Virus record (IMG/VR): IMGVR_UViG_3300049459_000192
Span: 1-55,364 of that record
DNA from: a virus
Direction: 5' to 3' (one strand)
Length of the DNA: 55,364 nt
A program made the translations under genes and the position numbers. Below are positions 1 through 55,364 of this stretch, in pieces (the first letter of the stretch is position 1; each line of letters starts with the position of its first letter). The notes under the pieces are model-generated. The model worked only from the letters and a program-made list of their open reading frames with translations. It searched no databases and was not told the origin of the DNA.

Positions 1-76
1 GGGGCGTAGCGCAGTCCGGTAGCGCACTAGCATGGGGTGCTAGGGGTCGAGTGTTCGAATCACTCCGTCCCGACCA
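1..76 (+). tRNA. tRNA-Pro (anticodon GGG), integration target
   Basis: The sequence folds as a full tRNA. The anticodon stem CTAGC/GCTAG encloses a seven-base loop ATGGGGT whose middle triplet GGG reads proline CCC. The TTCGAAT T-loop is present and the gene ends in an encoded CCA. The 3' acceptor strand CGTCCCG needs a 5' C that is not in the window, so the gene begins one base upstream. It is intact on this side of the prophage; the right end carries only a 3' partial copy. The known role is proline decoding; its 3' half is the attachment site. Confidence 0.95.
29..76 (+). repeat. attL core, 48-bp direct repeat
   Basis: Bases 29-76 (anticodon stem to CCA of the tRNA) are identical to 55206-55253. 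Weak identity continues a little beyond the CCA (TTCAATGACTTAG on both sides). A tRNA 3' half duplicated at both ends of a phage genome with an adjacent tyrosine integrase is the standard sign of site-specific integration. The exact crossover point inside the 48 bp cannot be seen. Confidence 0.92.
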
Positions 77-92
77 TATTTTTCAATGACTT

Positions 93-120
93 AGCCCAAC
101 TTTAGCCAGTTGGGCTTTTT
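93..120 (+). terminator. Intrinsic terminator after tRNA-Pro
   Basis: The eight-base stem AGCCCAAC/GTTGGGCT is followed by a T run. It lies inside the element, so after integration the tRNA uses a terminator supplied by the phage. A different hairpin of the same design follows attR at 55271. Confidence 0.8.
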
Positions 121-145
121 CATTGGTGGGGAGTTTTTCGGGACT

Positions 146-1324
146 TCATCCAGTTTTCCTTTTCAGTATTGTCAGTACCGGCCCACGTGAGTCTGTTGCT
201 GATACCATATTTGCAGCCTCGATCAGATGCCCGAGTTCAGCGCCCGAGTAGTGACTGGTGATGCTGCCGTTCTTGTGTCCCAGTAAGGCCTTTCGGTCTT
301 CCTGAGTGACACCAGCCGCCCGAAGGCGACGACCAAATGTGTGCTTCAAATCGTGCACCCTGATGGATGCATACCCTGGGTGAGCGGGGCGAAGGTTTTC
401 CTCCTGCCAGAGTTTTGCCGCTCTCACCCGCGCCTTTTTCCAAGCCGAGTCGTTCATGCGATGAAGCGCGTTACCCTTGTAAGGAAATACCCAGTCCTTA
501 CTCAGGCCTCGCTGTTTGTCGATGATCGACTTGGCCACGGTGTTGAGCACCACCAATCGCTCGTCGCCGTTCTTCACGCCTGATCGCTCGTTGCGCCCGC
601 CGAAGTCTGACGGGATCAGGAACACGCTGGTGCCAAGTTCTGGCACCGATATCTCCCAGTCCCACCTCAATTTGCAGACCTCTTGCTCGCGACATCCTGT
701 GTTCACCTTGAACAAGGCCATTGTTTGCAGGTGAGCCGGCAACTCTCCAAAAAGTATCGACTGCTCGTCCCATGTCATGGGGTAGGGCTCGCGAACCTTT
801 TTCTTCAAGTCCAGCTTCGCAAGCATCGGCACCGAATCAAGCCAAGGCCTGCGTTCTTCGTCCCGCCACTTCCTTGCACAAAGCGAAAGAACCCGTATTA
901 CCCGTTCGATTGAGATGTTGATCGTGCGAGGTGCCACCGGCTTTAATTGCTTCCCGCACGGCAACACCATCCCCTTCAAACGATCCTTCACGAACGGCTC
1001 AAGTGCCTGGTCATCGATGTGGGTCAATGGCAGGTCTTTGAGATAAGGGTGCAAATGCTTCAGGTGGTGCGCCGTCAGTTTGATTGACGGCTGATCCTTG
1101 CTCTCAATCAAAAACTTAGTTGCTGCTTCTTCCCAAGTTCGGGTTCGGCGCACGCCATACACCTTTTGCTGCCGAAGCTGCTCAAGGCGATGAATCAGGT
1201 ACTGCTCTGCTTCTTGCCTGTCACCAGTTCCAGTGCTTTCTCGAAGTCGCTCACCTCGGAAAACCTTGTCGATTTGCCAGACTCCACCTTTCTGGTAGAG
1301 ACCGGAGATCGCTTTTCTCGCCAT
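146..1324 (-). CDS. int: Phage integrase, tyrosine recombinase
   Basis: This 392-residue protein catalyses prophage integration, and excision together with an accessory factor. An N-terminal arm-binding and SAM-like region (about 1-170) precedes the catalytic domain. Visible active-site residues are R212 (TGCREQE), H324 (VHDLKHTFG), H350 (LLGHK) and the nucleophile Y359 (SHYSG). The usual second arginine of HxxR is a lysine here (K327). The start is ATG with AGGAGG eight bases upstream. It reads toward the tRNA and stops 70 bp from attL, and its start lies inside the upstream xis-like gene (130-bp overlap). The protein ends in LTILKRK plus two residues, a tail repeated in the second integrase past attR. 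Confidence 0.95.
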   Translation of the reverse strand: MARKAISGLYQKGGVWQIDKVFRGERLRESTGTGDRQEAEQYLIHRLEQLRQQKVYGVRRTRTWEEAATKFLIESKDQPSIKLTAHHLKHLHPYLKDLPLTHIDDQALEPFVKDRLKGMVLPCGKQLKPVAPRTINISIERVIRVLSLCARKWRDEERRPWLDSVPMLAKLDLKKKVREPYPMTWDEQSILFGELPAHLQTMALFKVNTGCREQEVCKLRWDWEISVPELGTSVFLIPSDFGGRNERSGVKNGDERLVVLNTVAKSIIDKQRGLSKDWVFPYKGNALHRMNDSAWKKARVRAAKLWQEENLRPAHPGYASIRVHDLKHTFGRRLRAAGVTQEDRKALLGHKNGSITSHYSGAELGHLIEAANMVSATDSRGPVLTILKRKTG

Positions 1325-1608
1325 GGTTTGCCTCCTTTGGCTTCACCCTGGCGCTCGCTGCGGGGGTGATTGTTGTCCTGATTCGCCGCCTTTTCAACCG
1401 ACTTGCGCTCGACGTAGGCGTCCGCCCATTCATCAAGCTCAATCCGGTCGAAGGCCACGCCTTGTTTCCCGATCGGGAACTCTCGAACGCTTGGGCGAAC
1501 TGTTTTGTTGAATTCGTCCCGGCACATGCCGAGGTAACCAGGAGCATCGCCAAACCTGATGAAGCGCGGTTGAATGCTGCTGGCCTTTGCCGCTGTGGCG
1601 TTTGCCAT
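1195..1608 (-). CDS. Excisionase-like small DNA-binding protein
   Basis: The reading frame is open from 1623. The ATG at 1608 is preferred because GGAG lies upstream, whereas the ATG at 1623 has no ribosome site. Residues around APGYLGMCRDEFNK and IELDEWADAY resemble the winged-helix excisionase/AlpA type seen next to phage integrases: a recognition element followed by an 'LDxWxxxY' helix. The C-terminal half is basic and low in complexity. It overlaps the integrase gene by 130 bp in another frame, which suggests coupled expression. The likely job is directing excision; this is inferred from position and the motif only. Confidence 0.65.
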   Translation of the reverse strand: MANATAAKASSIQPRFIRFGDAPGYLGMCRDEFNKTVRPSVREFPIGKQGVAFDRIELDEWADAYVERKSVEKAANQDNNHPRSERQGEAKGGKPWREKRSPVSTRKVESGKSTRFSEVSDFEKALELVTGKKQSST

Positions 1609-1647
1609 GAGGTGATGCTCCATGCCGCGCGTGGCGGCAGAAGGTGG

Positions 1648-1971
1648 TTAAAGGTTTCGAAACTCTTTTCGCTGCTCGGGGGATTGAGCGGGGTAACCGA
1701 AGTGAAATCGCCTTTTGCCCGTGTAGCCGCACTCACTGCATCCGGACGACGGGCCGCAGCTGCAGCCACCCTCACATCCGCAACTGCATCCGCTACAAGC
1801 CAGCGTCACAACGCCTTCCTCTTCGAGCTCGCCTTCATCTGTGATCCAGTACTTGCGCCGGCGATCAAGCTTGAAGCCTGCTACCGCTTCGGCCTGCTCA
1901 TATGTTGCGGGCTCTACTCGAAAGCCGTGATCTGCACCTGGATCTGCGACCGATCGCATTACTTTTGGCAT
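1648..1971 (-). CDS. Cysteine-rich small phage protein
   Basis: The product has 107 residues. The middle holds a dense cluster of nine cysteines within about 27 residues (CSGCSCGCEGGCSC, then a short spacer and CSECG), suggesting metal binding. The N-terminal part (TYEQAEAVAGFKLD) looks globular and has no recognised domain. It lies in the minus-strand early group just upstream of the excisionase-like gene. Function unknown. Confidence 0.6.
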   Translation of the reverse strand: MPKVMRSVADPGADHGFRVEPATYEQAEAVAGFKLDRRRKYWITDEGELEEEGVVTLACSGCSCGCEGGCSCGPSSGCSECGYTGKRRFHFGYPAQSPEQRKEFRNL

Positions 1972-2023
1972 GCGGAACTCCTCGCCCGCTGCACACCGGC
2001 AGGCTGTTGAGTTAGGGGAGGGG

Positions 2024-2179
2024 TTACTGCTGGGCGCGGCGTTGGAAGTCAGTGCAGCGCACGATCACCGTCTGCCCGTCGTTCGAAAGCGGAGGCATGG
2101 TGCTGAAGGGAAGGTGGCTGCAATCGCGGTGGGCGTGGGTGCAGGTGGTGCACATGCCTCCTTTAGGTTGGTGTGTCAT
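2024..2179 (-). CDS. Small Cys/His protein (51 aa)
   Basis: The ATG at 2179 is chosen because it overlaps the stop of the upstream mini-gene (ATGA) and the residues before it are a shadow of the neighbouring gene. The product begins MTHQPKGGMCTTC and contains CxxC, HxxxDC and VRC, consistent with a small zinc-binding fold. Such short Cys/His proteins are common beside integrases in Pseudomonas phages. No function is assigned. Confidence 0.55.
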   Translation of the reverse strand: MTHQPKGGMCTTCTHAHRDCSHLPFSTMPPLSNDGQTVIVRCTDFQRRAQQ

Positions 2180-2232
2180 CGCCACGGCCCCTTGTAGATG
2201 AGGTAGGCCATGTAGAGCGGGGCGAAGATCAT
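2176..2232 (-). CDS. Candidate 18-codon mini-gene, hydrophobic peptide
   Basis: ATG at 2232 overlaps the stop of the upstream gene (ATGA), and the TGA at 2178-2176 overlaps the ATG of the next gene. The peptide MIFAPLYMAYLIYKGPWR is hydrophobic with a basic end. Overlap on both sides argues for translational coupling rather than chance, but no ribosome site of its own is visible. Confidence 0.4.
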   Translation of the reverse strand: MIFAPLYMAYLIYKGPWR

Positions 2233-2555
2233 GGCGCCACCTCGCGGCGCGCCCACCAGCAGACCGGGCCATCGTCGGTGTCGTGAATCGCCAGGCAGAA
2301 CCAGCCTTCGCCATCAGGACGCTCAGGCTCCCAGTAACTGAAGTCCGGGTCGCCGGCTTCGAAGTAGCGATCGGCAACTGCCTCTTCGGCGTATTCGAGG
2401 CACACCTGGGTAACGGTCAAACCCTGCTCCACTACCCAGGCCTTGCACTTGTCGCCGTCACCCTCGTCGAAGTCGGGCATATCCGGATGTTGGAACGAGC
2501 CCATTTCGTCGCGCGCGACTGGTGCTGACTGGATCAGTTTGATTTCTTCAGGCAT
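2229..2555 (-). CDS. Hypothetical acidic phage protein
   Basis: The product has 108 residues. The ATG at 2555 is preferred over upstream codons because AAGGA sits eight bases before it. The protein is acidic, with a Trp-rich C-terminal half (DFSYWEPERPDGEGWFCLAIHDTDDGPVCWW is split here only by its position, residues 72-102). No known domain is recognised. It begins the minus-strand run that leads to the excisionase-like and integrase genes. Confidence 0.6.
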   Translation of the reverse strand: MPEEIKLIQSAPVARDEMGSFQHPDMPDFDEGDGDKCKAWVVEQGLTVTQVCLEYAEEAVADRYFEAGDPDFSYWEPERPDGEGWFCLAIHDTDDGPVCWWARREVAP

Positions 2556-2780
2556 GACTTCGTCCTTGCCGCTATAGCGGCCGATTACAGATGGTAAGGA
2601 GTGTGTTGCTGCAGGTTGTTGAAGCTGAAGGGAGGGCCGGTATATCAAAAATATTGATGGCACCTGTTTTTCTTTGCAGGAGTGCCGTTAGGCTTTAAAG
2701 TCTCTATGGTTTTATGGTGTTTCCCAGAAAAGGGAAGGCCAGTATCGTCTTGTAAATGTATCTCAAAGGAGGGATTTTTT

Positions 2781-3131
2781 ATGGATTTCGAGTTGGCAAG
2801 ACCTTTCTCAGATGGAGTTAGTGGTGGAGTTTCTGCATTTGAGGTCACCCCAATGCCAGAAATGAAGTTTGCCTACTTTAAGGATAAAGAGCTAACTCTA
2901 GACGGCTGGCGTTTAATCGGCTGCCGGTTTGAGAACTGTACATTAAATGTTTCTTCTACATACTTTTCTATCGAGAGATGTTTTGTTGATGAGGATACAG
3001 TCGTAATGTGGGAGGGAGATGCGATCAAGTTGATTCAGTTGTTTAATATGCGCAATGATGAGATTCGAGCAGCATCGCCTGAGTTCGCCGCTACCAAAAA
3101 TCGTGATGGCAGTTTTACTCTCGGAGTTTGA
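2781..3131 (+). CDS. Hypothetical cargo protein 1
   Basis: The product has 116 residues. ATG at 2781 follows AAAGGAGG, an excellent ribosome site; frames extending upstream have none. Composition is AT-rich compared with the flanking phage genes and the strand is opposite, as for an acquired lysogenic gene. Beta-like hydrophobic and aromatic content (FAYFKDKELTLDGWRLIGC) suggests a compact immunity-like or sensor-like fold, but no family is recognised. The following membrane-protein gene starts inside its 3' end, so the two are probably co-translated. Confidence 0.6.
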   Translation: MDFELARPFSDGVSGGVSAFEVTPMPEMKFAYFKDKELTLDGWRLIGCRFENCTLNVSSTYFSIERCFVDEDTVVMWEGDAIKLIQLFNMRNDEIRAASPEFAATKNRDGSFTLGV

Positions 3132-3714
3132 TACGGAGGCGAAAGTAACAGGGACGGTTGATGCTAATCTAGCACTGCTTCCCCGGAGAAGTCAGATACA
3201 AGTTTTTGTTTACGGCGCTGCTGCAATAGTATTTGCGTTGATTGGGTGTGTTTTTTTGTGGTATGAAAAAGATACTTGGTGGGTTCCTTTTGCAGTCTTT
3301 CTGGTGTTTCTGGCCGCTGGTATGGTGTGTTTCTTCGCTTCATATCAAAGCTCAGAAATGCACAATGCGACGCCTACTGAGGTAACTATTTCCAATCAGC
3401 AGGTGAAGGTCGTTGCAGATCCACGGCTGCCGGGGCACAAAGATTTGTTCAGGAGCTTCGCAACTGTTTTTACAGCCCTTTCCAATCAAAAACCTTTACC
3501 GGCTGCGGACGCTTTAGTTGATGAGAAAGGAGAGGTAATCTCCGGAAGTGAGGTTGAGGCCATTGCAGCAGTAGACTTGGCGAATAAAAAAGCGAATCAG
3601 CTCATTACAGAAACGCTGTCGGCTTTTTCTGACTCCCGAAATGAAACTGACAAGTTGGTCGGAAGACAGACTATAAGTTCGCCAGTATCTCAGGTTGGTA
3701 ATAACAGAGTTTGA
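3106..3714 (+). CDS. Two-pass membrane protein of cargo pair 1
   Basis: The reading frame is open from 3055. The ATG at 3106 is preferred, giving 202 residues and a 26-bp overlap with the previous gene. Two hydrophobic helices (about residues 35-55 and 60-80, the second near WWVPFAVFLVFLAAGMVC) are followed by a soluble C-terminal domain of about 110 residues. The domain is not recognised. Gene order of a small soluble protein followed by a membrane protein resembles toxin-immunity or exclusion pairs, but that is inference. Confidence 0.6.
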   Translation: MAVLLSEFDTEAKVTGTVDANLALLPRRSQIQVFVYGAAAIVFALIGCVFLWYEKDTWWVPFAVFLVFLAAGMVCFFASYQSSEMHNATPTEVTISNQQVKVVADPRLPGHKDLFRSFATVFTALSNQKPLPAADALVDEKGEVISGSEVEAIAAVDLANKKANQLITETLSAFSDSRNETDKLVGRQTISSPVSQVGNNRV

Positions 3715-3800
3715 GAGGCCCTAGCTGCTTGGTGCAAAGCGGGGTAATTTACATCTTAAGGTCTTAGGTGGAATTACCGTGTTGATTGTATGATTTTCAA

Positions 3801-4163
3801 TCAAGCAGCTACTAAGTTTTGAGAACTAATATTCCAAGGGTCGTTAGCTCTCGCCAGCGCGGCCATCGGTGGCGGGCTAACGCTATTCCCGCACATGTGC
3901 ACCTGCTGGGTCTTGGTGAATGGCTTGCCGTCGGCGCCGTGGCTGATGATGTAGTCGGCGGGGAAGCCTTGAGCCTTGTACAGCTCGGCCGGTTGCAGCA
4001 TCCGCAGGCAGATGTCGACGATCACGTAGGGTGTTCCCTTGATCGTGAAGGTGATCAGGCCCAGCTGATCCTTGGTGGTGATGATTGGCGCTGGCGCGTC
4101 GGCGGCGCTCATGTTCTCGGTGCCGCCTTCCGTGATCAGATGCGACAGTAAGATGGATCTTTT
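3801..4163 (-). pseudogene. C-terminal remnant of DNA cytosine methyltransferase
   Basis: The fragment carries the C-terminal motifs of C5-cytosine methyltransferases: ELYKAQGFP, then CGNSVSPP followed by an alanine-rich helix (motif X). Residues upstream of the first ATG (LITEGGTEN, up to 4148) still read as family-like sequence and the frame closes at 4163. The catalytic PC motif and the SAM-binding N-terminus are absent. The break coincides with the promoter and start of the AT-rich AbiC-like gene, so that gene probably replaced the 5' half. The fragment cannot methylate DNA alone. Confidence 0.75.
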
Positions 4164-4166
4164 TTA

Positions 4167-4195
4167 TTGGAAAAATGGCATTCAGGCTATATATT
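4167..4195 (+). promoter_or_regulatory. Sigma-70 promoter for the AbiC-like gene
   Basis: TTGGAA (4167-4172) and TATATT (4190-4195) are separated by 17 bp, 29 bp before the ATG at 4224. No operator palindrome overlaps it, so expression in the lysogen is plausible. Confidence 0.55.
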
Positions 4196-4223
4196 ATCTC
4201 GCAAAATTCAGGGATCGAAATAG

Positions 4224-5060
4224 ATGCAAAATTTTCTGATAATCATACTGTTGGCTGCGCTTTTAGGCGTGACTGCCATATCTGGATATCTTTGCCTTTT
4301 ATTAAGAAGTCCAGAAAAATCTGAAGAAATAAAGCCGTTAAATACGTTTGTGTTGGGCGTTGTAGTTGTATTGTTTGTTGTGACGGTGGTTGCGACTTAT
4401 TTCTACTCTGTAAGTGACGAATTTTCAATTTCAAACAATTTAGGGCAGGTTGGAGATTTTATAGGCGGCCTTACAAATCCGCTATTAAGTTTTTTGGCAT
4501 TGCTGGTATTGCTTAGGACGACTTTAATTCAAACAGATGAGGCGCGTAAAACAACATCTTTTATGGGTAAGCAGCACGACATTCTCGAAAGAGAAAAATT
4601 CGAAGGCACGTTCTTTCAGCTGCTTGATCGGTTGGAGAGTTACTGTGAGCGACATTTGAGGGTTAATAAGCCAGGGTCGAATCAGACTGTGGCGAGCGTT
4701 CTGTCGTCTTCTATTTATTCGAAAAGGGCGAATTTTGATAAGTTGCCAGCTAAAGCCCAATTGAAGGCAGTGAAAGCTCATATTAAATTGGTGGCTCAGG
4801 GTGATATGTGTTATGGGTTTTATGCACGGGCTGCGCGCGTTATAAGGTTTATCAATAATTCAAATTTACCAATAACTTGGCGTAAATCCTACGCTGCGCT
4901 ATTGAAGGATTCGATGTATCCTTCGGAAAGAGTGATGTTCGTAAATTACGCATTCTCTAACAAGAAAACATGGCGTGGTCTTATAAAGACTTGGGGGGTT
5001 TCTGGAATTGTTTCTAGATGCTACGCATCAAAAATCGTTGAGGATTATTATGGAAAGTAA
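4224..5060 (+). CDS. AbiC-like abortive infection membrane protein
   Basis: The product has 278 residues. Three hydrophobic segments lie at about 4-27, 40-62 and 81-104. They are followed by a soluble domain that opens with KFEGTFFQLLDRLE. The GQVGDFIGGLTNPLLSFLALL stretch followed by F-E-x-T-F-F-x-L-L is the pattern I know from the putative abortive-infection (AbiC-type) family. Such proteins act at the inner membrane and are thought to stop phage growth by harming the infected cell. It is AT-rich, has its own promoter, and sits where the methyltransferase gene is cut off. The family assignment is from memory of the pattern. Confidence 0.65.
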   Translation: MQNFLIIILLAALLGVTAISGYLCLLLRSPEKSEEIKPLNTFVLGVVVVLFVVTVVATYFYSVSDEFSISNNLGQVGDFIGGLTNPLLSFLALLVLLRTTLIQTDEARKTTSFMGKQHDILEREKFEGTFFQLLDRLESYCERHLRVNKPGSNQTVASVLSSSIYSKRANFDKLPAKAQLKAVKAHIKLVAQGDMCYGFYARAARVIRFINNSNLPITWRKSYAALLKDSMYPSERVMFVNYAFSNKKTWRGLIKTWGVSGIVSRCYASKIVEDYYGK

Positions 5061-5094
5061 TGGTGCTTAATTTAAGATGGTTTCAATATCTGGG

Positions 5095-5412
5095 CTAATC
5101 AAGGTTGAAGTCGATTCCGGTTTTTGGACACTGGTTGAGCTGTCGCAACTGCTTTTCTGTGATTCCGAATTCAAGTAGCGGCATATTGGCGAAGCGAGCT
5201 GTCTTTTCGGCTGTCGCCGCTGCCAAGTTGGTGATGAGCGTCGAGGCCGTCTCCTACCATTCCTCGGAGCAGTGGCGCTCGCCGATAACCAGCATGGCGT
5301 TATCGAGTGAGTTTGACACAATTATCGAACGCTTCTCGGCGCCTATCCGCTTGAGCAGGGCCTTCTCCTTGGGGCGCTTGTCCTTCTGCAATTGCGCATT
5401 GCTCTCGGCCAT
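5095..5412 (-). pseudogene. Phage gene interrupted by one amber codon
   Basis: ATG at 5412 follows AGAGGT. The frame reads 52 codons (start MAESNAQLQKDKR, up to HCSEEW), meets TAG at 5254-5256, then continues as protein-like sequence for 52 more codons (ETASTLITNLAAATAEK onward) to TAG at 5095. Composition and helix pattern are continuous across the stop, and a CAG-to-TAG change would explain it. The intact product would have 105 residues, helical, of unknown function. The leader and start closely match those of the gene at 7790. Confidence 0.6.
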
Positions 5413-5493
5413 GGCCTACCTCTTTAATTCCGCTGGCCGGCTCGTTACAAGGTGGTGTATCTATGACTCAACTCACACTGGCAGGAGACCGAC

Positions 5494-5682
5494 ATGAGGT
5501 TGCAGAGCGATGTAGATGCGCTAGCGGCTATCGAAGAGGACGCCAAGGTAATGCTGAAACGGATAGGGCTGCCCGACGACGCGGTGAAGCTTGAGGTGGT
5601 CGTGTTCCTTCGGGAGGTGATCGACCTGGCCAGCTACATGGAGTCGAAGCATCGGCTGGTTGAAGCGCCGGGTTTCGTCTGA
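5494..5682 (+). CDS. Small helical hypothetical protein (62 aa)
   Basis: ATG at 5494 follows GGAG at good spacing. The product is mostly helical (DALAAIEEDAKVMLKRIG and LEVVVFLREVIDLASYM) with no recognised domain. It diverges from the amber-interrupted gene and precedes the second cargo pair by 70 bp. Confidence 0.5.
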   Translation: MRLQSDVDALAAIEEDAKVMLKRIGLPDDAVKLEVVVFLREVIDLASYMESKHRLVEAPGFV

Positions 5683-5751
5683 GCTGGCGCATTGCCCGCC
5701 GTTGCGGTATTTGTGTTCGGCCCGGCATGGAGCCGGATCAAGGAGATTCAA

Positions 5752-6306
5752 ATGGCGGATTCGCCGTGGGATATGTTATCAGCTCTCGGTACGCTAGCCG
5801 CCGTTGCCGTAGCCTTGGCAGTCTCTGGGCATACATCTTGGGTGATCCGGAGGGCCGATAAGGATCGTTCAGAATTGGTCGCGGCAAGAATGCTTAGTCC
5901 AATTATGGAGCTCGAAAGAAGAGCTTCTTACCTATTTTCGTGGTTTTGTTTCAATGATCAAGAGCCAGATGATGGGTACGTTAATATTCTCCGGGCCATC
6001 CAAGAACTAGATGTAATGGCTGGAGCCATTTCCATTGATGATCTCTACCCGCTGCTTCAGTTGAAAAGCCATGCTGCCAAGAGAACAGCAAGGGCATTGG
6101 GGCTAATCCAAAGCTTTTCCGCTGACGCCGGTGCAATAATTTTGCACCACAGTTGGAGCGATGTTTCACGACACAAAACTCACTATAAGCAGTGGGTTGC
6201 AATGCTTTCTGAGATCAAAGATCACCTCTCAATCGCCCTATTGGCCTGTGAGGCTGCGGCCTCTACTGGCGCACCGCGGCCAACTGCTGAAGAAATACAG
6301 CGGTAA
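5752..6306 (+). CDS. Membrane-anchored hypothetical cargo protein
   Basis: The product has 184 residues. ATG at 5752 follows AAGGAG; the open frame upstream from 5692 has no such site. One hydrophobic helix lies near the N-terminus (LSALGTLAAVAVALAVS, about 7-23), followed by a basic stop-transfer stretch and an all-helical cytoplasmic domain. No domain is recognised. It sits 92 bp ahead of the nuclease-like gene on the same strand, so the two may act together. Confidence 0.6.
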   Translation: MADSPWDMLSALGTLAAVAVALAVSGHTSWVIRRADKDRSELVAARMLSPIMELERRASYLFSWFCFNDQEPDDGYVNILRAIQELDVMAGAISIDDLYPLLQLKSHAAKRTARALGLIQSFSADAGAIILHHSWSDVSRHKTHYKQWVAMLSEIKDHLSIALLACEAAASTGAPRPTAEEIQR

Positions 6307-6398
6307 CAATCGCTTCCATCAGTAGTCGGTGGTGGCAATTTGGTTTTGGTTGGAGTATATGGGGTGACCGGCATAGAGTCGGAAAAAGGAGAGGCACT

Positions 6399-7454
6399 GT
6401 GGATTTATTCAGCCCGCAGGTGAGTGAGGATCGACTTCATCAACATTTTCGGCGGATTAGCCAGAACTTACCCAGTAACGTGTATTGTCGAAAAGTTGTA
6501 GAAAAATGGGTTGAAGGCTTTCCCGATAGGGATGGGAAATTTGTAAAAGAATTTCAAACCACATTTAACTCAAGCTTTTGGGAAATATATTTGCACGCAG
6601 CACTTCGTGAATTGAGTGCTACGTTTGACTGGAATTATCACGCTCCGGACTTTGTCGTTTCGATCAAAGGCATTGAGTTTTTGATAGAAGCCACAACTGC
6701 AAATGCAGCTCAGGATGGAAATCCGGAGTGGAGTAAATCCCTCACGCCGCCTCAGCCTGGAGAAATAAAATTCAATGAACTAAATCGAGTGTCTATCATT
6801 CGTTTGGCAAATGCTTTTATGAATAAATCAAGTCACTATCTGCAAAAATACTCTAAATTAGAGCATGTGAGTGATAAGCCTTTCGTAATTGCTATAGCTC
6901 CGTTTGAACAACCTTGGTTTAATCTCCAAGTTTTTCGCGCAATCGAAGCTCTTCTTTTCGATTATTATGTTGATGAAGATGAATACCTTGCTAATCCAGA
7001 GCAATTCCCAAACGGGCCAGAGGGCCGTAGTTTAGGAAGTGTCACAAAGGATAATGGCTCTGAGATTGAATTGGGTTTTTTTGACTGTGACAGATTCAGT
7101 CATGTAAGCGCGGTTGTGTTTAGCAGTACTGCTACATGGGGCAAAGTCGAAGCGTTATCCGGGAATCCATTATCTGTGATAGCTACTCACTGGGAAACTC
7201 CGGACGGCATAAAGCGGATCGTCACTAAAGGCGGGGAAATAGGCGAAACGGTGACAGATGGGCTTCGTGTATACCATAATCCTTTTGCCAAACATCCACT
7301 TTCACTAGAGGCTTTCCGAAGTGATCGTCTGGTGCAAATTTGGGCCGATCCGAAAAGCCGGGAGATGACGTTTGAGAATGCGGAAAATGCTCTTCATCTT
7401 CGACAGGCGATGATTGTGAATCCAACAGACGACTTCAAAGAAAAATCTGTATAA
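6399..7454 (+). CDS. PD-(D/E)xK nuclease-like cargo protein
   Basis: The product has 351 residues. The start is GTG at 6399 with AAAGGAG seven bases upstream. The region FWEIYLHAAL, then APDFVVSIKGIEFLIEATT (about 60-98) has the shape of a restriction-type nuclease core: a Glu-bearing helix, a PD strand and a following E-x-T strand, where Thr would replace the usual Lys. The rest is unassigned, with an acidic insertion near 195. It is AT-rich against its surroundings and ends 12 bp from the convergent early operon. A DNA-cleaving defence effector is plausible, but the missing Lys leaves activity uncertain. Confidence 0.5.
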   Translation: MDLFSPQVSEDRLHQHFRRISQNLPSNVYCRKVVEKWVEGFPDRDGKFVKEFQTTFNSSFWEIYLHAALRELSATFDWNYHAPDFVVSIKGIEFLIEATTANAAQDGNPEWSKSLTPPQPGEIKFNELNRVSIIRLANAFMNKSSHYLQKYSKLEHVSDKPFVIAIAPFEQPWFNLQVFRAIEALLFDYYVDEDEYLANPEQFPNGPEGRSLGSVTKDNGSEIELGFFDCDRFSHVSAVVFSSTATWGKVEALSGNPLSVIATHWETPDGIKRIVTKGGEIGETVTDGLRVYHNPFAKHPLSLEAFRSDRLVQIWADPKSREMTFENAENALHLRQAMIVNPTDDFKEKSV

Positions 7455-7466
7455 GAGTAAATCTGG

Positions 7467-7790
7467 CTATGGGTGAATAACCTCATCACCTGGATCCCGC
7501 TGCAATTCCGCAAGGCTCTCATTACGAAATATCCGCGCCACGTTTTCGCTAATCTGCACTTTGTGGCGCGGACTTCCGATGGCCTGATAAGAAAGCATCG
7601 CCCCGAGCGAATGAGCGTTCAGGATCAGGTTCTGGATCGCCTCGCTGATTTCCTCAATGTCGTTCCAGGCCATGAGCTCCTCAAGTTTCTGCCGGGTCCC
7701 GAGCCGTAAACGGTGTCGCAATTCCTTCTCGTCGTACTCGATCCGCTTCTCGGCGGCCTTCGCCGATCGTTCTTGTCCAGTCTTGGCCAT
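7467..7790 (-). CDS. Hypothetical early phage protein
   Basis: The product has 107 residues. ATG at 7790 follows GAAGAGG; a TTG two codons earlier is unlikely. The N-terminus is basic and helical (KTGQERSAKAAEKRIEYDEKE is residues 3-23), followed by a long helix and a QISENVARIFRNESLAEL segment. No domain is recognised. It ends the leftward early operon. Its start region is nearly identical over 32 bp to that of the amber-interrupted gene at 5412. Confidence 0.55.
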   Translation of the reverse strand: MAKTGQERSAKAAEKRIEYDEKELRHRLRLGTRQKLEELMAWNDIEEISEAIQNLILNAHSLGAMLSYQAIGSPRHKVQISENVARIFRNESLAELQRDPGDEVIHP

Positions 7791-7859
7791 GGCCAACCTC
7801 TTCAGTTCCGCTGGCCGGCAAGTCCAGCCAGGTCTGTCGTTTGCGTTGTTGGATTCGAA

Positions 7860-8453
7860 CTATGCGGCGCATGAAGTACAGCCACGCCGCGCTTTCGGAT
7901 ATTCGATGCCGTGATCTGCAATGATTCGCTCGAACGTTTTATTTGCGATAGCGAGACGGCCGCACGCCTGCCTCCGAGTGATGCCCAGCTCAAGGAAGGC
8001 GCGAATCCGTTCGGCGATCTTTGCGTCGCGGGCCTCCAGATCCTGTTCGCGATCTTTGCCGGTTAAGCGGCCGCGAGCTGCGCCCTTGAACGCCAGGTGG
8101 TGAGCCTGAGCGATGTTGTAAAGAGTGCGGCGGCTGATGCCCAAAGCCTCAACAACTTCTGCCTGCGTGTGCGTCGGTGCCATTTCGCGAATCCGTTCGA
8201 GCTGCTTCACGCGCTCCTGATGGCGGATGTCTTGAGCGGACAACGGTTGAGGCGGAGCAGGCGGGCGCCGCCGAACAAATGGCTTTGGCGCCGGCGGCAT
8301 CTGGTTGCTGTAACCGATCGGCTTTGGCTTGTACCCGATTGGTTCGGCTTCTTCGATCTTTCCGCCTGCGGCCAGGTATTGGTCGACCTGCGCCGCCAGT
8401 TCATTGGATTTTGGCCGAAGGGCTTCGACCAAACTGAGGTGGTTGCTGATCAT
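7860..8453 (-). CDS. Helix-turn-helix phage protein
   Basis: The product has 197 residues and starts at ATG 8453 after GAGG. A Pro-rich linker (PAPKPFVRRRPPAPPQP, about 53-69) precedes two HTH-like segments: TQAEVVEALGISRRTLYNIA (about 96-115) and GITRRQACGRLAIANKTFERI (about 153-173). Both follow the 'A-x-x-L-G-I-S-x-x-T' recognition pattern. It probably binds DNA and regulates phage genes or supports replication. It lies directly downstream of the Gp157 gene. Confidence 0.6.
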   Translation of the reverse strand: MISNHLSLVEALRPKSNELAAQVDQYLAAGGKIEEAEPIGYKPKPIGYSNQMPPAPKPFVRRRPPAPPQPLSAQDIRHQERVKQLERIREMAPTHTQAEVVEALGISRRTLYNIAQAHHLAFKGAARGRLTGKDREQDLEARDAKIAERIRAFLELGITRRQACGRLAIANKTFERIIADHGIEYPKARRGCTSCAA

Positions 8454-8460
8454 GCTGGCC

Positions 8461-9024
8461 TCACTTAATCCGGATCGAACTGTCGCCGCGCTCCAAATGC
8501 GCGTAGGCAGGTTCTTCGAGCAGTTCGTGTTCTGCGTCTTCGCCGGCGTCCATGCGCTTGCGCACGGCTTCGTTGTGGTCGCGAATTTCCTTGAGCTTTG
8601 CGGCGATCGCGTTCTTGTCCGGCGTGATGCTGGTGCTCACCGACGTGAGTTCGTCAGGTACCGCGTCTTCGTTGTCCACGATGACCTTCTCTTTGCCTAA
8701 GGCTAAGGTGATGGTGAACAGCGGTCGCTTGATCGACTTGAGGTTGGCGGCTTCCATGTTTCGGCGAAGATAATCACTGATCTGGGCAACGCTGTTCGAT
8801 TTGATGCGCTTGAGCTCTTTCAGGCGCTCAATTTCCGTGTCGATTGCCGTCACGTCGCTTTCAATGTTACGGCGCAGCATGACGATGTTGTCAGCCTTAA
8901 CCGCGAACTCGCCTTGGATCTCGTCCATTGCGTGCTGCAGGGCCTCTTTCAGGCCCTCGTCGTCGGTGTCTGCCATTCCCTGAAGTTCGGCAAGCTTGCC
9001 GGTCAGTGCGTAGAGCTGTGTCAT
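8461..9024 (-). CDS. Siphovirus Gp157-family protein
   Basis: The product has 187 residues. An N-terminal coiled-coil half (LYALTGKLAELQGM, then IESDVTAIDTEIERLKELKR) is followed by a short beta domain (LFTITLALGKEKVIVDNE and VPDELTSV). This layout and the 'IPxE'-like strand match the siphovirus Gp157 family, linked to protection against host nuclease and usually found beside recombination genes. It overlaps the annealing-protein gene by ATGA, fitting a recombination pair. Confidence 0.75.
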   Translation of the reverse strand: MTQLYALTGKLAELQGMADTDDEGLKEALQHAMDEIQGEFAVKADNIVMLRRNIESDVTAIDTEIERLKELKRIKSNSVAQISDYLRRNMEAANLKSIKRPLFTITLALGKEKVIVDNEDAVPDELTSVSTSITPDKNAIAAKLKEIRDHNEAVRKRMDAGEDAEHELLEEPAYAHLERGDSSIRIK

Positions 9025-9755
9025 GCTGCATTCTCCTTGCGGGGCTCAATAGCCGCTTTGCGTTCTTCAAAGGCGCGAGTGATTCGCGCGATGAACGTCG
9101 GCTCGTTGCGGCGGGTCGCCTCGCGGATGTATTTGACGTTCAGCATTTTCAGCTCATGGCTGGTCACGGCCTTGCCCATCGTCTCTACGGCCGAGTTGAG
9201 CCATTCGAGCCGCTCCTGCTTCTGGCGCAGGATCTCAGCGTCCTTATCTGCCGCCTGATCAATCGCCTGTTCTTCCTTGAGCTGGGCGACGTAGGTTTGG
9301 TCATCGAACATGCCGAGAAACACGTCGGCACTGAAGCCGAGCATCGATAACGACTTCTTGATTGCGTCCGTCAGCGACTTCTTCGGCGCTTCGCCGTCGG
9401 TAGTAGTGCCGTACTTCGATTTGTAGAGGTAGCGTGTGCAGCCGTACTGCTCAATTTCACCGCGCTTCCCATCCAGCTCGAACCAGAAACGAATCTTGAT
9501 GGTGTGGTTCAACTCGCGGCCCAGCACCAGGCGCTTGTCTCCTTCGCCGCTGACCATTTCGGAGCCCTCATCGAAGCGCTCTTCAACGATCGACCAACCG
9601 AAGCCAATGCCGACCGGGCCGAAAACCTCAGTCGCTTTCATGATCATCGCGGTGCCGTTCAGGCTCGTGATCCTCTGCCCGCCAACCTCTGCGGCTTTGG
9701 TGTAACGGGTATCGGTCGTGCTGACCTTGTCCCAGATCTGCATGTTCGTAGACAC
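9021..9755 (-). CDS. Rad52-like single-strand annealing protein (probable)
   Basis: The product has 244 residues. The N-terminal 150 residues contain VFGPVGIGFGWS, a beta-rich central part and the helix SLTDAIKKSLSMLGFSADVFLG. A GFGW segment followed by a late 'TDAxKxALxxxG' helix is the pattern of phage Rad52/Sak-type recombinases that pair single-stranded DNA in replication and repair. The C-terminal third is charged and helical. The ATGA overlap with Gp157 and its place in the leftward early operon agree with a recombination role. Other ssDNA-binding families cannot be excluded. Confidence 0.55.
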   Translation of the reverse strand: MSTNMQIWDKVSTTDTRYTKAAEVGGQRITSLNGTAMIMKATEVFGPVGIGFGWSIVEERFDEGSEMVSGEGDKRLVLGRELNHTIKIRFWFELDGKRGEIEQYGCTRYLYKSKYGTTTDGEAPKKSLTDAIKKSLSMLGFSADVFLGMFDDQTYVAQLKEEQAIDQAADKDAEILRQKQERLEWLNSAVETMGKAVTSHELKMLNVKYIREATRRNEPTFIARITRAFEERKAAIEPRKENAA

Positions 9756-9798
9756 GGGGAATCCTTGCCGCGACGTGCGCAGCGCTTGAAGTTGAATG

Positions 9799-9915
9799 TC
9801 AGGAGGTGATGCGGTAGGCGAGGGCGCTGAGCAGCATCAGGAAGGTGTAAAGCGCGATGACTCGAAACGAGCCTCGCCGAATCAGGGTACGGCGCGCCCG
9901 CTGAAGACTGGTCAT
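9799..9915 (-). CDS. Tiny membrane protein (38 aa)
   Basis: ATG at 9915 overlaps the stop of the preceding gene (ATGA). A basic N-terminus (MTSLQRARRTLIRRGS) leads into one hydrophobic helix (VIALYTFLMLLSALAY). Function unknown. The coupling to its neighbour supports it being real. Confidence 0.5.
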   Translation of the reverse strand: MTSLQRARRTLIRRGSFRVIALYTFLMLLSALAYRITS

Positions 9916-10037
9916 CGGAACACGTGGTAGGTGGTGGAGCGTGGCACTTGGCAAGCGCCCGAGCCGTCGCGAACCACCCCGTAGGCGCCTGCACCGGCAA
10001 CCACAATCACAACGAGAATCCAGTAGACGAGATTCAT
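9912..10037 (-). CDS. Tiny membrane protein (41 aa)
   Basis: ATG at 10037 overlaps the stop of the preceding gene and its own TGA overlaps the next ATG. The product opens with a hydrophobic helix (LVYWILVVIVVAGAGAYGVV) and ends in a short polar tail with one Cys. It forms a chain of two coupled one-pass proteins with the following gene. Function unknown. Confidence 0.5.
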   Translation of the reverse strand: MNLVYWILVVIVVAGAGAYGVVRDGSGACQVPRSTTYHVFR

Positions 10038-10228
10038 TGGCGTGGCCTCACAGCGATGCGTCCGCCTTTCATCGTCACCGAAAGACGCTGCGGGAGGCTG
10101 TCGACCAGATCCTCGCGCTTGCGGCCGATCACCTCGTTGAAGGGCAGGCCGAAGCCGAGGATCGCAATACGGCGCTCGATGTCGTCGAGTTGCTCATCGA
10201 CCAGCGTTTTCACCGGAGGGGTTGTCAT
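10034..10228 (-). CDS. Small hypothetical early protein (64 aa)
   Basis: Translation is coupled at both ends by four-base overlaps. The product is a single amphipathic helix (VDEQLDDIERRIAILG) with a basic C-terminal tail. No domain is recognised. Confidence 0.55.
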   Translation of the reverse strand: MTTPPVKTLVDEQLDDIERRIAILGFGLPFNEVIGRKREDLVDSLPQRLSVTMKGGRIAVRPRQ

Positions 10229-10440
10229 ACCGATACTCCTTTCAGATGCGCATTTCGCTCGACGAACTTGGCGTCCAGCGCATCGCGATAACGGTTGGCA
10301 GTGCGGGTGTCGATGATCTGGGCAAACTCCGCCATTTCGATCATGCCCATGACGAAGGTGCGATCCGGTACCGGAGTACAGGACTTGCGCATCTTTGCGA
10401 TTTCAAGGCCCAGCCGGGCCAGTGCAACCTGATTGCTCAT
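10225..10440 (-). CDS. Small hypothetical early protein (71 aa)
   Basis: Both ends overlap neighbours by ATGA. The helical protein has a TRTANRYRDALDAKF segment. No family is recognised; it lies in the tightly coupled leftward early operon. Confidence 0.55.
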   Translation of the reverse strand: MSNQVALARLGLEIAKMRKSCTPVPDRTFVMGMIEMAEFAQIIDTRTANRYRDALDAKFVERNAHLKGVSV

Positions 10441-10865
10441 AGCTCGTTGTCCTCGGCTTGAGCGACCAGCGCGTCGTCAACAAGGGGACGCAGTAGGCCC
10501 TCTGCGATTTCGCCGAGCTTGCCCAGTGGGTGGTCGCTGGGGCCGAGGAGTTCGGCCGCGGCGATCTTGTCAGCGTGGCCGCGCTCGGCGGCGATCAACA
10601 GGTAGCCCATCGAAGCCAAAGTGACTTCGCAGTCCGCAAGCCGCCCGTTTGCATGCTCATCAACTGCCAGAGCGAACTGGGCCAGTGTGACGCCCTGAGC
10701 CGGCCGCATGCGGCGTTGAAGCGAGACGTCGCAGCCGAACCGCACCAACTGCTCAGCGGCGTCGTACAGCCACTCAGCCCGCGCCACTTCCCGCGCGCTC
10801 TCGCTCACCATCGGAGCCAACTGCGCGTCGTGCATGGCCTGACAAATCTTCAGTGCTGCGTTCAT
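10437..10865 (-). CDS. Hypothetical early protein (142 aa)
   Basis: ATG at 10865 follows GGAGG. The product is helical, with AEQLVRFGCDVSLQRRM and VDEHANGRLADCEV segments. No domain is recognised. Its stop overlaps the next start. Confidence 0.6.
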   Translation of the reverse strand: MNAALKICQAMHDAQLAPMVSESAREVARAEWLYDAAEQLVRFGCDVSLQRRMRPAQGVTLAQFALAVDEHANGRLADCEVTLASMGYLLIAAERGHADKIAAAELLGPSDHPLGKLGEIAEGLLRPLVDDALVAQAEDNEL

Positions 10866-10884
10866 GGTTGCCTCCAGAGCGGCG

Positions 10885-11109
10885 TTATTCGTTTGGCGGG
10901 GCGGGAAGAGACGCCCAATGGGTTGTCACTGGCGGTCGTACCGGATGGCCGACACAATCAGCGTGCTGACACCACTCCTCGACGTCGTACCAACAACCTT
11001 CGGTAATTGAATCGAGGTAGCAGCCGAAGCCTTCACCCCAATTGCGCCAAACCGCGACCATTTGATCCGGCATTGGCATCTGCTCATCGCAGTTGATCCA
11101 GCCGCTCAT
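10885..11109 (-). CDS. DUF551-like protein
   Basis: The product has 74 residues. It opens SGWINCDEQMPMPDQMVAVW and ends TTHWASLPAPP. The 'WIxxxExxPxxxxxVxV' start and 'THWxxLPxPP' end are the signature of the DUF551 family common in tailed phages. Function is unknown in the family. Its ATG overlaps the upstream stop. Confidence 0.7.
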   Translation of the reverse strand: MSGWINCDEQMPMPDQMVAVWRNWGEGFGCYLDSITEGCWYDVEEWCQHADCVGHPVRPPVTTHWASLPAPPNE

Positions 11110-11384
11110 GCTGCCTCCGGCCAGTGGCGCTCAATGCTCTCTTGGACGTACGGCGATAGGCGCGCATATCCGTTTACCGATCCGCACCCCGGCATGGTTC
11201 CTTCCAGCTCGACGCAGGCGCGGATGTCGCAGCGCCGTGAGCAAACCCAGCCGCCGTAATGACAGCGGTGGACTTCACCTTTCGGATCGGGGTGATAGGC
11301 GAGGCCGCCCTTCCAAGAAGGCGATCCGCGCAACTTGAGGCCGCACCCTCGGCACACCGCTTGAGTTTCAGTACAGCTATGCAT
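11106..11384 (-). CDS. Small zinc-ribbon-like protein
   Basis: The product has 92 residues. The ATG at 11384 is preferred because GGAGG precedes it; the open frame upstream to 11540 has no site. Cysteine pairs at CRGCG and CSRRC with further Cys/His residues (VHRCHYGGW) suggest a small metal-binding domain. It begins the coupled chain that runs leftward to the Gp157 and HTH genes. Confidence 0.6.
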   Translation of the reverse strand: MHSCTETQAVCRGCGLKLRGSPSWKGGLAYHPDPKGEVHRCHYGGWVCSRRCDIRACVELEGTMPGCGSVNGYARLSPYVQESIERHWPEAA

Positions 11385-11570
11385 GGCGACCTCCAGTGTT
11401 TGGTTTATCCAACAAAACTCGATGCACTCATCCGCTCCGCTGGTTGCCGTTGGGCGCGGAGGAGAGTGCATTCGGGTGGTGTCGGCAGCGGGTGGGGTTA
11501 AAGAAATGATGTGATCAAGCCGATAGGCTTGCGTCGGCATTCAAGCCAAACATGAAAGCTGGAGTATGAA

Positions 11571-11915
11571 ATGCCGTTGGGAAGATCGCGTATAGGCGTG
11601 TTCGTCGCACTGATTAGCTGCACTTTTGCGTCGACCGCACAAGCTGCCAGCGATCACGAGCTAGCAGTTGTGTCCGTCGCCTTCCATCAAGAATGTGGAA
11701 AGAAACACCCTGATATGGTTCTGTCTTTGGATCAATTCATATCGTTACATACGCACATGTCTGACAAGCTAGCGAATCACGTCCGAGAAGTCGCTTCACA
11801 GCCGCAGTACAAAAGCGAAGTAGAGGAGGCGGTCAAAAAAATAAACACTGAGGCTGACCAATACTTGGTGGATGCCGTGTGTGATAGCTATTACAAAGAG
11901 GTGGTCAAGCGGTAA
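11571..11915 (+). CDS. Secreted or periplasmic hypothetical protein
   Basis: The product has 114 residues. ATG at 11571 follows GGAG. The first 26 residues form a Sec signal peptide (basic start, hydrophobic core, cleavage after AQA). The mature part is helical with two cysteines that could form a disulphide. It runs against the surrounding minus-strand operon, as a lysogenic-conversion gene would. Function unknown. Confidence 0.6.
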   Translation: MPLGRSRIGVFVALISCTFASTAQAASDHELAVVSVAFHQECGKKHPDMVLSLDQFISLHTHMSDKLANHVREVASQPQYKSEVEEAVKKINTEADQYLVDAVCDSYYKEVVKR

Positions 11916-11930
11916 TGGCGCACGCTTGTA

Positions 11931-11999
11931 GCATCGGAGTGTGACCTGCCTGACATTGCTCTCACGCAGCCAGACGGTACTCAGGTCACACCCCGATGC
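11931..11999. repeat. 18-bp inverted repeat with 33-nt loop
   Basis: Arms 11931-11948 and 11982-11999 are complementary at 17 of 18 positions. No T run follows on either side, so it is not a typical terminator. It lies between the secreted-protein gene and the start of the leftward operon. Confidence 0.65.
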
Positions 12000-12051
12000 G
12001 CTCTCATTGAGAGGGTCGGGCAGTTAACGACAGGCTGTCGTGGTGCCGGCT

Positions 12052-12249
12052 TCAGGCCGTCAGTTCGGCGCCAGCTTCGGCTGGCGTGCAGCCATCGGCG
12101 TAGTAGTCGAACGCATCACTGTCCTCGTCTGATCCTTCAGCGATGAATCGGCCGAGGATGGTTCCGAGCTCTCTTGTCCAGGCGCTGTAGGCCATATCGG
12201 CTGCGTCGGAGCGGCATTCATCAGCCGCCATGGTTGCCATGTTGAACAT
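12052..12249 (-). CDS. First gene of the leftward early transcript (65 aa)
   Basis: The ATG at 12249 follows CCGGAGGG. The product is acidic and helical (MAADECRSDAADMAYSAW, and EGSDEDSDAFDYYAD). No domain is recognised. It lies about 320 bp downstream of the PL-like promoter. Confidence 0.55.
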   Translation of the reverse strand: MFNMATMAADECRSDAADMAYSAWTRELGTILGRFIAEGSDEDSDAFDYYADGCTPAEAGAELTA

Positions 12250-12574
12250 TGTGTTGCCCTCCGGTTGTAATCCCAAAGCCCGCTCAGTGAACGGGCTTCA
12301 GTGATGCTTTCCGCCGTGACCCGCTACTGGCGAAGTCACCGGCTTGAATCTCAAATTGTTTCTCCGACCGCGACTCTGTCCGCCGGAAAACTGTATTTGG
12401 CGCTTTACGCTGCACGCCCAGGTCAGTTGCCAACCCTCTGAACCGTTGAGGCCGGTTCATCGCTGCCTTCGAATCTGGGCCGGTGGTGATCCGGCAAGGT
12501 GAAACGGTGTCGCTAAAGAGCGGCGGGGCTGTTGAGGCCCTTCGCAGTGGTTGTGTGTGGCTGCGATGGATCTA
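12250..12574 (-). other. Untranslated PL leader with boxA-like site
   Basis: This 325-bp stretch has no convincing gene. Read leftward from the PL-like promoter it holds CGCTCTTTA (12522-12514), a close match to boxA, followed by a small GC hairpin (CCGG/CCGG). Just before the first gene is a second hairpin (GCCCG/CGGGC, 12278-12296) with a short T run. That is the layout of a nut-type antitermination leader. No N-like protein is identified. Confidence 0.45.
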
Positions 12575-12603
12575 ATATCAACCAAAAGTTGATAGCGTGT
12601 CAA
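12575..12603 (-). promoter_or_regulatory. PL-like leftward early promoter
   Basis: On the minus strand, TTGACA (12603-12598) and TGATAT (12580-12575) are 17 bp apart. The two operator palindromes cover the spacer with the -10 box, and the -35 box. It drives the early genes from 12249 leftward. Confidence 0.7.
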
Positions 12604-12618
12604 CAACCAAAAGTTGAT
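12577..12618. promoter_or_regulatory. Left operators (OL-like pair)
   Basis: Two copies of the 17-bp dyad ATCAAC-N5-GTTGAT occur at 12577-12593 (perfect) and 12602-12618 (first half AACAAC), both with spacer CAAAA. Centres are 25 bp apart. They match the palindromes at 14829-14902 beside the repressor gene, so the same repressor should bind both ends of the immunity region. Confidence 0.75.
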
Positions 12619-12634
12619 ATATAAATCGTAGGCG

Positions 12635-12659
12635 AAAAAAAACCCGCTATGGGCGGGCT
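12635..12659 (-). terminator. Terminator of the repressor-kinase operon
   Basis: On the minus strand a GCCCGC/GCGGGT stem is followed by eight Ts. It closes the leftward lysogenic operon just before the PL region. Confidence 0.8.
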
Positions 12660-12686
12660 TTGATTTTTGGTGGACGTATATTCAGG

Positions 12687-13607
12687 CTATGCGTCAGCCA
12701 GAATTCTCTGAGCGAAGGGTAGGGCTACCTGCCGAAGGTCGCCGTTTCCATATACGACCTCAAAATCGATCTCGGCCTTCTTGGCTGCGTACTCTAGCTC
12801 CGATGTGTATGAGTCCAACTGATCCTCCTGACCTGGATTTAAGTCCTTTTTAGGAACCCAGATTCCAAGCAGTAAGTCGTCGTGATCATGGCCGATGTTG
12901 ATGTCGCGCAACCTCAATAACTGGTTGATTTTTCTTTGGGCGGTCGCGCACTGATAGCTTGAGTTTTTTTGCGATGGATCGATGGTGCTGAAATTTATTG
13001 CTAGGTTGGTTCCTACATAGCTGATAACGGCTCTGCCCTTCGAACCATACAGATTGAGGGGGCAGTTGAATCGCTTAGAGTAACCTTCACGGCTTGCCTC
13101 AACTAGCTTCCGTATCTCCGCCTGAAATCTGTTTAGCGACCTCTCTGATGAATCCTCTTGTGAAGAGTCATTGGTCTTTGCACTGAAAAGAGACGTATGT
13201 GTCTTGGCCGAGCCAATGATCGCTTCAATGCTAACGTTACGAGTGCCAGTGATTCGGCCCGGGAAGACGCCACTGAATGCTGGCTGCCATCCTTCCAGCT
13301 CGCCGCCGAGAGATAGCCATGCCTGCAGATCAGTAGAGACGCTGTCGGCGATGGCATATAAATGATCACCGAATTTTCCAAAAACAGTTTTGAGTGAGTC
13401 GACGTCAAGCGTATTCACGACTCTCGGCACATCTCCTGGAATGCCAGTTGTTATCGCCACGGCCACAGTTATCCGCTCGCCTGAGTGAGTGATAGGCTCG
13501 ACGTAGACTGGCATCCAGCTCGCAGGAATGAGAGGCTTTCTGGTTCTCTCGCTTATGTACGAGGCTGCGGCTGTAAATGCAGTTGCTCTATCTGTAGACG
13601 TTTGCAT
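12687..13607 (-). CDS. Unknown partner of the HipA-like kinase
   Basis: The product has 306 residues and starts at ATG 13607, 55 bp inside the end of the kinase gene and without a ribosome site, so coupled translation is likely. There is no signal or membrane segment. An N-terminal beta-rich half (VYVEPITHSGERITVAVAI) is followed by a charged linker (about 145-160) and a helical C-terminal part. No domain is recognised. It is the last gene of the operon repressor-kinase-this protein, ending 28 bp before the terminator. As a constant neighbour of the kinase it could be its substrate, inhibitor or sensor. Confidence 0.6.
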   Translation of the reverse strand: MQTSTDRATAFTAAASYISERTRKPLIPASWMPVYVEPITHSGERITVAVAITTGIPGDVPRVVNTLDVDSLKTVFGKFGDHLYAIADSVSTDLQAWLSLGGELEGWQPAFSGVFPGRITGTRNVSIEAIIGSAKTHTSLFSAKTNDSSQEDSSERSLNRFQAEIRKLVEASREGYSKRFNCPLNLYGSKGRAVISYVGTNLAINFSTIDPSQKNSSYQCATAQRKINQLLRLRDINIGHDHDDLLLGIWVPKKDLNPGQEDQLDSYTSELEYAAKKAEIDFEVVYGNGDLRQVALPFAQRILADA

Positions 13608-14407
13608 AGCAGTGGCACCGTGTGCTGAATTCGCTCCTTGAGAAACGCCGCAATTTGCGAGCGATCTGTCCCTTTGTCAATGCGAGAATAGTGCCCCTCT
13701 TTATCTAGCTCGTCGAGCGAGAGTTCAGCGCATGCGACAACCATTTTTTGGGCTTCCTTGAGTACGGCGCGACGCCGAGCCTCATCCCATGAATGGCTAT
13801 TTGTGTCTGCGAGACTGTTCGTAACATATTGGTCAGGCACCAGATCCCAGAGATCCCAATACTCGCCAGTCAGCGCTCGACCGTGATCAATCATCCAAAC
13901 ACCTTTCTTCTCTGGCGAATAGATGAGATTGCCCAAATTCCTGTCTGTATTTGCGATCAGCTCGTCAAAAACAACAGTTGAGTTCATATCGAACAGCCTG
14001 GAAATGGCCAGGTTGGTCATAGCAGGTTCTGACGTAAAGGCCCGTTCAAGGCTATAGCCTCTGTCGCTCACCTGCTTGCTCGCAAAGCACAGCATGTAAC
14101 CACGCTTAGCAAAAGCCGATTCGAACTGATCTGGAATTTCGTCGGTGTTGACGAGGACCAGGTAAGGTCTCGGGATATTCAAACCTAGAGCTCTGCCCAC
14201 CTGAGAGGCGGCAAGCTCTGCGATGATTTTTCGAGGGTCGACCGTCAGCTTCACATATGCAGTGATGGTCCGGTCTTGATCGTCCAGCACCTGGGCTTTA
14301 TAAGTCTCACTATCCCGGCCTTCAGCTTCCCGGCCTAAGAAAGTAATGACTTCAGCTTCAGGGACGGGCTGAATTGAGTTCTGGGGCGTCTTCAAAGCGC
14401 TTGGCAA
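13553..14407 (-). CDS. HipA-like serine/threonine kinase
   Basis: The product has up to 284 residues. No ATG is available near the N-terminus; TTG at 14407 or 14395 is the likely start, behind AAAGGA inside the repressor gene. Kinase features in HipA order are K53 in AYVKLT (ATP contact), FDELIANTDRNLGN (catalytic D155, N157 and N160) and WMIDHG (metal-binding D174). HipA-family kinases phosphorylate a translation factor or tRNA synthetase and cause growth arrest. The length is well below classical HipA (about 440), matching the short stand-alone form. It is co-transcribed with the prophage repressor, so it is expected to be made in the lysogen. Confidence 0.75.
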   Translation of the reverse strand: MPSALKTPQNSIQPVPEAEVITFLGREAEGRDSETYKAQVLDDQDRTITAYVKLTVDPRKIIAELAASQVGRALGLNIPRPYLVLVNTDEIPDQFESAFAKRGYMLCFASKQVSDRGYSLERAFTSEPAMTNLAISRLFDMNSTVVFDELIANTDRNLGNLIYSPEKKGVWMIDHGRALTGEYWDLWDLVPDQYVTNSLADTNSHSWDEARRRAVLKEAQKMVVACAELSLDELDKEGHYSRIDKGTDRSQIAAFLKERIQHTVPLLCKRLQIEQLHLQPQPRT

Positions 14408-14837
14408 TCCTTTCCAGTAACACGAGATCGTCCTCGGTGAGGCGACCGTCTAGGGCTGCTCGCTCAATGCTGTCGAGCGCCTTCTTTGATCTTGGCGTAA
14501 CTTTCCCCTTGAGGGCGAACAAGCTTTGCAGAACCTGCAGGTCATCAGCGGAAATGGAATCGGCGCTTAGTTCGCCCTGCCTCATTGGCTCTATTCCGTA
14601 CTCCAGCCATTCGGCGCGGACCTTAAGCCAGGCCGCTACAGGGCGTAGCTTTTCAGACTCTGGCATAGCCTCAGAGTTGAGCCACTTACCAATTGCGGTA
14701 GTGGTTGCCTTTAAGCCGGCACTGGCAAGCGCTGACTGGATATCAACAGCGCGCCCCCTTTCTCTAACGCGCGCTTCGTCACACGCCTTATGAAGGCGTT
14801 TTGAGAATTCTTTCCTGACGTTTTCTTTGGCAACCAT
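14358..14837 (-). CDS. Prophage repressor, CI-like, without protease domain
   Basis: The product has 159 residues. ATG at 14837 is chosen because it begins a coherent repressor N-terminus (MVAKENVRKEFSKRLHKACD) and lies inside the third operator. An HTH domain spans about 20-60 (DIQSALASAGLKATTTAIGKW) and is followed by KLRPVAAWLKVRAEWLEYG, a common repressor segment. The C-terminal part is helical and has no S24/LexA peptidase Ser-Lys dyad, so RecA-driven self-cleavage is not expected. Induction may instead use the KilAC antirepressor. It is divergent from the Cro-like gene across the operators. Confidence 0.75.
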   Translation of the reverse strand: MVAKENVRKEFSKRLHKACDEARVRERGRAVDIQSALASAGLKATTTAIGKWLNSEAMPESEKLRPVAAWLKVRAEWLEYGIEPMRQGELSADSISADDLQVLQSLFALKGKVTPRSKKALDSIERAALDGRLTEDDLVLLERIAKRFEDAPELNSARP

Positions 14838-14902
14838 AGGTTGATGCTCGCACACGCTTGCATCAACAGTCAGTTGATATGTAATATCAACCGCAAGTTG
14901 AT
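14829..14902. promoter_or_regulatory. Right operators (OR-like, three sites)
   Basis: Dyads of ATCAAC-N5-GTTGAT lie at 14862-14878 and 14886-14902 (both perfect), with a weaker one at 14829-14845 (first half GGCAAC) covering the repressor start codon. Centres are 33 and 24 bp apart. The weak site over the repressor ATG suggests autoregulation. Confidence 0.75.
14858..14887 (+). promoter_or_regulatory. PR-like rightward early promoter
   Basis: TTGCAT (14858-14863) and TAATAT (14882-14887), 18 bp apart, are overlapped by two operators. It would drive the Cro-like gene at 14918 and the rightward early genes. Confidence 0.55.
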
Positions 14903-14917
14903 GTCGGAGTCTACCCA

Positions 14918-15157
14918 ATGAACGCAATCTCCATCGCAATTGAATCGGCAGGCGGCCCGATTGCCGCCGCAATAGCTTGCAGCATCAGCCGTCAGTCAAT
15001 TGATAAGTGGCTAGCAAAAGGCTCTCTGCCGCGTACCGAATACACCGGTGAGACGAGCTATGCAGAGAGTATTGCAGCGTTAGCAAGCGCAAACGGTAAG
15101 CCATTCGAGCCTGCGTGGCTGCTTGCCGAAGCGCACCCCAAGAAGTCCGCCGCCTAA
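14918..15157 (+). CDS. Cro-like (YdaS-type) regulator
   Basis: The product has 79 residues. ATG at 14918 lies 15 bp after the last operator. IESAGGPIAAAIACSISRQSIDKWLAKG is an HTH of the YdaS/Cro type (about 7-35), and the protein ends FEPAWLLAEAHPK, as many such regulators do. It is divergent from the repressor gene and expected to compete for the same operators and favour lytic growth. Confidence 0.75.
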   Translation: MNAISIAIESAGGPIAAAIACSISRQSIDKWLAKGSLPRTEYTGETSYAESIAALASANGKPFEPAWLLAEAHPKKSAA

Positions 15158-15441
15158 CCGCGCCTCGAACTGAGCGAGATCGTCGCCTGTTCAAAGCCCC
15201 TCAAGGCATCGCGGTTCTGCAGATTTCGACACTGATCAGCTTTCGATTCAAACGCAGGCCAAAGCCTGAGCTGAGAAGACAAGGGCAGGGTGGAAGCAAG
15301 AGCACCTGCAAAACGACAAAGGGCGGCCATCTCGCCTTGCAGTTCTGATGACTCGGTCACGGATACGTCCTTGATCAATCGATAAGCAAATGATCGCGCC
15401 GCCGGTGGCGCAATGCCACGTAACAGTTTTCGAGGTGTGAC

Positions 15442-15867
15442 ATGCAGGAGTTGATGAAAGCGATCTACGACGTGGTTGACGACCATGGCACCAAGAAAAT
15501 CGCCGAAGGCGCGGACTTCAAGTCACGGACGCTTCTTTCCCAAAAGGCAAACCCGGACTACGACACCCACCGCATGAACGTGGAAGAGCTGCACCGGATC
15601 ATGAAGTTCACTCAGGACTTCCGTCCGCTCCAAGCATGGGCGGAAGCGTTCGGTTTCGACCTGGTTCCAAAGGAAAAGCCGGAAGGCATCAATCTCAACT
15701 CCGCTCTTCTGCGGCTGCACGCCGATCTTGCCGACGTTACCCGCCTTGCGTTCGACGCACAGGCTGATGGGCGAGTCTGCTCGGTCGAGAAAACGAGCCT
15801 GCTTAAGGAGGCTGAGGAAGTGATCGTCAGCTTGGAAGTGTTCAAGCAGTCCGTGAAGGCAGCCTGA
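15442..15867 (+). CDS. Phage regulatory protein CII (CP76-like)
   Basis: The product has 141 residues; ATG at 15442 follows GAGG. Features of the family are an HTH with SQKANPDYDTHRMNVEELHRIM in the first half and a helical C-terminus (TSLLKEAEEVIVSLEVFKQ). In related phages this family controls the lysis-lysogeny decision and early gene expression. A 284-bp gene-free stretch separates it from the Cro-like gene; I see no clear signal in that stretch. A terminator follows. Confidence 0.75.
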   Translation: MQELMKAIYDVVDDHGTKKIAEGADFKSRTLLSQKANPDYDTHRMNVEELHRIMKFTQDFRPLQAWAEAFGFDLVPKEKPEGINLNSALLRLHADLADVTRLAFDAQADGRVCSVEKTSLLKEAEEVIVSLEVFKQSVKAA

Positions 15868-15879
15868 ATTTCAGACACA

Positions 15880-15909
15880 AAAAAGCCGACGTACGAGGTC
15901 GGCTTTTTT
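15880..15909 (+). terminator. Bidirectional intrinsic terminator
   Basis: The GCCGAC/GTCGGC stem is flanked by an A run and a T run, so it can act on both strands. It separates the CII-like and KilAC genes and would need antitermination for rightward early transcription. Confidence 0.8.
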
Positions 15910-15937
15910 AACAGCGGTAAAACAAGTGGAGCCGATT

Positions 15938-16687
15938 ATGCACGCACAACCACAACGGGACAATATCGGAAAGGTCGCGACACGTTTTTCGAATTTTGAA
16001 AATGTGTCGCGTACCACCATGTCGTCTCGCGAAATTGCAGAACTCACGGGTAAGCGTCATCCCGATGTAAAGCGCGACATCCAAGCGATGGCCTCTGAGC
16101 TCGAAGAAGATGTGAGCGATTTTGCTCACATCTATTTGGACAGCATGAATCGTGAGCAGACTGAGTATTTGCTGGATAAAGAACTGACCGAGACACTGCT
16201 GACTGGTTACAGCGCCAAAATGAGAAGGGCGGTAGTGCGCCGCTGGACGGAACTCGAAGAGCAGATTCGCCCCCGCGTCCTAGCAACGCTTCCTGATTTC
16301 TCCAATCCTGCCGCCGCCGCTCGCGCTTGGGCTGAGCAGTTCGAACTTCAGCAGGCAGCCAATCAGGCTCTCATTGAAGCTGCGCCGAAGATTGCTTTCG
16401 TCGAAAAGTATGTCGAGTCGACCGGCCTGAAGGGTTTCCGACAGGTCGCCAAGCTGCTTAAGGCCAATGAAGCGCGTTTCCGTGAGTTCCTACTCGACAA
16501 AAAGATCATGTACCGCATGGGCGGTGAGTGGCAGGCCTACCAGCCTCACATCGACGCAGGGCGCTTTGAGGTCAAGGCCGGCACCAGCGACAGCGGTCAC
16601 GCCTACAACCAATCCAAATTCACTCCCAAGGGCGTCAATTGGATTGCCGGTATGTGGGCGCAGTATCAGCTCCAGAGGGTTGAATGA
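15938..16687 (+). CDS. Phage antirepressor, Rha-like N-terminus and KilAC C-terminus
   Basis: The product has 249 residues. The ATG at 15938 has GTGGAG six bases upstream; a GTG at 15926 is less likely. The N-terminal domain (MSSREIAELTGKRHPDVKRDI and YLLDKELTETLLTGYSAKMR) is the Rha/antirepressor type. The C-terminal domain (about 140-249) contains GLKGFRQVAKLLKANEARF and MYRMGGEWQAYQ, typical of KilAC. Such proteins counter the repressor or act in early lytic control. Here it may supply induction, since the repressor has no protease domain. Confidence 0.8.
   Translation: MHAQPQRDNIGKVATRFSNFENVSRTTMSSREIAELTGKRHPDVKRDIQAMASELEEDVSDFAHIYLDSMNREQTEYLLDKELTETLLTGYSAKMRRAVVRRWTELEEQIRPRVLATLPDFSNPAAAARAWAEQFELQQAANQALIEAAPKIAFVEKYVESTGLKGFRQVAKLLKANEARFREFLLDKKIMYRMGGEWQAYQPHIDAGRFEVKAGTSDSGHAYNQSKFTPKGVNWIAGMWAQYQLQRVE
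15974..16011. repeat. Inverted repeat with CGCGACAC/GTGTCGCG arms
   Basis: The arms CGCGACAC and GTGTCGCG enclose a 20-nt AT-rich loop and lie inside the antirepressor coding sequence. The same 14 bases (GTCGCGACACGTTT) open a second inverted repeat at 22277. Confidence 0.6.
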
Positions 16688-17469
16688 TGGCTCGCATCCG
16701 TACCGTCAAACCAGAGTTCTGGTCGAGCGAGCAGGTTATGTCCTGCCGCCCGATGGCTCGGCTGCTGTTCATTGGTCTGTGGAATTTCTGCGATGACGGC
16801 GGCAACCACCCCCTGGCGCCGCGCACCATTAAGGCGTTGGTGTTCCCCGGTGATGACATCACCACCGACGAGGTGAGCAATCTGCTGGGCGAGTTGGAAG
16901 GCGCTGAGCTGATTCAGAGCTATTGGGTGACGGGGAAAAACTACTTCCACGTTCGCGGCTGGAAGCATCAGAAGATCGAGAAAAAGAACTTCAAATACCC
17001 TGCGCCGCCATCTGAGTTCGACGATCAGTCGGAGAACATTCGCCAACAATTCGCCGAGGAGTCGTCGACTGATCGTCGACCGGTAGACCCCGGAAGGGAA
17101 GGGAAGGGAATAGGAGAAGATCAACACAACACTCTACACGCGGACGAGAAAAATTCGATCGACCCAAAGTCACCAACCGAGATGTCTCTCGACTGGGTGC
17201 CTGACCAGAAGCTGCTGAAGTCCTACGCGCTGCGCATGGCAATCCCTGTCGACGCTTTCACCGACGAGGCCACCGCCGCCTTTGTCTGTCATTACTCGGC
17301 CTCTGGCCGTGTAGAGACGCAGGCATCTTGGGTGAGCCTGCTGGTGAAGTGGTTGAAGCGCGACAAAGCATCGGCCAGCAATGTCCGCCAGTTCCCGCTG
17401 CGCAGACAGGCAAACGGCCCTGACTTCGACGGTCGTGACTGGGCTGAAAACATGGATGGTGTCCTGTGA
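16687..17469 (+). CDS. Replication initiation protein, O-like with DnaT-type domain
   Basis: The product has 260 residues; a second ATG at 16684 is also possible. The N-terminal region MARIRTVKPEFWSSEQVM and WNFCDDGGNHPL is typical of phage replication proteins of this group. After an acidic linker (about 110-165), the C-terminal ASWVSLLVKWLKRDKA is a DnaT-like ssDNA-binding segment. It should open the origin and recruit the P-like loader encoded next. The linker at 17040-17160, rich in GGAAGGG repeats, is a possible origin as in lambda O. Its end overlaps the next GTG start. Confidence 0.7.
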   Translation: MARIRTVKPEFWSSEQVMSCRPMARLLFIGLWNFCDDGGNHPLAPRTIKALVFPGDDITTDEVSNLLGELEGAELIQSYWVTGKNYFHVRGWKHQKIEKKNFKYPAPPSEFDDQSENIRQQFAEESSTDRRPVDPGREGKGIGEDQHNTLHADEKNSIDPKSPTEMSLDWVPDQKLLKSYALRMAIPVDAFTDEATAAFVCHYSASGRVETQASWVSLLVKWLKRDKASASNVRQFPLRRQANGPDFDGRDWAENMDGVL

Positions 17470-18248
17470 GCAAGCCGAAGCCGCCACAAAGCGCGGCCCA
17501 GCTTCTGAAATCATCTGGAGCAAACATTGACGTTGTCGCTGCAATGGGCAGCCATCAGCCACCAGCTGTCCCGGTCATGCCGAAGACGTTACCGGCCGAA
17601 GCTGTCGATGTCGTGAATTCTCTGTTTCGTGAGCTGCAGGCGATCTTCCCGGCATGGAAGCAGGCCTGGCCGACTGACGACGCACTCAGCTCTGCAAAGC
17701 GCAGCTGGACGAAGGCATTCATGGTCGAAGGGATCAGCCAGCTCGAGCAGATCCGATTCGGTGTTGAGCGCTGCCGGATGCTCGGCACTGACTTCATGCC
17801 GAGTGTCGGCAAGTTCATCAAGCTGTGCCAACCGACGCCAGAAATGCTGGGCATCCCACCGCACGACAAGGCCTTTCGCGAAGCGCTGGAAAACGCCCAT
17901 CCAAGCCGTTTCGGAAACCGCACTTGGTCGCATGAGGCGGTTCGTCACGCCGCGCTGCAATGCGAAATGCACAACCTCGGCGACCTTGAGCCGGACAAAG
18001 CCAGCGAGGTTTTCGACCGCGCCTACGACATCACGATTCGGCTGCTAGTGCAGGGCCTGCCTCTGGAAGACATTGCCAAAGGAATCGGGCATGACGGTCA
18101 GAAAACCGAGCTGCAGCGTGCCGAGGAGCATGGAGATCTACGCCAGGCGCGGTTGCTGGAAATTCAGCAGATCCCAACATCTGGCGCCGCAGCAAGGGCG
18201 CAACTGCTGGCCAAGCTCAGAAGGAAGAATACGGAGCAAAGGACATGA
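17466..18248 (+). CDS. Replication protein P-like helicase loader
   Basis: The product has 260 residues. It starts at GTG 17466, overlapping the upstream TGA. The region NSLFRELQAIFPAWKQAWPTD and FMPSVGKFIKLCQP matches lambda P-like proteins, which bring the host DnaB helicase to the origin-bound O protein. A helical C-terminal region follows. Gene order O-P-nin supports the call. Confidence 0.75.
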   Translation: MSKPKPPQSAAQLLKSSGANIDVVAAMGSHQPPAVPVMPKTLPAEAVDVVNSLFRELQAIFPAWKQAWPTDDALSSAKRSWTKAFMVEGISQLEQIRFGVERCRMLGTDFMPSVGKFIKLCQPTPEMLGIPPHDKAFREALENAHPSRFGNRTWSHEAVRHAALQCEMHNLGDLEPDKASEVFDRAYDITIRLLVQGLPLEDIAKGIGHDGQKTELQRAEEHGDLRQARLLEIQQIPTSGAAARAQLLAKLRRKNTEQRT

Positions 18249-18469
18249 CCATCGACAAACAAAAACTACGATCCCTGCTGTGGGCCGAGGCCGCGTCATT
18301 CCGGTCTGACTGCGCAGAGTGGAAGCGCAACACGGAAGCACTGCAGGACTTTCTCGGCGAGAAAACCGTGGAAGAGGTTGCGCTCGAGCTGCTGGCTGAG
18401 AACGAACGTCTTACGAAGCAGCTTGGCGAATTGATCGTGTTGCAACCGAGCAAGGTGGTGCAGCAATGA
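18245..18469 (+). CDS. Hypothetical early protein (74 aa)
   Basis: ATG at 18245 overlaps the P-like stop and follows AAAGGA. The protein is helical and acidic (EEVALELLAENERLTKQLGEL, residues 40-60, has leucine-heptad character). No family is recognised. It sits where the lambda nin genes begin. Confidence 0.55.
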   Translation: MTIDKQKLRSLLWAEAASFRSDCAEWKRNTEALQDFLGEKTVEEVALELLAENERLTKQLGELIVLQPSKVVQQ

Positions 18470-18874
18470 ATCCCGAATACACGATCCGCGATCAGCGATC
18501 AGCGCGACGTCAACCGGTTGGCCGGCGTCCTGCACGCCATCGACCTGAGCAAGCCGAAGGTAGTTGTGATCCGCGATGAGAAGCGCCCAGACATCTGCAA
18601 CCGCAAGATGTGGGCAATGCTCAAGGACGTTTCCGAACAGGTGATCTGGCACGGCAAGAAACTGACCAGTGAGGACTGGAAGTGCCTTTTCAGTGCCTCG
18701 CTGGAGAAGCAGCGCGCAGAGCCAGGCTTGGACGGTGGATTCGTCGTCATGGCGGTGTCGACGCGCAAGCAGTCGCAGAAGTGGTTCAGCGATTTGTTCG
18801 AGCTAATGCACGCCTTCGGCGCCGAGCATGACGTGCGCTGGACTGAGCAGGACAAGTGGGGAGGGCGCTATTGA
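18466..18874 (+). pseudogene. ninB: NinB recombination protein gene, frameshifted near the 5' end
   Basis: The natural ATG at 18466 overlaps the preceding stop and reads MNPEYTIRDQR. A tandem duplication of GATCAGC (18490-18496 and 18497-18503) then shifts the frame. Removing one copy restores IRDQRDVNRLAGVLHAID, joined to the main frame, which runs to 18874 and matches NinB (VVIRDEKRPDICNRKMWAML, then EDWKCLF, then STRKQSQKWFSDL). NinB is a ssDNA-binding factor of phage recombination. Re-initiation at TTG 18518 would lose about 16 residues, so some function could remain. Confidence 0.75.
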
Positions 18875-19476
18875 TGCGGACTGCCCTCAAGGATGTGAAG
18901 CAGAAAACCTGCAAGGCCTGCGGTGCGAAGTTCGCCCCGATGTTTAACACCACTCAGGCGGTCTGCAGCCCGAAATGCGCGCTGGCTCACGCGCCTGTGA
19001 ACGCCGAAAAAGCCCGCAAGGCCATCGACCAGCGCGACCGGCGCGAGATCCAGGTGCGCAAGGAGAAGCTGAAGAGCAGGGCTGATCACCTTCGCGAAGC
19101 CCAGACCGCGGTGAACGAATACGTTCGGCTGCGTGATGCGCACCTGCCATGCATCAGCTGCGATTCGATGCCGAACGACAACGACCTGATGACCGGCAGC
19201 CGCTGGGACGCTGGCCATTACCGATCCGTCGGCGCCTGCCCTGAACTGCGCTTCGAGCCGCTGAACATTCACCGCCAGTGCGTGAAGTGCAACCGCAACC
19301 TGTCCGGCAACGCGGTCGAGTACCGCATCCGGTTGGTGCAGCGCATCGGTGCCGAAACAGTGATTTGGCTGGAAGGGCCTCATGAGCCCCGCAAGTACAC
19401 CGTCGAAGAAATCAAAACCATCAAGGCCGTATACCGAGCCAAGACAAGAGAGCTGAAGAAAGGGGAAGCCGCATGA
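18874..19476 (+). CDS. ninG: NinG/Rap recombination protein
   Basis: The product has 200 residues. ATG at 18874 overlaps the ninB stop (TGATG). It contains a zinc-binding start (CKACGAKFAP, then CSPKCALAH) and the later CISCDS, WDAGHYRS and CVKCNRNLSG, the HNH-like set of NinG. The family cuts branched recombination intermediates such as D-loops. Order ninB-ninG-Q is as in lambda. Confidence 0.85.
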   Translation: MRTALKDVKQKTCKACGAKFAPMFNTTQAVCSPKCALAHAPVNAEKARKAIDQRDRREIQVRKEKLKSRADHLREAQTAVNEYVRLRDAHLPCISCDSMPNDNDLMTGSRWDAGHYRSVGACPELRFEPLNIHRQCVKCNRNLSGNAVEYRIRLVQRIGAETVIWLEGPHEPRKYTVEEIKTIKAVYRAKTRELKKGEAA

Positions 19477-20150
19477 AGCTGATCAACGCAAGACAGGTCT
19501 GGACTGAAGCGCAGCACGAATCGAACGCGTCGATCAGCGCTGTGGCCATCGAGCGCGGGGCATCTGCGCCGGTGAATAAGGGCGCCCGGATGCGCCGGCA
19601 TGAGGCTGTATTCGCCGCGCTGGGCGATGACAAAGAGGAGCGCATTGAAATCGTTCGTCAGCGGATCAGCATCAGCGAAACGCGCCGCACGCCGGTTGGT
19701 CGCTCGACTGCCCGCGCTGCGCACCTGGCTACGATCGGCAAAGTTTTGCGCGCCATCGACACGTTGCCGTTCCAGGTGCAGCAGTTCGGGCATTACCTGT
19801 ACCACCCGGCGATGAACATGAAGCACCTGCTGAACGCGGTGCTGCTGATCACCGCCAAAGCGGCGCTGCCTGACCTGACTTCTGCCAAGCGCGTTAAGGC
19901 ACAGTACTTGGTCACGCTGGCTCTCCAATCGTACAAGGGGGAGGTCGCCGGATCGGCAGAGTGGGGGCCTGCCCGTGTTGTTGCTGAGATGCTGACATTC
20001 TTCGGCGTCACCATCGACCCGAAGAACTGGACGCGTGACTGGCTCGACCTGTGGGAATCCCTGAAAGAAGTGATAAAAGAAGTGGATATTCAAGCTCAGC
20101 AACCCATATGGCAGGTGATCCACTCGGAAAAAGATCTAGAGGCGGCATAA
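19473..20150 (+). CDS. Probable late antiterminator, Q-like
   Basis: The product has 225 residues; ATG at 19473 overlaps the ninG stop. The N-terminal half is basic (SETRRTPVGRSTARAA). The C-terminal half has LVTLALQSYKGEV and a WTRDWLDLWESL segment. I do not recognise a Q domain directly. The call rests on position after ninG and on the late promoter followed at once by a terminator, where lambda Q would act. It is the last gene before that promoter. Confidence 0.5.
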   Translation: MKLINARQVWTEAQHESNASISAVAIERGASAPVNKGARMRRHEAVFAALGDDKEERIEIVRQRISISETRRTPVGRSTARAAHLATIGKVLRAIDTLPFQVQQFGHYLYHPAMNMKHLLNAVLLITAKAALPDLTSAKRVKAQYLVTLALQSYKGEVAGSAEWGPARVVAEMLTFFGVTIDPKNWTRDWLDLWESLKEVIKEVDIQAQQPIWQVIHSEKDLEAA

Positions 20151-20155
20151 TCATG

Positions 20156-20184
20156 TTGACATGACGGGGGTTTGTGCGTACTTT
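20156..20184 (+). promoter_or_regulatory. Late promoter, pR'-like
   Basis: A perfect TTGACA (20156-20161) and TACTTT (20179-20184) are 17 bp apart, starting five bases past the Q-like stop. Transcription should begin near 20191 and meet a terminator about 40 nt later. Confidence 0.7.
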
Positions 20185-20227
20185 TCCCATAGTGCACAAG
20201 TAACGCGAAACGCACACGAGATACTAA

Positions 20228-20251
20228 ACCCGGCCAAGCGCCGGGTTTTTT
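20228..20251 (+). terminator. tR'-like terminator of the late leader
   Basis: The ACCCGGC/GCCGGGT stem with a CAAGC loop is followed by six Ts. It would end a leader RNA of about 60 nt unless the polymerase is modified by the Q-like protein. Confidence 0.85.
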
Positions 20252-20307
20252 GTATTTCGGCCAAATGCTGTTAATTTGCGTTGCTTTAGCATGGGAGGCA
20301 TCAGACC

Positions 20308-20754
20308 TTGACTGAGTACATCGTTGAGCAATCAAAAGAAAAGCCAGAAAACTGGAATTTGATTATTGGTGAGCGCATTGAGGGGCCGTATCAGTCGCTG
20401 GAGGTGGCCAATTCTTGGGCGGTTTGGTTCGCCTTATACGATCTTGGCTTGTGGCTGCTGAATAGGAATAACGAAAGCGCCGAAGTTTTCGCAAGGAAGG
20501 TGCACGACGAATTAGCTCTATTTTTCGATTTCATTAATGCGCGCCAAGCGGATCCTATGCTCAAAATTAGCTTGACGGAGCTCTCTGCTGAAACTGCGAA
20601 GCAGCAATCAGCGCATCAGTCATATTTTGATGCAGCCGGATTCGTCATCACGTTAGTGGAGCCTGCACCTATCCCGGATACGCAGCCTGAAGAAAAAAAT
20701 AAGCCTGGACCGTCCAAGGCGCGCAACACCGGCTGGAAGGCAGACTACGATTAA
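20308..20754 (+). CDS. Hypothetical first late gene (148 aa)
   Basis: The start is TTG at 20308 with GGGAGG nine bases upstream; there is no in-frame ATG nearby. Two parts are visible: a Trp-rich N-terminal domain (ENWNLIIGERIEGPYQ, NSWAVWFALYDLGLWLLN) and a Pro-rich charged tail. No family is recognised. It is the first gene after the late promoter. Confidence 0.5.
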   Translation: MTEYIVEQSKEKPENWNLIIGERIEGPYQSLEVANSWAVWFALYDLGLWLLNRNNESAEVFARKVHDELALFFDFINARQADPMLKISLTELSAETAKQQSAHQSYFDAAGFVITLVEPAPIPDTQPEEKNKPGPSKARNTGWKADYD

Positions 20755-20908
20755 TCAACGCTATCAAATTCGACTGAAGCTGGATCGGTGAAGTCGATGC
20801 AAAGGGGCGTCGACGCTGGGATGGTCTTTGGCCGACAGCTCGGAAAGACGAGCGCACCTATTCAGGGCTTCAGCATTCGCTGGGGCTTTTTCGTTTCTGG
20901 AGGTTGAG

Positions 20909-21106
20909 ATGGCTGATATTGAAAATCGGCTTACGTGCCTTGAGTCTTCCGTAAACGAGATCCTCGTTGAGATTCGAGGAATCAAACTCGAGATACTGGC
21001 GGCAAAGGGTGAATCCGATGCCGCCGCGCCATTGCTTGAGCAGCGGCTTCAGAAAGTCGAATCAGCCGTTGGCCTTTTCGAACTCGGCAAGGGCGTAGGC
21101 CTTTAA
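20909..21106 (+). CDS. Small coiled-coil late protein (65 aa)
   Basis: ATG at 20909 follows CTGGAGG. The product is helical with heptad character (IENRLTCLESSVNEILVEI, then LLEQRLQKVESAV), resembling small coiled-coil proteins near lysis genes. Its last 45 bp overlap the convergent gene at 21062. Confidence 0.5.
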   Translation: MADIENRLTCLESSVNEILVEIRGIKLEILAAKGESDAAAPLLEQRLQKVESAVGLFELGKGVGL

Positions 21107-21259
21107 CTGAGCCAGTGTCAGATCGTCAGCGTTGTCTGGGATCGCGGGATGATAAGTCGTAGTGGTTCCGGCTGGCAGCATGATCGTTGCGATCAGGTTC
21201 CAGTGTGGCCATTGATTGATGTTCCCGCAGTTCAAGTGAACGAGTTTGTATTTGCTCAT
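21062..21259 (-). CDS. Small minus-strand protein in the late region (65 aa)
   Basis: ATG at 21259 follows AAGGAA at good spacing. The product begins MSKYKLVHLNCGN and ends with a helix, DDLTLAQLKAYALAEF. It is antisense to the late transcript and overlaps the preceding gene end. Function unknown. Confidence 0.5.
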   Translation of the reverse strand: MSKYKLVHLNCGNINQWPHWNLIATIMLPAGTTTTYHPAIPDNADDLTLAQLKAYALAEFEKANG

Positions 21260-21316
21260 ACCAATTCCTTTTGTGGCTTTTTCGAGAGTGGAATTTCGAT
21301 ACTAGCCGCAAGCCAT

Positions 21317-21339
21317 GACCCGCATCTAGCGGGTCTTTT
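21317..21339 (+). terminator. Late-operon terminator upstream of the holin
   Basis: GACCCGC/GCGGGTC with an ATCTA loop and a T run. It is one of several hairpins in the late operon that readthrough by the Q-modified polymerase would overcome. Confidence 0.7.
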
Positions 21340-21427
21340 CGTTTTCGGCTCCCCACACCCATTGCCCCGAGCTGGGAGTGCAGCGGACGCCGGATTTATC
21401 AATCTCCCCAAGGGGGAGGCAACCCGG

Positions 21428-21751
21428 ATGCCAAACATGCCTGACAAGCCAGACACATGGGCCAAGATCTGGCTGGCGTTGAGCAATCCGCTCTGGCAGG
21501 GCGTGATCATGTCCATCACCGTATCGTTGCTTCGAGTCATGTACGACGCGAAGGAAACCAGTAAGCGCCGCATCGTTTTCGAGGCGCTTATCTGTGGATC
21601 GCTGAGCTTGGTCGCGTCGAGCCTTATTGAGTGGATGGCCTGGCCTTCCAGTTTGTCGGTTGCTGCCGGTGGCACGATCGGCTTTCTTGGCGTGACAGCC
21701 ATACGCGAACTGGTGACTCGTTTCCTCGGTCGCAAGGCGGATGCGGCATGA
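21428..21751 (+). CDS. Phage holin (lambda family type)
   Basis: The product has 107 residues; ATG at 21428 follows GGGGGAGG. It has hydrophobic segments at about 19-35 (PLWQGVIMSITVSLLRVMY), 46-66 (FEALICGSLSLVASSLIEW) and 72-92, with a charged C-terminus. Holins form pores in the inner membrane and time lysis. It is followed by overlapping spanin genes. The endolysin is not here but at 47.3 kb. Confidence 0.75.
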   Translation: MPNMPDKPDTWAKIWLALSNPLWQGVIMSITVSLLRVMYDAKETSKRRIVFEALICGSLSLVASSLIEWMAWPSSLSVAAGGTIGFLGVTAIRELVTRFLGRKADAA

Positions 21752-22134
21752 AAGCCTTCGCCGCTGCAATCATCATCGCCTTGGTCGCTGTCCTGCTCGT
21801 CGGGATTCAGCAGTACCGGGTGATTGCCCTGCGCGCCGACGTGAAGTTCGAAGCCGGCGAGAAGCAGAAGGCGGTCGACGCCAACGTCGAAAGCCAGGCC
21901 ACCATCACCACGCTGCGGGCAGAAGCCCAGCGTAACGCTGACTACCTGAAAGACCTGAACAAGCGGTTACAGGCCAGTCAGGCCAAAGCCAGAAAGGCGG
22001 AGAAGAACTTTGAAGACCTCAAGCGCAACAGCAAGCCTGTTCGTGATTGGGCTGCTCAGCCTCTGCCTGACGGCCTGCGCGGTAAAGCCGCCAGTGGTAA
22101 CAAAGACAGCGGCAGTAAGAGTCGAGCCCCCTGA
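21748..22134 (+). CDS. Rz: Inner-membrane spanin, Rz
   Basis: The product has 128 residues; the ATG overlaps the holin stop. One N-terminal membrane helix (FAAAIIIALVAVLLVGI) is followed by a long periplasmic coiled coil and a Pro-containing tail. Rz and Rz1 link the inner and outer membranes and disrupt the outer membrane at lysis. The Rz1 frame lies inside and beyond its 3' part. Confidence 0.85.
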   Translation: MKAFAAAIIIALVAVLLVGIQQYRVIALRADVKFEAGEKQKAVDANVESQATITTLRAEAQRNADYLKDLNKRLQASQAKARKAEKNFEDLKRNSKPVRDWAAQPLPDGLRGKAASGNKDSGSKSRAP

Positions 22135-22276
22135 ACTGGTGCCGTGTGAGCGGGTAGCTGATGAAGATCTCGCCGACAACGGCCAGTTGTGGGAGCTGAA
22201 GAACCAAGCCATCAACCTGCTCGACACCTGTGCAGATCAGGTCGACGCGCAGATCAAGCGCAGTCAGAGCAAGTAG
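22010..22276 (+). CDS. Rz1: Outer-membrane spanin lipoprotein, Rz1
   Basis: The product has 88 residues, read from the +1 frame inside Rz from a TTG with GGAG upstream. A lipobox LTAC places the modified cysteine at about residue 23; a short Pro-containing mature part follows. Embedding in Rz and the lipobox identify Rz1. Confidence 0.85.
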   Translation: MKTSSATASLFVIGLLSLCLTACAVKPPVVTKTAAVRVEPPELVPCERVADEDLADNGQLWELKNQAINLLDTCADQVDAQIKRSQSK

Positions 22277-22316
22277 GTCGCGACACGTTTCGCGAGAGTG
22301 CAAATTGTGTCGCGAC
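22277..22316. repeat. Inverted repeat with GTCGCGACAC arms
   Basis: Arms GTCGCGACAC (22277-22286) and GTGTCGCGAC (22307-22316) are perfect over 10 bp with a 20-nt loop, directly after the Rz1 stop. It shares 14 bases with the repeat at 15974. It lacks a T run and is not a standard terminator. Confidence 0.65.
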
Positions 22317-22350
22317 AGATCAGGGTGTAGCTGATCACGGAATGTCCCAA

Positions 22351-22734
22351 TCAGAGCTCAGTCGAATCGATCCGGAGCCCGGTGCGAGCCTCCCGGTGCT
22401 TGTGATCCAAGTCGATGAATTCGTCAGATGCTTCGTTCTCGAGCTGAAGCCGGGCGTATCTTTCGGACTCTTGTCGGTTAAGACCGACGAATACCTCTTT
22501 GCCCTCCAAGTCAGTCGATAGCGATCCATTGATTCTGAGAAGGGTGCGGTTATAGGTTTCGCCAAGGCTCAGCTGGTTCCTGGTGGCAAGCGCCAGAGCC
22601 GCCTCAGCTGCCGACCGCTCACCGTAAACTTGCATATTGGTAGGACTTCCTTGATCGCGCAGATCAATAACGCGATAGCTTGTATTTCTAGCCTGGGCGT
22701 TTATGAATTCCATCAACTTAAAGCGCTCATCCAT
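22351..22734 (-). CDS. Minus-strand hypothetical protein (127 aa)
   Basis: ATG at 22734 follows AGGAG. The product begins MDERFKLMEFINAQARN, has a GERSAAEAALALATRNQLS segment and a charged C-terminus. No domain is recognised. It lies between the spanins and the metallopeptidase gene against the late direction, so it is probably expressed separately in the lysogen. Confidence 0.5.
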   Translation of the reverse strand: MDERFKLMEFINAQARNTSYRVIDLRDQGSPTNMQVYGERSAAEAALALATRNQLSLGETYNRTLLRINGSLSTDLEGKEVFVGLNRQESERYARLQLENEASDEFIDLDHKHREARTGLRIDSTEL

Positions 22735-22806
22735 TGCGGTACTCCTGTTATAGGTGGCATCCACAAATACCGGCATCCAGCCATCAATACAAGCTCGGGG
22801 TGATGC

Positions 22807-23430
22807 GTGAGTAGACCGATGCCACCGGAGTCAATGCTCGACCTGTCCGAGCTTTCCAGCTTCGGTATCCGCCTGATCCCAGCGCCAGAAGTGTGGGAGT
22901 GGCTCCAAGCAGAAATCCTCGCTGACACCGGAAGCATCCACAACGAAGACCATGCCCATCTGATCGATGCGGACGTGAGAGTCATGTGGGCGTCTGCCGC
23001 ATTCACGAAGAAGGGTCGCACGGTGGTCGGTCAAGCCGAACAGGTAGCGTTCCGCGCCGGTGGTTGGCAGAAGGCCCGGATGGAACAGCAGATGATGGAT
23101 TGGTTCGGCGATGTGCCGGCCTACATCATCACATTGGCTGCCGACTACTGCGCTCAGTGTTCTGACGCAGACTTCTGTGCACTGGTCGAACATGAGCTGT
23201 ATCACATCGCCCAAGCGACCGATCAGTACGGCGCACCCAAGTTCACCCAAGAAGGATTGCCCAAGCTTGAGATGCGCGGACACGACGTTGAAGAGTTCGT
23301 CGGTGTGGTGCGTCGGTATGGAGCGAGCCCTCAAGTACAGGAGCTGGTGGACGCTGCAAACAATCCTGCTGAGGTGGGGAAATTGAACATATCGAGGGCC
23401 TGCGGAACCTGTCTGCTCAAGTCGGCCTGA
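22807..23430 (+). CDS. Putative phage metallopeptidase
   Basis: The product has 207 residues, starting at GTG 22807. The zinc-protease motif HELYH (129-133, in VEHELYHIAQ) is intact. The surrounding pattern, including CSDADFCALVEHE and a C-terminal CGTC pair, resembles the phage metallopeptidase domain family found just upstream of terminase genes. Its substrate is unknown; a role in head maturation or host takeover is possible. Confidence 0.7.
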   Translation: MSRPMPPESMLDLSELSSFGIRLIPAPEVWEWLQAEILADTGSIHNEDHAHLIDADVRVMWASAAFTKKGRTVVGQAEQVAFRAGGWQKARMEQQMMDWFGDVPAYIITLAADYCAQCSDADFCALVEHELYHIAQATDQYGAPKFTQEGLPKLEMRGHDVEEFVGVVRRYGASPQVQELVDAANNPAEVGKLNISRACGTCLLKSA

Positions 23431-23462
23431 TTCTAGACAGGCCCTAGACGGATAAAGAATTT

Positions 23463-23924
23463 ATGGCAGCCCTGAAAAATGAGGTGAAGAGCTTCATCGT
23501 TCAGGCTTTGGCGTGCTTTGACACACCATCTCAGGTGGCTGAGACCGTCAAGAACGAATTCGGCGTGGCACTGACCCGTCAACAAGTTGAGAGTCATGAT
23601 CCGACCAAGGCATGCAGCAAGGGCTTGGCGGCGAGGTGGCAGACTCTATTTCACGACACCCGCAAGCGCTTCCGCGAAGAAACAGCTGACATCCCGATTG
23701 CCAACCGAGCGTACCGGCTCCGCGCCATGAATCGATTCGTTGAGCGCGCAGAGGGGATGAAGAACATCGGCCTCGCCATGCAGATTCTTGAGCAGGCAGC
23801 GAAGGAAGTCGGCGACGTCTACGTCAATCGCAGCCGGAAGGATGAGCCTGACGATGAGCCGGTAATCCCGACGCGCATTCAGGTTGACGTAGTGGATGCG
23901 AGGAAGCCGAATGCCGAGCCTTAA
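23463..23924 (+). CDS. terS: Terminase small subunit (DUF2280 type)
   Basis: The product has 153 residues. The N-terminal helical DNA-binding part (IVQALACFDTPSQVAETVK, then ARWQTLFHDTRKRFREE) matches the DUF2280 family, which occupies the small-terminase slot in Pseudomonas phages. It recognises the packaging site and works with the large subunit, whose gene overlaps its 3' end. Confidence 0.75.
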   Translation: MAALKNEVKSFIVQALACFDTPSQVAETVKNEFGVALTRQQVESHDPTKACSKGLAARWQTLFHDTRKRFREETADIPIANRAYRLRAMNRFVERAEGMKNIGLAMQILEQAAKEVGDVYVNRSRKDEPDDEPVIPTRIQVDVVDARKPNAEP

Positions 23925-25212
23925 CGTTCCGCAGTCGCAGTTCCTCCTGTTGCCCCACAAGTTTCGCGCATTTGTTGCTGGGTTCGGTTCTGGAAAGACC
24001 TGGGTTGGATGCTCGGCGCTGAGCAAGCATTTTATGGAGTGGCCCGGCGTCAACGCGGGTTACTTCGCTCCGACATATCCGCAGATCCGCGACATCTTCT
24101 ATCCGACGATGGAGGAGGTCGCCTACGAGTGGGGCCTGAAGACCAAGATCAACCAGGCGAACCATGAAGTTCACATCTACACCGGCCGGCAATATCGCGG
24201 CACTGTGATTTGTCGTTCAATGGAGAAGCCGCAGACCATTGTCGGTTTCAAGATTGGGCACGCGTTGGTGGATGAGCTGGACGTGCTGTCGTCGATCAAG
24301 GCGCAGCAGGCTTGGCGCAAGATCATCGCCCGGATGCGCTACAACTTGCCGGGGCTGAAAAACGGTGTGGACGTGACCACGACGCCGGAAGGCTTCAAGT
24401 TCGTCTTTTTGCAGTTCGTGAAGCAGTTGCGCGACAAACCGGCGCTGAAGGAAATGTATGGCCTCATCCAGGCCAGCACCTTCGACAACGAACTGAACCT
24501 ACCAGATGACTACATCCCATCGCTGATGGAGTCGTATCCCGAGCAGTTGATCCGCGCCTACTTGAACGGCCAATTCGTCAACCTGACTTCCGGATCGATC
24601 TACCACGCGTACGACCGCAAGCTGAACCAGTGTTTCGACACGGTGCAGCCAGGTGAGCCTTTGTTCATCGGCATGGACTTCAACGTCGGCAAGATGGCAG
24701 CGATCACCCATGTCAAACGCGATCAAGGGCTGCCTCGCGCTGTGGATGAGTTGATGGACGGCTACGACACACCGGACATGATCCGGCGCATCAAAGAACG
24801 CTACTGGGAACACACCGGCAACGACTTCAAGAAGACTTGTGAGATTCGAATTTACCCGGATGCCTCGGGCGATTCGCGTAAGTCGGTCAATGCAAGCCTC
24901 ACCGATATCGCCATGCTCAAACAGGCAGGCTTCACGGTTATCGCACCGGCGGCCAACCCGCCAGTGAAGGATCGTATCAACGCCATGAACGCGATGTTCT
25001 GCAATGCACAGGGCGAGCGACGCTACCTGGTCAACCCGTACACATGCCCGACCTACGCCGACGGCCTTGAACAGCAAATCTGGGCGCCAAATGGTGAGCC
25101 GGATAAGAGCCAAGGAAACGACCACGCCAACGACGGCGATGGTTACTTCATTCACCGCGAGTACCCGATCATCAAGCCGGTCACCGCTATCAAAATGGGA
25201 TACGCCCGATGA
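23911..25212 (+). CDS. terL: Terminase large subunit
   Basis: The product has 433 residues. The ATG at 23911 is preferred (GAGGAA upstream) over one at 23896. Walker A GFGSGKT lies at about 24-30 and Walker B HALVDELD at about 117-124. The C-terminal nuclease region begins FIGMDFNVGK with its first acidic residue. It packages DNA into the procapsid using ATP and cuts concatemers. It overlaps the small subunit and couples to the portal gene (ATGA). Confidence 0.9.
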   Translation: MPSLNVPQSQFLLLPHKFRAFVAGFGSGKTWVGCSALSKHFMEWPGVNAGYFAPTYPQIRDIFYPTMEEVAYEWGLKTKINQANHEVHIYTGRQYRGTVICRSMEKPQTIVGFKIGHALVDELDVLSSIKAQQAWRKIIARMRYNLPGLKNGVDVTTTPEGFKFVFLQFVKQLRDKPALKEMYGLIQASTFDNELNLPDDYIPSLMESYPEQLIRAYLNGQFVNLTSGSIYHAYDRKLNQCFDTVQPGEPLFIGMDFNVGKMAAITHVKRDQGLPRAVDELMDGYDTPDMIRRIKERYWEHTGNDFKKTCEIRIYPDASGDSRKSVNASLTDIAMLKQAGFTVIAPAANPPVKDRINAMNAMFCNAQGERRYLVNPYTCPTYADGLEQQIWAPNGEPDKSQGNDHANDGDGYFIHREYPIIKPVTAIKMGYAR

Positions 25213-26627
25213 GCAACGACGTTTCCTTCAAGCGGGCGGACTACATCGAAGCGCTGGATCGTTGGTCAACTGTTCGAGACGTCTGCGCAGGTCAACACCG
25301 CGTTGTCGACCGACTGCCGTACATCAACGCACACGACAAGTCGCCAGAGAATCAGGATCGCAACAAGGCATACCGCGAGCGCGCAGTTTTCAAAAATGCC
25401 ACCGGGCATACCCGAAACGGGCTGCTCGGTCTGGCCTTTCACAAAGATCCGACGCTGACCATCGCAAAGAAGTTGGAGTATCTGCAGGATAATGCCAACG
25501 GATCCGGCGTCAGCATCTACCAGCACTCGCAAGGCACGCTTGAAAAGGTGCTAGAGGCTGGACGGCATGGTCTCTACGTCGACTATCACCAAGACAGCGG
25601 CGCCGGTGGGCACTCGGTGATCCTTTCGTACTGCGCCGAAGACATCATCAACTGGCGCACTGGAATGGTGAACGGTCACAGCGTGCTGACCTTGGTGGTG
25701 CTGCGCGAGTCACCGGAGATCGAAGACGGATTTGGCTTCAAGGTGGTTGAGCAGTATCGGGAGCTGGCGTTAGAGGATGACGGCTTTATCTGCCGTGTGT
25801 GGCGTCGATCGGGGCCGAAGGGTGGCGGGCCGCTGGCCGTTGTTGAGGAGTTCAGGCCTACAGGCACAGCAGGACGCTTGAAAGAGATCCCGTTCACCTT
25901 CGTCGGCGCACAAAACAACGACCCAAGTGTCGACGAGTCGCCGCTGTACGACATTGCGATGATCAACCTTGGTCACTACCGCAACAGCGCTGATTACGAA
26001 GACAGCGTCTTTTGGTGTGGCCAGGCCCAGCCATGGATATCGGGTCTGGATGAGCAGTGGCGCGACTGGATGGAGAAGAACGGCGTTTACGTCGGTTCCC
26101 GCGCACCGATGATGCTGCCAGCCGGTGGCCAGTTTGGGTACGCCCAACCATTACCGAACACGTTGGTGAAAGAGGCGATGGCCGACAAAAACCAGATGAT
26201 GATCGAGCTGGGGGCGCGGATGGTCGTTGCATCAATGGCTACCAAAACAGCAACTGAGTCGCGCGGTGATCAGTCTGCATCAACGTCTGTACTCGCTGGA
26301 TGCGTGTCCAATGTCAGCGAGGCTTACACGCGGGCGATCATGTGGTGTTGCAACTACATGGGTGTCAGCGACACGAAGGTTGCGTACCAGGTCAATCAAG
26401 AGTTCGTTGAGCTGACTGCTGATCCGCAGATGATCACGGCTTTGGTTGGCTTGTGGCAGAACGGCGGCTTCGCCAAAGCAGATCTTCGGGCGTACCTGCG
26501 TAAGTTGGGACTGATTGCACCTGAGCGCACAGATCAACAGATCGACGGCGAGTTGGCGGAGCAGGGCGACGGCCTGGGCTTGGATGACGAGGACAATCTA
26601 AATGGCGGCAAACCAAGCAATCCTTGA
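25209..26627 (+). CDS. Portal protein (DUF4055 type)
   Basis: The product has 472 residues. The start SFKRADYIEALDRW and the segments YINAHDKSPENQDRNKAYRE and LTLVVLRESPE follow the DUF4055 pattern, a portal family of siphoviruses. Twelve copies would form the packaging vertex ring. The end overlaps the MuF-like gene by 26 bp. Confidence 0.8.
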   Translation: MSNDVSFKRADYIEALDRWSTVRDVCAGQHRVVDRLPYINAHDKSPENQDRNKAYRERAVFKNATGHTRNGLLGLAFHKDPTLTIAKKLEYLQDNANGSGVSIYQHSQGTLEKVLEAGRHGLYVDYHQDSGAGGHSVILSYCAEDIINWRTGMVNGHSVLTLVVLRESPEIEDGFGFKVVEQYRELALEDDGFICRVWRRSGPKGGGPLAVVEEFRPTGTAGRLKEIPFTFVGAQNNDPSVDESPLYDIAMINLGHYRNSADYEDSVFWCGQAQPWISGLDEQWRDWMEKNGVYVGSRAPMMLPAGGQFGYAQPLPNTLVKEAMADKNQMMIELGARMVVASMATKTATESRGDQSASTSVLAGCVSNVSEAYTRAIMWCCNYMGVSDTKVAYQVNQEFVELTADPQMITALVGLWQNGGFAKADLRAYLRKLGLIAPERTDQQIDGELAEQGDGLGLDDEDNLNGGKPSNP

Positions 26628-27687
26628 CGCCACGATTCGGCACGCGGTCTTCCTCGAAAAGTTGAAGGCGGGGGAGGTTGGCAAGTTCGCCCCCTTTGTG
26701 AAGGAGATCGACCGCTCGATCCGTGACCGGCTTACACAATCAGATCTGACCGAATACAACGTGAAGCGGCTAGAAGCGTTACTGAAGGAAGTCGACAGCC
26801 TGTTGCTTGGAATCTTTGATCGCTACAGCGCGCAACTGAACCTAGATCTCATCGACATTGCTAACTACGAAGCGGAGTTTGAGGCGTCCAGTCTGGCTCG
26901 GTCTGCACCTGTTGGTGTCTCCTTGGATATAGTCGCGCCGACGGCAGCGGCTATCCGCTCCGCAGTGCTGACAAATCCACTCAGTGTGCGTGGTACCGGC
27001 GGTGGCAAGCTTTTGAAGTCGTTCATCAAGGGTTGGTCTAGCGCGGAGCGTGATCGTGTGACTGGCACGATTCGGCAAGGCTTCTTCGAAGGCCAAACTA
27101 ACTTTCAAGTCATTCGAAATATCCGCGGCACGAAGTCTGCCGGCTACAAGGATGGCATCCTCGCTACTACCAACCGCAATGCCAGTACGGTCGTGCACAC
27201 CGCGATTCAGCATGTGTCGTCTCAAGCACGTATGGAAGTGGCCAAGGCCAACACGGACATCGTGTCCGAGGTTGAGATGGTCGCCACGCTGGACAGCAAA
27301 ACCAGCCAGCAATGTCGGTCGATGGATAAACGAAGATTTCCTGTCGATTCCGGGCCGCGTCCGCCGTTTCACCCAAATTGCCGCACCACATTCGTCCTCC
27401 TGACCAAGCTAAGCGAGATGTTCGCCAAGGGCGCTACTCGTGCTTCGGTGGGCGCAGATGGAGCAGGGCAGGTCAGTGCGAGCCTCGATTATTACCACTG
27501 GCTTCAGCTGCAGCCGGCGTCGTTTCAGGACGTAGCAATAGGCCCTGTGCGGGCAAAGCTCTTTCGCGAGGGCGGTATGAGCATCGAGCGCTTCGCCGAG
27601 CTGCAGCTTGATCGCAACTTTACTCCTTTGACTTTGGTGCAGATGAAAGTCCTGGAACCGCTGGCGTTCGAGCGAGCTGGAATCTGA
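26602..27687 (+). CDS. Minor head protein, Mu gpF-like
   Basis: The product has 361 residues. The C-terminal half holds STVVHTAIQHVSSQARMEVA, then WVxT-like ATLDSKTSQQCRSMDKRRF and PPFHPNCRTTFV, the conserved MuF set with its Cys and His. Such proteins bind the portal and are injected or needed for head assembly. Position after the portal supports this. Confidence 0.85.
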   Translation: MAANQAILDATIRHAVFLEKLKAGEVGKFAPFVKEIDRSIRDRLTQSDLTEYNVKRLEALLKEVDSLLLGIFDRYSAQLNLDLIDIANYEAEFEASSLARSAPVGVSLDIVAPTAAAIRSAVLTNPLSVRGTGGGKLLKSFIKGWSSAERDRVTGTIRQGFFEGQTNFQVIRNIRGTKSAGYKDGILATTNRNASTVVHTAIQHVSSQARMEVAKANTDIVSEVEMVATLDSKTSQQCRSMDKRRFPVDSGPRPPFHPNCRTTFVLLTKLSEMFAKGATRASVGADGAGQVSASLDYYHWLQLQPASFQDVAIGPVRAKLFREGGMSIERFAELQLDRNFTPLTLVQMKVLEPLAFERAGI

Positions 27688-27688
27688 G

Positions 27689-28186
27689 CTACTCACATTT
27701 TTGACGTTGTTTATCAAGGGCTTCCAGTGCGTCATAAAACGCGGCGGGCCACTTACCAAACGAGTCATCGATCGTTCCTATTGCGGCGTCTTGATCGAAT
27801 TTGTGCATTGACGCTAGCGATCCGAGTCTTACCGAGTTTGAAATCATCATCGACCTCAGGCCAAGCTCTGGTGGCGCATATGCGACCATTACAATTCCTG
27901 CCTTGATTAAAGGGCCCGCATTCTTCGCAAGCTCCTGTGCCGTAGCGTTTTTAGGGAATACCGAATAATTGAGCATATCCCCCATAGCAGAGAGAAAATT
28001 CTCACCTTTTTCCCTGAGAAGCTTTTCTTGTGTATCTATTCGCTGAATGCACGCTGACCTCTCATTCTGGGATGCGGCTTGATAGCTCGTTAACCAAGTA
28101 AAAGTGCTTGTTGCGAAGACTCCAATCAAGGTGCATGCAACTGGGAAAATGATACTGAATTTGCTGTTTGCGGCTGTGTTGCTCAT
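27689..28186 (-). CDS. Membrane-anchored protein inserted in the head operon
   Basis: The product has 165 residues; ATG at 28186 follows AAAGGAAG. An N-terminal hydrophobic helix (FSIIFPVACTLIGVFATSTF) precedes a helical domain with three cysteines. It is antisense to the late operon and its stop lies one base past the MuF-like stop, as for a moron. A superinfection-exclusion role is possible but unproven. Confidence 0.6.
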   Translation of the reverse strand: MSNTAANSKFSIIFPVACTLIGVFATSTFTWLTSYQAASQNERSACIQRIDTQEKLLREKGENFLSAMGDMLNYSVFPKNATAQELAKNAGPLIKAGIVMVAYAPPELGLRSMMISNSVRLGSLASMHKFDQDAAIGTIDDSFGKWPAAFYDALEALDKQRQKCE

Positions 28187-28248
28187 GGCTTCCTTTCCCG
28201 TTGTGTCGTTGTACTTTCGAATATATGACTCGAGAGTCTAATTAACTG

Positions 28249-28271
28249 GCCCGCATTTAGCGGGCTTTTTT
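28249..28271 (+). terminator. Late-operon terminator upstream of the scaffold gene
   Basis: GCCCGC/GCGGGC with an ATTTA loop is followed by six or seven Ts and the linker ATGCCTG before the scaffold gene. Confidence 0.8.
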
Positions 28272-28314
28272 ATGCCTGCAAAGCGGGCGAAACATACCCA
28301 AGGGGTGTATCAAC

Positions 28315-29043
28315 GTGGCAGAAGAAAACGAAATCGACCTGGACAATCCGGCAATTAAGGCCGCTATCGCGACTGCCGTTGAGACCTCTGTTTCTGGTCT
28401 AAAAACCAAAAACTCCGAACTGCTGGGCAAGCTGAAGGACACTGCCGGCAAGCTGACTCAGTTTGAAACCCAGTTCGAAGGTATCGACATTGACGCCGTC
28501 AAAGGCTTGCTCAGCCGGGCCGGCCAAGACGAAGAAACCAAACTGCTGACAGAGGGCAAGGTGGACGAGGTATTCAACCGCCGCACTGAACGCCTACGAG
28601 CCGACAACGACAAGCAGTTGAAGGCCGTCACCGCGCGGGCCGAGAAGGCCGAGGCATTCGCCGTGAAGTTCCAGGGCAAAGTCCTGGGTGATTCGGTACG
28701 CGGTGCAGCGCTTAAAGCCGGCGCCCTGCCGGAAGCAACCGACGACATCATCCTGCGCGCCAAAGGCGTGTTTTCGCTGAACGAAGAGGGCGAAGCGGTC
28801 GCCGTTGATGAATCCGGCCAAGTCATCCTCGGTAAAGACGGCAAGACCCCTCTGACTCCGCTCGAATGGGCGGAATCCCTGCGCGAAAGCGCACCTCATC
28901 TGTGGCCAAGGGCTTCATGTACACAAGCCCCGGGCGGGGGTGGCGGCCAGGCTGCATTCAAGCGCTCCGAAATGACTGCCGAGCAAAAGCGCGACTACCA
29001 GCGCAAACACGGCCAAACCGCATATCTGCGATTGCCCAAGTAA
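28315..29043 (+). CDS. Capsid scaffold-like protein
   Basis: The product has 242 residues. The start is GTG 28315 after AAGGGG. Acidic, with a long predicted coiled coil (LKDTAGKLTQFETQFEG, then a basic helix up to AEKAEAFAVKFQGKVL) and a C-terminal region ending QKRDYQRKHGQ. This is the composition of phage scaffolding proteins, which shape the procapsid and then leave. It directly precedes the major capsid gene. Confidence 0.7.
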   Translation: MAEENEIDLDNPAIKAAIATAVETSVSGLKTKNSELLGKLKDTAGKLTQFETQFEGIDIDAVKGLLSRAGQDEETKLLTEGKVDEVFNRRTERLRADNDKQLKAVTARAEKAEAFAVKFQGKVLGDSVRGAALKAGALPEATDDIILRAKGVFSLNEEGEAVAVDESGQVILGKDGKTPLTPLEWAESLRESAPHLWPRASCTQAPGGGGGQAAFKRSEMTAEQKRDYQRKHGQTAYLRLPK

Positions 29044-29055
29044 GGGGATCCACCC

Positions 29056-30018
29056 ATGCCAACGACTGTTAACAGCGACCTGATCATTTACAACGATGAG
29101 GCGCAGACCGCATACCTGGAGCGTGTTCAGGACAACCTTGATGTGTTCAACGCATCGTCCAATGGCGCGATCGTTCTCGACAACGAGCTGATCGAAGGCG
29201 ACTTCCGCAAGCGCTCGTTCTACAAGATCGGCGGCTCGCTGGAGCATCGCGACGTCAACTCTACCGGTAAGGTGACCGCGAAGAAGATCGGCGCCGGCGA
29301 AGCCGTTGGCGTAAAGGCGCCATGGAAGTATGGCCCGTACCAGACCACCGAAGAAGCTTTCAAGCGCCGCGGCCGCCCGGTCGACGAGTTCTCCCAAATC
29401 ATCGGCGCCGACGTTGCTGACGCTACTCTGGAAGGTTTCATCCAGTACGCCACTGCTGCACTGCGCGCCTCGATCAGCTCCAACGCTGACATGGTGGTCT
29501 CTGCCAACATCGAGACCGACGGCAAGAAGACCCTGACCCGTGGCATGCGCAAGTTTGGCGACAAATTCGGTCGCATCGCGCTGTGGGTCATGCACTCCAG
29601 CGCTTACTTCGACATCGTCGACGAAGCGATCGCGAACAAGGTTTACGAAGAGGCCGGTGTTGTCATCTACGGCGGCTTGCCAGGCACTCTCGGCAAGCCG
29701 GTGCTGGTCACCGACACCGCGCCTGCGGATGTAATCTTCGGCCTGCTGCCGAACGCTGTGGTGATCACCGAATCTCAGGCACCCGGCTTCCGTTCGTATG
29801 CGGTGAACGACGAAGAGAACTTGGGCATCGGCTACCGCGCTGAAGGCACCGTCAACATCGATGTTCTCGGGTACAGCTGGAAGGAAACTGCTGGAGGTGC
29901 AAATCCTACGCTTGCCGCTGTGGGTTCGGCAGCGAACTGGGTCAAGCATTCCAACAGCAACAAGGTCACCGCCGGTGTACTCATCTCTCTGACCACTACG
30001 CCACCAGTCGGTGGCTGA
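29056..30018 (+). CDS. Major capsid protein
   Basis: The product has 320 residues; ATG at 29056 follows AAGGGG. Segments EGDFRKRSFYKIGGSLEHRD, ALWVMHSSAYFDIVD and GYRAEGTVNIDVLGYSWKE follow siphovirus coat proteins of the HK97-fold group. Base composition is GC-rich with strong codon bias, as expected for a highly expressed structural gene. Confidence 0.8.
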   Translation: MPTTVNSDLIIYNDEAQTAYLERVQDNLDVFNASSNGAIVLDNELIEGDFRKRSFYKIGGSLEHRDVNSTGKVTAKKIGAGEAVGVKAPWKYGPYQTTEEAFKRRGRPVDEFSQIIGADVADATLEGFIQYATAALRASISSNADMVVSANIETDGKKTLTRGMRKFGDKFGRIALWVMHSSAYFDIVDEAIANKVYEEAGVVIYGGLPGTLGKPVLVTDTAPADVIFGLLPNAVVITESQAPGFRSYAVNDEENLGIGYRAEGTVNIDVLGYSWKETAGGANPTLAAVGSAANWVKHSNSNKVTAGVLISLTTTPPVGG

Positions 30019-30063
30019 TACTGGCCCTGACAGCGGCCAGCGATGGCCGCTACGGAGATTTTT

Positions 30064-30654
30064 ATGGAACTGGTTTACTCAACTCAGAACTCGGACTTCG
30101 ATCCGGAAAAGCGTTACCGCAATCCAGCGCACTTTGATCGGCCAGAAGCGGGTGTGACCCATGCGATCGTGATTGGCGACTGGCCGAAGGTGGTCGGCGC
30201 CTATGAGGCGCAGGGCGTCGAAGTCTCGGTGTTGAAGCCTTTGATCCGCGAGTCGGTTAGTTCGGATCGTGCCGACACCATCACCAGCCTGGAGCAGGAC
30301 AACGACATGCTCCGAGCCGAGCGTGACGGCATCCTGCGACTGATCGAAGGTGTCGAGGGGCTGTCGGAGCTGGAACACCCGGGCGCCGGCGAACTGCCGA
30401 TCCGCTTGTTCGGTGTGCTGAAAGCCATTCATGAGGGTTTCGAAACTCTCACGGGCGAGCGCGACAAACTGGTGAACGAGGCCGAATCGCTCCGCGCTGA
30501 AGTTGCACGCCTCAAGGCGGCAGCGGAGCCGGTCGACAATGCCGAGAAGATCGCAAGCCTCAAAGCGCAGCTCGATTCCGCCAACGTGACGTATCGGGCG
30601 AATGCTTCGGTAGAATCGTTGGAAAAGGCAGTTGCTGATCTTCAGCAGGTGTAA
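30064..30654 (+). CDS. Head-associated coiled-coil protein
   Basis: The product has 196 residues; ATG at 30064 follows GGAG. A short N-terminal globular part (ELVYSTQNSDFDPEKRYRNP) is followed by a long coiled coil in two blocks and a C-terminal SLEKAVADLQ helix. It lies between capsid and connector genes; a head decoration or fibre role is possible. Confidence 0.5.
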   Translation: MELVYSTQNSDFDPEKRYRNPAHFDRPEAGVTHAIVIGDWPKVVGAYEAQGVEVSVLKPLIRESVSSDRADTITSLEQDNDMLRAERDGILRLIEGVEGLSELEHPGAGELPIRLFGVLKAIHEGFETLTGERDKLVNEAESLRAEVARLKAAAEPVDNAEKIASLKAQLDSANVTYRANASVESLEKAVADLQQV

Positions 30655-30710
30655 CAATCCGGGCGCCGACAAGGCGGTGCCCGATCCAGAACACCAGAGC
30701 GAGATGATTC

Positions 30711-31214
30711 ATGACTCTTATCATTGAGGACGGTACCGGCAAGCCTGACGCCGAAAGCTACGCATCCGCCGAGGATCTGGCCATGTACGCCGTGAAGTTC
30801 GGCGTGGTCATCCCAGCAGATGTGCCTGCACAGGAAGCGCTTCTGCGCCGGGCCGCGCTGGCAATGGATGGCATGAAGTGGAAGGGGCGAAAGTCCAACA
30901 GCGAGCAGGCCCTTTCCTGGCCGCGCCGCAGTGTCGAACTTGATTGTGAGATCAAGCCCGACAAGTACCTGCCTGCGCGAATCCAGTACGGCCAGATGGC
31001 ATTGGCTGCCGAGATCCATACCGACGACGTCGACCCGATCGAGAAGCGCAGAGGCGCGGTAACGCTTGAGCGTGTCGAGGGCGCGGTAACTCGCGAGTAC
31101 TCGACGATCCCGAACACCAGCGGCCGACTGTTGCCGGCGGCCCCGGATCGCCCGAGCGCCACGCAGTTTGCTGACTATCTACAAAAACGCGGGCTGTTCG
31201 CAGTTCGTGCCTAA
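30711..31214 (+). CDS. Head-tail connector, DnaT-like Ad1 type
   Basis: The product has 167 residues. It begins LIIEDGTGKPDAESYASAED, with ALLRRAALAMDGMKWKG, then LSWPRR. This is the 'putative DnaT-like' family that serves as a head completion adaptor in siphoviruses. Position after the capsid gene agrees. Confidence 0.7.
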   Translation: MTLIIEDGTGKPDAESYASAEDLAMYAVKFGVVIPADVPAQEALLRRAALAMDGMKWKGRKSNSEQALSWPRRSVELDCEIKPDKYLPARIQYGQMALAAEIHTDDVDPIEKRRGAVTLERVEGAVTREYSTIPNTSGRLLPAAPDRPSATQFADYLQKRGLFAVRA

Positions 31215-31237
31215 CCTACGCTCGGCCTTTACCGAGG

Positions 31238-31555
31238 ATGCTTCTGATGCATACGTTCGGATTTTTTGGTGAGGTGGTTTTGTTCGTTCTCGCGGGCTTA
31301 AGCATGTTCGGCTGGATGTATCTTTGGTATCTGTGTGTATTCGGCGCCGAGAAAGTCCTGGCGCGCATTTTTGGAGACCACGCTCTTTCAATTTCTGCAG
31401 TCGGGTTTCCTTTCGTTGCGTGTTTCGTTCTTGCGCTGGCTTTGAAGATATTCGGTCGGGATAACTTCGGATGGGCGTTGCTGCTTTTTGGTATTGCCCT
31501 GCCTTTCTTGGGCATTCTGTACCTACGAAATGAATCGCGAGGCAAGCGACCCTAA
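31238..31555 (+). CDS. Small multi-pass membrane protein
   Basis: The product has up to 105 residues; ATG 31238 or 31247. Three hydrophobic segments at about 8-35, 48-68 and 76-96, with a basic end. It is AT-richer than its neighbours and interrupts the connector genes, so it looks like an inserted lysogenic gene. Function unknown. Confidence 0.55.
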   Translation: MLLMHTFGFFGEVVLFVLAGLSMFGWMYLWYLCVFGAEKVLARIFGDHALSISAVGFPFVACFVLALALKIFGRDNFGWALLLFGIALPFLGILYLRNESRGKRP

Positions 31556-31569
31556 CCTTTGGAGCCACC

Positions 31570-31938
31570 ATGGCCTTGTACGATGAAATGGCCGTGATGG
31601 CTCTGGAGATGATCACAGAGTTCGGCCAGCCGGTGACCATCAGCAAGACGGAGCCGGGAGTTTACGACCCTGACATAGGCGGCGAGTCACCGGGTTCCAC
31701 CACTGAGCAGATTGCCCAAGGCATCCTGCTCGACTTCACCGGTCAGGAGTTCCAGAACAACAGCCTCATCAAGCAGGGCGACAAGAAACTGAAGATCGCC
31801 GCGCAGGGGCTGGAGTGGGTTCCGGATCTGCTGAACAGGGTGATCATTCAGGGGCGCACCTGGTCAATTGTGCCGCCGTTGAAAGAGGTGAATCCCGCCG
31901 GGATGCCGATCCTCTATGAGTTGCAGGTGCGGTCGTGA
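31570..31938 (+). CDS. Head-tail stopper-like protein
   Basis: The product has 122 residues; the ATG follows GGAG. Beta-rich, with QGILLDFTGQEF, QGDKKLKIAAQG and a C-terminal PILYELQVRS. Position and length fit the head-closure connector of siphoviruses. It overlaps the next gene by four bases. Confidence 0.6.
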   Translation: MALYDEMAVMALEMITEFGQPVTISKTEPGVYDPDIGGESPGSTTEQIAQGILLDFTGQEFQNNSLIKQGDKKLKIAAQGLEWVPDLLNRVIIQGRTWSIVPPLKEVNPAGMPILYELQVRS

Positions 31939-32531
31939 GTCGGGCGGGCGCCCGCCAGTCCGGGAGCTTTGCCCTAAGCCTTGCCGAGTTTGCCGCGCAG
32001 ACAAGTGAAGCCATCGACGCCAGTGTGCGCGAGATCATCATCGAGGTCGGCAGTAGCCTGATCCGCATGTCTCCCGTGGGTAACCCGGAGATCTGGGCGC
32101 AGAACGCTGTAGCGACTCAGTACATCAAGGCCGTCGACGACCACAACGCAGCGCTGCGTAGCGATCCGGCCAACTTGACCAAGGGCGGCAGGCTCAAGAA
32201 GGGTCGCAAGCTCAACGACGGCATGGATATCGCTGCCCCGGAAGGCTACGTCGGCGGTCGCTTCCGCGCGAACTGGCACATCTCGCTCGGCGTAGTCGAG
32301 AACGTCACCTTTGACGAGGTCGACCCGAGCGGCGCCGAAACCACTGCCGCGCTGGTCGCCGCAATGAGCGACTTCACCGCCGGCCAGATCGCCTACATCA
32401 TCAACAATCTGCCTTACGCAATTCCGTTGGAGTTCGGCCATTCCACGCAGGCACCCGGCGGGATGGTTCGGGTAACCGTGGCTCGCTTCCAGCAGATCGT
32501 GCAGGAGGCCATCAGGAACAATCAGGTATGA
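31935..32531 (+). CDS. Tail completion protein, HK97 gp10-like
   Basis: The product has 198 residues, starting at GTG 31935, overlapping the stopper stop. Segments LIRMSPVGNP, RFRANWHISLG and YIINNLPYAIPLEFGHS follow the HK97 gp10-like family (neck/tail completion). A basic insertion (GGRLKKGRKLND) lies near residue 85. Confidence 0.75.
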   Translation: MSRAGARQSGSFALSLAEFAAQTSEAIDASVREIIIEVGSSLIRMSPVGNPEIWAQNAVATQYIKAVDDHNAALRSDPANLTKGGRLKKGRKLNDGMDIAAPEGYVGGRFRANWHISLGVVENVTFDEVDPSGAETTAALVAAMSDFTAGQIAYIINNLPYAIPLEFGHSTQAPGGMVRVTVARFQQIVQEAIRNNQV

Positions 32532-32944
32532 GTCACGCGATCATCGCCTCTATCTACGAAGCAAAGCTCATCACTTGGAACAATGCGAGGCCGGAGAAGT
32601 TGAAGATCGTCTTTGAGAACATGGCGTACACGCCGGCAGCGGATGAAACCTATCTGCGAGCGTTCACGCTCCCGGGCGATACCGCGAGCAACACGCTCGG
32701 CGGCGATCACCGGCTGTTCACTGGGGTCTTCCAGGTGAGCATCATCGCGCCGGCGGGCACCGGGAAGACCAAGACGAACCCCATAGCGGAAGAGCTGATC
32801 GATCTGTTCCCGTTATACGCCAGGGACACGAAGGGCTTGGTCACCGTGGTGACGATGTCGCCAGTCGACCCAGGCCCCGGCACCACCGGCGATTCCACCT
32901 ACACCTTCCCGGTCTCGTTCTTGTACCGAGCCGACAGCAATTGA
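32528..32944 (+). CDS. Tail terminator protein
   Basis: The product has 138 residues; the ATG overlaps the gp10-like stop. LRAFTLPGDTASNTLGGDHRLFTGVFQVSI is residues 38-67 and matches the minor tail U-like/DUF4128 pattern. It caps the tail tube and joins it to the head. Confidence 0.75.
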   Translation: MSHAIIASIYEAKLITWNNARPEKLKIVFENMAYTPAADETYLRAFTLPGDTASNTLGGDHRLFTGVFQVSIIAPAGTGKTKTNPIAEELIDLFPLYARDTKGLVTVVTMSPVDPGPGTTGDSTYTFPVSFLYRADSN

Positions 32945-32994
32945 GCGGCTCGCGCTAGAATCGATCCACGTAAATGGGTAGATAGGGCGTCACC

Positions 32995-33255
32995 ATGGAT
33001 GAAGATACAAAAGCGCGATTACAGTGGCTGGATGAGTCGGCCGATGATCACGCCTGGAACAACCGCGACGAGATTATTGCCAGCGACAGGTGCATCTGCA
33101 CTGCCTGCGGGGAATGGTCTACGCCGAGTCAAATTACGAAGTGGTATCTGGAAAAGCATGCTTGTTGTCCTTTCTGCGGCCTTACCGGGGTCGTCATTGG
33201 CTCCAAATCTGGGTTGCCCCTTGAGGCTTATCAAGACTGCCGTATTCCTGAATAA
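32995..33255 (+). CDS. Small zinc-ribbon protein
   Basis: The product has 86 residues. Two cysteine pairs (CICTACG and CCPFCG) spaced about 24 residues apart form a zinc ribbon. It interrupts the tail genes between tail terminator and tail tube and may be an added gene of unknown use. Confidence 0.55.
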   Translation: MDEDTKARLQWLDESADDHAWNNRDEIIASDRCICTACGEWSTPSQITKWYLEKHACCPFCGLTGVVIGSKSGLPLEAYQDCRIPE

Positions 33256-33296
33256 CGGAACCGCCAAATAATTCGCCCATTGGGCAATCCCGAGAA

Positions 33297-33318
33297 CCCG
33301 CCATTGAGCGGGTTTTTT
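33297..33318 (+). terminator. Late-operon terminator upstream of the tail tube gene
   Basis: CCCGC/GCGGG with loop CATTGA and six Ts, followed by the linker TATCTGCAAAGAGG and the tail tube start. Confidence 0.8.
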
Positions 33319-33342
33319 CATATCTGCAAAGAGGAAATACCC

Positions 33343-33999
33343 ATGGGCTACAAGATCCCGAACGGCGGCACTTTCCAGCACGCTGCAACCTATGCTGCTG
33401 CACTGGCGTTCGCTTCCATCACCAACGCCGCTGAAGCTGTGGCCACCGTTGTGGGCGGCACGCTGAGCGCCGGCGATATCGTGTTGCTGGCTTCGGGCTG
33501 GAGCAAGCTGGACAGTAAGGTGGTTCGAGTGAAGGCGGCGACTGCCACGGCAATCACGCTGGAAGGCATCGATACCACTGATACCCAGATTTTCCCTGCT
33601 GCCGGTGGTGCCGGAACCATGCGCAAGGTACTGACCTGGGTGCAGATCCCGCAGATCTCTGATGTGGCGTTCTCCGGCGGTGAGCAAAATTACCTCGACG
33701 TGGTTTTCCTTGAGGATGACCAGGGCAAGCAAATTCCCACCGACAAGTCAGCCGCAAGCATGGTGCTAACCTTGGCCGACGACCCGACGCAGGACTTCAA
33801 CAAAGTGCTGATGAAGGCTGATGCCGGTAAGCAGGTCGAGGCAGCACGCTTGAATTTGCCCGGTAATGACACCCTGTTGTACGGCGCTTACACATCGTTC
33901 TCCAAGCAGCCAGCGGTGTCCCGCAACAACCTGTTGACGCGCACTGTGAACTTGGCGCTTCAGGCCGAGCCGACCCGCTACCTGACTGCTTCGGTGTAA
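33343..33999 (+). CDS. Major tail tube protein
   Basis: The product has 218 residues; ATG at 33343 follows AGAGG, and residues read upstream of it are terminator sequence. The product is beta-rich, with segments VGGTLSAGDIVLLASGWSKL and TWVQIPQISDVAFSGGEQNY, typical of lambda V-like tail tube proteins. It forms the hollow tail tube. Confidence 0.8.
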   Translation: MGYKIPNGGTFQHAATYAAALAFASITNAAEAVATVVGGTLSAGDIVLLASGWSKLDSKVVRVKAATATAITLEGIDTTDTQIFPAAGGAGTMRKVLTWVQIPQISDVAFSGGEQNYLDVVFLEDDQGKQIPTDKSAASMVLTLADDPTQDFNKVLMKADAGKQVEAARLNLPGNDTLLYGAYTSFSKQPAVSRNNLLTRTVNLALQAEPTRYLTASV

Positions 34000-34001
34000 C
34001 C

Positions 34002-34283
34002 ATGGCAAAAATCCGAATCGCCCAGAACCCGTCGTTCAAGGCCACGGTGCTGATCCCGATCGTTGGCAGCGAGCCCGAAAAGATTGAGTTCACGTTCAAG
34101 TATCGGGATCGGCTGGAACTGGCCGCTCTGTTTGATGAGTGGAATCGAAATCGCAAGGATGCCTTGGCCGCGCTTGGTGATCAGCCGTCTCTTCAAAGAT
34201 TCAAAAGCAGCTGGTTCACAGGTCGATTTGACCAGTTTCAACAACGCCAAGAACAACCTCGCAGCCATCAGCGAAGAGTATAA
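34002..34283 (+). CDS. Tail assembly chaperone, cut off by deletion
   Basis: The product has 93 residues. The first 60 or so (KIRIAQNPSFKATVLIPIVG, then FKYRDRLELAALFDEW) match the short tail assembly chaperones of this phage type. From about residue 65 (34195) the frame runs through sequence that belongs to the tape measure gene in another frame, so the C-terminal 30 residues (QRFKSSWFTGRFDQ onward) are an accidental tail. No programmed-slippage site or longer product is left. Confidence 0.7.
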   Translation: MAKIRIAQNPSFKATVLIPIVGSEPEKIEFTFKYRDRLELAALFDEWNRNRKDALAALGDQPSLQRFKSSWFTGRFDQFQQRQEQPRSHQRRV

Positions 34284-35655
34284 AAACGCCCAGAAGGAAC
34301 TGGACGCCGCGCAGAAGGCTGGGCTCGTTTCCCAAGCCGACTACGCCTTGAAGCGGGAAGCGCTGATCGGCAACGAGCGCGACGAAGTAACTGCGGCTTA
34401 CGAGGCGGAGATTGCCGCGCTGGAAGCCGCGAAGTCGAAGAAGACCACCTCTGCCGCGCAAAGCATTCAACTGGATCAGAAGATCGCCGACGCCCGCGCG
34501 GGGATGGTCAAGGCGCAGAAGGACGCGGACAGCCAACTCGATGTTCTGGCTACGAACGAGACTGGCCGCCTCGCTCGACAAGAGCGAGCGATTACGACCT
34601 ACGTTCAGGCCTTGGCTCAGCAACAGCGAGCGCTGGAACTGGCAGGGCAGCGAGCCGTTCTCGGCGTCGGGCAGGGCGATCGCCAGAACGCGCTCAACAA
34701 CGAGCTGAACAGCCAGCAGGATAGGTTTGCTCAGCAGTCGCTGGAACTGGCAAACCAGAAGTCAGATCCGTCGCGGAACATGTCGGAGGAGGAGTTCGCC
34801 CGGAAGTCGCAGGCTCTTGCCGATGCGAACAAAGCTGCCACCGACCAAATACGCCAGAACTACGCGGACGTGGAAGCGGCACAAGGTGATTGGACTAAAG
34901 GCGCGACCTCGGCTTGGGCCAACTACCTGGATTCAGCGAGCAACATAGCCGGACAAACGAAAACTCTGTTCGGCAATGCCTTCAGTTCGATGGAAGACGC
35001 CGTCGTCAACTTCGCTATGACCGGGAAGCTCTCGTTCGCTGACTTCACTAAGTCGATACTGGCGGACATGGCGCGGATCGCGACTCGGCAGGCCAGCTCG
35101 GCGTTGCTGAGCAGTTTGGTAGGCGCCGCGAGCAGTTATTTCACTGGCGGCAGTTCCGGCACTGGCAATGGTTTCGTCGCAGGATCGGCCGGTGCGACAT
35201 CGTCAAATCTCGGCGCCTCACAGGCTGGTTATTCGTCGGCCTATCTACAGGCCGACGGTGGCGCTTGGGCAAACGGCGTGCAGATGTTTGCGAACGGCGG
35301 AGCCTTCACCAACTCGATCGTGAGCAAGCCGACAGCGTTCGGTATGGCTGGCGGCGGTCTCGGCGTAATGGGCGAGGCGGGGGAGGAGGCAATCATGCCG
35401 CTGACTCGCACTGCTGGTGGCCAACTGGGTGTTCGCGCCGTTAGCGGCGGCGGGAGCGGTGGCGGCAACGTCTACAACTTCCCGGTGGCTGTGTCCGTTC
35501 AGACCGCAGGCAGCGGGGGTGCAGCAAGCGTGGAAGACACAACGCAGTTGGGCAAGGGCATCCAGCAGGCAGCAAAAACTGAAGCTGAAACCGCAATTGC
35601 TCGAGCGCTGCAGCCTGGCGGTTCTATCTGGCGCCTTACAAACGGGAGGGGCTGA
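34195..35655 (+). pseudogene. Tape measure protein, N-terminally deleted
   Basis: The C-terminal 486 residues or so are present: a coiled-coil region, then KGATSAWANYLDSASNIAGQ, FGNAFSSMEDAVVNFAMTGK and LADMARIATRQASSALL (lambda tail_lambda_C type), glycine-rich repeats and a GMAGGGLGVMGEAGEEAIMPL segment. Tape measures of this group usually exceed 1000 residues, so more than half is missing, including the N-terminus. No start codon with a ribosome site exists at the junction, and the frame differs from the chaperone's. It cannot set tail length. Confidence 0.8.
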
Positions 35656-35993
35656 TGGCCATCGAAACATTCATCTGGTCGACTCAGCACGGTGACTCAC
35701 CCGAGATTACCTATCGGGTGCGCACCGCGCAGTTCGGCGACGGCTACAAGCAGGAAGTTGGCGACGGGCCAAACAACAAGGAAGACTCCTACCCGATCAC
35801 CTTCAGCGGCCCACAGGCCAAGGTTTTGGAGATCATGGCATTCCTCGATCGGCACGCTGGCGCGAAAGCTTTCCTCTGGACAACGCCGCTGGGCCAGCTC
35901 GGCCTGTTCACATGCAAGAACCCGGTACCCACTCCGATGGGAGGTAGGGTCTTCAAAATAACCGCCACGTTTGAGCGGGCATTTCATCCATAA
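35655..35993 (+). CDS. Minor tail protein M-like
   Basis: The product has 112 residues. ATG at 35655 overlaps the tape-measure stop. QFGDGYKQEVGDGPN and FLWTTPLGQLGLFTC follow the lambda gpM family. It joins the tail tip. Confidence 0.85.
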   Translation: MAIETFIWSTQHGDSPEITYRVRTAQFGDGYKQEVGDGPNNKEDSYPITFSGPQAKVLEIMAFLDRHAGAKAFLWTTPLGQLGLFTCKNPVPTPMGGRVFKITATFERAFHP

Positions 35994-36002
35994 GGGGCAA
36001 CC

Positions 36003-36752
36003 ATGCCGCTGATCAGTGACATCCAGGTGATTGAGCCTGGCAGCGAAGTGCTGCTCTTTGAATTGGACGGCACGGACTATGGGGCAGATGTTTTACGCTT
36101 TCACGGTCACGCGATCCCGCACACACCGGGCGAGTTGATCGCCGCCGGCGCGGATGCCGATCAACTGCCGGCGAAAGCAATCTACTGGCAGGGCAACGAG
36201 TACAGCGCCTGGCCGATGCAGATCGATGGCATTGAGGCGAACGGCGACGGGACGGCAGTGCGGCCGACACTGTCGGTTGGCAACGTCAACGGCCGCATCA
36301 CCGCGCTGTGCCTTGCGTTCGAGGATTTGCTCGAGTTCAAGCTCACGATGCGTCACACGCTCGGCAGCTATCTCGATGCCGCCAACTTTCCAGCTGGCAA
36401 TCCGACGGCAGATCCGACCCAAGAGACGATCGAGGTCTGGTACATCGACCAGAAAACGAACGAGGACGGGGAGAATGTCAGTTGGGAGTTGGCCAGCCCG
36501 GGCGACGTCGGCGGCGAATCCATCGGCCGTCAGGCTACGACGCTGTGTCACTGGTGCCTCACCGGTGGCTACCGGGGGCCGAACTGCGGCTACACCGGGC
36601 CGTACGTTACGAAGGACGGTGTCGTCACCGACAACCCCGAACTGGATCAGTGTGACGCCACGCTCGGCAAGGGCTGCATCCCGCGCTTCGGCGAAGGCAA
36701 CCCGCTGCCGTTTGGTGGATTCCCGGCTGTTTCCCTGATCGCACGGAGCTGA
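36003..36752 (+). CDS. Minor tail protein L-like
   Basis: The product has 249 residues. It contains ALCLAFEDLLEFKLTMRHTL and four cysteines in CHWCLTGGYRGPNCGYTG plus CDATLGKGC, the iron-sulphur cluster ligands of lambda gpL. It helps form the tail tip with M, K, I and J. Confidence 0.85.
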   Translation: MPLISDIQVIEPGSEVLLFELDGTDYGADVLRFHGHAIPHTPGELIAAGADADQLPAKAIYWQGNEYSAWPMQIDGIEANGDGTAVRPTLSVGNVNGRITALCLAFEDLLEFKLTMRHTLGSYLDAANFPAGNPTADPTQETIEVWYIDQKTNEDGENVSWELASPGDVGGESIGRQATTLCHWCLTGGYRGPNCGYTGPYVTKDGVVTDNPELDQCDATLGKGCIPRFGEGNPLPFGGFPAVSLIARS

Positions 36753-36753
36753 C

Positions 36754-37518
36754 ATGCGAAAGCACATCTTGAATGCGATCCAAGCGCACGCGGCGGCCGA
36801 GTACCCGAAAGAGTGCTGCGGGCTGCTGCTGGCGATCGGGCGCAAGCAGCGGTACTTCCCTTGCATCAACGTTTCGAACGAGCCGAACGAAGAGTTTCGA
36901 ATCGATCCGGAGCAATACGCAGCCGCCGAAGACATCGGCGAAGTGATCGGGGTGGTTCATTCACATCCGGACGCAACCAGCAGGCCTTCACCGCGCGACC
37001 TCGCCATGTGCGAAGCGACGGCGATGCCCTGGCACATTCTGAGCTGGCCGGAAGGCGACCTGCGCACCATCGTTCCCACCGGTGAAGTTCCGCTTTTGAA
37101 ACGGCCGTTCGTGCACGGTGCCTGGGACTGCTGGCAGGTCTGCGCCGATTGGTACAGGCACGAATGGGGGCTGGAGTTCGAGGCTTTCAAGCGCGCCGAT
37201 GGCTGGTGGGAGAGCAAGGACAACACCAGCCTGTACGAGGCGAACTATGAAGCCGCCGGCTTCTGCCGGGTCGACCAGCCGCAGCGCGGTGACATGATCG
37301 TGATGGAAGTAGGGCGCACGGCACACCCGAATCATGCCGGGATCTTCCTCGGCGCTGATCCAGCGCTGCCAGGTGAAGACGCGGCGACGTTCGGCCCCGG
37401 CCCGTTCTTGTTACACCACCTGTACGGCAGGCCGTCAGAAGTTATCGTTTTCGGTGGGCCGTGGCTCGACCGAACACGCCTGATTCTCAGGCACAGGGGG
37501 GCAGAATTAAGCACATAA
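36754..37518 (+). CDS. Tail assembly protein K-like (JAMM and NlpC/P60)
   Basis: The product has 254 residues. The N-terminal JAMM metalloprotease motif HSHP (69-72), with an upstream glutamate and D82, is followed by an NlpC/P60 cell-wall hydrolase with the catalytic cysteine in WDCWQVC (C126) and a later HAGIFLG histidine. It may open peptidoglycan during DNA entry. Confidence 0.9.
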   Translation: MRKHILNAIQAHAAAEYPKECCGLLLAIGRKQRYFPCINVSNEPNEEFRIDPEQYAAAEDIGEVIGVVHSHPDATSRPSPRDLAMCEATAMPWHILSWPEGDLRTIVPTGEVPLLKRPFVHGAWDCWQVCADWYRHEWGLEFEAFKRADGWWESKDNTSLYEANYEAAGFCRVDQPQRGDMIVMEVGRTAHPNHAGIFLGADPALPGEDAATFGPGPFLLHHLYGRPSEVIVFGGPWLDRTRLILRHRGAELST

Positions 37519-37592
37519 TGTTGGAGAGTTTTCCGTGGTGGAGGCAAAGACCGTCGAATGATAATCTCATTTTTTTCAGACGATGGATCGCA

Positions 37593-37991
37593 ATGATCGA
37601 CAAGCTTCTAACTACCGCACTTGCATGCGCTGTTTTGCTCGGCTCCCCATCTGCAATGGCTTGGACTGATGACGGTGGGAAGATAGTTTTTAGTCGTGGC
37701 GAAATAGACCATTGTTCGCAACTAGCCCTCGACGCTGGCGCGATAATGCTCGGCAGGCAGGCAAATGAGCCGCCTTATTTTGATCAAGACCAATATGAAG
37801 TGCCATCAGCGGCGAGAAAAAGCATGCGGGAAAGTTTGTCACGAATGGTGCTTACCTACCCCGTACGAGACACTGCTGAAGAAAGGCAGAACGATCTTAA
37901 GGACTTTATGAAGTCGGCGAAGCTGATCTGCATAAAAGCCTATATGGAGTCGGTTCCTGCGAGCCCTCACGCACAGACAGCAGCACCCTGA
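37593..37991 (+). CDS. Secreted hypothetical protein among tail genes
   Basis: The product has 132 residues. ATG at 37593 is chosen because it starts a clear signal peptide (MIDKLLTTALACAVLLG, cleavage after AMA). The mature part is helical with two cysteines. It is AT-richer than its neighbours and lies between K and I with two lipoproteins, a likely lysogen-expressed block. Confidence 0.55.
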   Translation: MIDKLLTTALACAVLLGSPSAMAWTDDGGKIVFSRGEIDHCSQLALDAGAIMLGRQANEPPYFDQDQYEVPSAARKSMRESLSRMVLTYPVRDTAEERQNDLKDFMKSAKLICIKAYMESVPASPHAQTAAP

Positions 37992-38065
37992 CCCTTGCGG
38001 TGCACAAATTTTTGCACGCTTCCAGCGGGTGTTACATTGCCAGCATTTCCACAGGAGTGACCTGC

Positions 38066-38407
38066 ATGAAATTGATCGTAGGAGCGCTGGCATTTGCGCT
38101 ATTGGCGGGTTGCTCTGACAATGGCCCGATCAAAGTTGGTCCCGACACGTACACGATTTCAACTCGCGTACCTTTCGGCGGCCCTGCCTCCGCTAAGGGG
38201 TAGGCCTTGAAAGAGGCGAACGTTTTTTGCGCCTCACAGGGGCGTGAAATACTCCTCGATCACATGCAGGCAAGTGAATGTGCGCTGCATGGAGGCTGCG
38301 GCGAAGCTGAGATCTTTTTTTTCTGTTTAGCAGTCGGTGATCCACAGTTGAAACGGCAGAAATACAATCCTGACCCAACTCAAAAAATCGAAATCGATCA
38401 GCGTTGA
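38066..38407 (+). pseudogene. Lipoprotein gene with an in-frame amber codon
   Basis: ATG 38066 begins a lipoprotein signal (LIVGALAFALLAGC, lipid cysteine C16). The frame stops at TAG 38201-38203 after 45 codons, then continues in the same frame for 67 codons of cysteine-bearing, protein-like sequence (ALKEANVFCASQGREILL onward) to 38407. A CAG-to-TAG change restores one protein of 113 residues. A small lysogenic-conversion lipoprotein is likely; only a 45-residue stub would be made unless the stop is suppressed. Confidence 0.6.
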
Positions 38408-38424
38408 ATTTTGGATTTATAAAA

Positions 38425-38751
38425 ATGGGTAATCTGTCTCGCTTAAACGAGCTCTTGGTCGAGCACAATTGTGTTCACTCCATGAGCATCGCAATAAAGG
38501 ATTTTAAGTACAATCTATCGTTGACGATGTCGTCTTCCGATGATCCTGAGACAGGTGCGGTAACTATTGGCTTCCAAGACGTCAGTGCGCTGAACCTGGA
38601 CGGTTTCGGCGGCGGACTAACCCAATTTATGGATCTCGTCGTGAGTCGCATCGACGAAGGTCTGGACAGGATCCGGTACGAACTGAGGGACATTGAAAAC
38701 GAGAAAATCTCGTTCTATTTTTTCACCTTCAGCGCCAATTGTAAGGAGTAA
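38425..38751 (+). CDS. Hypothetical protein (108 aa)
   Basis: ATG at 38425 is preferred over TTG 38404. The protein has beta-strand character (MSIAIKDFKYNLSLTMS) and an amphipathic helix (LVVSRIDEGLDRIRYEL). No domain is recognised. It is part of the accessory block between tail genes K and I. Confidence 0.5.
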   Translation: MGNLSRLNELLVEHNCVHSMSIAIKDFKYNLSLTMSSSDDPETGAVTIGFQDVSALNLDGFGGGLTQFMDLVVSRIDEGLDRIRYELRDIENEKISFYFFTFSANCKE

Positions 38752-38753
38752 AA

Positions 38754-39110
38754 ATGCGTATTTTGATAGGAGCGTTGGCGGTAGCGCTGTTGGCAGGGTG
38801 TGCGACCACGAACGACATTCGGAATAATCCGCCCATCGTGAAGGTGTCTTCAAATAAGTCCGCGAAACATGTTGCTGAGTGCATCCGTGATGGTTGGCAG
38901 GGCACTTCGTTGGTCGGCGGTAGCGTAGGAGGGGTTTTACAGACTTCCGGTGAAAAATATTCGGTGATCGCACCGAACCCAGAATCGCCTTGGCATGTCG
39001 CTGACATAACACCGACTCCGAGCGGCTCTGCAGTTGCTTACCACTTCTTTCGAACCTGGCAGGATCCATCCTCAAGCGTTACCGATGTAGTTAGAAATTG
39101 CTCTCGATAG
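38754..39110 (+). CDS. Small lipoprotein in the tail-tip gene block
   Basis: The product has 118 residues; ATG follows AAGGAG. Signal MRILIGALAVALLAGC puts the lipid cysteine at C16; the mature part has two more cysteines and ends VVRNCSR. The signal closely resembles that of the lipoprotein at 38066. Position near the adhesion genes recalls phage lipoproteins that block receptors, but that is inference. Confidence 0.65.
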   Translation: MRILIGALAVALLAGCATTNDIRNNPPIVKVSSNKSAKHVAECIRDGWQGTSLVGGSVGGVLQTSGEKYSVIAPNPESPWHVADITPTPSGSAVAYHFFRTWQDPSSSVTDVVRNCSR

Positions 39111-39127
39111 TGACCATTTTTTTCAAG

Positions 39128-39147
39128 CCGCCCAAGGGCGGTTTTTT
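39128..39147 (+). terminator. Late-operon terminator upstream of the I-like gene
   Basis: CCGCCC/GGGCGG is a tight stem with a two-base loop, followed by six Ts and the linker ATTGCCCGGAGAA before the next start. Confidence 0.75.
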
Positions 39148-39164
39148 ATTGCCCGGAGAACAGC

Positions 39165-39779
39165 ATGGCGGCCACAGTTGCGCATTACACACCCAGAACT
39201 CGGGTTCTCCTAACGAGGCAGCTCGCGAGCAAATTTGGTGAAGTCCATCACTTGCTGCTGGATTCAGGCCAAGCGACAGAGGTCTTCAGAGCGCTCAGCG
39301 TCATCCTTGCGGGATTCCAAGAGGAAATCAAAAGGCTTGATCGACTTGGAATGCGCTTTGCGATTTATCGAAACGGCAAAAACGCGGGACTCAGCGAGCT
39401 CGGCTTATCCGGCACGAGGATTTTGAAGATTGTTCCGGTGATCTCGGGCAGCAAGAGAGCCGGAGTACTGCAAACAGTGGTTGGGGCCGTACTGATCGCT
39501 CTTGCTTACTTCAACCCGTTCGGTGCGTTTTCCGGGCCAGCGGTATCCGCGCTGTATGCCGCAGGTATTGCCTCGACCGCCGGCGGCGTTATCCAAATGC
39601 TCAGCCCCCAAGCAAAGGGCTTGTCGCAAAGCGCCTCCCCGGAAAACTCACCGTCCTACGCCTTCGGCAGCGCCAAGAACACCACGGCTAGTGGCAACCC
39701 GGTACCGATCTGCATCGGCGAGCGCCGGTGGGGTGGGATGATTATCTCGGCCTCGATCATGGCCGAAGACAAGGTGTAA
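39165..39779 (+). CDS. Tail assembly protein I-like
   Basis: The product has 204 residues; ATG follows CGGAGAA. VFRALSVILAGFQEEI, then two hydrophobic segments (VVGAVLIALAYFNPFGAF, SALYAAGIASTAGGVIQML) and AKGLSQSASPEN, with the closing PVPICIGERRWGGMIIS, are the lambda gpI family. It needs J for tail tip assembly. Confidence 0.85.
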   Translation: MAATVAHYTPRTRVLLTRQLASKFGEVHHLLLDSGQATEVFRALSVILAGFQEEIKRLDRLGMRFAIYRNGKNAGLSELGLSGTRILKIVPVISGSKRAGVLQTVVGAVLIALAYFNPFGAFSGPAVSALYAAGIASTAGGVIQMLSPQAKGLSQSASPENSPSYAFGSAKNTTASGNPVPICIGERRWGGMIISASIMAEDKV

Positions 39780-39836
39780 GCAGACAGCAGCACGACGGCC
39801 GCCCGAGAGACGGTTTTTTTATGCCTGGAGGAAAGC

Positions 39837-42800
39837 ATGGGCGCAGCAGAACAGATCGAGATCCACGGCGAGAAGGGCGGTAGCAGCAAGCCGAAATCTC
39901 CGGTCGAAGCCAGCGACAGCCTGCGCTCGACCAACTTGGCGAAGCTGCTGATCGCGGTGGGCGAGGGTGAGTTCGACGGGATCCCGACCGACTACGACAT
40001 CTACTTGGACAACACTCCGATCCGCGATGCCAGCGGCAACTACAACTTCCCGAACGTGAAGTGGGATTGGCGCCCGGGCTCTGTGGATCAAACTTACATC
40101 CCAGGCATTCCGTCCGTAGAGAACGAGACATCGCTGAACATCGAACTGCGCAGCGATGCGGCGTGGGTGAGCTCGATCAGCAACACCCAGCTATCGGCGG
40201 TGCGCATGCGTTTGGCGTGGCCGGCGCTGCAACGGGCAGATGACGAAGGCAACGTTGGTGGATACCGCATCGAGTACGCAATCGACGTGGCCACCGATGG
40301 TGGCGCGTATCAGCAAGTGCTGGTGGACGCGGTCGACGGCAAGACCACCACGCGCTACGAGCGATCGCGCCGTATCGATCTGCCCGAAGCAACCACGGGC
40401 TGGCAGATCCGAGTGCGCCGCCTGACGCCGAACCAGAACAGCAATAAGATCGCCGACACCATGCTGGTGGCCGGTTATACCGAGGTGATCGACGCCAAGC
40501 TGCGCTACCCGAACACCGCGCTGCTCTATATCGAATTCGACGCCGAACAATTCACTAACATCCCGGCCGTAACTGTGAAGTGCAAGGCCCGCCGTTGGAT
40601 GGTGCCGAGCAATTACGATCCTGTGCAGCGCACATACACCGGCACGTGGGACGGCTCAATGAAGTCGGCGTGGACGAACAATGCTGCGTGGATCACCTAC
40701 GGCGTTTGCACTGAAGACCGTTTCGGTTTGGGCAAACGCATCAAGCCGTTCATGGTCGACAAATGGGAGCTGTACCGGATCGCGCAGTACTGCGACCAGT
40801 TGGTGCCGAACGGCCTTGGCGGTACCGAGCCCCGTTTCCTTTGCGACATGAACCTGCAAGGCAAGGCCGATGCCTGGTCGCTGCTGCGCGATATCTCGGC
40901 GATCTACCGAGGCATGACGTATTGGGCGCAAGGCCAGTTGGTGATGCAGGCCGACATGCCACGCGCGCAGGACATCGATTACGTCTTCACCCGCTCGAAC
41001 GTCATCGACGGTAAGTTCTCATACGGCAGCGCCTCGGCGAAAACACGTTACACCCGAGCACTGGTCAGCTACGACAACCCGGCGAACAACTACGACACCG
41101 ACGTCATTCCTTTTGCCGACTTGGATCTGCAACGCCGCTATGGCGACCGACCTACCGAGCTGAGCGCCATTGGCTGCACGCGCGCGTCCGAGGCGCAGCG
41201 GCGCGGAAAGTGGGCAATCCTCAGCAACAACCAAGACCGCACCGTGTCGTTCAAAACCGGTATGGAAGGCGTCATCCCGTTGCCTGGGCATATCATCCCA
41301 GTGGCCGATTCTCTGCTCGCTGGGCGAGAAGTCGGCGGCCGAATCTCCAAGGCGGCAGGCCGAGTGATCACGCTCGATCGAGATACCCAGGCAAAGGCCG
41401 GTGATCGACTGATCATCAACCTGCCCGGCGGGCGCGCCGAAGGTCGCACCGTGCAGAGCGTCAACGGCCGCGCGGTGACAGTGACTGTCGCCTATAGCGA
41501 ACCTCCGATCGCGCAACTGCAATGGGCATTGGACGCTGACGATCTTGCGATCCCGCTGTACCGAGTGCTGCGCACCAAGCGCACAACCGAAGGCGATTTC
41601 GAGATCAGCGCGTTGCAGTTCGAGCCGAGCAAATTCGCTTACATCGACACGGGCGCGCGGCTGGAAGAGCGTCCGATCAGCGTCATTCCGATCACCGTCG
41701 TACCGGCGCCGGCCAGCGTTGCCCTCGCGTCGACGTCGTCTGTGGTTCAAGGGCTGGCCGTGGCCACCATGACGATCAGTTGGCCCGCCGTGGATGGCGC
41801 TGTCGGCTATGACGTGGAATGGCGCAAGGACAGCGGCAACTGGATCAAGGTGCAACGCACCGGCATGACCAACGTCGACGTCGTCGGGATATACGCAGGC
41901 GCCTACGTTGCTCGCGTGCGCGCGGTCAGCGCTTACGATATCTCGTCGCAGTGGCGCAACTCGATCCTGACCAACCTGAAAGGGAAGAACGGACTCCCGC
42001 CCGCGCTCAGCTACCTGACTGCCACGCCACTGTTGTTCGGCATCTATCTGAAGTGGGGCTTCCCGGCTGGCGCTGAAGACAGCCAGCGGACGGAAATCTG
42101 GTACGGGCCGACAACCAGCCTGGATGCAGCGACCAAGCTGACGGACTTGTCCTATCCGCAAAGCGATTTCTCGATGCTCGGCCTGGCCGCCGGTGTGACC
42201 TTGTACTTCTGGGGCCGCATCGTCGACAAGATCGGAAACATCGGGCCTTGGTATCCGATTGGCTTGGGGGTGCAGGGCCAGTCCAGCTCGAACCCCAGTG
42301 AAATTCTGGAAATGATCAAGGGCCAGATTACCGAGACGGAGCTCGGTGAGGACTTGCTGGCCGAGATCGAAAAAATCCCGGGGTTGCAGGCGCAGATCGA
42401 TGCATTCGACGGGCTGAAGGGTTACGACCCGGATGCGACTTACGTTGAGTACGACCTGGTCGTTCAAGGTAAGCGAATCTATCAGGCGACCGGCGCGGTG
42501 CCAGCCAACACGCCACCGCCGAACGCGCTCTGTTGGCTGGACGTTGGCCAGACCGTTGAGACGGCAAACGGACTTGCCCAGCAGGTCGCTACCAATATCG
42601 CCGAAATTACGGAGCTGGATGGTGTTGTGTCCGCGCAGGCAACCGCGTTTGAGGCGCTTCGAGCATCGTCGCGAGACGACGATGTCGAGGGTGGAATGGC
42701 CGATGCATTGAGGGGATGGACGAGTACCGCGAGCATCGCTCAGGAAGCGAAGGTTCGGGCATCTGCAGACGAGGCATCAGCGCAACGTTTGATAACTCTG

Positions 42801-43463
42801 GACGCCAATCTGGGGGTTAATGCGGCGAATATTACGGAGTTGGAGCGGGTGGTAGTTACCGCGAACTCAGCGACCGCTACTCAAATCAGCCAACTGAGCG
42901 TTACGGTTGGGCAAAACGGAACGGAAATCAAACAGAACGGGGATGCGATTCAGCAGCAAGGAAGCGCCATTCAGCAGAACAGCGCCGCCATTCAGCAGAC
43001 TGCTACGGCCTACGCGGACACCGCAGGCAAGCTCAGCACCATGTGGTCGGTGAAGATGCAGGTCACTGCGAATGGTCAGTACGTCGCGGCGGGAATCGGG
43101 CTTGGTATCGAAAACACGGGAGCAGGTCTGCAAAGCCAGTTCTTGGTGAGCGCGGATCGATTTGCGATCGTCAACACCATCGCCGGCGGCGCTATTGCGG
43201 TTCCATTTGCGGTGCAAGGGGGGCAAGTGTTCATGAACTCGGCGTTCATCATGGATGGAGCCATCACAAACGCCAAGATCGGTAATTACATCAGCTCAAC
43301 TAACTACATCGCCGGGCAGCAAGGCTGGATCCTGAACAAGGACGGAACGCTTGAGATAAACGGCGTCGTTCCTGGCCAAGGTCGACTGGTGATCAACTCT
43401 CTCAACGTTTCGGTCTACGACGCAAACAATGTGCTGCGCGTTCGACTCGGCTATTTGGGGTGA
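39837..43463 (+). CDS. Host-specificity protein J-like (tail tip)
   Basis: The product has 1208 residues. Features in order: an N-terminal tail-hub part (RSTNLAKLLIAVGEGEFDG, NTPIRDASGNYNF), SAWTNNAAWITYGVCTEDRFGLG near 290, fibronectin-type beta domains around 640-800, a coiled-coil region with QQGSAIQQNSAAIQQ repeats (about 1000-1050) and a C-terminal receptor-binding part ending in NAKIGNYISSTNY. This is the typical length of J. It contacts the host surface and triggers DNA release. The gene looks intact although the tape measure is deleted. Confidence 0.9.
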   Translation: MGAAEQIEIHGEKGGSSKPKSPVEASDSLRSTNLAKLLIAVGEGEFDGIPTDYDIYLDNTPIRDASGNYNFPNVKWDWRPGSVDQTYIPGIPSVENETSLNIELRSDAAWVSSISNTQLSAVRMRLAWPALQRADDEGNVGGYRIEYAIDVATDGGAYQQVLVDAVDGKTTTRYERSRRIDLPEATTGWQIRVRRLTPNQNSNKIADTMLVAGYTEVIDAKLRYPNTALLYIEFDAEQFTNIPAVTVKCKARRWMVPSNYDPVQRTYTGTWDGSMKSAWTNNAAWITYGVCTEDRFGLGKRIKPFMVDKWELYRIAQYCDQLVPNGLGGTEPRFLCDMNLQGKADAWSLLRDISAIYRGMTYWAQGQLVMQADMPRAQDIDYVFTRSNVIDGKFSYGSASAKTRYTRALVSYDNPANNYDTDVIPFADLDLQRRYGDRPTELSAIGCTRASEAQRRGKWAILSNNQDRTVSFKTGMEGVIPLPGHIIPVADSLLAGREVGGRISKAAGRVITLDRDTQAKAGDRLIINLPGGRAEGRTVQSVNGRAVTVTVAYSEPPIAQLQWALDADDLAIPLYRVLRTKRTTEGDFEISALQFEPSKFAYIDTGARLEERPISVIPITVVPAPASVALASTSSVVQGLAVATMTISWPAVDGAVGYDVEWRKDSGNWIKVQRTGMTNVDVVGIYAGAYVARVRAVSAYDISSQWRNSILTNLKGKNGLPPALSYLTATPLLFGIYLKWGFPAGAEDSQRTEIWYGPTTSLDAATKLTDLSYPQSDFSMLGLAAGVTLYFWGRIVDKIGNIGPWYPIGLGVQGQSSSNPSEILEMIKGQITETELGEDLLAEIEKIPGLQAQIDAFDGLKGYDPDATYVEYDLVVQGKRIYQATGAVPANTPPPNALCWLDVGQTVETANGLAQQVATNIAEITELDGVVSAQATAFEALRASSRDDDVEGGMADALRGWTSTASIAQEAKVRASADEASAQRLITLDANLGVNAANITELERVVVTANSATATQISQLSVTVGQNGTEIKQNGDAIQQQGSAIQQNSAAIQQTATAYADTAGKLSTMWSVKMQVTANGQYVAAGIGLGIENTGAGLQSQFLVSADRFAIVNTIAGGAIAVPFAVQGGQVFMNSAFIMDGAITNAKIGNYISSTNYIAGQQGWILNKDGTLEINGVVPGQGRLVINSLNVSVYDANNVLRVRLGYLG

Positions 43464-43466
43464 TAA

Positions 43467-43790
43467 ATGGCTTACGGCATGCGGATCTGGGGCGGCGACG
43501 GCGCGCTCCAGGTCGACGAAAACTCTTTCACAATCCGCGCCGCACTTTCGACATTGGTGACATTTGCAGTAGGTGCGCCGAAGGGGAGTCAGGATTTTGC
43601 AGTACCTGGCGTCGGCCCCGGCAATGGAACGGCCTTTGTAATACCCAACGGCGCTTATGGCAGCGACCAGATGCAGTTCGAGACCGAAATGCTCAATGGT
43701 GTGGTGCGCGTTTATAACCACACTCGAACGTTTGCTGCTAGCAACACCTCATGGGGAACGATGAGGCTGATTGTGATGAGGTGGAGCTGA
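43467..43790 (+). CDS. Small tail-tip protein (107 aa)
   Basis: ATG at 43467 lies three bases after the J-like stop. Beta-rich, with YGMRIWGGDGALQVDENSF and RLIVMRWS. A similar YGMRLWDGAGKLLFDS segment occurs in the next gene, so the two are probably paralogous tip pieces. Likely part of the fibre base. Confidence 0.6.
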   Translation: MAYGMRIWGGDGALQVDENSFTIRAALSTLVTFAVGAPKGSQDFAVPGVGPGNGTAFVIPNGAYGSDQMQFETEMLNGVVRVYNHTRTFAASNTSWGTMRLIVMRWS

Positions 43791-44470
43791 TGACGTATGG
43801 AGTTCAGTTCAGCAACAACAGCAATGTCGTCATCCTCGACTCTGAATTTTCCCGGCTAATGGTTATCTCGTCTGGCCGCTTTGCCCCAACGCAGGAGGGT
43901 GGTCTGGGGTCGACGACATATTTCGACCGCCCCGTCACGTCTCAGGAACCTCCGCTGGTCTTTGTGCGGCCTGACACAGTCAATGCGGTTGCGGGCCTGT
44001 GTCAAATGCGCCTTATCGGATCGGCAGGCAACTGGACGGGTTTTTATGTCCGGGGATACAACGTAAAAACAGCGCAACCCAATGGTAGGTATTTTGTGGC
44101 CGCGTTCGCGGCGCAAGCGGTTGCGCAGTATGGGATGCGTCTATGGGACGGTGCTGGGAAGTTGCTTTTCGATTCGGGTACTCCAAACGCAAGCTTCACC
44201 AGATCTTTTCAGAACTGGACGTACGTCACCTATGACACCGACGATCAGGGCCTAACCCGGATCTTCTACTCGGTTCCTTTCGATTTTCCACAAAACGAAT
44301 TCATGCTGCTGAACAGCTTTGGCATGCCGATGACTTCGGGCAGCGGGATTCCGAGAAGCCTGGCCTGTTGGTGGGACTTCCCCAACGCCAAGCTCTACGC
44401 CATTACTGTCGCAGCTTCCAATCCAACCGCTTTTTTCCTGCCGGCAATGTTTGCCAAACAAGCCGCTTAG
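43790..44470 (+). CDS. Tail-associated beta-rich protein (226 aa)
   Basis: ATG at 43790 overlaps the preceding stop (TGATG). It is beta-rich with a PNGRYFVAAFAAQAVAQYGM segment and a YGMRLWDGAGKLLFDSG repeat of the previous product. Probably a tail-tip or fibre-linked protein. Confidence 0.55.
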   Translation: MTYGVQFSNNSNVVILDSEFSRLMVISSGRFAPTQEGGLGSTTYFDRPVTSQEPPLVFVRPDTVNAVAGLCQMRLIGSAGNWTGFYVRGYNVKTAQPNGRYFVAAFAAQAVAQYGMRLWDGAGKLLFDSGTPNASFTRSFQNWTYVTYDTDDQGLTRIFYSVPFDFPQNEFMLLNSFGMPMTSGSGIPRSLACWWDFPNAKLYAITVAASNPTAFFLPAMFAKQAA

Positions 44471-44491
44471 CCTCTTTTAAAGGATGTCGCC

Positions 44492-45628
44492 ATGCCCTGG
44501 TACAAAACGGGAACGGTCGCTGTCACCCTAAATTCCAATGCCGTGATCGGTACGGGTACCGCTTTCATCGCAAACAGTCGGGTCGGTGATGCCTTTCGCG
44601 GCCCGGACGGTGGATGGTACGAAGTCACCAACATCGCCAGCGACACTGCCATGTCGATATCGCCGCCCTATCGCGGCGCTACTACGACTGGAAGCTACGC
44701 GATCACGCCTGTGCAGGGTTATCCGAAAACTCTGACAGACGCGTTCAACAACCTATACAACCAATTTGGAACAAAGCTCGCCGCAATGGGGACGGCGTCC
44801 GCCGTCGATATTCAAACCAGCGTCACCGATCCTACCGCAGGTAGGGCGATGCTCAACGGCGCCTGGGGCTGGGGTTCAGTATCAGCCGACAACCCTACTG
44901 ATTTAAACGCGATCGCGGTAAGCCAGAAATTCGGCATCAACACCGGCGCGTCGAACATTCCTTGGGCTCTCGGAAGCACCACGGTGCCTTTCGCTGCAGG
45001 CTCGAGTGGCATTGCGATGACTTGGACGGCCAATCACCAAAGCCAGATCATCGTTAACCGCACATCGTCGATGGTCGCACTGCGCCGCAAAAACGCAGGC
45101 GTCTGGGCACCTGACGACTACTTCTGCCTGTATCCGACCGGGACAACCTGCTTGAGCGTGGAGCAGGGTGGCACAGGCGGCAAGACGCCCGCCGATGCTC
45201 GTGCGGGTATTGGACTGGGCCCTACTGCATCACTCGCGATTGGCGCCATTGAGATAACGGCAGCCACTCCTTTCATCGACTTCCATTTCAATAATACCGT
45301 CACCGACTACGATGTTCGTCTTATTAACTCAGCGTCCGGCACACTTTCCGCATTAGTGGGAAACGCTAACGAGTTTCGGGTAAACGGTAATAGTGTATGG
45401 AATGATGGGAACGCCACAACCAAGATTATTGCCATAGGCGTCGGCGGTATAGGTTCGTATGGATTCTTCTTCACAAGTATAGCGGCGCCACCGGGTACTT
45501 CTGTTGCTGGGTGGCAGCTAATATGGGGTCATGCCTCCGGTCAAGGCGCACTCAATCCTGCGGGAACATGGCGCTCTATGGGTGATTGTATAGCGAGCGG
45601 CCGGACATTATTTCAGAGGATTTCCTGA
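44492..45628 (+). CDS. Tail fibre protein
   Basis: The product has 378 residues. The start PWYKTGTVAVTLNSNAVIGT and GTAFIANSRVGDAFRGPDG is the known opening of Pseudomonas phage fibres; SVEQGGTGGKTPADARAGI is a common fibre segment. The AT-richer C-terminus is the likely adhesin. The next gene is its chaperone, coupled by overlap. Confidence 0.8.
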   Translation: MPWYKTGTVAVTLNSNAVIGTGTAFIANSRVGDAFRGPDGGWYEVTNIASDTAMSISPPYRGATTTGSYAITPVQGYPKTLTDAFNNLYNQFGTKLAAMGTASAVDIQTSVTDPTAGRAMLNGAWGWGSVSADNPTDLNAIAVSQKFGINTGASNIPWALGSTTVPFAAGSSGIAMTWTANHQSQIIVNRTSSMVALRRKNAGVWAPDDYFCLYPTGTTCLSVEQGGTGGKTPADARAGIGLGPTASLAIGAIEITAATPFIDFHFNNTVTDYDVRLINSASGTLSALVGNANEFRVNGNSVWNDGNATTKIIAIGVGGIGSYGFFFTSIAAPPGTSVAGWQLIWGHASGQGALNPAGTWRSMGDCIASGRTLFQRIS

Positions 45629-46044
45629 TGACTTATCTCAATGCTCATTCACCGGTATGGGGGAATGCCGAGCGCACCATCGTCAACCTTATGGTCACTT
45701 TCGACTGGCTGGATGAAGAGGTCGAATTTACGGCCGCACCTTATGACGTGGAGGAGTACGGCAGGGAGCTATTTCAGCGATCCTTTGACGGTGATTTTGG
45801 CGAGATCGCCGAATATGTGGCGCCTCCCCAATCTATTGGCCAGTTGGTCTCTGCCGAAGATGCATGGAAAGCCAGCGAGATGGACTTCATCGCTGACCAG
45901 TTGATCGCCATCGAGGACAGTGATCCTAGTGCACTGCCAGGTACCGAACGGCATTGGCGCGACTACAGAACAATGGTCAGGGCATGGAAAGAGGGGGCTG
46001 AGCATTATCCGGACCAGGCCTTCCGACCAGTCCGCCCCGCATAA
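45628..46044 (+). CDS. Tail fibre assembly chaperone
   Basis: The product has 138 residues; ATG at 45628 overlaps the fibre stop. FTAAPYDVEEYGRELFQRSFDGDFGEI and a late HWRDYRTMVRAW motif follow tail fibre assembly (Tfa-like) proteins. Helps fibre folding. Confidence 0.75.
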   Translation: MTYLNAHSPVWGNAERTIVNLMVTFDWLDEEVEFTAAPYDVEEYGRELFQRSFDGDFGEIAEYVAPPQSIGQLVSAEDAWKASEMDFIADQLIAIEDSDPSALPGTERHWRDYRTMVRAWKEGAEHYPDQAFRPVRPA

Positions 46045-46172
46045 ACGCAGTGCGCATCAAGAGCTGCTAGGGGCAGGCAGATATTCAATGGTCAGTCCCG
46101 CCAGATTGAGAAATTCAGCTTTGTATAGGCAGACGGCAGTGATTAAATGCCCGCTTCATCAGAGGGGGCGGC

Positions 46173-47213
46173 ATGGAAAAAAACACCAGGTATTCAGGGG
46201 CGGACGGAATCAGGGGCTTTGCGTGCCTGATCGTGGTGTTTGTCCACGCATCTGCAATTTTTTTTAGTGAAACGTATATGCCGCTCGCGGGGACTGGAAA
46301 AATTGGCGTTTGGCTGTTCTTTGTCCTGAGTGCATTTCTGCTTACAAGCAAGTTTGAATCTTCTGGGTTTTCTCCATATCAATTGTTCTCTTACGCGCTT
46401 GGCAGGTTCTTACGAATTATTCCGCTTTTCTCGATAGTTGCTATCCTGTATTACATTTTCGGAACAGCAAAGATCGATACTGTTCAAGACTTGAAGGGGG
46501 CGTTGCTTTTGACGCAAGGCTACGCCCACCTATGGACGATACCCGTTGAGTTTAAGTTTTACTTGGCTCTCCCCGTATTTGCCTTTCTTCTCGTCGCTGC
46601 GAAGCGTGGCGGCGGGCAGGCAGGTGCTGCACTAGCCACAGCGGCTCTGATCGGCATCCAGCAATGGGCATGGCCTTACTGGGAAACACCTGAAAGCAGC
46701 ATATCAACGCATTTCTACTTGTCATGTTTCACAATAGGTTGCTACTGCGCGGTGTCGATGGATTTCTACCGGAAGTACATATCTGGACGAATTGCAACGG
46801 CATTGGCGGTATTTGTTATTGGATGCATGGTTCTCTCTAGTCCGATCATGCGATATCTGTTGCTTGATATGCCAATGGATAAATGGCTGCAAAACAAGTT
46901 CGTGTACTTGAGCGTGTTGTGGGGTGTGTTTATTCTGGCGCTTGCCGATGGCAAAGGAGTGATCGGATCCCTCATGCAATCATCAATGATGAAGAAGATT
47001 GGTGCTTGGAGTTTTTCGATTTACCTCATTCATTGGTACTTCTACATAACGTTCGGCACTGCCCACCCCAATAGCTTGCTTTGGATGGCAATCGGTATTG
47101 CCTGCGCGATTGTCGGTGGAGCAATCTTGCACTACGCAATTGAAGCTCCTATTGAAAAGTTTCGTCATTCGATACAGAAGCGCATTCGACCGCCGGTTAC
47201 AGTTCCTGCCTAA
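46173..47213 (+). CDS. Acyltransferase 3 family protein (O-antigen acetylase type)
   Basis: The product has 346 residues; ATG follows GGGCGG. Many hydrophobic segments (about 10) span the protein. The N-terminal YSGADGIRGFACLIVVFVHAS has the conserved R and H; a GRFLRIIPLF segment follows. The family adds acetyl groups to O-antigen in the inner membrane. In prophages beside tail fibre genes it changes the serotype and shuts out phages with the same receptor. Confidence 0.8.
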   Translation: MEKNTRYSGADGIRGFACLIVVFVHASAIFFSETYMPLAGTGKIGVWLFFVLSAFLLTSKFESSGFSPYQLFSYALGRFLRIIPLFSIVAILYYIFGTAKIDTVQDLKGALLLTQGYAHLWTIPVEFKFYLALPVFAFLLVAAKRGGGQAGAALATAALIGIQQWAWPYWETPESSISTHFYLSCFTIGCYCAVSMDFYRKYISGRIATALAVFVIGCMVLSSPIMRYLLLDMPMDKWLQNKFVYLSVLWGVFILALADGKGVIGSLMQSSMMKKIGAWSFSIYLIHWYFYITFGTAHPNSLLWMAIGIACAIVGGAILHYAIEAPIEKFRHSIQKRIRPPVTVPA

Positions 47214-47232
47214 CCAATTAGAAAAATTCTAA

Positions 47233-47255
47233 ACCCGCTCCGGCGGGTTTTTTTT
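47233..47255 (+). terminator. Late-operon terminator upstream of the endolysin
   Basis: ACCCGC/GCGGGT with a TCCG loop and eight Ts, followed by the linker CGCCTGGAG that is the ribosome site of the endolysin. Confidence 0.85.
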
Positions 47256-47271
47256 CGCCTGGAGAAAAGTG

Positions 47272-47694
47272 ATGAGTGCTACCGAGAAAGATCGTGACGT
47301 CCTTGCCCGCACGCTGTGGGGTGAGGCGCGTGGTGAAAGTCTGGCTGGCCAGATCGCCGTGGCGTGGACAGTTCGAAACCGTGTGTTCGATGGAAAGGAG
47401 AACTCGTGGTGGGGGGAAGGGTATGCCGGCGTGTGCCAGAAACCGTACCAGTTCAGTTGCTGGAACAAGACCGACCCGAACTATCAGTTCCTGATCGGCG
47501 TAAAGCAGATCCCATTCCGTGAGCTGGCGCAGGCGCGGATAGCCGCTGATCAGGTGATCGACGGCAAGGTGGCGGATCCCACCGGCGGCGCCACGCACTA
47601 TTACGCCTCCAGCATCAAGGCGCCGGCGTGGTCGCTGAAGGCAAAGCAGACCCTGAAATTGGGCGGACACGTCTTTTTCAGGGATGTGCCGTGA
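47272..47694 (+). CDS. Endolysin, SleB-type cell wall hydrolase
   Basis: The product has 140 residues. ATG at 47272 has GGAG upstream. LARTLWGEARGESLAGQIAVAW with catalytic Glu, then NRV, and the closing GATHYYAS segment are the SleB hydrolase pattern used as endolysins in Pseudomonas phages. It cuts peptidoglycan after holin action. It lies 25 kb from the holin and spanins. Confidence 0.8.
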   Translation: MSATEKDRDVLARTLWGEARGESLAGQIAVAWTVRNRVFDGKENSWWGEGYAGVCQKPYQFSCWNKTDPNYQFLIGVKQIPFRELAQARIAADQVIDGKVADPTGGATHYYASSIKAPAWSLKAKQTLKLGGHVFFRDVP

Positions 47695-47709
47695 TTGCCG
47701 TGCCCTGCG

Positions 47710-48069
47710 CTATCGGCTTTCCCGGTCTCGCTTCTCCATAAGCAGTCGCTGATTTTCTCGATGAAGGTGATCACGCTGATCCGATACCAGCAGCATGCTG
47801 TTCACCTTGCGGAGCAGTTCCGATCGTTCGTCTTGCAAGCGGGCGACGTTGTCGGCGGCTTTTTGCAGATCGGCTGCGGCCTTGGTTTTTTCAGCGGCCA
47901 GTTGGTCGTTCATTTCGACCAACGTAAAAATCCGCTCTCGCATCTGGCGCAGCTGTAGCGTCAGTTCCTCGAACTCGTTTTCGTACATCCTGAGTTGATG
48001 CTGGCAGGTTTCGAGCGGAGTCGGGCAGCCGAGCCAATTGTCGGTGTCTTCTATATAGAGCGGATCCAC
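47710..48069 (-). CDS. Coiled-coil protein next to the endolysin
   Basis: The product has 119 residues from GTG 48069, convergent with the endolysin gene. A Cys-containing N-terminus (LGCPTPLETCQHQLRM) is followed by an almost uninterrupted coiled coil (residues 27-110). No family is recognised. It begins the attR-proximal accessory region. Confidence 0.55.
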   Translation of the reverse strand: MDPLYIEDTDNWLGCPTPLETCQHQLRMYENEFEELTLQLRQMRERIFTLVEMNDQLAAEKTKAAADLQKAADNVARLQDERSELLRKVNSMLLVSDQRDHLHRENQRLLMEKRDRESR

Positions 48070-48154
48070 GGGTACGCCTTGCTTGTACTGTTTGGATATA
48101 CAGTAATCGAGGCGCGGCCGGTGAGCGAGGGTGAAGCGACGAGCTGTAGTGATA

Positions 48155-48184
48155 GGCAGCTATCGGCCAGCAGCGGACAGTCGA
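48155..48184 (+). repeat. Dispersed intergenic repeat, copy 1
   Basis: The core GGCAGCTATCGGCCAG continues with CAGCGGACAGTCG. Similar copies lie at 49966 (same strand) and 52977 (opposite strand). All three are outside genes and at the edges of cargo modules. Confidence 0.6.
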
Positions 48185-48295
48185 TAGCGACTGAAAAAAC
48201 CATTAGTTTGGTATCTTCCAGCTATGCAAAACCGCTCTACAATTGGAAACGAGCTTTGTAGTCAGATGCTTTATAGTAGGTAAAAATTGGGTATT

Positions 48296-48979
48296 ATGGT
48301 GTGCGCCTCGGGTAATACGATTAGCAATTCAAATGTGATCAATACGATTCTCAACGAGTTCCTTATGACACATGCAGTAGAAACCTATAAGATCCAAGAT
48401 GAAGTTGAATATCGAGTACTAGTAGTCCGCATAACTAGCCCTTTACAAGTGCTTGGCTGTGGCCCAGGGTCAATTCATGAAGCGCTTAGAACTGAAGGGC
48501 TGGATACCTCAGTCGGGCTCTATTTTTACCGTTTTCAAAATCTTCCAACCCCTCAAGCTTTCAGTAAGATCGGCGAAGTTTCGAGGGAAGAAGGAGTAAT
48601 TGTCCGAAAACAGAGAGGTTGGCTCGCACCTAGTACTTATGGCGACTCTTACCTCAAGTCTTCTAGAAGCGGAATTAGAAAAGTAATTCACAGCGATGTG
48701 CTTAACGTAACTGAAAAAAACCCCATGTACTTCACGTTCTATGAGTTCGACGTTGAAGCTTCATTTCCAAAAATTGATGAAATTTTGGCGTTCAAAAAGC
48801 ACCTTGATTATTTTGGGCGCTCAACGAGGAATAAAGAGTCCGTTAACACTTTCTCACGACTCGGAAGGAAGCTTGTATGGTACGAAAAATCGTTCAGCGA
48901 AGTGTTGAATATGAGCCTCCCTTCAGGTCTGACCTATAGCAGCACGACTATGTTGTCAGTAGTGACGTCTCCCTGTTAA
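48296..48979 (+). CDS. Unknown cargo protein (227 aa)
   Basis: ATG 48296 gives 227 residues; an internal ATG at 48365 is possible. No ribosome site stands out. There is a beta-rich N-terminal half (YRVLVVRITSPLQVLGCGPG) and an AT-rich, Ser-rich C-terminal half. No domain is recognised. It is foreign in composition and lies between dispersed repeats. Confidence 0.5.
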   Translation: MVCASGNTISNSNVINTILNEFLMTHAVETYKIQDEVEYRVLVVRITSPLQVLGCGPGSIHEALRTEGLDTSVGLYFYRFQNLPTPQAFSKIGEVSREEGVIVRKQRGWLAPSTYGDSYLKSSRSGIRKVIHSDVLNVTEKNPMYFTFYEFDVEASFPKIDEILAFKKHLDYFGRSTRNKESVNTFSRLGRKLVWYEKSFSEVLNMSLPSGLTYSSTTMLSVVTSPC

Positions 48980-49034
48980 TCACCATGAATAGCCGATCAA
49001 CTGATACCTACTATATTTTTTAAGTTATCATAAA

Positions 49035-49673
49035 ATGAAAACATACGAACCGGCAAACTTCAGATATCTCCCGACTATGTTAAGCTTCATTTTTGGGGTT
49101 TTAACTTTAGCAATCGCCTTTGGTATAAATTCTGCGCTGAAATTCTCACCCGTAGATCCATTTGGATCAGGTGCTGCATGGCAGTTTGGCCCCAGAGAAC
49201 TTGCTCACTTCAGCGGCTCACTCGGTGCGGTTCTTATCTCGTGGCCGATTCTGCAAGTGATGTTTAATTACAAAATCGGAAAAATTGCTTACTTTTATGT
49301 ATTCTTATGTTTTTTATTAATCATGTTTGTGCATCGGTTTTTGATGAATGGAGAGCCGGAGTTCAAGTATTTACTTTGGGGTGGGGCGTATATTGCTACT
49401 TCATGCATCTTTCTAACTTCGACCTTATTGAGAAATAAAGGCTTTAATGCTTTATGGATTCTAATTTCTTCAGCGTGTTTTATTGAGCTTTTTAATCTTT
49501 TCTGGGAGGTTATCCAACAGCCATTGATCGGATATCGAGGCGAAGCACCGAAGAACTCAATTCAACCGGCGCAGATGTTGTGTGACTTTATAGGGGTTCT
49601 TGCCGGATTTTATGTTTCGCTCCTAGTCTTAAATATCGCTGATAAACTGAAATGCAATGAAGCTGCCACGTGA
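49035..49673 (+). CDS. Multi-pass membrane protein of unknown function
   Basis: The product has 212 residues. About six hydrophobic segments (for example 12-32, 57-77, 81-100, 113-128, 138-155 and 182-203). ELAHFSGSLGAVLISWP is a possible conserved loop. No family is recognised. It is AT-rich and has a weak ribosome site. Confidence 0.55.
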   Translation: MKTYEPANFRYLPTMLSFIFGVLTLAIAFGINSALKFSPVDPFGSGAAWQFGPRELAHFSGSLGAVLISWPILQVMFNYKIGKIAYFYVFLCFLLIMFVHRFLMNGEPEFKYLLWGGAYIATSCIFLTSTLLRNKGFNALWILISSACFIELFNLFWEVIQQPLIGYRGEAPKNSIQPAQMLCDFIGVLAGFYVSLLVLNIADKLKCNEAAT

Positions 49674-49965
49674 TTAAGGTTTTTTTAACCGGGTTATTCA
49701 GCAAGCAATTATCAAAGACGGTGAGTCAGTGAACTCTGATCGGATTGAGAATGTCTACTACGAAAATAGCGATCAGTAGTCATCGCCTACGATCAACTCC
49801 AACCAAATACTTTGGGGGAGGCTCTGTAAGTTAAGAAAGAATCAACCACCAAAAATAAAATACTCACAATAGGCCGTTTTTTTACACCAAGGTGCTCTGT
49901 TGAAGTCAGCAGAGACCACCTGATATTGGAAAGACTGTATGGGTCGTCCACTGTCCCTCGTGACA

Positions 49966-49994
49966 GGCAGAAATCGGCCAGAAGCGGCCACTCG
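49966..49994 (+). repeat. Dispersed intergenic repeat, copy 2
   Basis: GGCAGAAATCGGCCAGAAGC followed by GGCCACTCG is a variant of the copies at 48155 and 52977. Confidence 0.6.
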
Positions 49995-50117
49995 CGAGCG
50001 GCATTTATCGACCGATTGTGTTGAAAAAATCGCCCCGGCCTGGCTAGCCATTTATCGAGCGGTGAGAACACATCTTTTGCACATACCACGTTAGATCTGA
50101 GCCCTGAACCTTGTGCG

Positions 50118-50170
50118 CAAAGCACGGATTTCAATCTTAGACGCGCACTTTTCTGCCATGGAAACCAAGC
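50118..50170 (+). repeat. Left arm of inverted repeat around the HNH-Ntn pair
   Basis: This 53-bp stretch (containing GGATTTCAATC and TTCTGCCATGG) is an imperfect reverse complement of 52882-52933, with about seven differences by eye. The arms enclose 2.7 kb with two genes. Confidence 0.6.
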
Positions 50171-50559
50171 TCTACGACGTTCCGACCTACAACCCGCGCA
50201 GTAGCATTCAAGCGTCGAAATACCGCATGCCAATCATATATTGCGACCATCACCGTCCGCAATCCAGAACGCCGCTTCGGCCAAAATGAAAAGCCCCGCT
50301 ATAAAAAGCGCGCTGTAGGGTTTGGATGTCTGGACTAGATTGTCGTTTTATACACGCTAGTGTCGCTTATATGGGGGAAGTGTCTGGTGCTATCCTGAAT
50401 ATTATTTTTGAGAGCGTAAGCTGCTGGTTAATAGTTGCTTTTTATAACTTGCAGTTTCTTATAGTGGTATGTAGTGGGGTTCGGCGTATAGCTGGTCGTT
50501 CATGGATTGAGCTCGGCGCCGGTTAAAAGGTCGGAACCAATCGAAAATAAGTTCGGGAT

Positions 50560-51546
50560 TCAGTCGTTGGCTAGTGGTTCTGGAGCAAACTCCAAGCCTA
50601 GCTCTTTAATTCTATTGAGTATTTCCGTTGGTATCTCCTCGAGAGGAGGGGATGTCCATTTTTGCGTCGTTTGCATATAGGCTTTATCTACGATCCTTGT
50701 TGTTGCTTTTCTAGTTAGATCAAGATTCTCTGTTTGAGCTTTAGCTGCTTGTCTTGGTAGCATTCCTTCAATAAAAGGGAATGTCAGTAATTTTGAGTTT
50801 TTCCAGTCGACAATTTTGTCTTTTGATCCGAAAGGTATTATGAAATTAAATATTAAATTATAGAATGCGATGTTGCAAATCATGTGGGGGAATCGCTTTT
50901 TGTCACCTGTTCTTTTGAATAACTGGATCCATATTGCTGGGAATGGCTTGTGCCCGGGTACAAAAGTTCTGCTTATTTTTAAAGCATTTGAATCAAATTT
51001 GGCTGGCTTCTTGTTGAGTCGTACCCACTCGATACATTGCTTGTATCCCTTTAGTTCTGCTTCGGGCATTATAGAAAGGGCCATTTTCACAAAGCACTTA
51101 TATACCTGCTCGGGTATATATGGTTTGGTTTCTGTTTTTATAGTGAGTAACCCTGAGCTCTCGTCAAGTACGGTCAAGTCAGAGTCCTGAGTCTCTAGAA
51201 TGACCAGGCTGTTTCCGATCATTTCCACGCGCTCGCCGGACTTGGATTTGAATTTTGGCGTACCCTTCTTACTCTCGAATCTAGTAGTAGTTCTTGAAAT
51301 CCCTAAAAAATTAGCGAGGTGGTTTTCCAGGTGCTTGTCAAAGTATTCGTTGCATGTGTTGCATTCATCTCTAGAGAAAAGTAGTTTGTTTCCTATAAGT
51401 TCAGGTAAAGAATGCGCCTCTTTGCTGAATTTTACTTCCGGCTCCCGCTTTCCGCAGTATCGGCAATGTCCGTTTTCCCCAACAAAGTGCCTTTTGTTTA
51501 ATATGATCATCTTGGCCGGCTTGTAGTTGTTCGCGAATTCAATCAA
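50560..51546 (-). CDS. HNH-type nuclease of the cargo pair
   Basis: The product has 328 residues. The preferred start is TTG 51546 with AGAGGA eight bases upstream; an earlier TTG (51570) lacks a site. Near the N-terminus, CRYCG, then AHSLPELIGNK, then CNTC and a NEYFDKHLENHLA helix have the zinc and His/Asn layout of HNH nucleases. The remaining 240 residues carry no known domain and could recognise a target. It is strongly AT-rich. The upstream same-strand gene encodes an N-terminal-nucleophile hydrolase-like protein, so a two-gene defence module is plausible. Confidence 0.65.
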   Translation of the reverse strand: MIEFANNYKPAKMIILNKRHFVGENGHCRYCGKREPEVKFSKEAHSLPELIGNKLLFSRDECNTCNEYFDKHLENHLANFLGISRTTTRFESKKGTPKFKSKSGERVEMIGNSLVILETQDSDLTVLDESSGLLTIKTETKPYIPEQVYKCFVKMALSIMPEAELKGYKQCIEWVRLNKKPAKFDSNALKISRTFVPGHKPFPAIWIQLFKRTGDKKRFPHMICNIAFYNLIFNFIIPFGSKDKIVDWKNSKLLTFPFIEGMLPRQAAKAQTENLDLTRKATTRIVDKAYMQTTQKWTSPPLEEIPTEILNRIKELGLEFAPEPLAND

Positions 51547-51822
51547 CTTAAAATTCCTCTGTATTTTCAAGTGCGTTGCAATTAAATGTCATAAATTTCG
51601 GCTGCCGAAAGCAGCATCTGGTAAATTAAACATGCCGAGCATATAGCTTCAGTAAATAAGAGGTGCTGCTTGGTATCGCTACGTTTAGAGATGGCTGATG
51701 GCTGTTCCACGCAGCGGTCTGTTTGCAGTCCATGGCAGTAAATAAAGTTTTTCTCCAATGCTTTGGTTCAATTTCAACATCATCCGGACACAACATCAGA
51801 GCGCCTCAGGCCCTAGTTGATT

Positions 51823-52632
51823 CTACTTATTGATGGTCGGACGCGGTTGGCGCTGCGCATTCTTTTTAGGTTGAAGTGTTATTGGGTCACATCTCTCAAA
51901 TAACTCATTGTGCCATTCAATACCTGCAGGATATTTTCCAGCTTGGATTGGGGAACCGGAAATGTATTTTTCGCCCTTCAAGACGACCCCGATCATTCTT
52001 GGAGGGCCGACTCGGTACAAGCCGATTAGCTGCGGAGATCCGCCACTAAGTGGATCCTCACCGCTGGAAAGAGAATCGCAGAATGCGCCAAAAACACTTC
52101 TGCTGGTGTCTGTGATATCTGATTTTTTCCACCGATAGTACCAATTTGAGAGTGGTTTTTTTCCGGATCCAGAGCTTCGAATTAGACCTGATATAGCGGG
52201 TATATTAAGTGCTTCTTCATCAATATCTCCCTGTCCTGACCAAGAAATAATGCCTATATGAAACTGAGACTTCATTCCGCTTCCTGATCTAGAGATGTAT
52301 TGAATCTCAAAACTCTCTCTGGCATTTCGAGGGTAAGACGAGAAACTCTCTGAAATAAACTCCCTAACGATTTCGAGCTTTTCCTCAAAAACCATTTCGC
52401 TTGATAGCACATGCTCGAAATCTATTTTGTTGCATAGTTTGTCTAGCATCTGGGCTGGAAACAGGACGTCACCACAAAAGCCAAAAACCTCGGGGTATTT
52501 GGTTGAGGCGTAAAGTTTTTTTCCGACGTCCCAATTTTTTTTATCGAACCAAGTGAATCTGCTGTCGCTGGCCAGATAAATTGCGGACGGTTGTCGTTGA
52601 TCGACAGCAACCCAAGAAATCAGCGTTGTCAT
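51823..52632 (-). CDS. Proteasome-like N-terminal-nucleophile hydrolase
   Basis: The product has 269 residues. ATG 52632 follows GTGGAAG; open frame upstream has no site. It begins MTTLISWVAVD and continues IYLASDSRFTW, VGKKLYAS and PEVFGFCGD. A threonine right after Met, an 'ASDSR' turn, a Lys about 35 residues on and a GxxGD turn recall the proteasome beta/HslV/Anbu fold, where the exposed Thr is the nucleophile. It has no partner ATPase gene nearby. Protease activity is inferred from the pattern; a Thr-first arrangement at positions 2 and 3 is what is seen. Confidence 0.6.
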   Translation of the reverse strand: MTTLISWVAVDQRQPSAIYLASDSRFTWFDKKNWDVGKKLYASTKYPEVFGFCGDVLFPAQMLDKLCNKIDFEHVLSSEMVFEEKLEIVREFISESFSSYPRNARESFEIQYISRSGSGMKSQFHIGIISWSGQGDIDEEALNIPAISGLIRSSGSGKKPLSNWYYRWKKSDITDTSRSVFGAFCDSLSSGEDPLSGGSPQLIGLYRVGPPRMIGVVLKGEKYISGSPIQAGKYPAGIEWHNELFERCDPITLQPKKNAQRQPRPTINK

Positions 52633-52725
52633 GGCTTCCACTGCTTGTTTTTTGTGTATCATACGTCCTAATGGCAATTTGCCTCAACAAGCAACTCCCA
52701 GGCCCTCCACCAATAAATTTCGACG

Positions 52726-52766
52726 GGGGGTGAGGTCGGAGGACCTATCCCCCGGGAAACCGGGGG
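52726..52766 (+). other. Two mutually exclusive hairpins upstream of the Ntn-like gene
   Basis: CCCCCGG-GAAA-CCGGGGG (52749-52766) forms a GNRA-loop hairpin. Upstream GGGGG-TGA-GGTC (52726-52737) can pair with GACC-TAT-CCCCC (52742-52753), sharing the same C run. Only one can form at a time. It lies about 100 bp from the divergent gene start at 52632. Confidence 0.4.
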
Positions 52767-52881
52767 ATGGCTGGGTCCGTTTAAAGATCGAAATCTGTTC
52801 CCCTTCTACTTTGTGAATCGCTCCTGGTTTAGTAGCTACTTCTCATTGAGTGCTTCTGGCCGATGCTGTTGAAAAAGTCGG

Positions 52882-52933
52882 GCTTAGTTCCCATGGCAGA
52901 AAGTACACGTCTGAGATTGAAATCCTTGCTTTC
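52882..52933 (-). repeat. Right arm of inverted repeat around the HNH-Ntn pair
   Basis: It is the reverse-complement counterpart of 50118-50170. The adjacent TGTTGAAAAAGTCG (52867-52880) is repeated in direct orientation at 50019, so the border is a mosaic. Confidence 0.6.
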
Positions 52934-52976
52934 AGCGGAGGCCTCCCGGAGTCACTGTTGAAGCCGTTTGCGAAGG

Positions 52977-52999
52977 ACTGCTTCTGGCCGATAGCTGCC
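52977..52999 (-). repeat. Dispersed intergenic repeat, copy 3
   Basis: On the minus strand GGCAGCTATCGGCCAGAAGC matches copies 1 and 2. The open frame across it has no ribosome site and is not a gene. Confidence 0.6.
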
Positions 53000-53092
53000 G
53001 CTCACGACCGGTGGCTTTCGGCTCAGTGGCTCAGTCGATCTCAGGTGAGGCTTAAGGCCATTTACGAAGCAGATCGTTAGTCCATGCTTCCG

Positions 53093-54709
53093 TTAACGGC
53101 AGCAGTGCTTGTACTTCTTCTTCGAGCCGCAGGGGCATCGCTCGTTACGGCCTACCGGCGACCCAACGTAGGCGCGCTGGGGCGGTTTGGTTACGATGGG
53201 GGTGGGAGGAACCACTTTTTGAAACGCGAGGTGGGGGTATGTTTTAGCTAGGGCTACGTCCATCTTCTCCCAGATATACGTAGCAAGCCTTCTACATGCT
53301 GAAAGCAGATTCTTATGTTGTGACGTATTGGTAATTTCATCCTGGCAATTAGTAATGTGCGTCAATGCCGAGTGAAGTGCGTCTAGATTGTCTGCCTGCT
53401 TCACTAGGCTATGAGCAAGCGCGTACCGGGCTTTTATACGAGTGTTCTCGCTTCGTATGCATTCTTCATAAAGAGCCTGAGCATCAATGTCGGTTCGGCC
53501 CGGAATGAGCTTTTGACTGATTAGTCCGGCGAACTCAAGCATGGCTTCTGGATATTTTTGCTCCGCCGCTTCGATTAGCCAGGCGACAGCTCTCGGGCGC
53601 TCATTGGCAAAAGCGTGACCTTGATGATGCAGCATGTACAAATGAAACTGCGCCTGCGGAAATCCTGCCTCTGCAGACTGTAGAGAGCATTCGAATGCAG
53701 CAATGAAGTCTATCGCGCCGCCGAGACCCTGCTCATGCATTTTCGCCAACTGCGCAAGTGCTCCGGGGTGAGACTGAGAGGCAGCCTGTTGATACAGGTA
53801 TCGTGCGTATTCTAGATCTTGCTCGTATCGAGCCGACCCCCAAAAATGGCAGTCGCCAATGAAAGCCAAAGCATCAGCAAGGTCTCTACCGCTTGCCCGC
53901 CAAACCCAATATTCACCCTCTTGGCGTTTACCTTGAAATTCCTCGCCTTGGAGACGCGCGAGGTAAACTCCGTACTCATACATTGCCTCGACATGCGAAC
54001 TGTCGGCGGCAAATTTGAACCAGATATTGGCCTGATCAATGAATTTACGGGAGTCGAAACCGTAACTGTCATCAGCTCTGAAAATAACTTCCGAGGTTTT
54101 CATGGCATTAGCTTTTTCTTTGAAATAAATTCCTAGTGTGTAGCGTGCATCAGCATCTTCCTCGAAAACCGCGCGGTAGCTAAGTTCGCGAAGGTTGTGT
54201 TGTGTAAGTGGTGCGATGGTGTATTTAGGAGCCTCACCGAACTTAGGATTCAAGGAATGAAGATACTCAAGCAAGTCGAGGGCAGAGGACAGCGCCTGCC
54301 CCAGCATTTCTGAGTATTCATGGGACTTAAAGCTAAATGCCTTAGGGTGAGCTGCAATATTCCCATTTTTCTGTAGGACGCGGAGCCAGTTCAGCACGTT
54401 GTGGTCTACCAGCCGCCTATCTCGCAAGTACGCAATCTTGCGGTCCAGATTCAGATCTCTGTACATATTCGGGACTAGCGTTTCGCAGAACTCGTTGGCA
54501 AAGCTTCGCAGTAAGGTAACAGCATAACCCGGCGTTGAAGCACCTTGATTCTTTGCGTGCTCGTACAGGTCGCCCAGTTGAGGAGAGACGCTGTGCGCAA
54601 ACTCAATGTCGTTCATCATATGGCCGTAATTACGTAGGGATTTCCAGAAAATGTCACCTATCCGGATCGGGGCATGAGAAAGCGACTTGGAAAAAACACC
54701 TTGACGCAT
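53093..54709 (-). CDS. DUF4145, Sel1-repeat and SEC-C protein
   Basis: The product has up to 538 residues; Met codons at 54619/54616 are alternative starts because MNDIEFAHSVSPQLGDLYEHA is a usual DUF4145 opening. An N-terminal helical domain (about 32-160, RLVDHNVLNWLRVLQKNGN, then AAHPKA) is of the DUF4145 kind often met in restriction enzymes. Sel1-like repeats follow (about 230-440: GALAQLAKMHEQGLGG, AQFHLYMLHHQGHAF) as a protein-binding scaffold. The C-terminus is a SEC-C zinc motif (NERCPCGSKKKYKHCC). It lies near attR, a usual cargo site; a defence role is inferred. Confidence 0.75.
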   Translation of the reverse strand: MRQGVFSKSLSHAPIRIGDIFWKSLRNYGHMMNDIEFAHSVSPQLGDLYEHAKNQGASTPGYAVTLLRSFANEFCETLVPNMYRDLNLDRKIAYLRDRRLVDHNVLNWLRVLQKNGNIAAHPKAFSFKSHEYSEMLGQALSSALDLLEYLHSLNPKFGEAPKYTIAPLTQHNLRELSYRAVFEEDADARYTLGIYFKEKANAMKTSEVIFRADDSYGFDSRKFIDQANIWFKFAADSSHVEAMYEYGVYLARLQGEEFQGKRQEGEYWVWRASGRDLADALAFIGDCHFWGSARYEQDLEYARYLYQQAASQSHPGALAQLAKMHEQGLGGAIDFIAAFECSLQSAEAGFPQAQFHLYMLHHQGHAFANERPRAVAWLIEAAEQKYPEAMLEFAGLISQKLIPGRTDIDAQALYEECIRSENTRIKARYALAHSLVKQADNLDALHSALTHITNCQDEITNTSQHKNLLSACRRLATYIWEKMDVALAKTYPHLAFQKVVPPTPIVTKPPQRAYVGSPVGRNERCPCGSKKKYKHCCR

Positions 54710-54807
54710 CGTTGGTCACTGAGTCGCACCGAGATATGGAGAAGCGTTCAAGCCTTGATTGAGGCTGTCTAAACCAACGAGGATAGTCTGCTTTTGACTG
54801 AGAGCGG

Positions 54808-55017
54808 TCATTCAGGCGCCATCAGAACTGCCAGCGTCATCTTGATAAATTCCTCATTTTTGTCGATAGCCCAAAGTGCGCCGCACACGTTCTCCGCGAT
54901 ATCGGCGGAACCACGCTGCTCCACCCAGAGGGTGAGCTCCATGATCGCCGCTTCAAGTGCGAGTTGGTTTTCGTTGATTTTGAAAAGCAGGGATGGGAGC
55001 AAATCAGAATTAGGCAT
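54808..55017 (-). CDS. Small acidic protein at the prophage end (69 aa)
   Basis: ATG 55017 follows AAGGAGG, which decides against the open frame starting at 55146. Helical and acidic (QLALEAAIMELTLWVEQRG, then ENVCGALWAIDKN). No domain is recognised. It is the last phage gene before attR. Confidence 0.6.
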   Translation of the reverse strand: MPNSDLLPSLLFKINENQLALEAAIMELTLWVEQRGSADIAENVCGALWAIDKNEEFIKMTLAVLMAPE

Positions 55018-55205
55018 TGGGTATCCTCCTTGGAAGAACCCAGCGTAGCAGGAGAATAATGATTTGGCAGAAAGCCATGAGCACGCCAAAAAGGCGTGGG
55101 GACTTTTTCGGGGATTCGCTATCTCCAGTTGATCTTGGTTAGGCACCGTTTGCAGCGAGCGCCAGTGGAAGACTCAACAAATGGTGGGGTTAAAGCCCAT
55201 TTTCA

Positions 55206-55253
55206 AGCATGGGGTGCTAGGGGTCGAGTGTTCGAATCACTCCGTCCCGACCA
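55206..55253 (+). repeat. attR core, partial tRNA-Pro 3' end
   Basis: This is the second copy of the 48-bp repeat at 29-76. The 5' half of the tRNA is absent, so this copy cannot encode tRNA. It marks the right end of the prophage and also serves as the left border of whatever follows. Confidence 0.92.
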
Positions 55254-55270
55254 AATAATTCAATGACTTA

Positions 55271-55298
55271 GGCCAATGTTTACAGCATTGGCCTTTTT
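55271..55298 (+). terminator. Terminator past attR
   Basis: GGCCAATG/CATTGGCC with seven-base loop and five Ts. It differs from the hairpin after attL but occupies the same place relative to the att core. Confidence 0.75.
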
Positions 55299-55332
55299 CA
55301 TGCGCGTGACATTTGCGTGACTTCTCCATTTC

Positions 55333-55364
55333 TCACGCCTGCTTCCTCTTCAATATTGTCAGCA
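55333..55364 (-). CDS. C-terminal end of a second integrase (partial)
   Basis: The minus strand reads LTILKRKQA and stop at 55333, running off the window. The prophage integrase ends LTILKRKTG and stops 70 bp from its att core; this one stops 80 bp from attR. The same C-terminal residues and spacing point to a related integrase of an adjacent element. Confidence 0.7.
   Translation of the reverse strand, partial: LTILKRKQA

Follow-up and report, generated by a model that had tools for sequence, protein, structure and literature searches.

A solitary proteasome-like hydrolase and an HNH nuclease as probably independent cargo of a Pseudomonas prophage

Two neighboring AT-rich genes close to one end of a viral DNA record raise the question of whether they work as a pair or were brought to the same place separately. 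The record (IMG/VR IMGVR_UViG_3300049459_000192) was analyzed over its whole length of 55,364 nucleotides, referred to here as the window. An earlier note, made from the sequence alone, had described an unusual pair comprising an HNH-type nuclease and a proteasome-type Thr-nucleophile hydrolase of the Ntn type, enclosed by imperfect inverted repeats, and had suggested, as one reading, that the nuclease is controlled by proteolysis within this repeat-bounded unit. Both open reading frames are present on the minus strand, with the Ntn gene (51823..52632; 269 aa, N-terminus MTTLISW) upstream and the HNH gene (50560..51570; 336 aa) downstream. Their GC contents of 44% and 41%, respectively, compared to 55-60% in most of the prophage structural genes, agree with the description of two same-strand AT-rich genes, and the intergenic gap was recounted as 252 nt instead of 276 bp. 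The Ntn gene has an alternative TTG start at 52677 that would add 15 codons to the 269 aa counted from the ATG, which is unlikely given the GGAAG motif 5' of the ATG and the M-[TS] start common to all relatives. Promoter and terminator scans gave results near chance level, and no Rfam match was found in the stretch downstream of the Ntn gene.

The window is a Pseudomonas prophage that has inserted into a tRNA gene. A complete tRNA gene at the left end (1..76, plus strand) forms attL, and an exact 22-nt repeat, TCGAATCACTCCGTCCCGACCA, is found at 55-76 and again at 55232-55253 (0 expected), where the copy of the tRNA 3' end marks attR (plus strand). Judged by eye, the gene appears to encode tRNA-Pro; it was not called by ARAGORN. 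Adjoining attL is an open reading frame (146..1324, minus strand) assigned as integrase-like from its sequence and position, and the structural genes lie between it and the cargo end of the window. Accessory genes are usual in the attR-proximal cargo of prophages, and this zone, outside the structural operon, is where both the Ntn and HNH genes are found. The window also encodes a 538-aa protein (53093-54709, minus strand) that combines an N-terminal DUF4145 with Sel1 repeats and a SEC-C motif at the C-terminus and gave weak PADLOC matches (PDC-M16A, E 5e-8), and an acyltransferase-like membrane protein (46173-47213, plus strand) that is possibly, judging by sequence only, a lysogenic-conversion gene.

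AlphaFold 2 was used to model the Ntn protein from 41 sequences, producing a confident model (pLDDT 94.7, pTM 0.92) whose top PDB matches were 20S proteasome beta subunits and HslV (E 1e-8, probability 1.0). All 50 of the PDB matches listed were proteasome (20S subunits) or HslV structures, so that the protein is clearly predicted to have the proteasome-type alpha-beta-beta-alpha (Ntn) fold, as had been suspected from its N-terminus. Searches with the sequence itself returned no family match in Pfam, NCBIfam, PADLOC or PHROG, scattered weak matches when the 41 members were scanned against Pfam, and a marginal 20S beta match (E 1.1) when the sequence profile was compared to the PDB. Aligned by motif and spacing, as opposed to superposition, T2, D23, R25, K39 and G54 are the counterparts of proteasome Thr1, Asp17, Arg19, Lys33 and Gly47. 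These residues are kept in 40 to 41 of the 41 aligned sequences, with D23, K39 and G54 invariant (41/41) and the residue after the initial Met being Thr in 40/41 and Ser in 1/41. Since the genome scan for relatives used the N-terminal motifs MTTL[IL]SW.. or [LIV]ASDSR[FI][TS]W, residues within them are to some degree conserved by design, which does not apply to K39, G54 or the later motifs. Among the later motifs, GSG/GTG occupies positions 155-157, D193 is found in 36/41 sequences and G197-G198 are nearly invariant, while the equivalent of Ser169 varies across the family.

Compared with 20S beta and HslV, the Ntn protein carries its GSG and D-x-x-S-G-G motifs in equivalent positions and has the proteasome's D-to-K spacing of 16, at a sequence identity of 10-17%. 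Unlike these systems, it has no propeptide (the gene begins M-T), its gene stands beside no alpha subunit, HslU or other unfoldase, and it is extended at the C-terminus by a segment that includes a conserved A-Q-R-Q-P motif. Comparable proteins make up the 22 uncharacterised proteasome-like subfamilies, reported with no functional context or conserved gene context, whose members lack a propeptide and occur sporadically in bacteria and in some phages (Fuchs, Alva and Lupas 2021, PMC8665760). The Ntn family resembles them in having no propeptide, a scattered distribution that includes some phages, and no conserved gene context. In its model, only short loops are seen at the two sites (after H1/H2 and between H3/H4) where insertions characterise most PMI types of that study. 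Following removal of the Met, Thr2 would become the N-terminal nucleophile, with Asp23 and Lys39 completing the triad and Gly54 forming the oxyanion hole. Without a propeptide or dedicated unfoldase, the protein would probably assemble as a homo-oligomer and may act as a selective protease or protein-modifying enzyme.

The second protein matches Pfam HNH_5 (PF14279) with 34.9 bits, above the gathering cut-off of 27.5 (E 1.4e-8), as well as phrog_26663 (E 2.2e-46), in agreement with its description as an HNH-type nuclease. Seven residues (C36, C39, H53, N61, C70, C73 and N74) are invariant among 13 to 15 relatives and fit a putative zinc-bound HNH site, and the CxxC, A-H-x-x-P-E-x-L-G-N and C-x-x-C-N motifs are common to HNH_5 endonucleases, which likewise occur in prophages and plasmids. 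A difference from these endonucleases lies in the C-terminal ~240 aa, a domain of unknown fold that matches no solved structure; the model of the whole protein was only fair (pLDDT 79) and gave no PDB match at E <= 0.001. Relatives of the HNH gene are stand-alone genes in plasmids, prophages and satellites, and the closest (85% identity) adjoins a Drt4 reverse transcriptase (E 8e-223) and a GmrSD_N/HEPN gene pair. A satellite-like Pseudomonas island (L077:2892-8353) contains GmrSD_N and HEPN genes, a copy of the repeat element described below, Drt4, an HNH gene and a large primase-like gene. The window protein may be pictured as a stand-alone HNH DNase whose C-terminal domain serves in sensing or binding.

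The repeats around the two genes are real, with one inverted segment of 33 nt (88% complementary) and one of 26 nt (85%), an outer inverted pair of 45 nt at 78%, and a BLAST alignment of 52 bp at 86.5% identity (E 8e-9) that is far beyond chance. The earlier mention of dispersed repeats was also right. The repeat is a MITE-like element common in Pseudomonas. Alignment with intact copies and BLAST to plasmid and genome copies delimited a left copy at 50012..50175 (plus strand), whose right terminal inverted repeat has decayed, and a right copy in the opposite orientation at 52851..52949 (minus strand), of which only the right-hand ~100 bp is recognisable (81-84% identity to copies in L077 and plasmid L008). 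Both align with ~184-bp elements of Pseudomonas and Stutzerimonas plasmids and genomes; matches, some of them to the ends only, were found in 18 of 40 Pseudomonas genomes, with up to about 20 in one genome. The terminal repeat of the ~184-bp element, TCTGTTGAAAAAGTCGG, also bounds an insertion sequence (L111:4696-6297) whose transposase is 26% identical over 276 aa to an annotated IS1182-family transposase (E 2e-13) and has a relative with a DUF772 domain. Short, dispersed and sharing its ends with a transposase-bearing element, the repeat is an IS1182-type-derived MITE; unlike IS1182-type insertion sequences, the window has no transposase and its copies are decayed. Tn3-derived miniature elements (TIMEs, PMC4133298) had also been considered and were set aside once the IS1182-type ends were found.

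Two inverted copies around the Ntn and HNH genes could form a mobile insertion cassette that moves the enclosed genes together, and similar arrangements exist elsewhere: on plasmid L008 (3017-5720), two near-identical inverted copies surround two other, hypothetical genes, and in Pseudomonas genome G320 a copy lies 2.2 kb from the HNH relative. However, neither window copy has kept an intact outer terminal repeat, each being truncated or decayed at its ends, the Ntn relative at locus L012 has no copy in the homologous stretch, and the element is so common in Pseudomonas that flanking by chance is plausible. Because the right end of the left copy and the left half of the right copy are gone, the window copies are relics and not working cassette ends, and joint movement of the two genes by this route is doubtful. 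Along two Pseudomonas islands (L111 and L112; G027:C12 and G046:C43) copies of the ~184-bp repeat are spaced a few kb apart with varied genes between, and in the latter locus (L112:3948-5540) a single open frame fuses the N-terminus of an IS1182-type transposase (DUF772) to a complete GGDEF-EAL protein. At another locus (L004:3352-5672), an IS1182-family transposase sits just upstream of an N-terminally incomplete, apparently disrupted Ntn homologue.

The Ntn family is widespread, unnamed and unstudied, and is represented by no Pfam, NCBIfam, PHROG or PADLOC model. Relatives were found on 6 plasmids, 2 viral (IMG/VR) contigs and in 45 genomes. They span about nine bacterial phyla (Pseudomonadota, Actinomycetota, Bacteroidota, Cyanobacteriota, Acidobacteriota, Chloroflexota, Gemmatimonadota, Omnitrophota and Campylobacterota). 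Clustering of the neighbors of 52 loci identified no gene common to more than 2 to 3 of them, and a conserved partner gene was rejected on this basis. Two Ntn loci (L007:5850-6665 and L013:6832-7653) have a downstream gene in common (271-274 aa, gap 0-12 nt), for which no Pfam or PADLOC match was found at L007. A gap of ~200 nt downstream of the Ntn gene in three plasmids was attributed to chance, as the genes beyond it are unrelated and the window has no Rfam match there.

Defense genes are mildly enriched near the Ntn gene. PADLOC matches (E <= 1e-20) were counted for about 13 of 129 Ntn neighbors, by our own reading among the matches listed (anywhere from 11 to 15 is possible), compared to 2 of 83 control proteins drawn from arbitrary parts of these genomes (Fisher P about 0.03, computed for 13). 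The types represented include reverse transcriptase systems, AbiO/Nhi, PD-T7-1, PD-T7-5, type I methyltransferase and CARF-RtcR, among others. Because the controls came from ordinary chromosome, the signal may reflect no more than accessory DNA; the modest enrichment suggests a defense-type role for the family and sets it apart from the homologues of PMC8665760, for which no functional context is reported. The main text of the DefensePredictor paper (PMC13092281) makes no mention of proteasome or Ntn proteins. That the solitary, propeptide-less hydrolase is a single-gene effector of anti-phage or inter-element conflict, carried on prophages, plasmids and islands across about nine phyla, is put forward tentatively. 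It is unlikely that the gene serves phage propagation, for example as an anti-defense or capsid-maturation protease, and is not cellular defense cargo. The gene does sit in prophages (the window and L006/L012), and other proteasome-like proteins are known from phage genomes (PMC8665760; viral fold matches). However, a search of 50,697 phage records gave no Ntn match and IMG/VR contigs yielded only 2, most relatives belong to bacterial genomes or plasmids where linkage to phage genes is not evident, and the window copy is located outside the structural operon.

Whether the Ntn and HNH genes travel together was assessed in every collection searched, and nowhere were their homologues found together, the outcome that the earlier note had named as speaking against the pair. 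At none of the 51 other Ntn loci, mostly covered with flanks of up to 5-6 kb, did BLAST or profile searches detect an HNH gene, and the HNH profile, run against 595 proteins of 52 Ntn loci, matched only the window's own HNH protein. Since L006 and L012 probably represent one locus, independent counts are slightly lower. Conversely, the Ntn profile produced zero matches at 31 HNH loci in 30 distinct places (flanks of 1.3-4 kb or more). The 6 Ntn and 92 HNH plasmids share neither genus nor record, and sampling of 299 Pseudomonas genomes found the Ntn gene in 2, the HNH gene in 7 and both in none; because the loci were collected with narrow motifs, these counts could miss rare co-occurring pairs. 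Even a weak HNH match was present in only 1 of 25 Ntn genomes. The closest relatives are likewise single, with a 77% identical Ntn protein in genome G001 lacking the HNH gene and the 85% HNH relative in G320 lacking the Ntn gene. DNA homology to each relative ends near the gene borders (51839-52791 to L012 on the Ntn side; 50537-51598 to L077 on the HNH side), which identifies the two genes as separate units. The stretch between them (51599..51822), homologous to neither relative locus, is where the two cargo units meet. A recently assembled two-gene defense module, in which the protease activates or restrains the nuclease, would be in keeping with adjacent, same-strand, low-GC genes inside inverted repeats, and is strongly disfavored and very improbable, as no other locus pairs the two genes, their near relatives are single and DNA homology breaks between them.

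The genes, protein types and repeats described in the earlier note are confirmed, and its reading of them as a proteolytically controlled nuclease unit is not supported by these results. Most likely, the two genes are independent mobile cargo and not a two-part system, each probably a stand-alone accessory gene with a defense-type role. Taken as a whole, the locus is with good confidence explained as attR-proximal cargo of a tRNA-integrated prophage, in which two unrelated single-gene modules, each probably anti-phage, lie among decayed IS-derived MITE-like copies. Each would then separately serve conflict between mobile elements.

Overall, the reported nuclease-protease pair is best set aside, and what is worth keeping is a one-gene, propeptide-less proteasome-type active site that moves between very different bacteria. 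Should the Ntn protein act alone in phage defense, bacterial immunity would gain a proteasome-fold enzyme; if not, the family would still offer a compact setting for studying the function of a proteasome-like subunit that has no partners.
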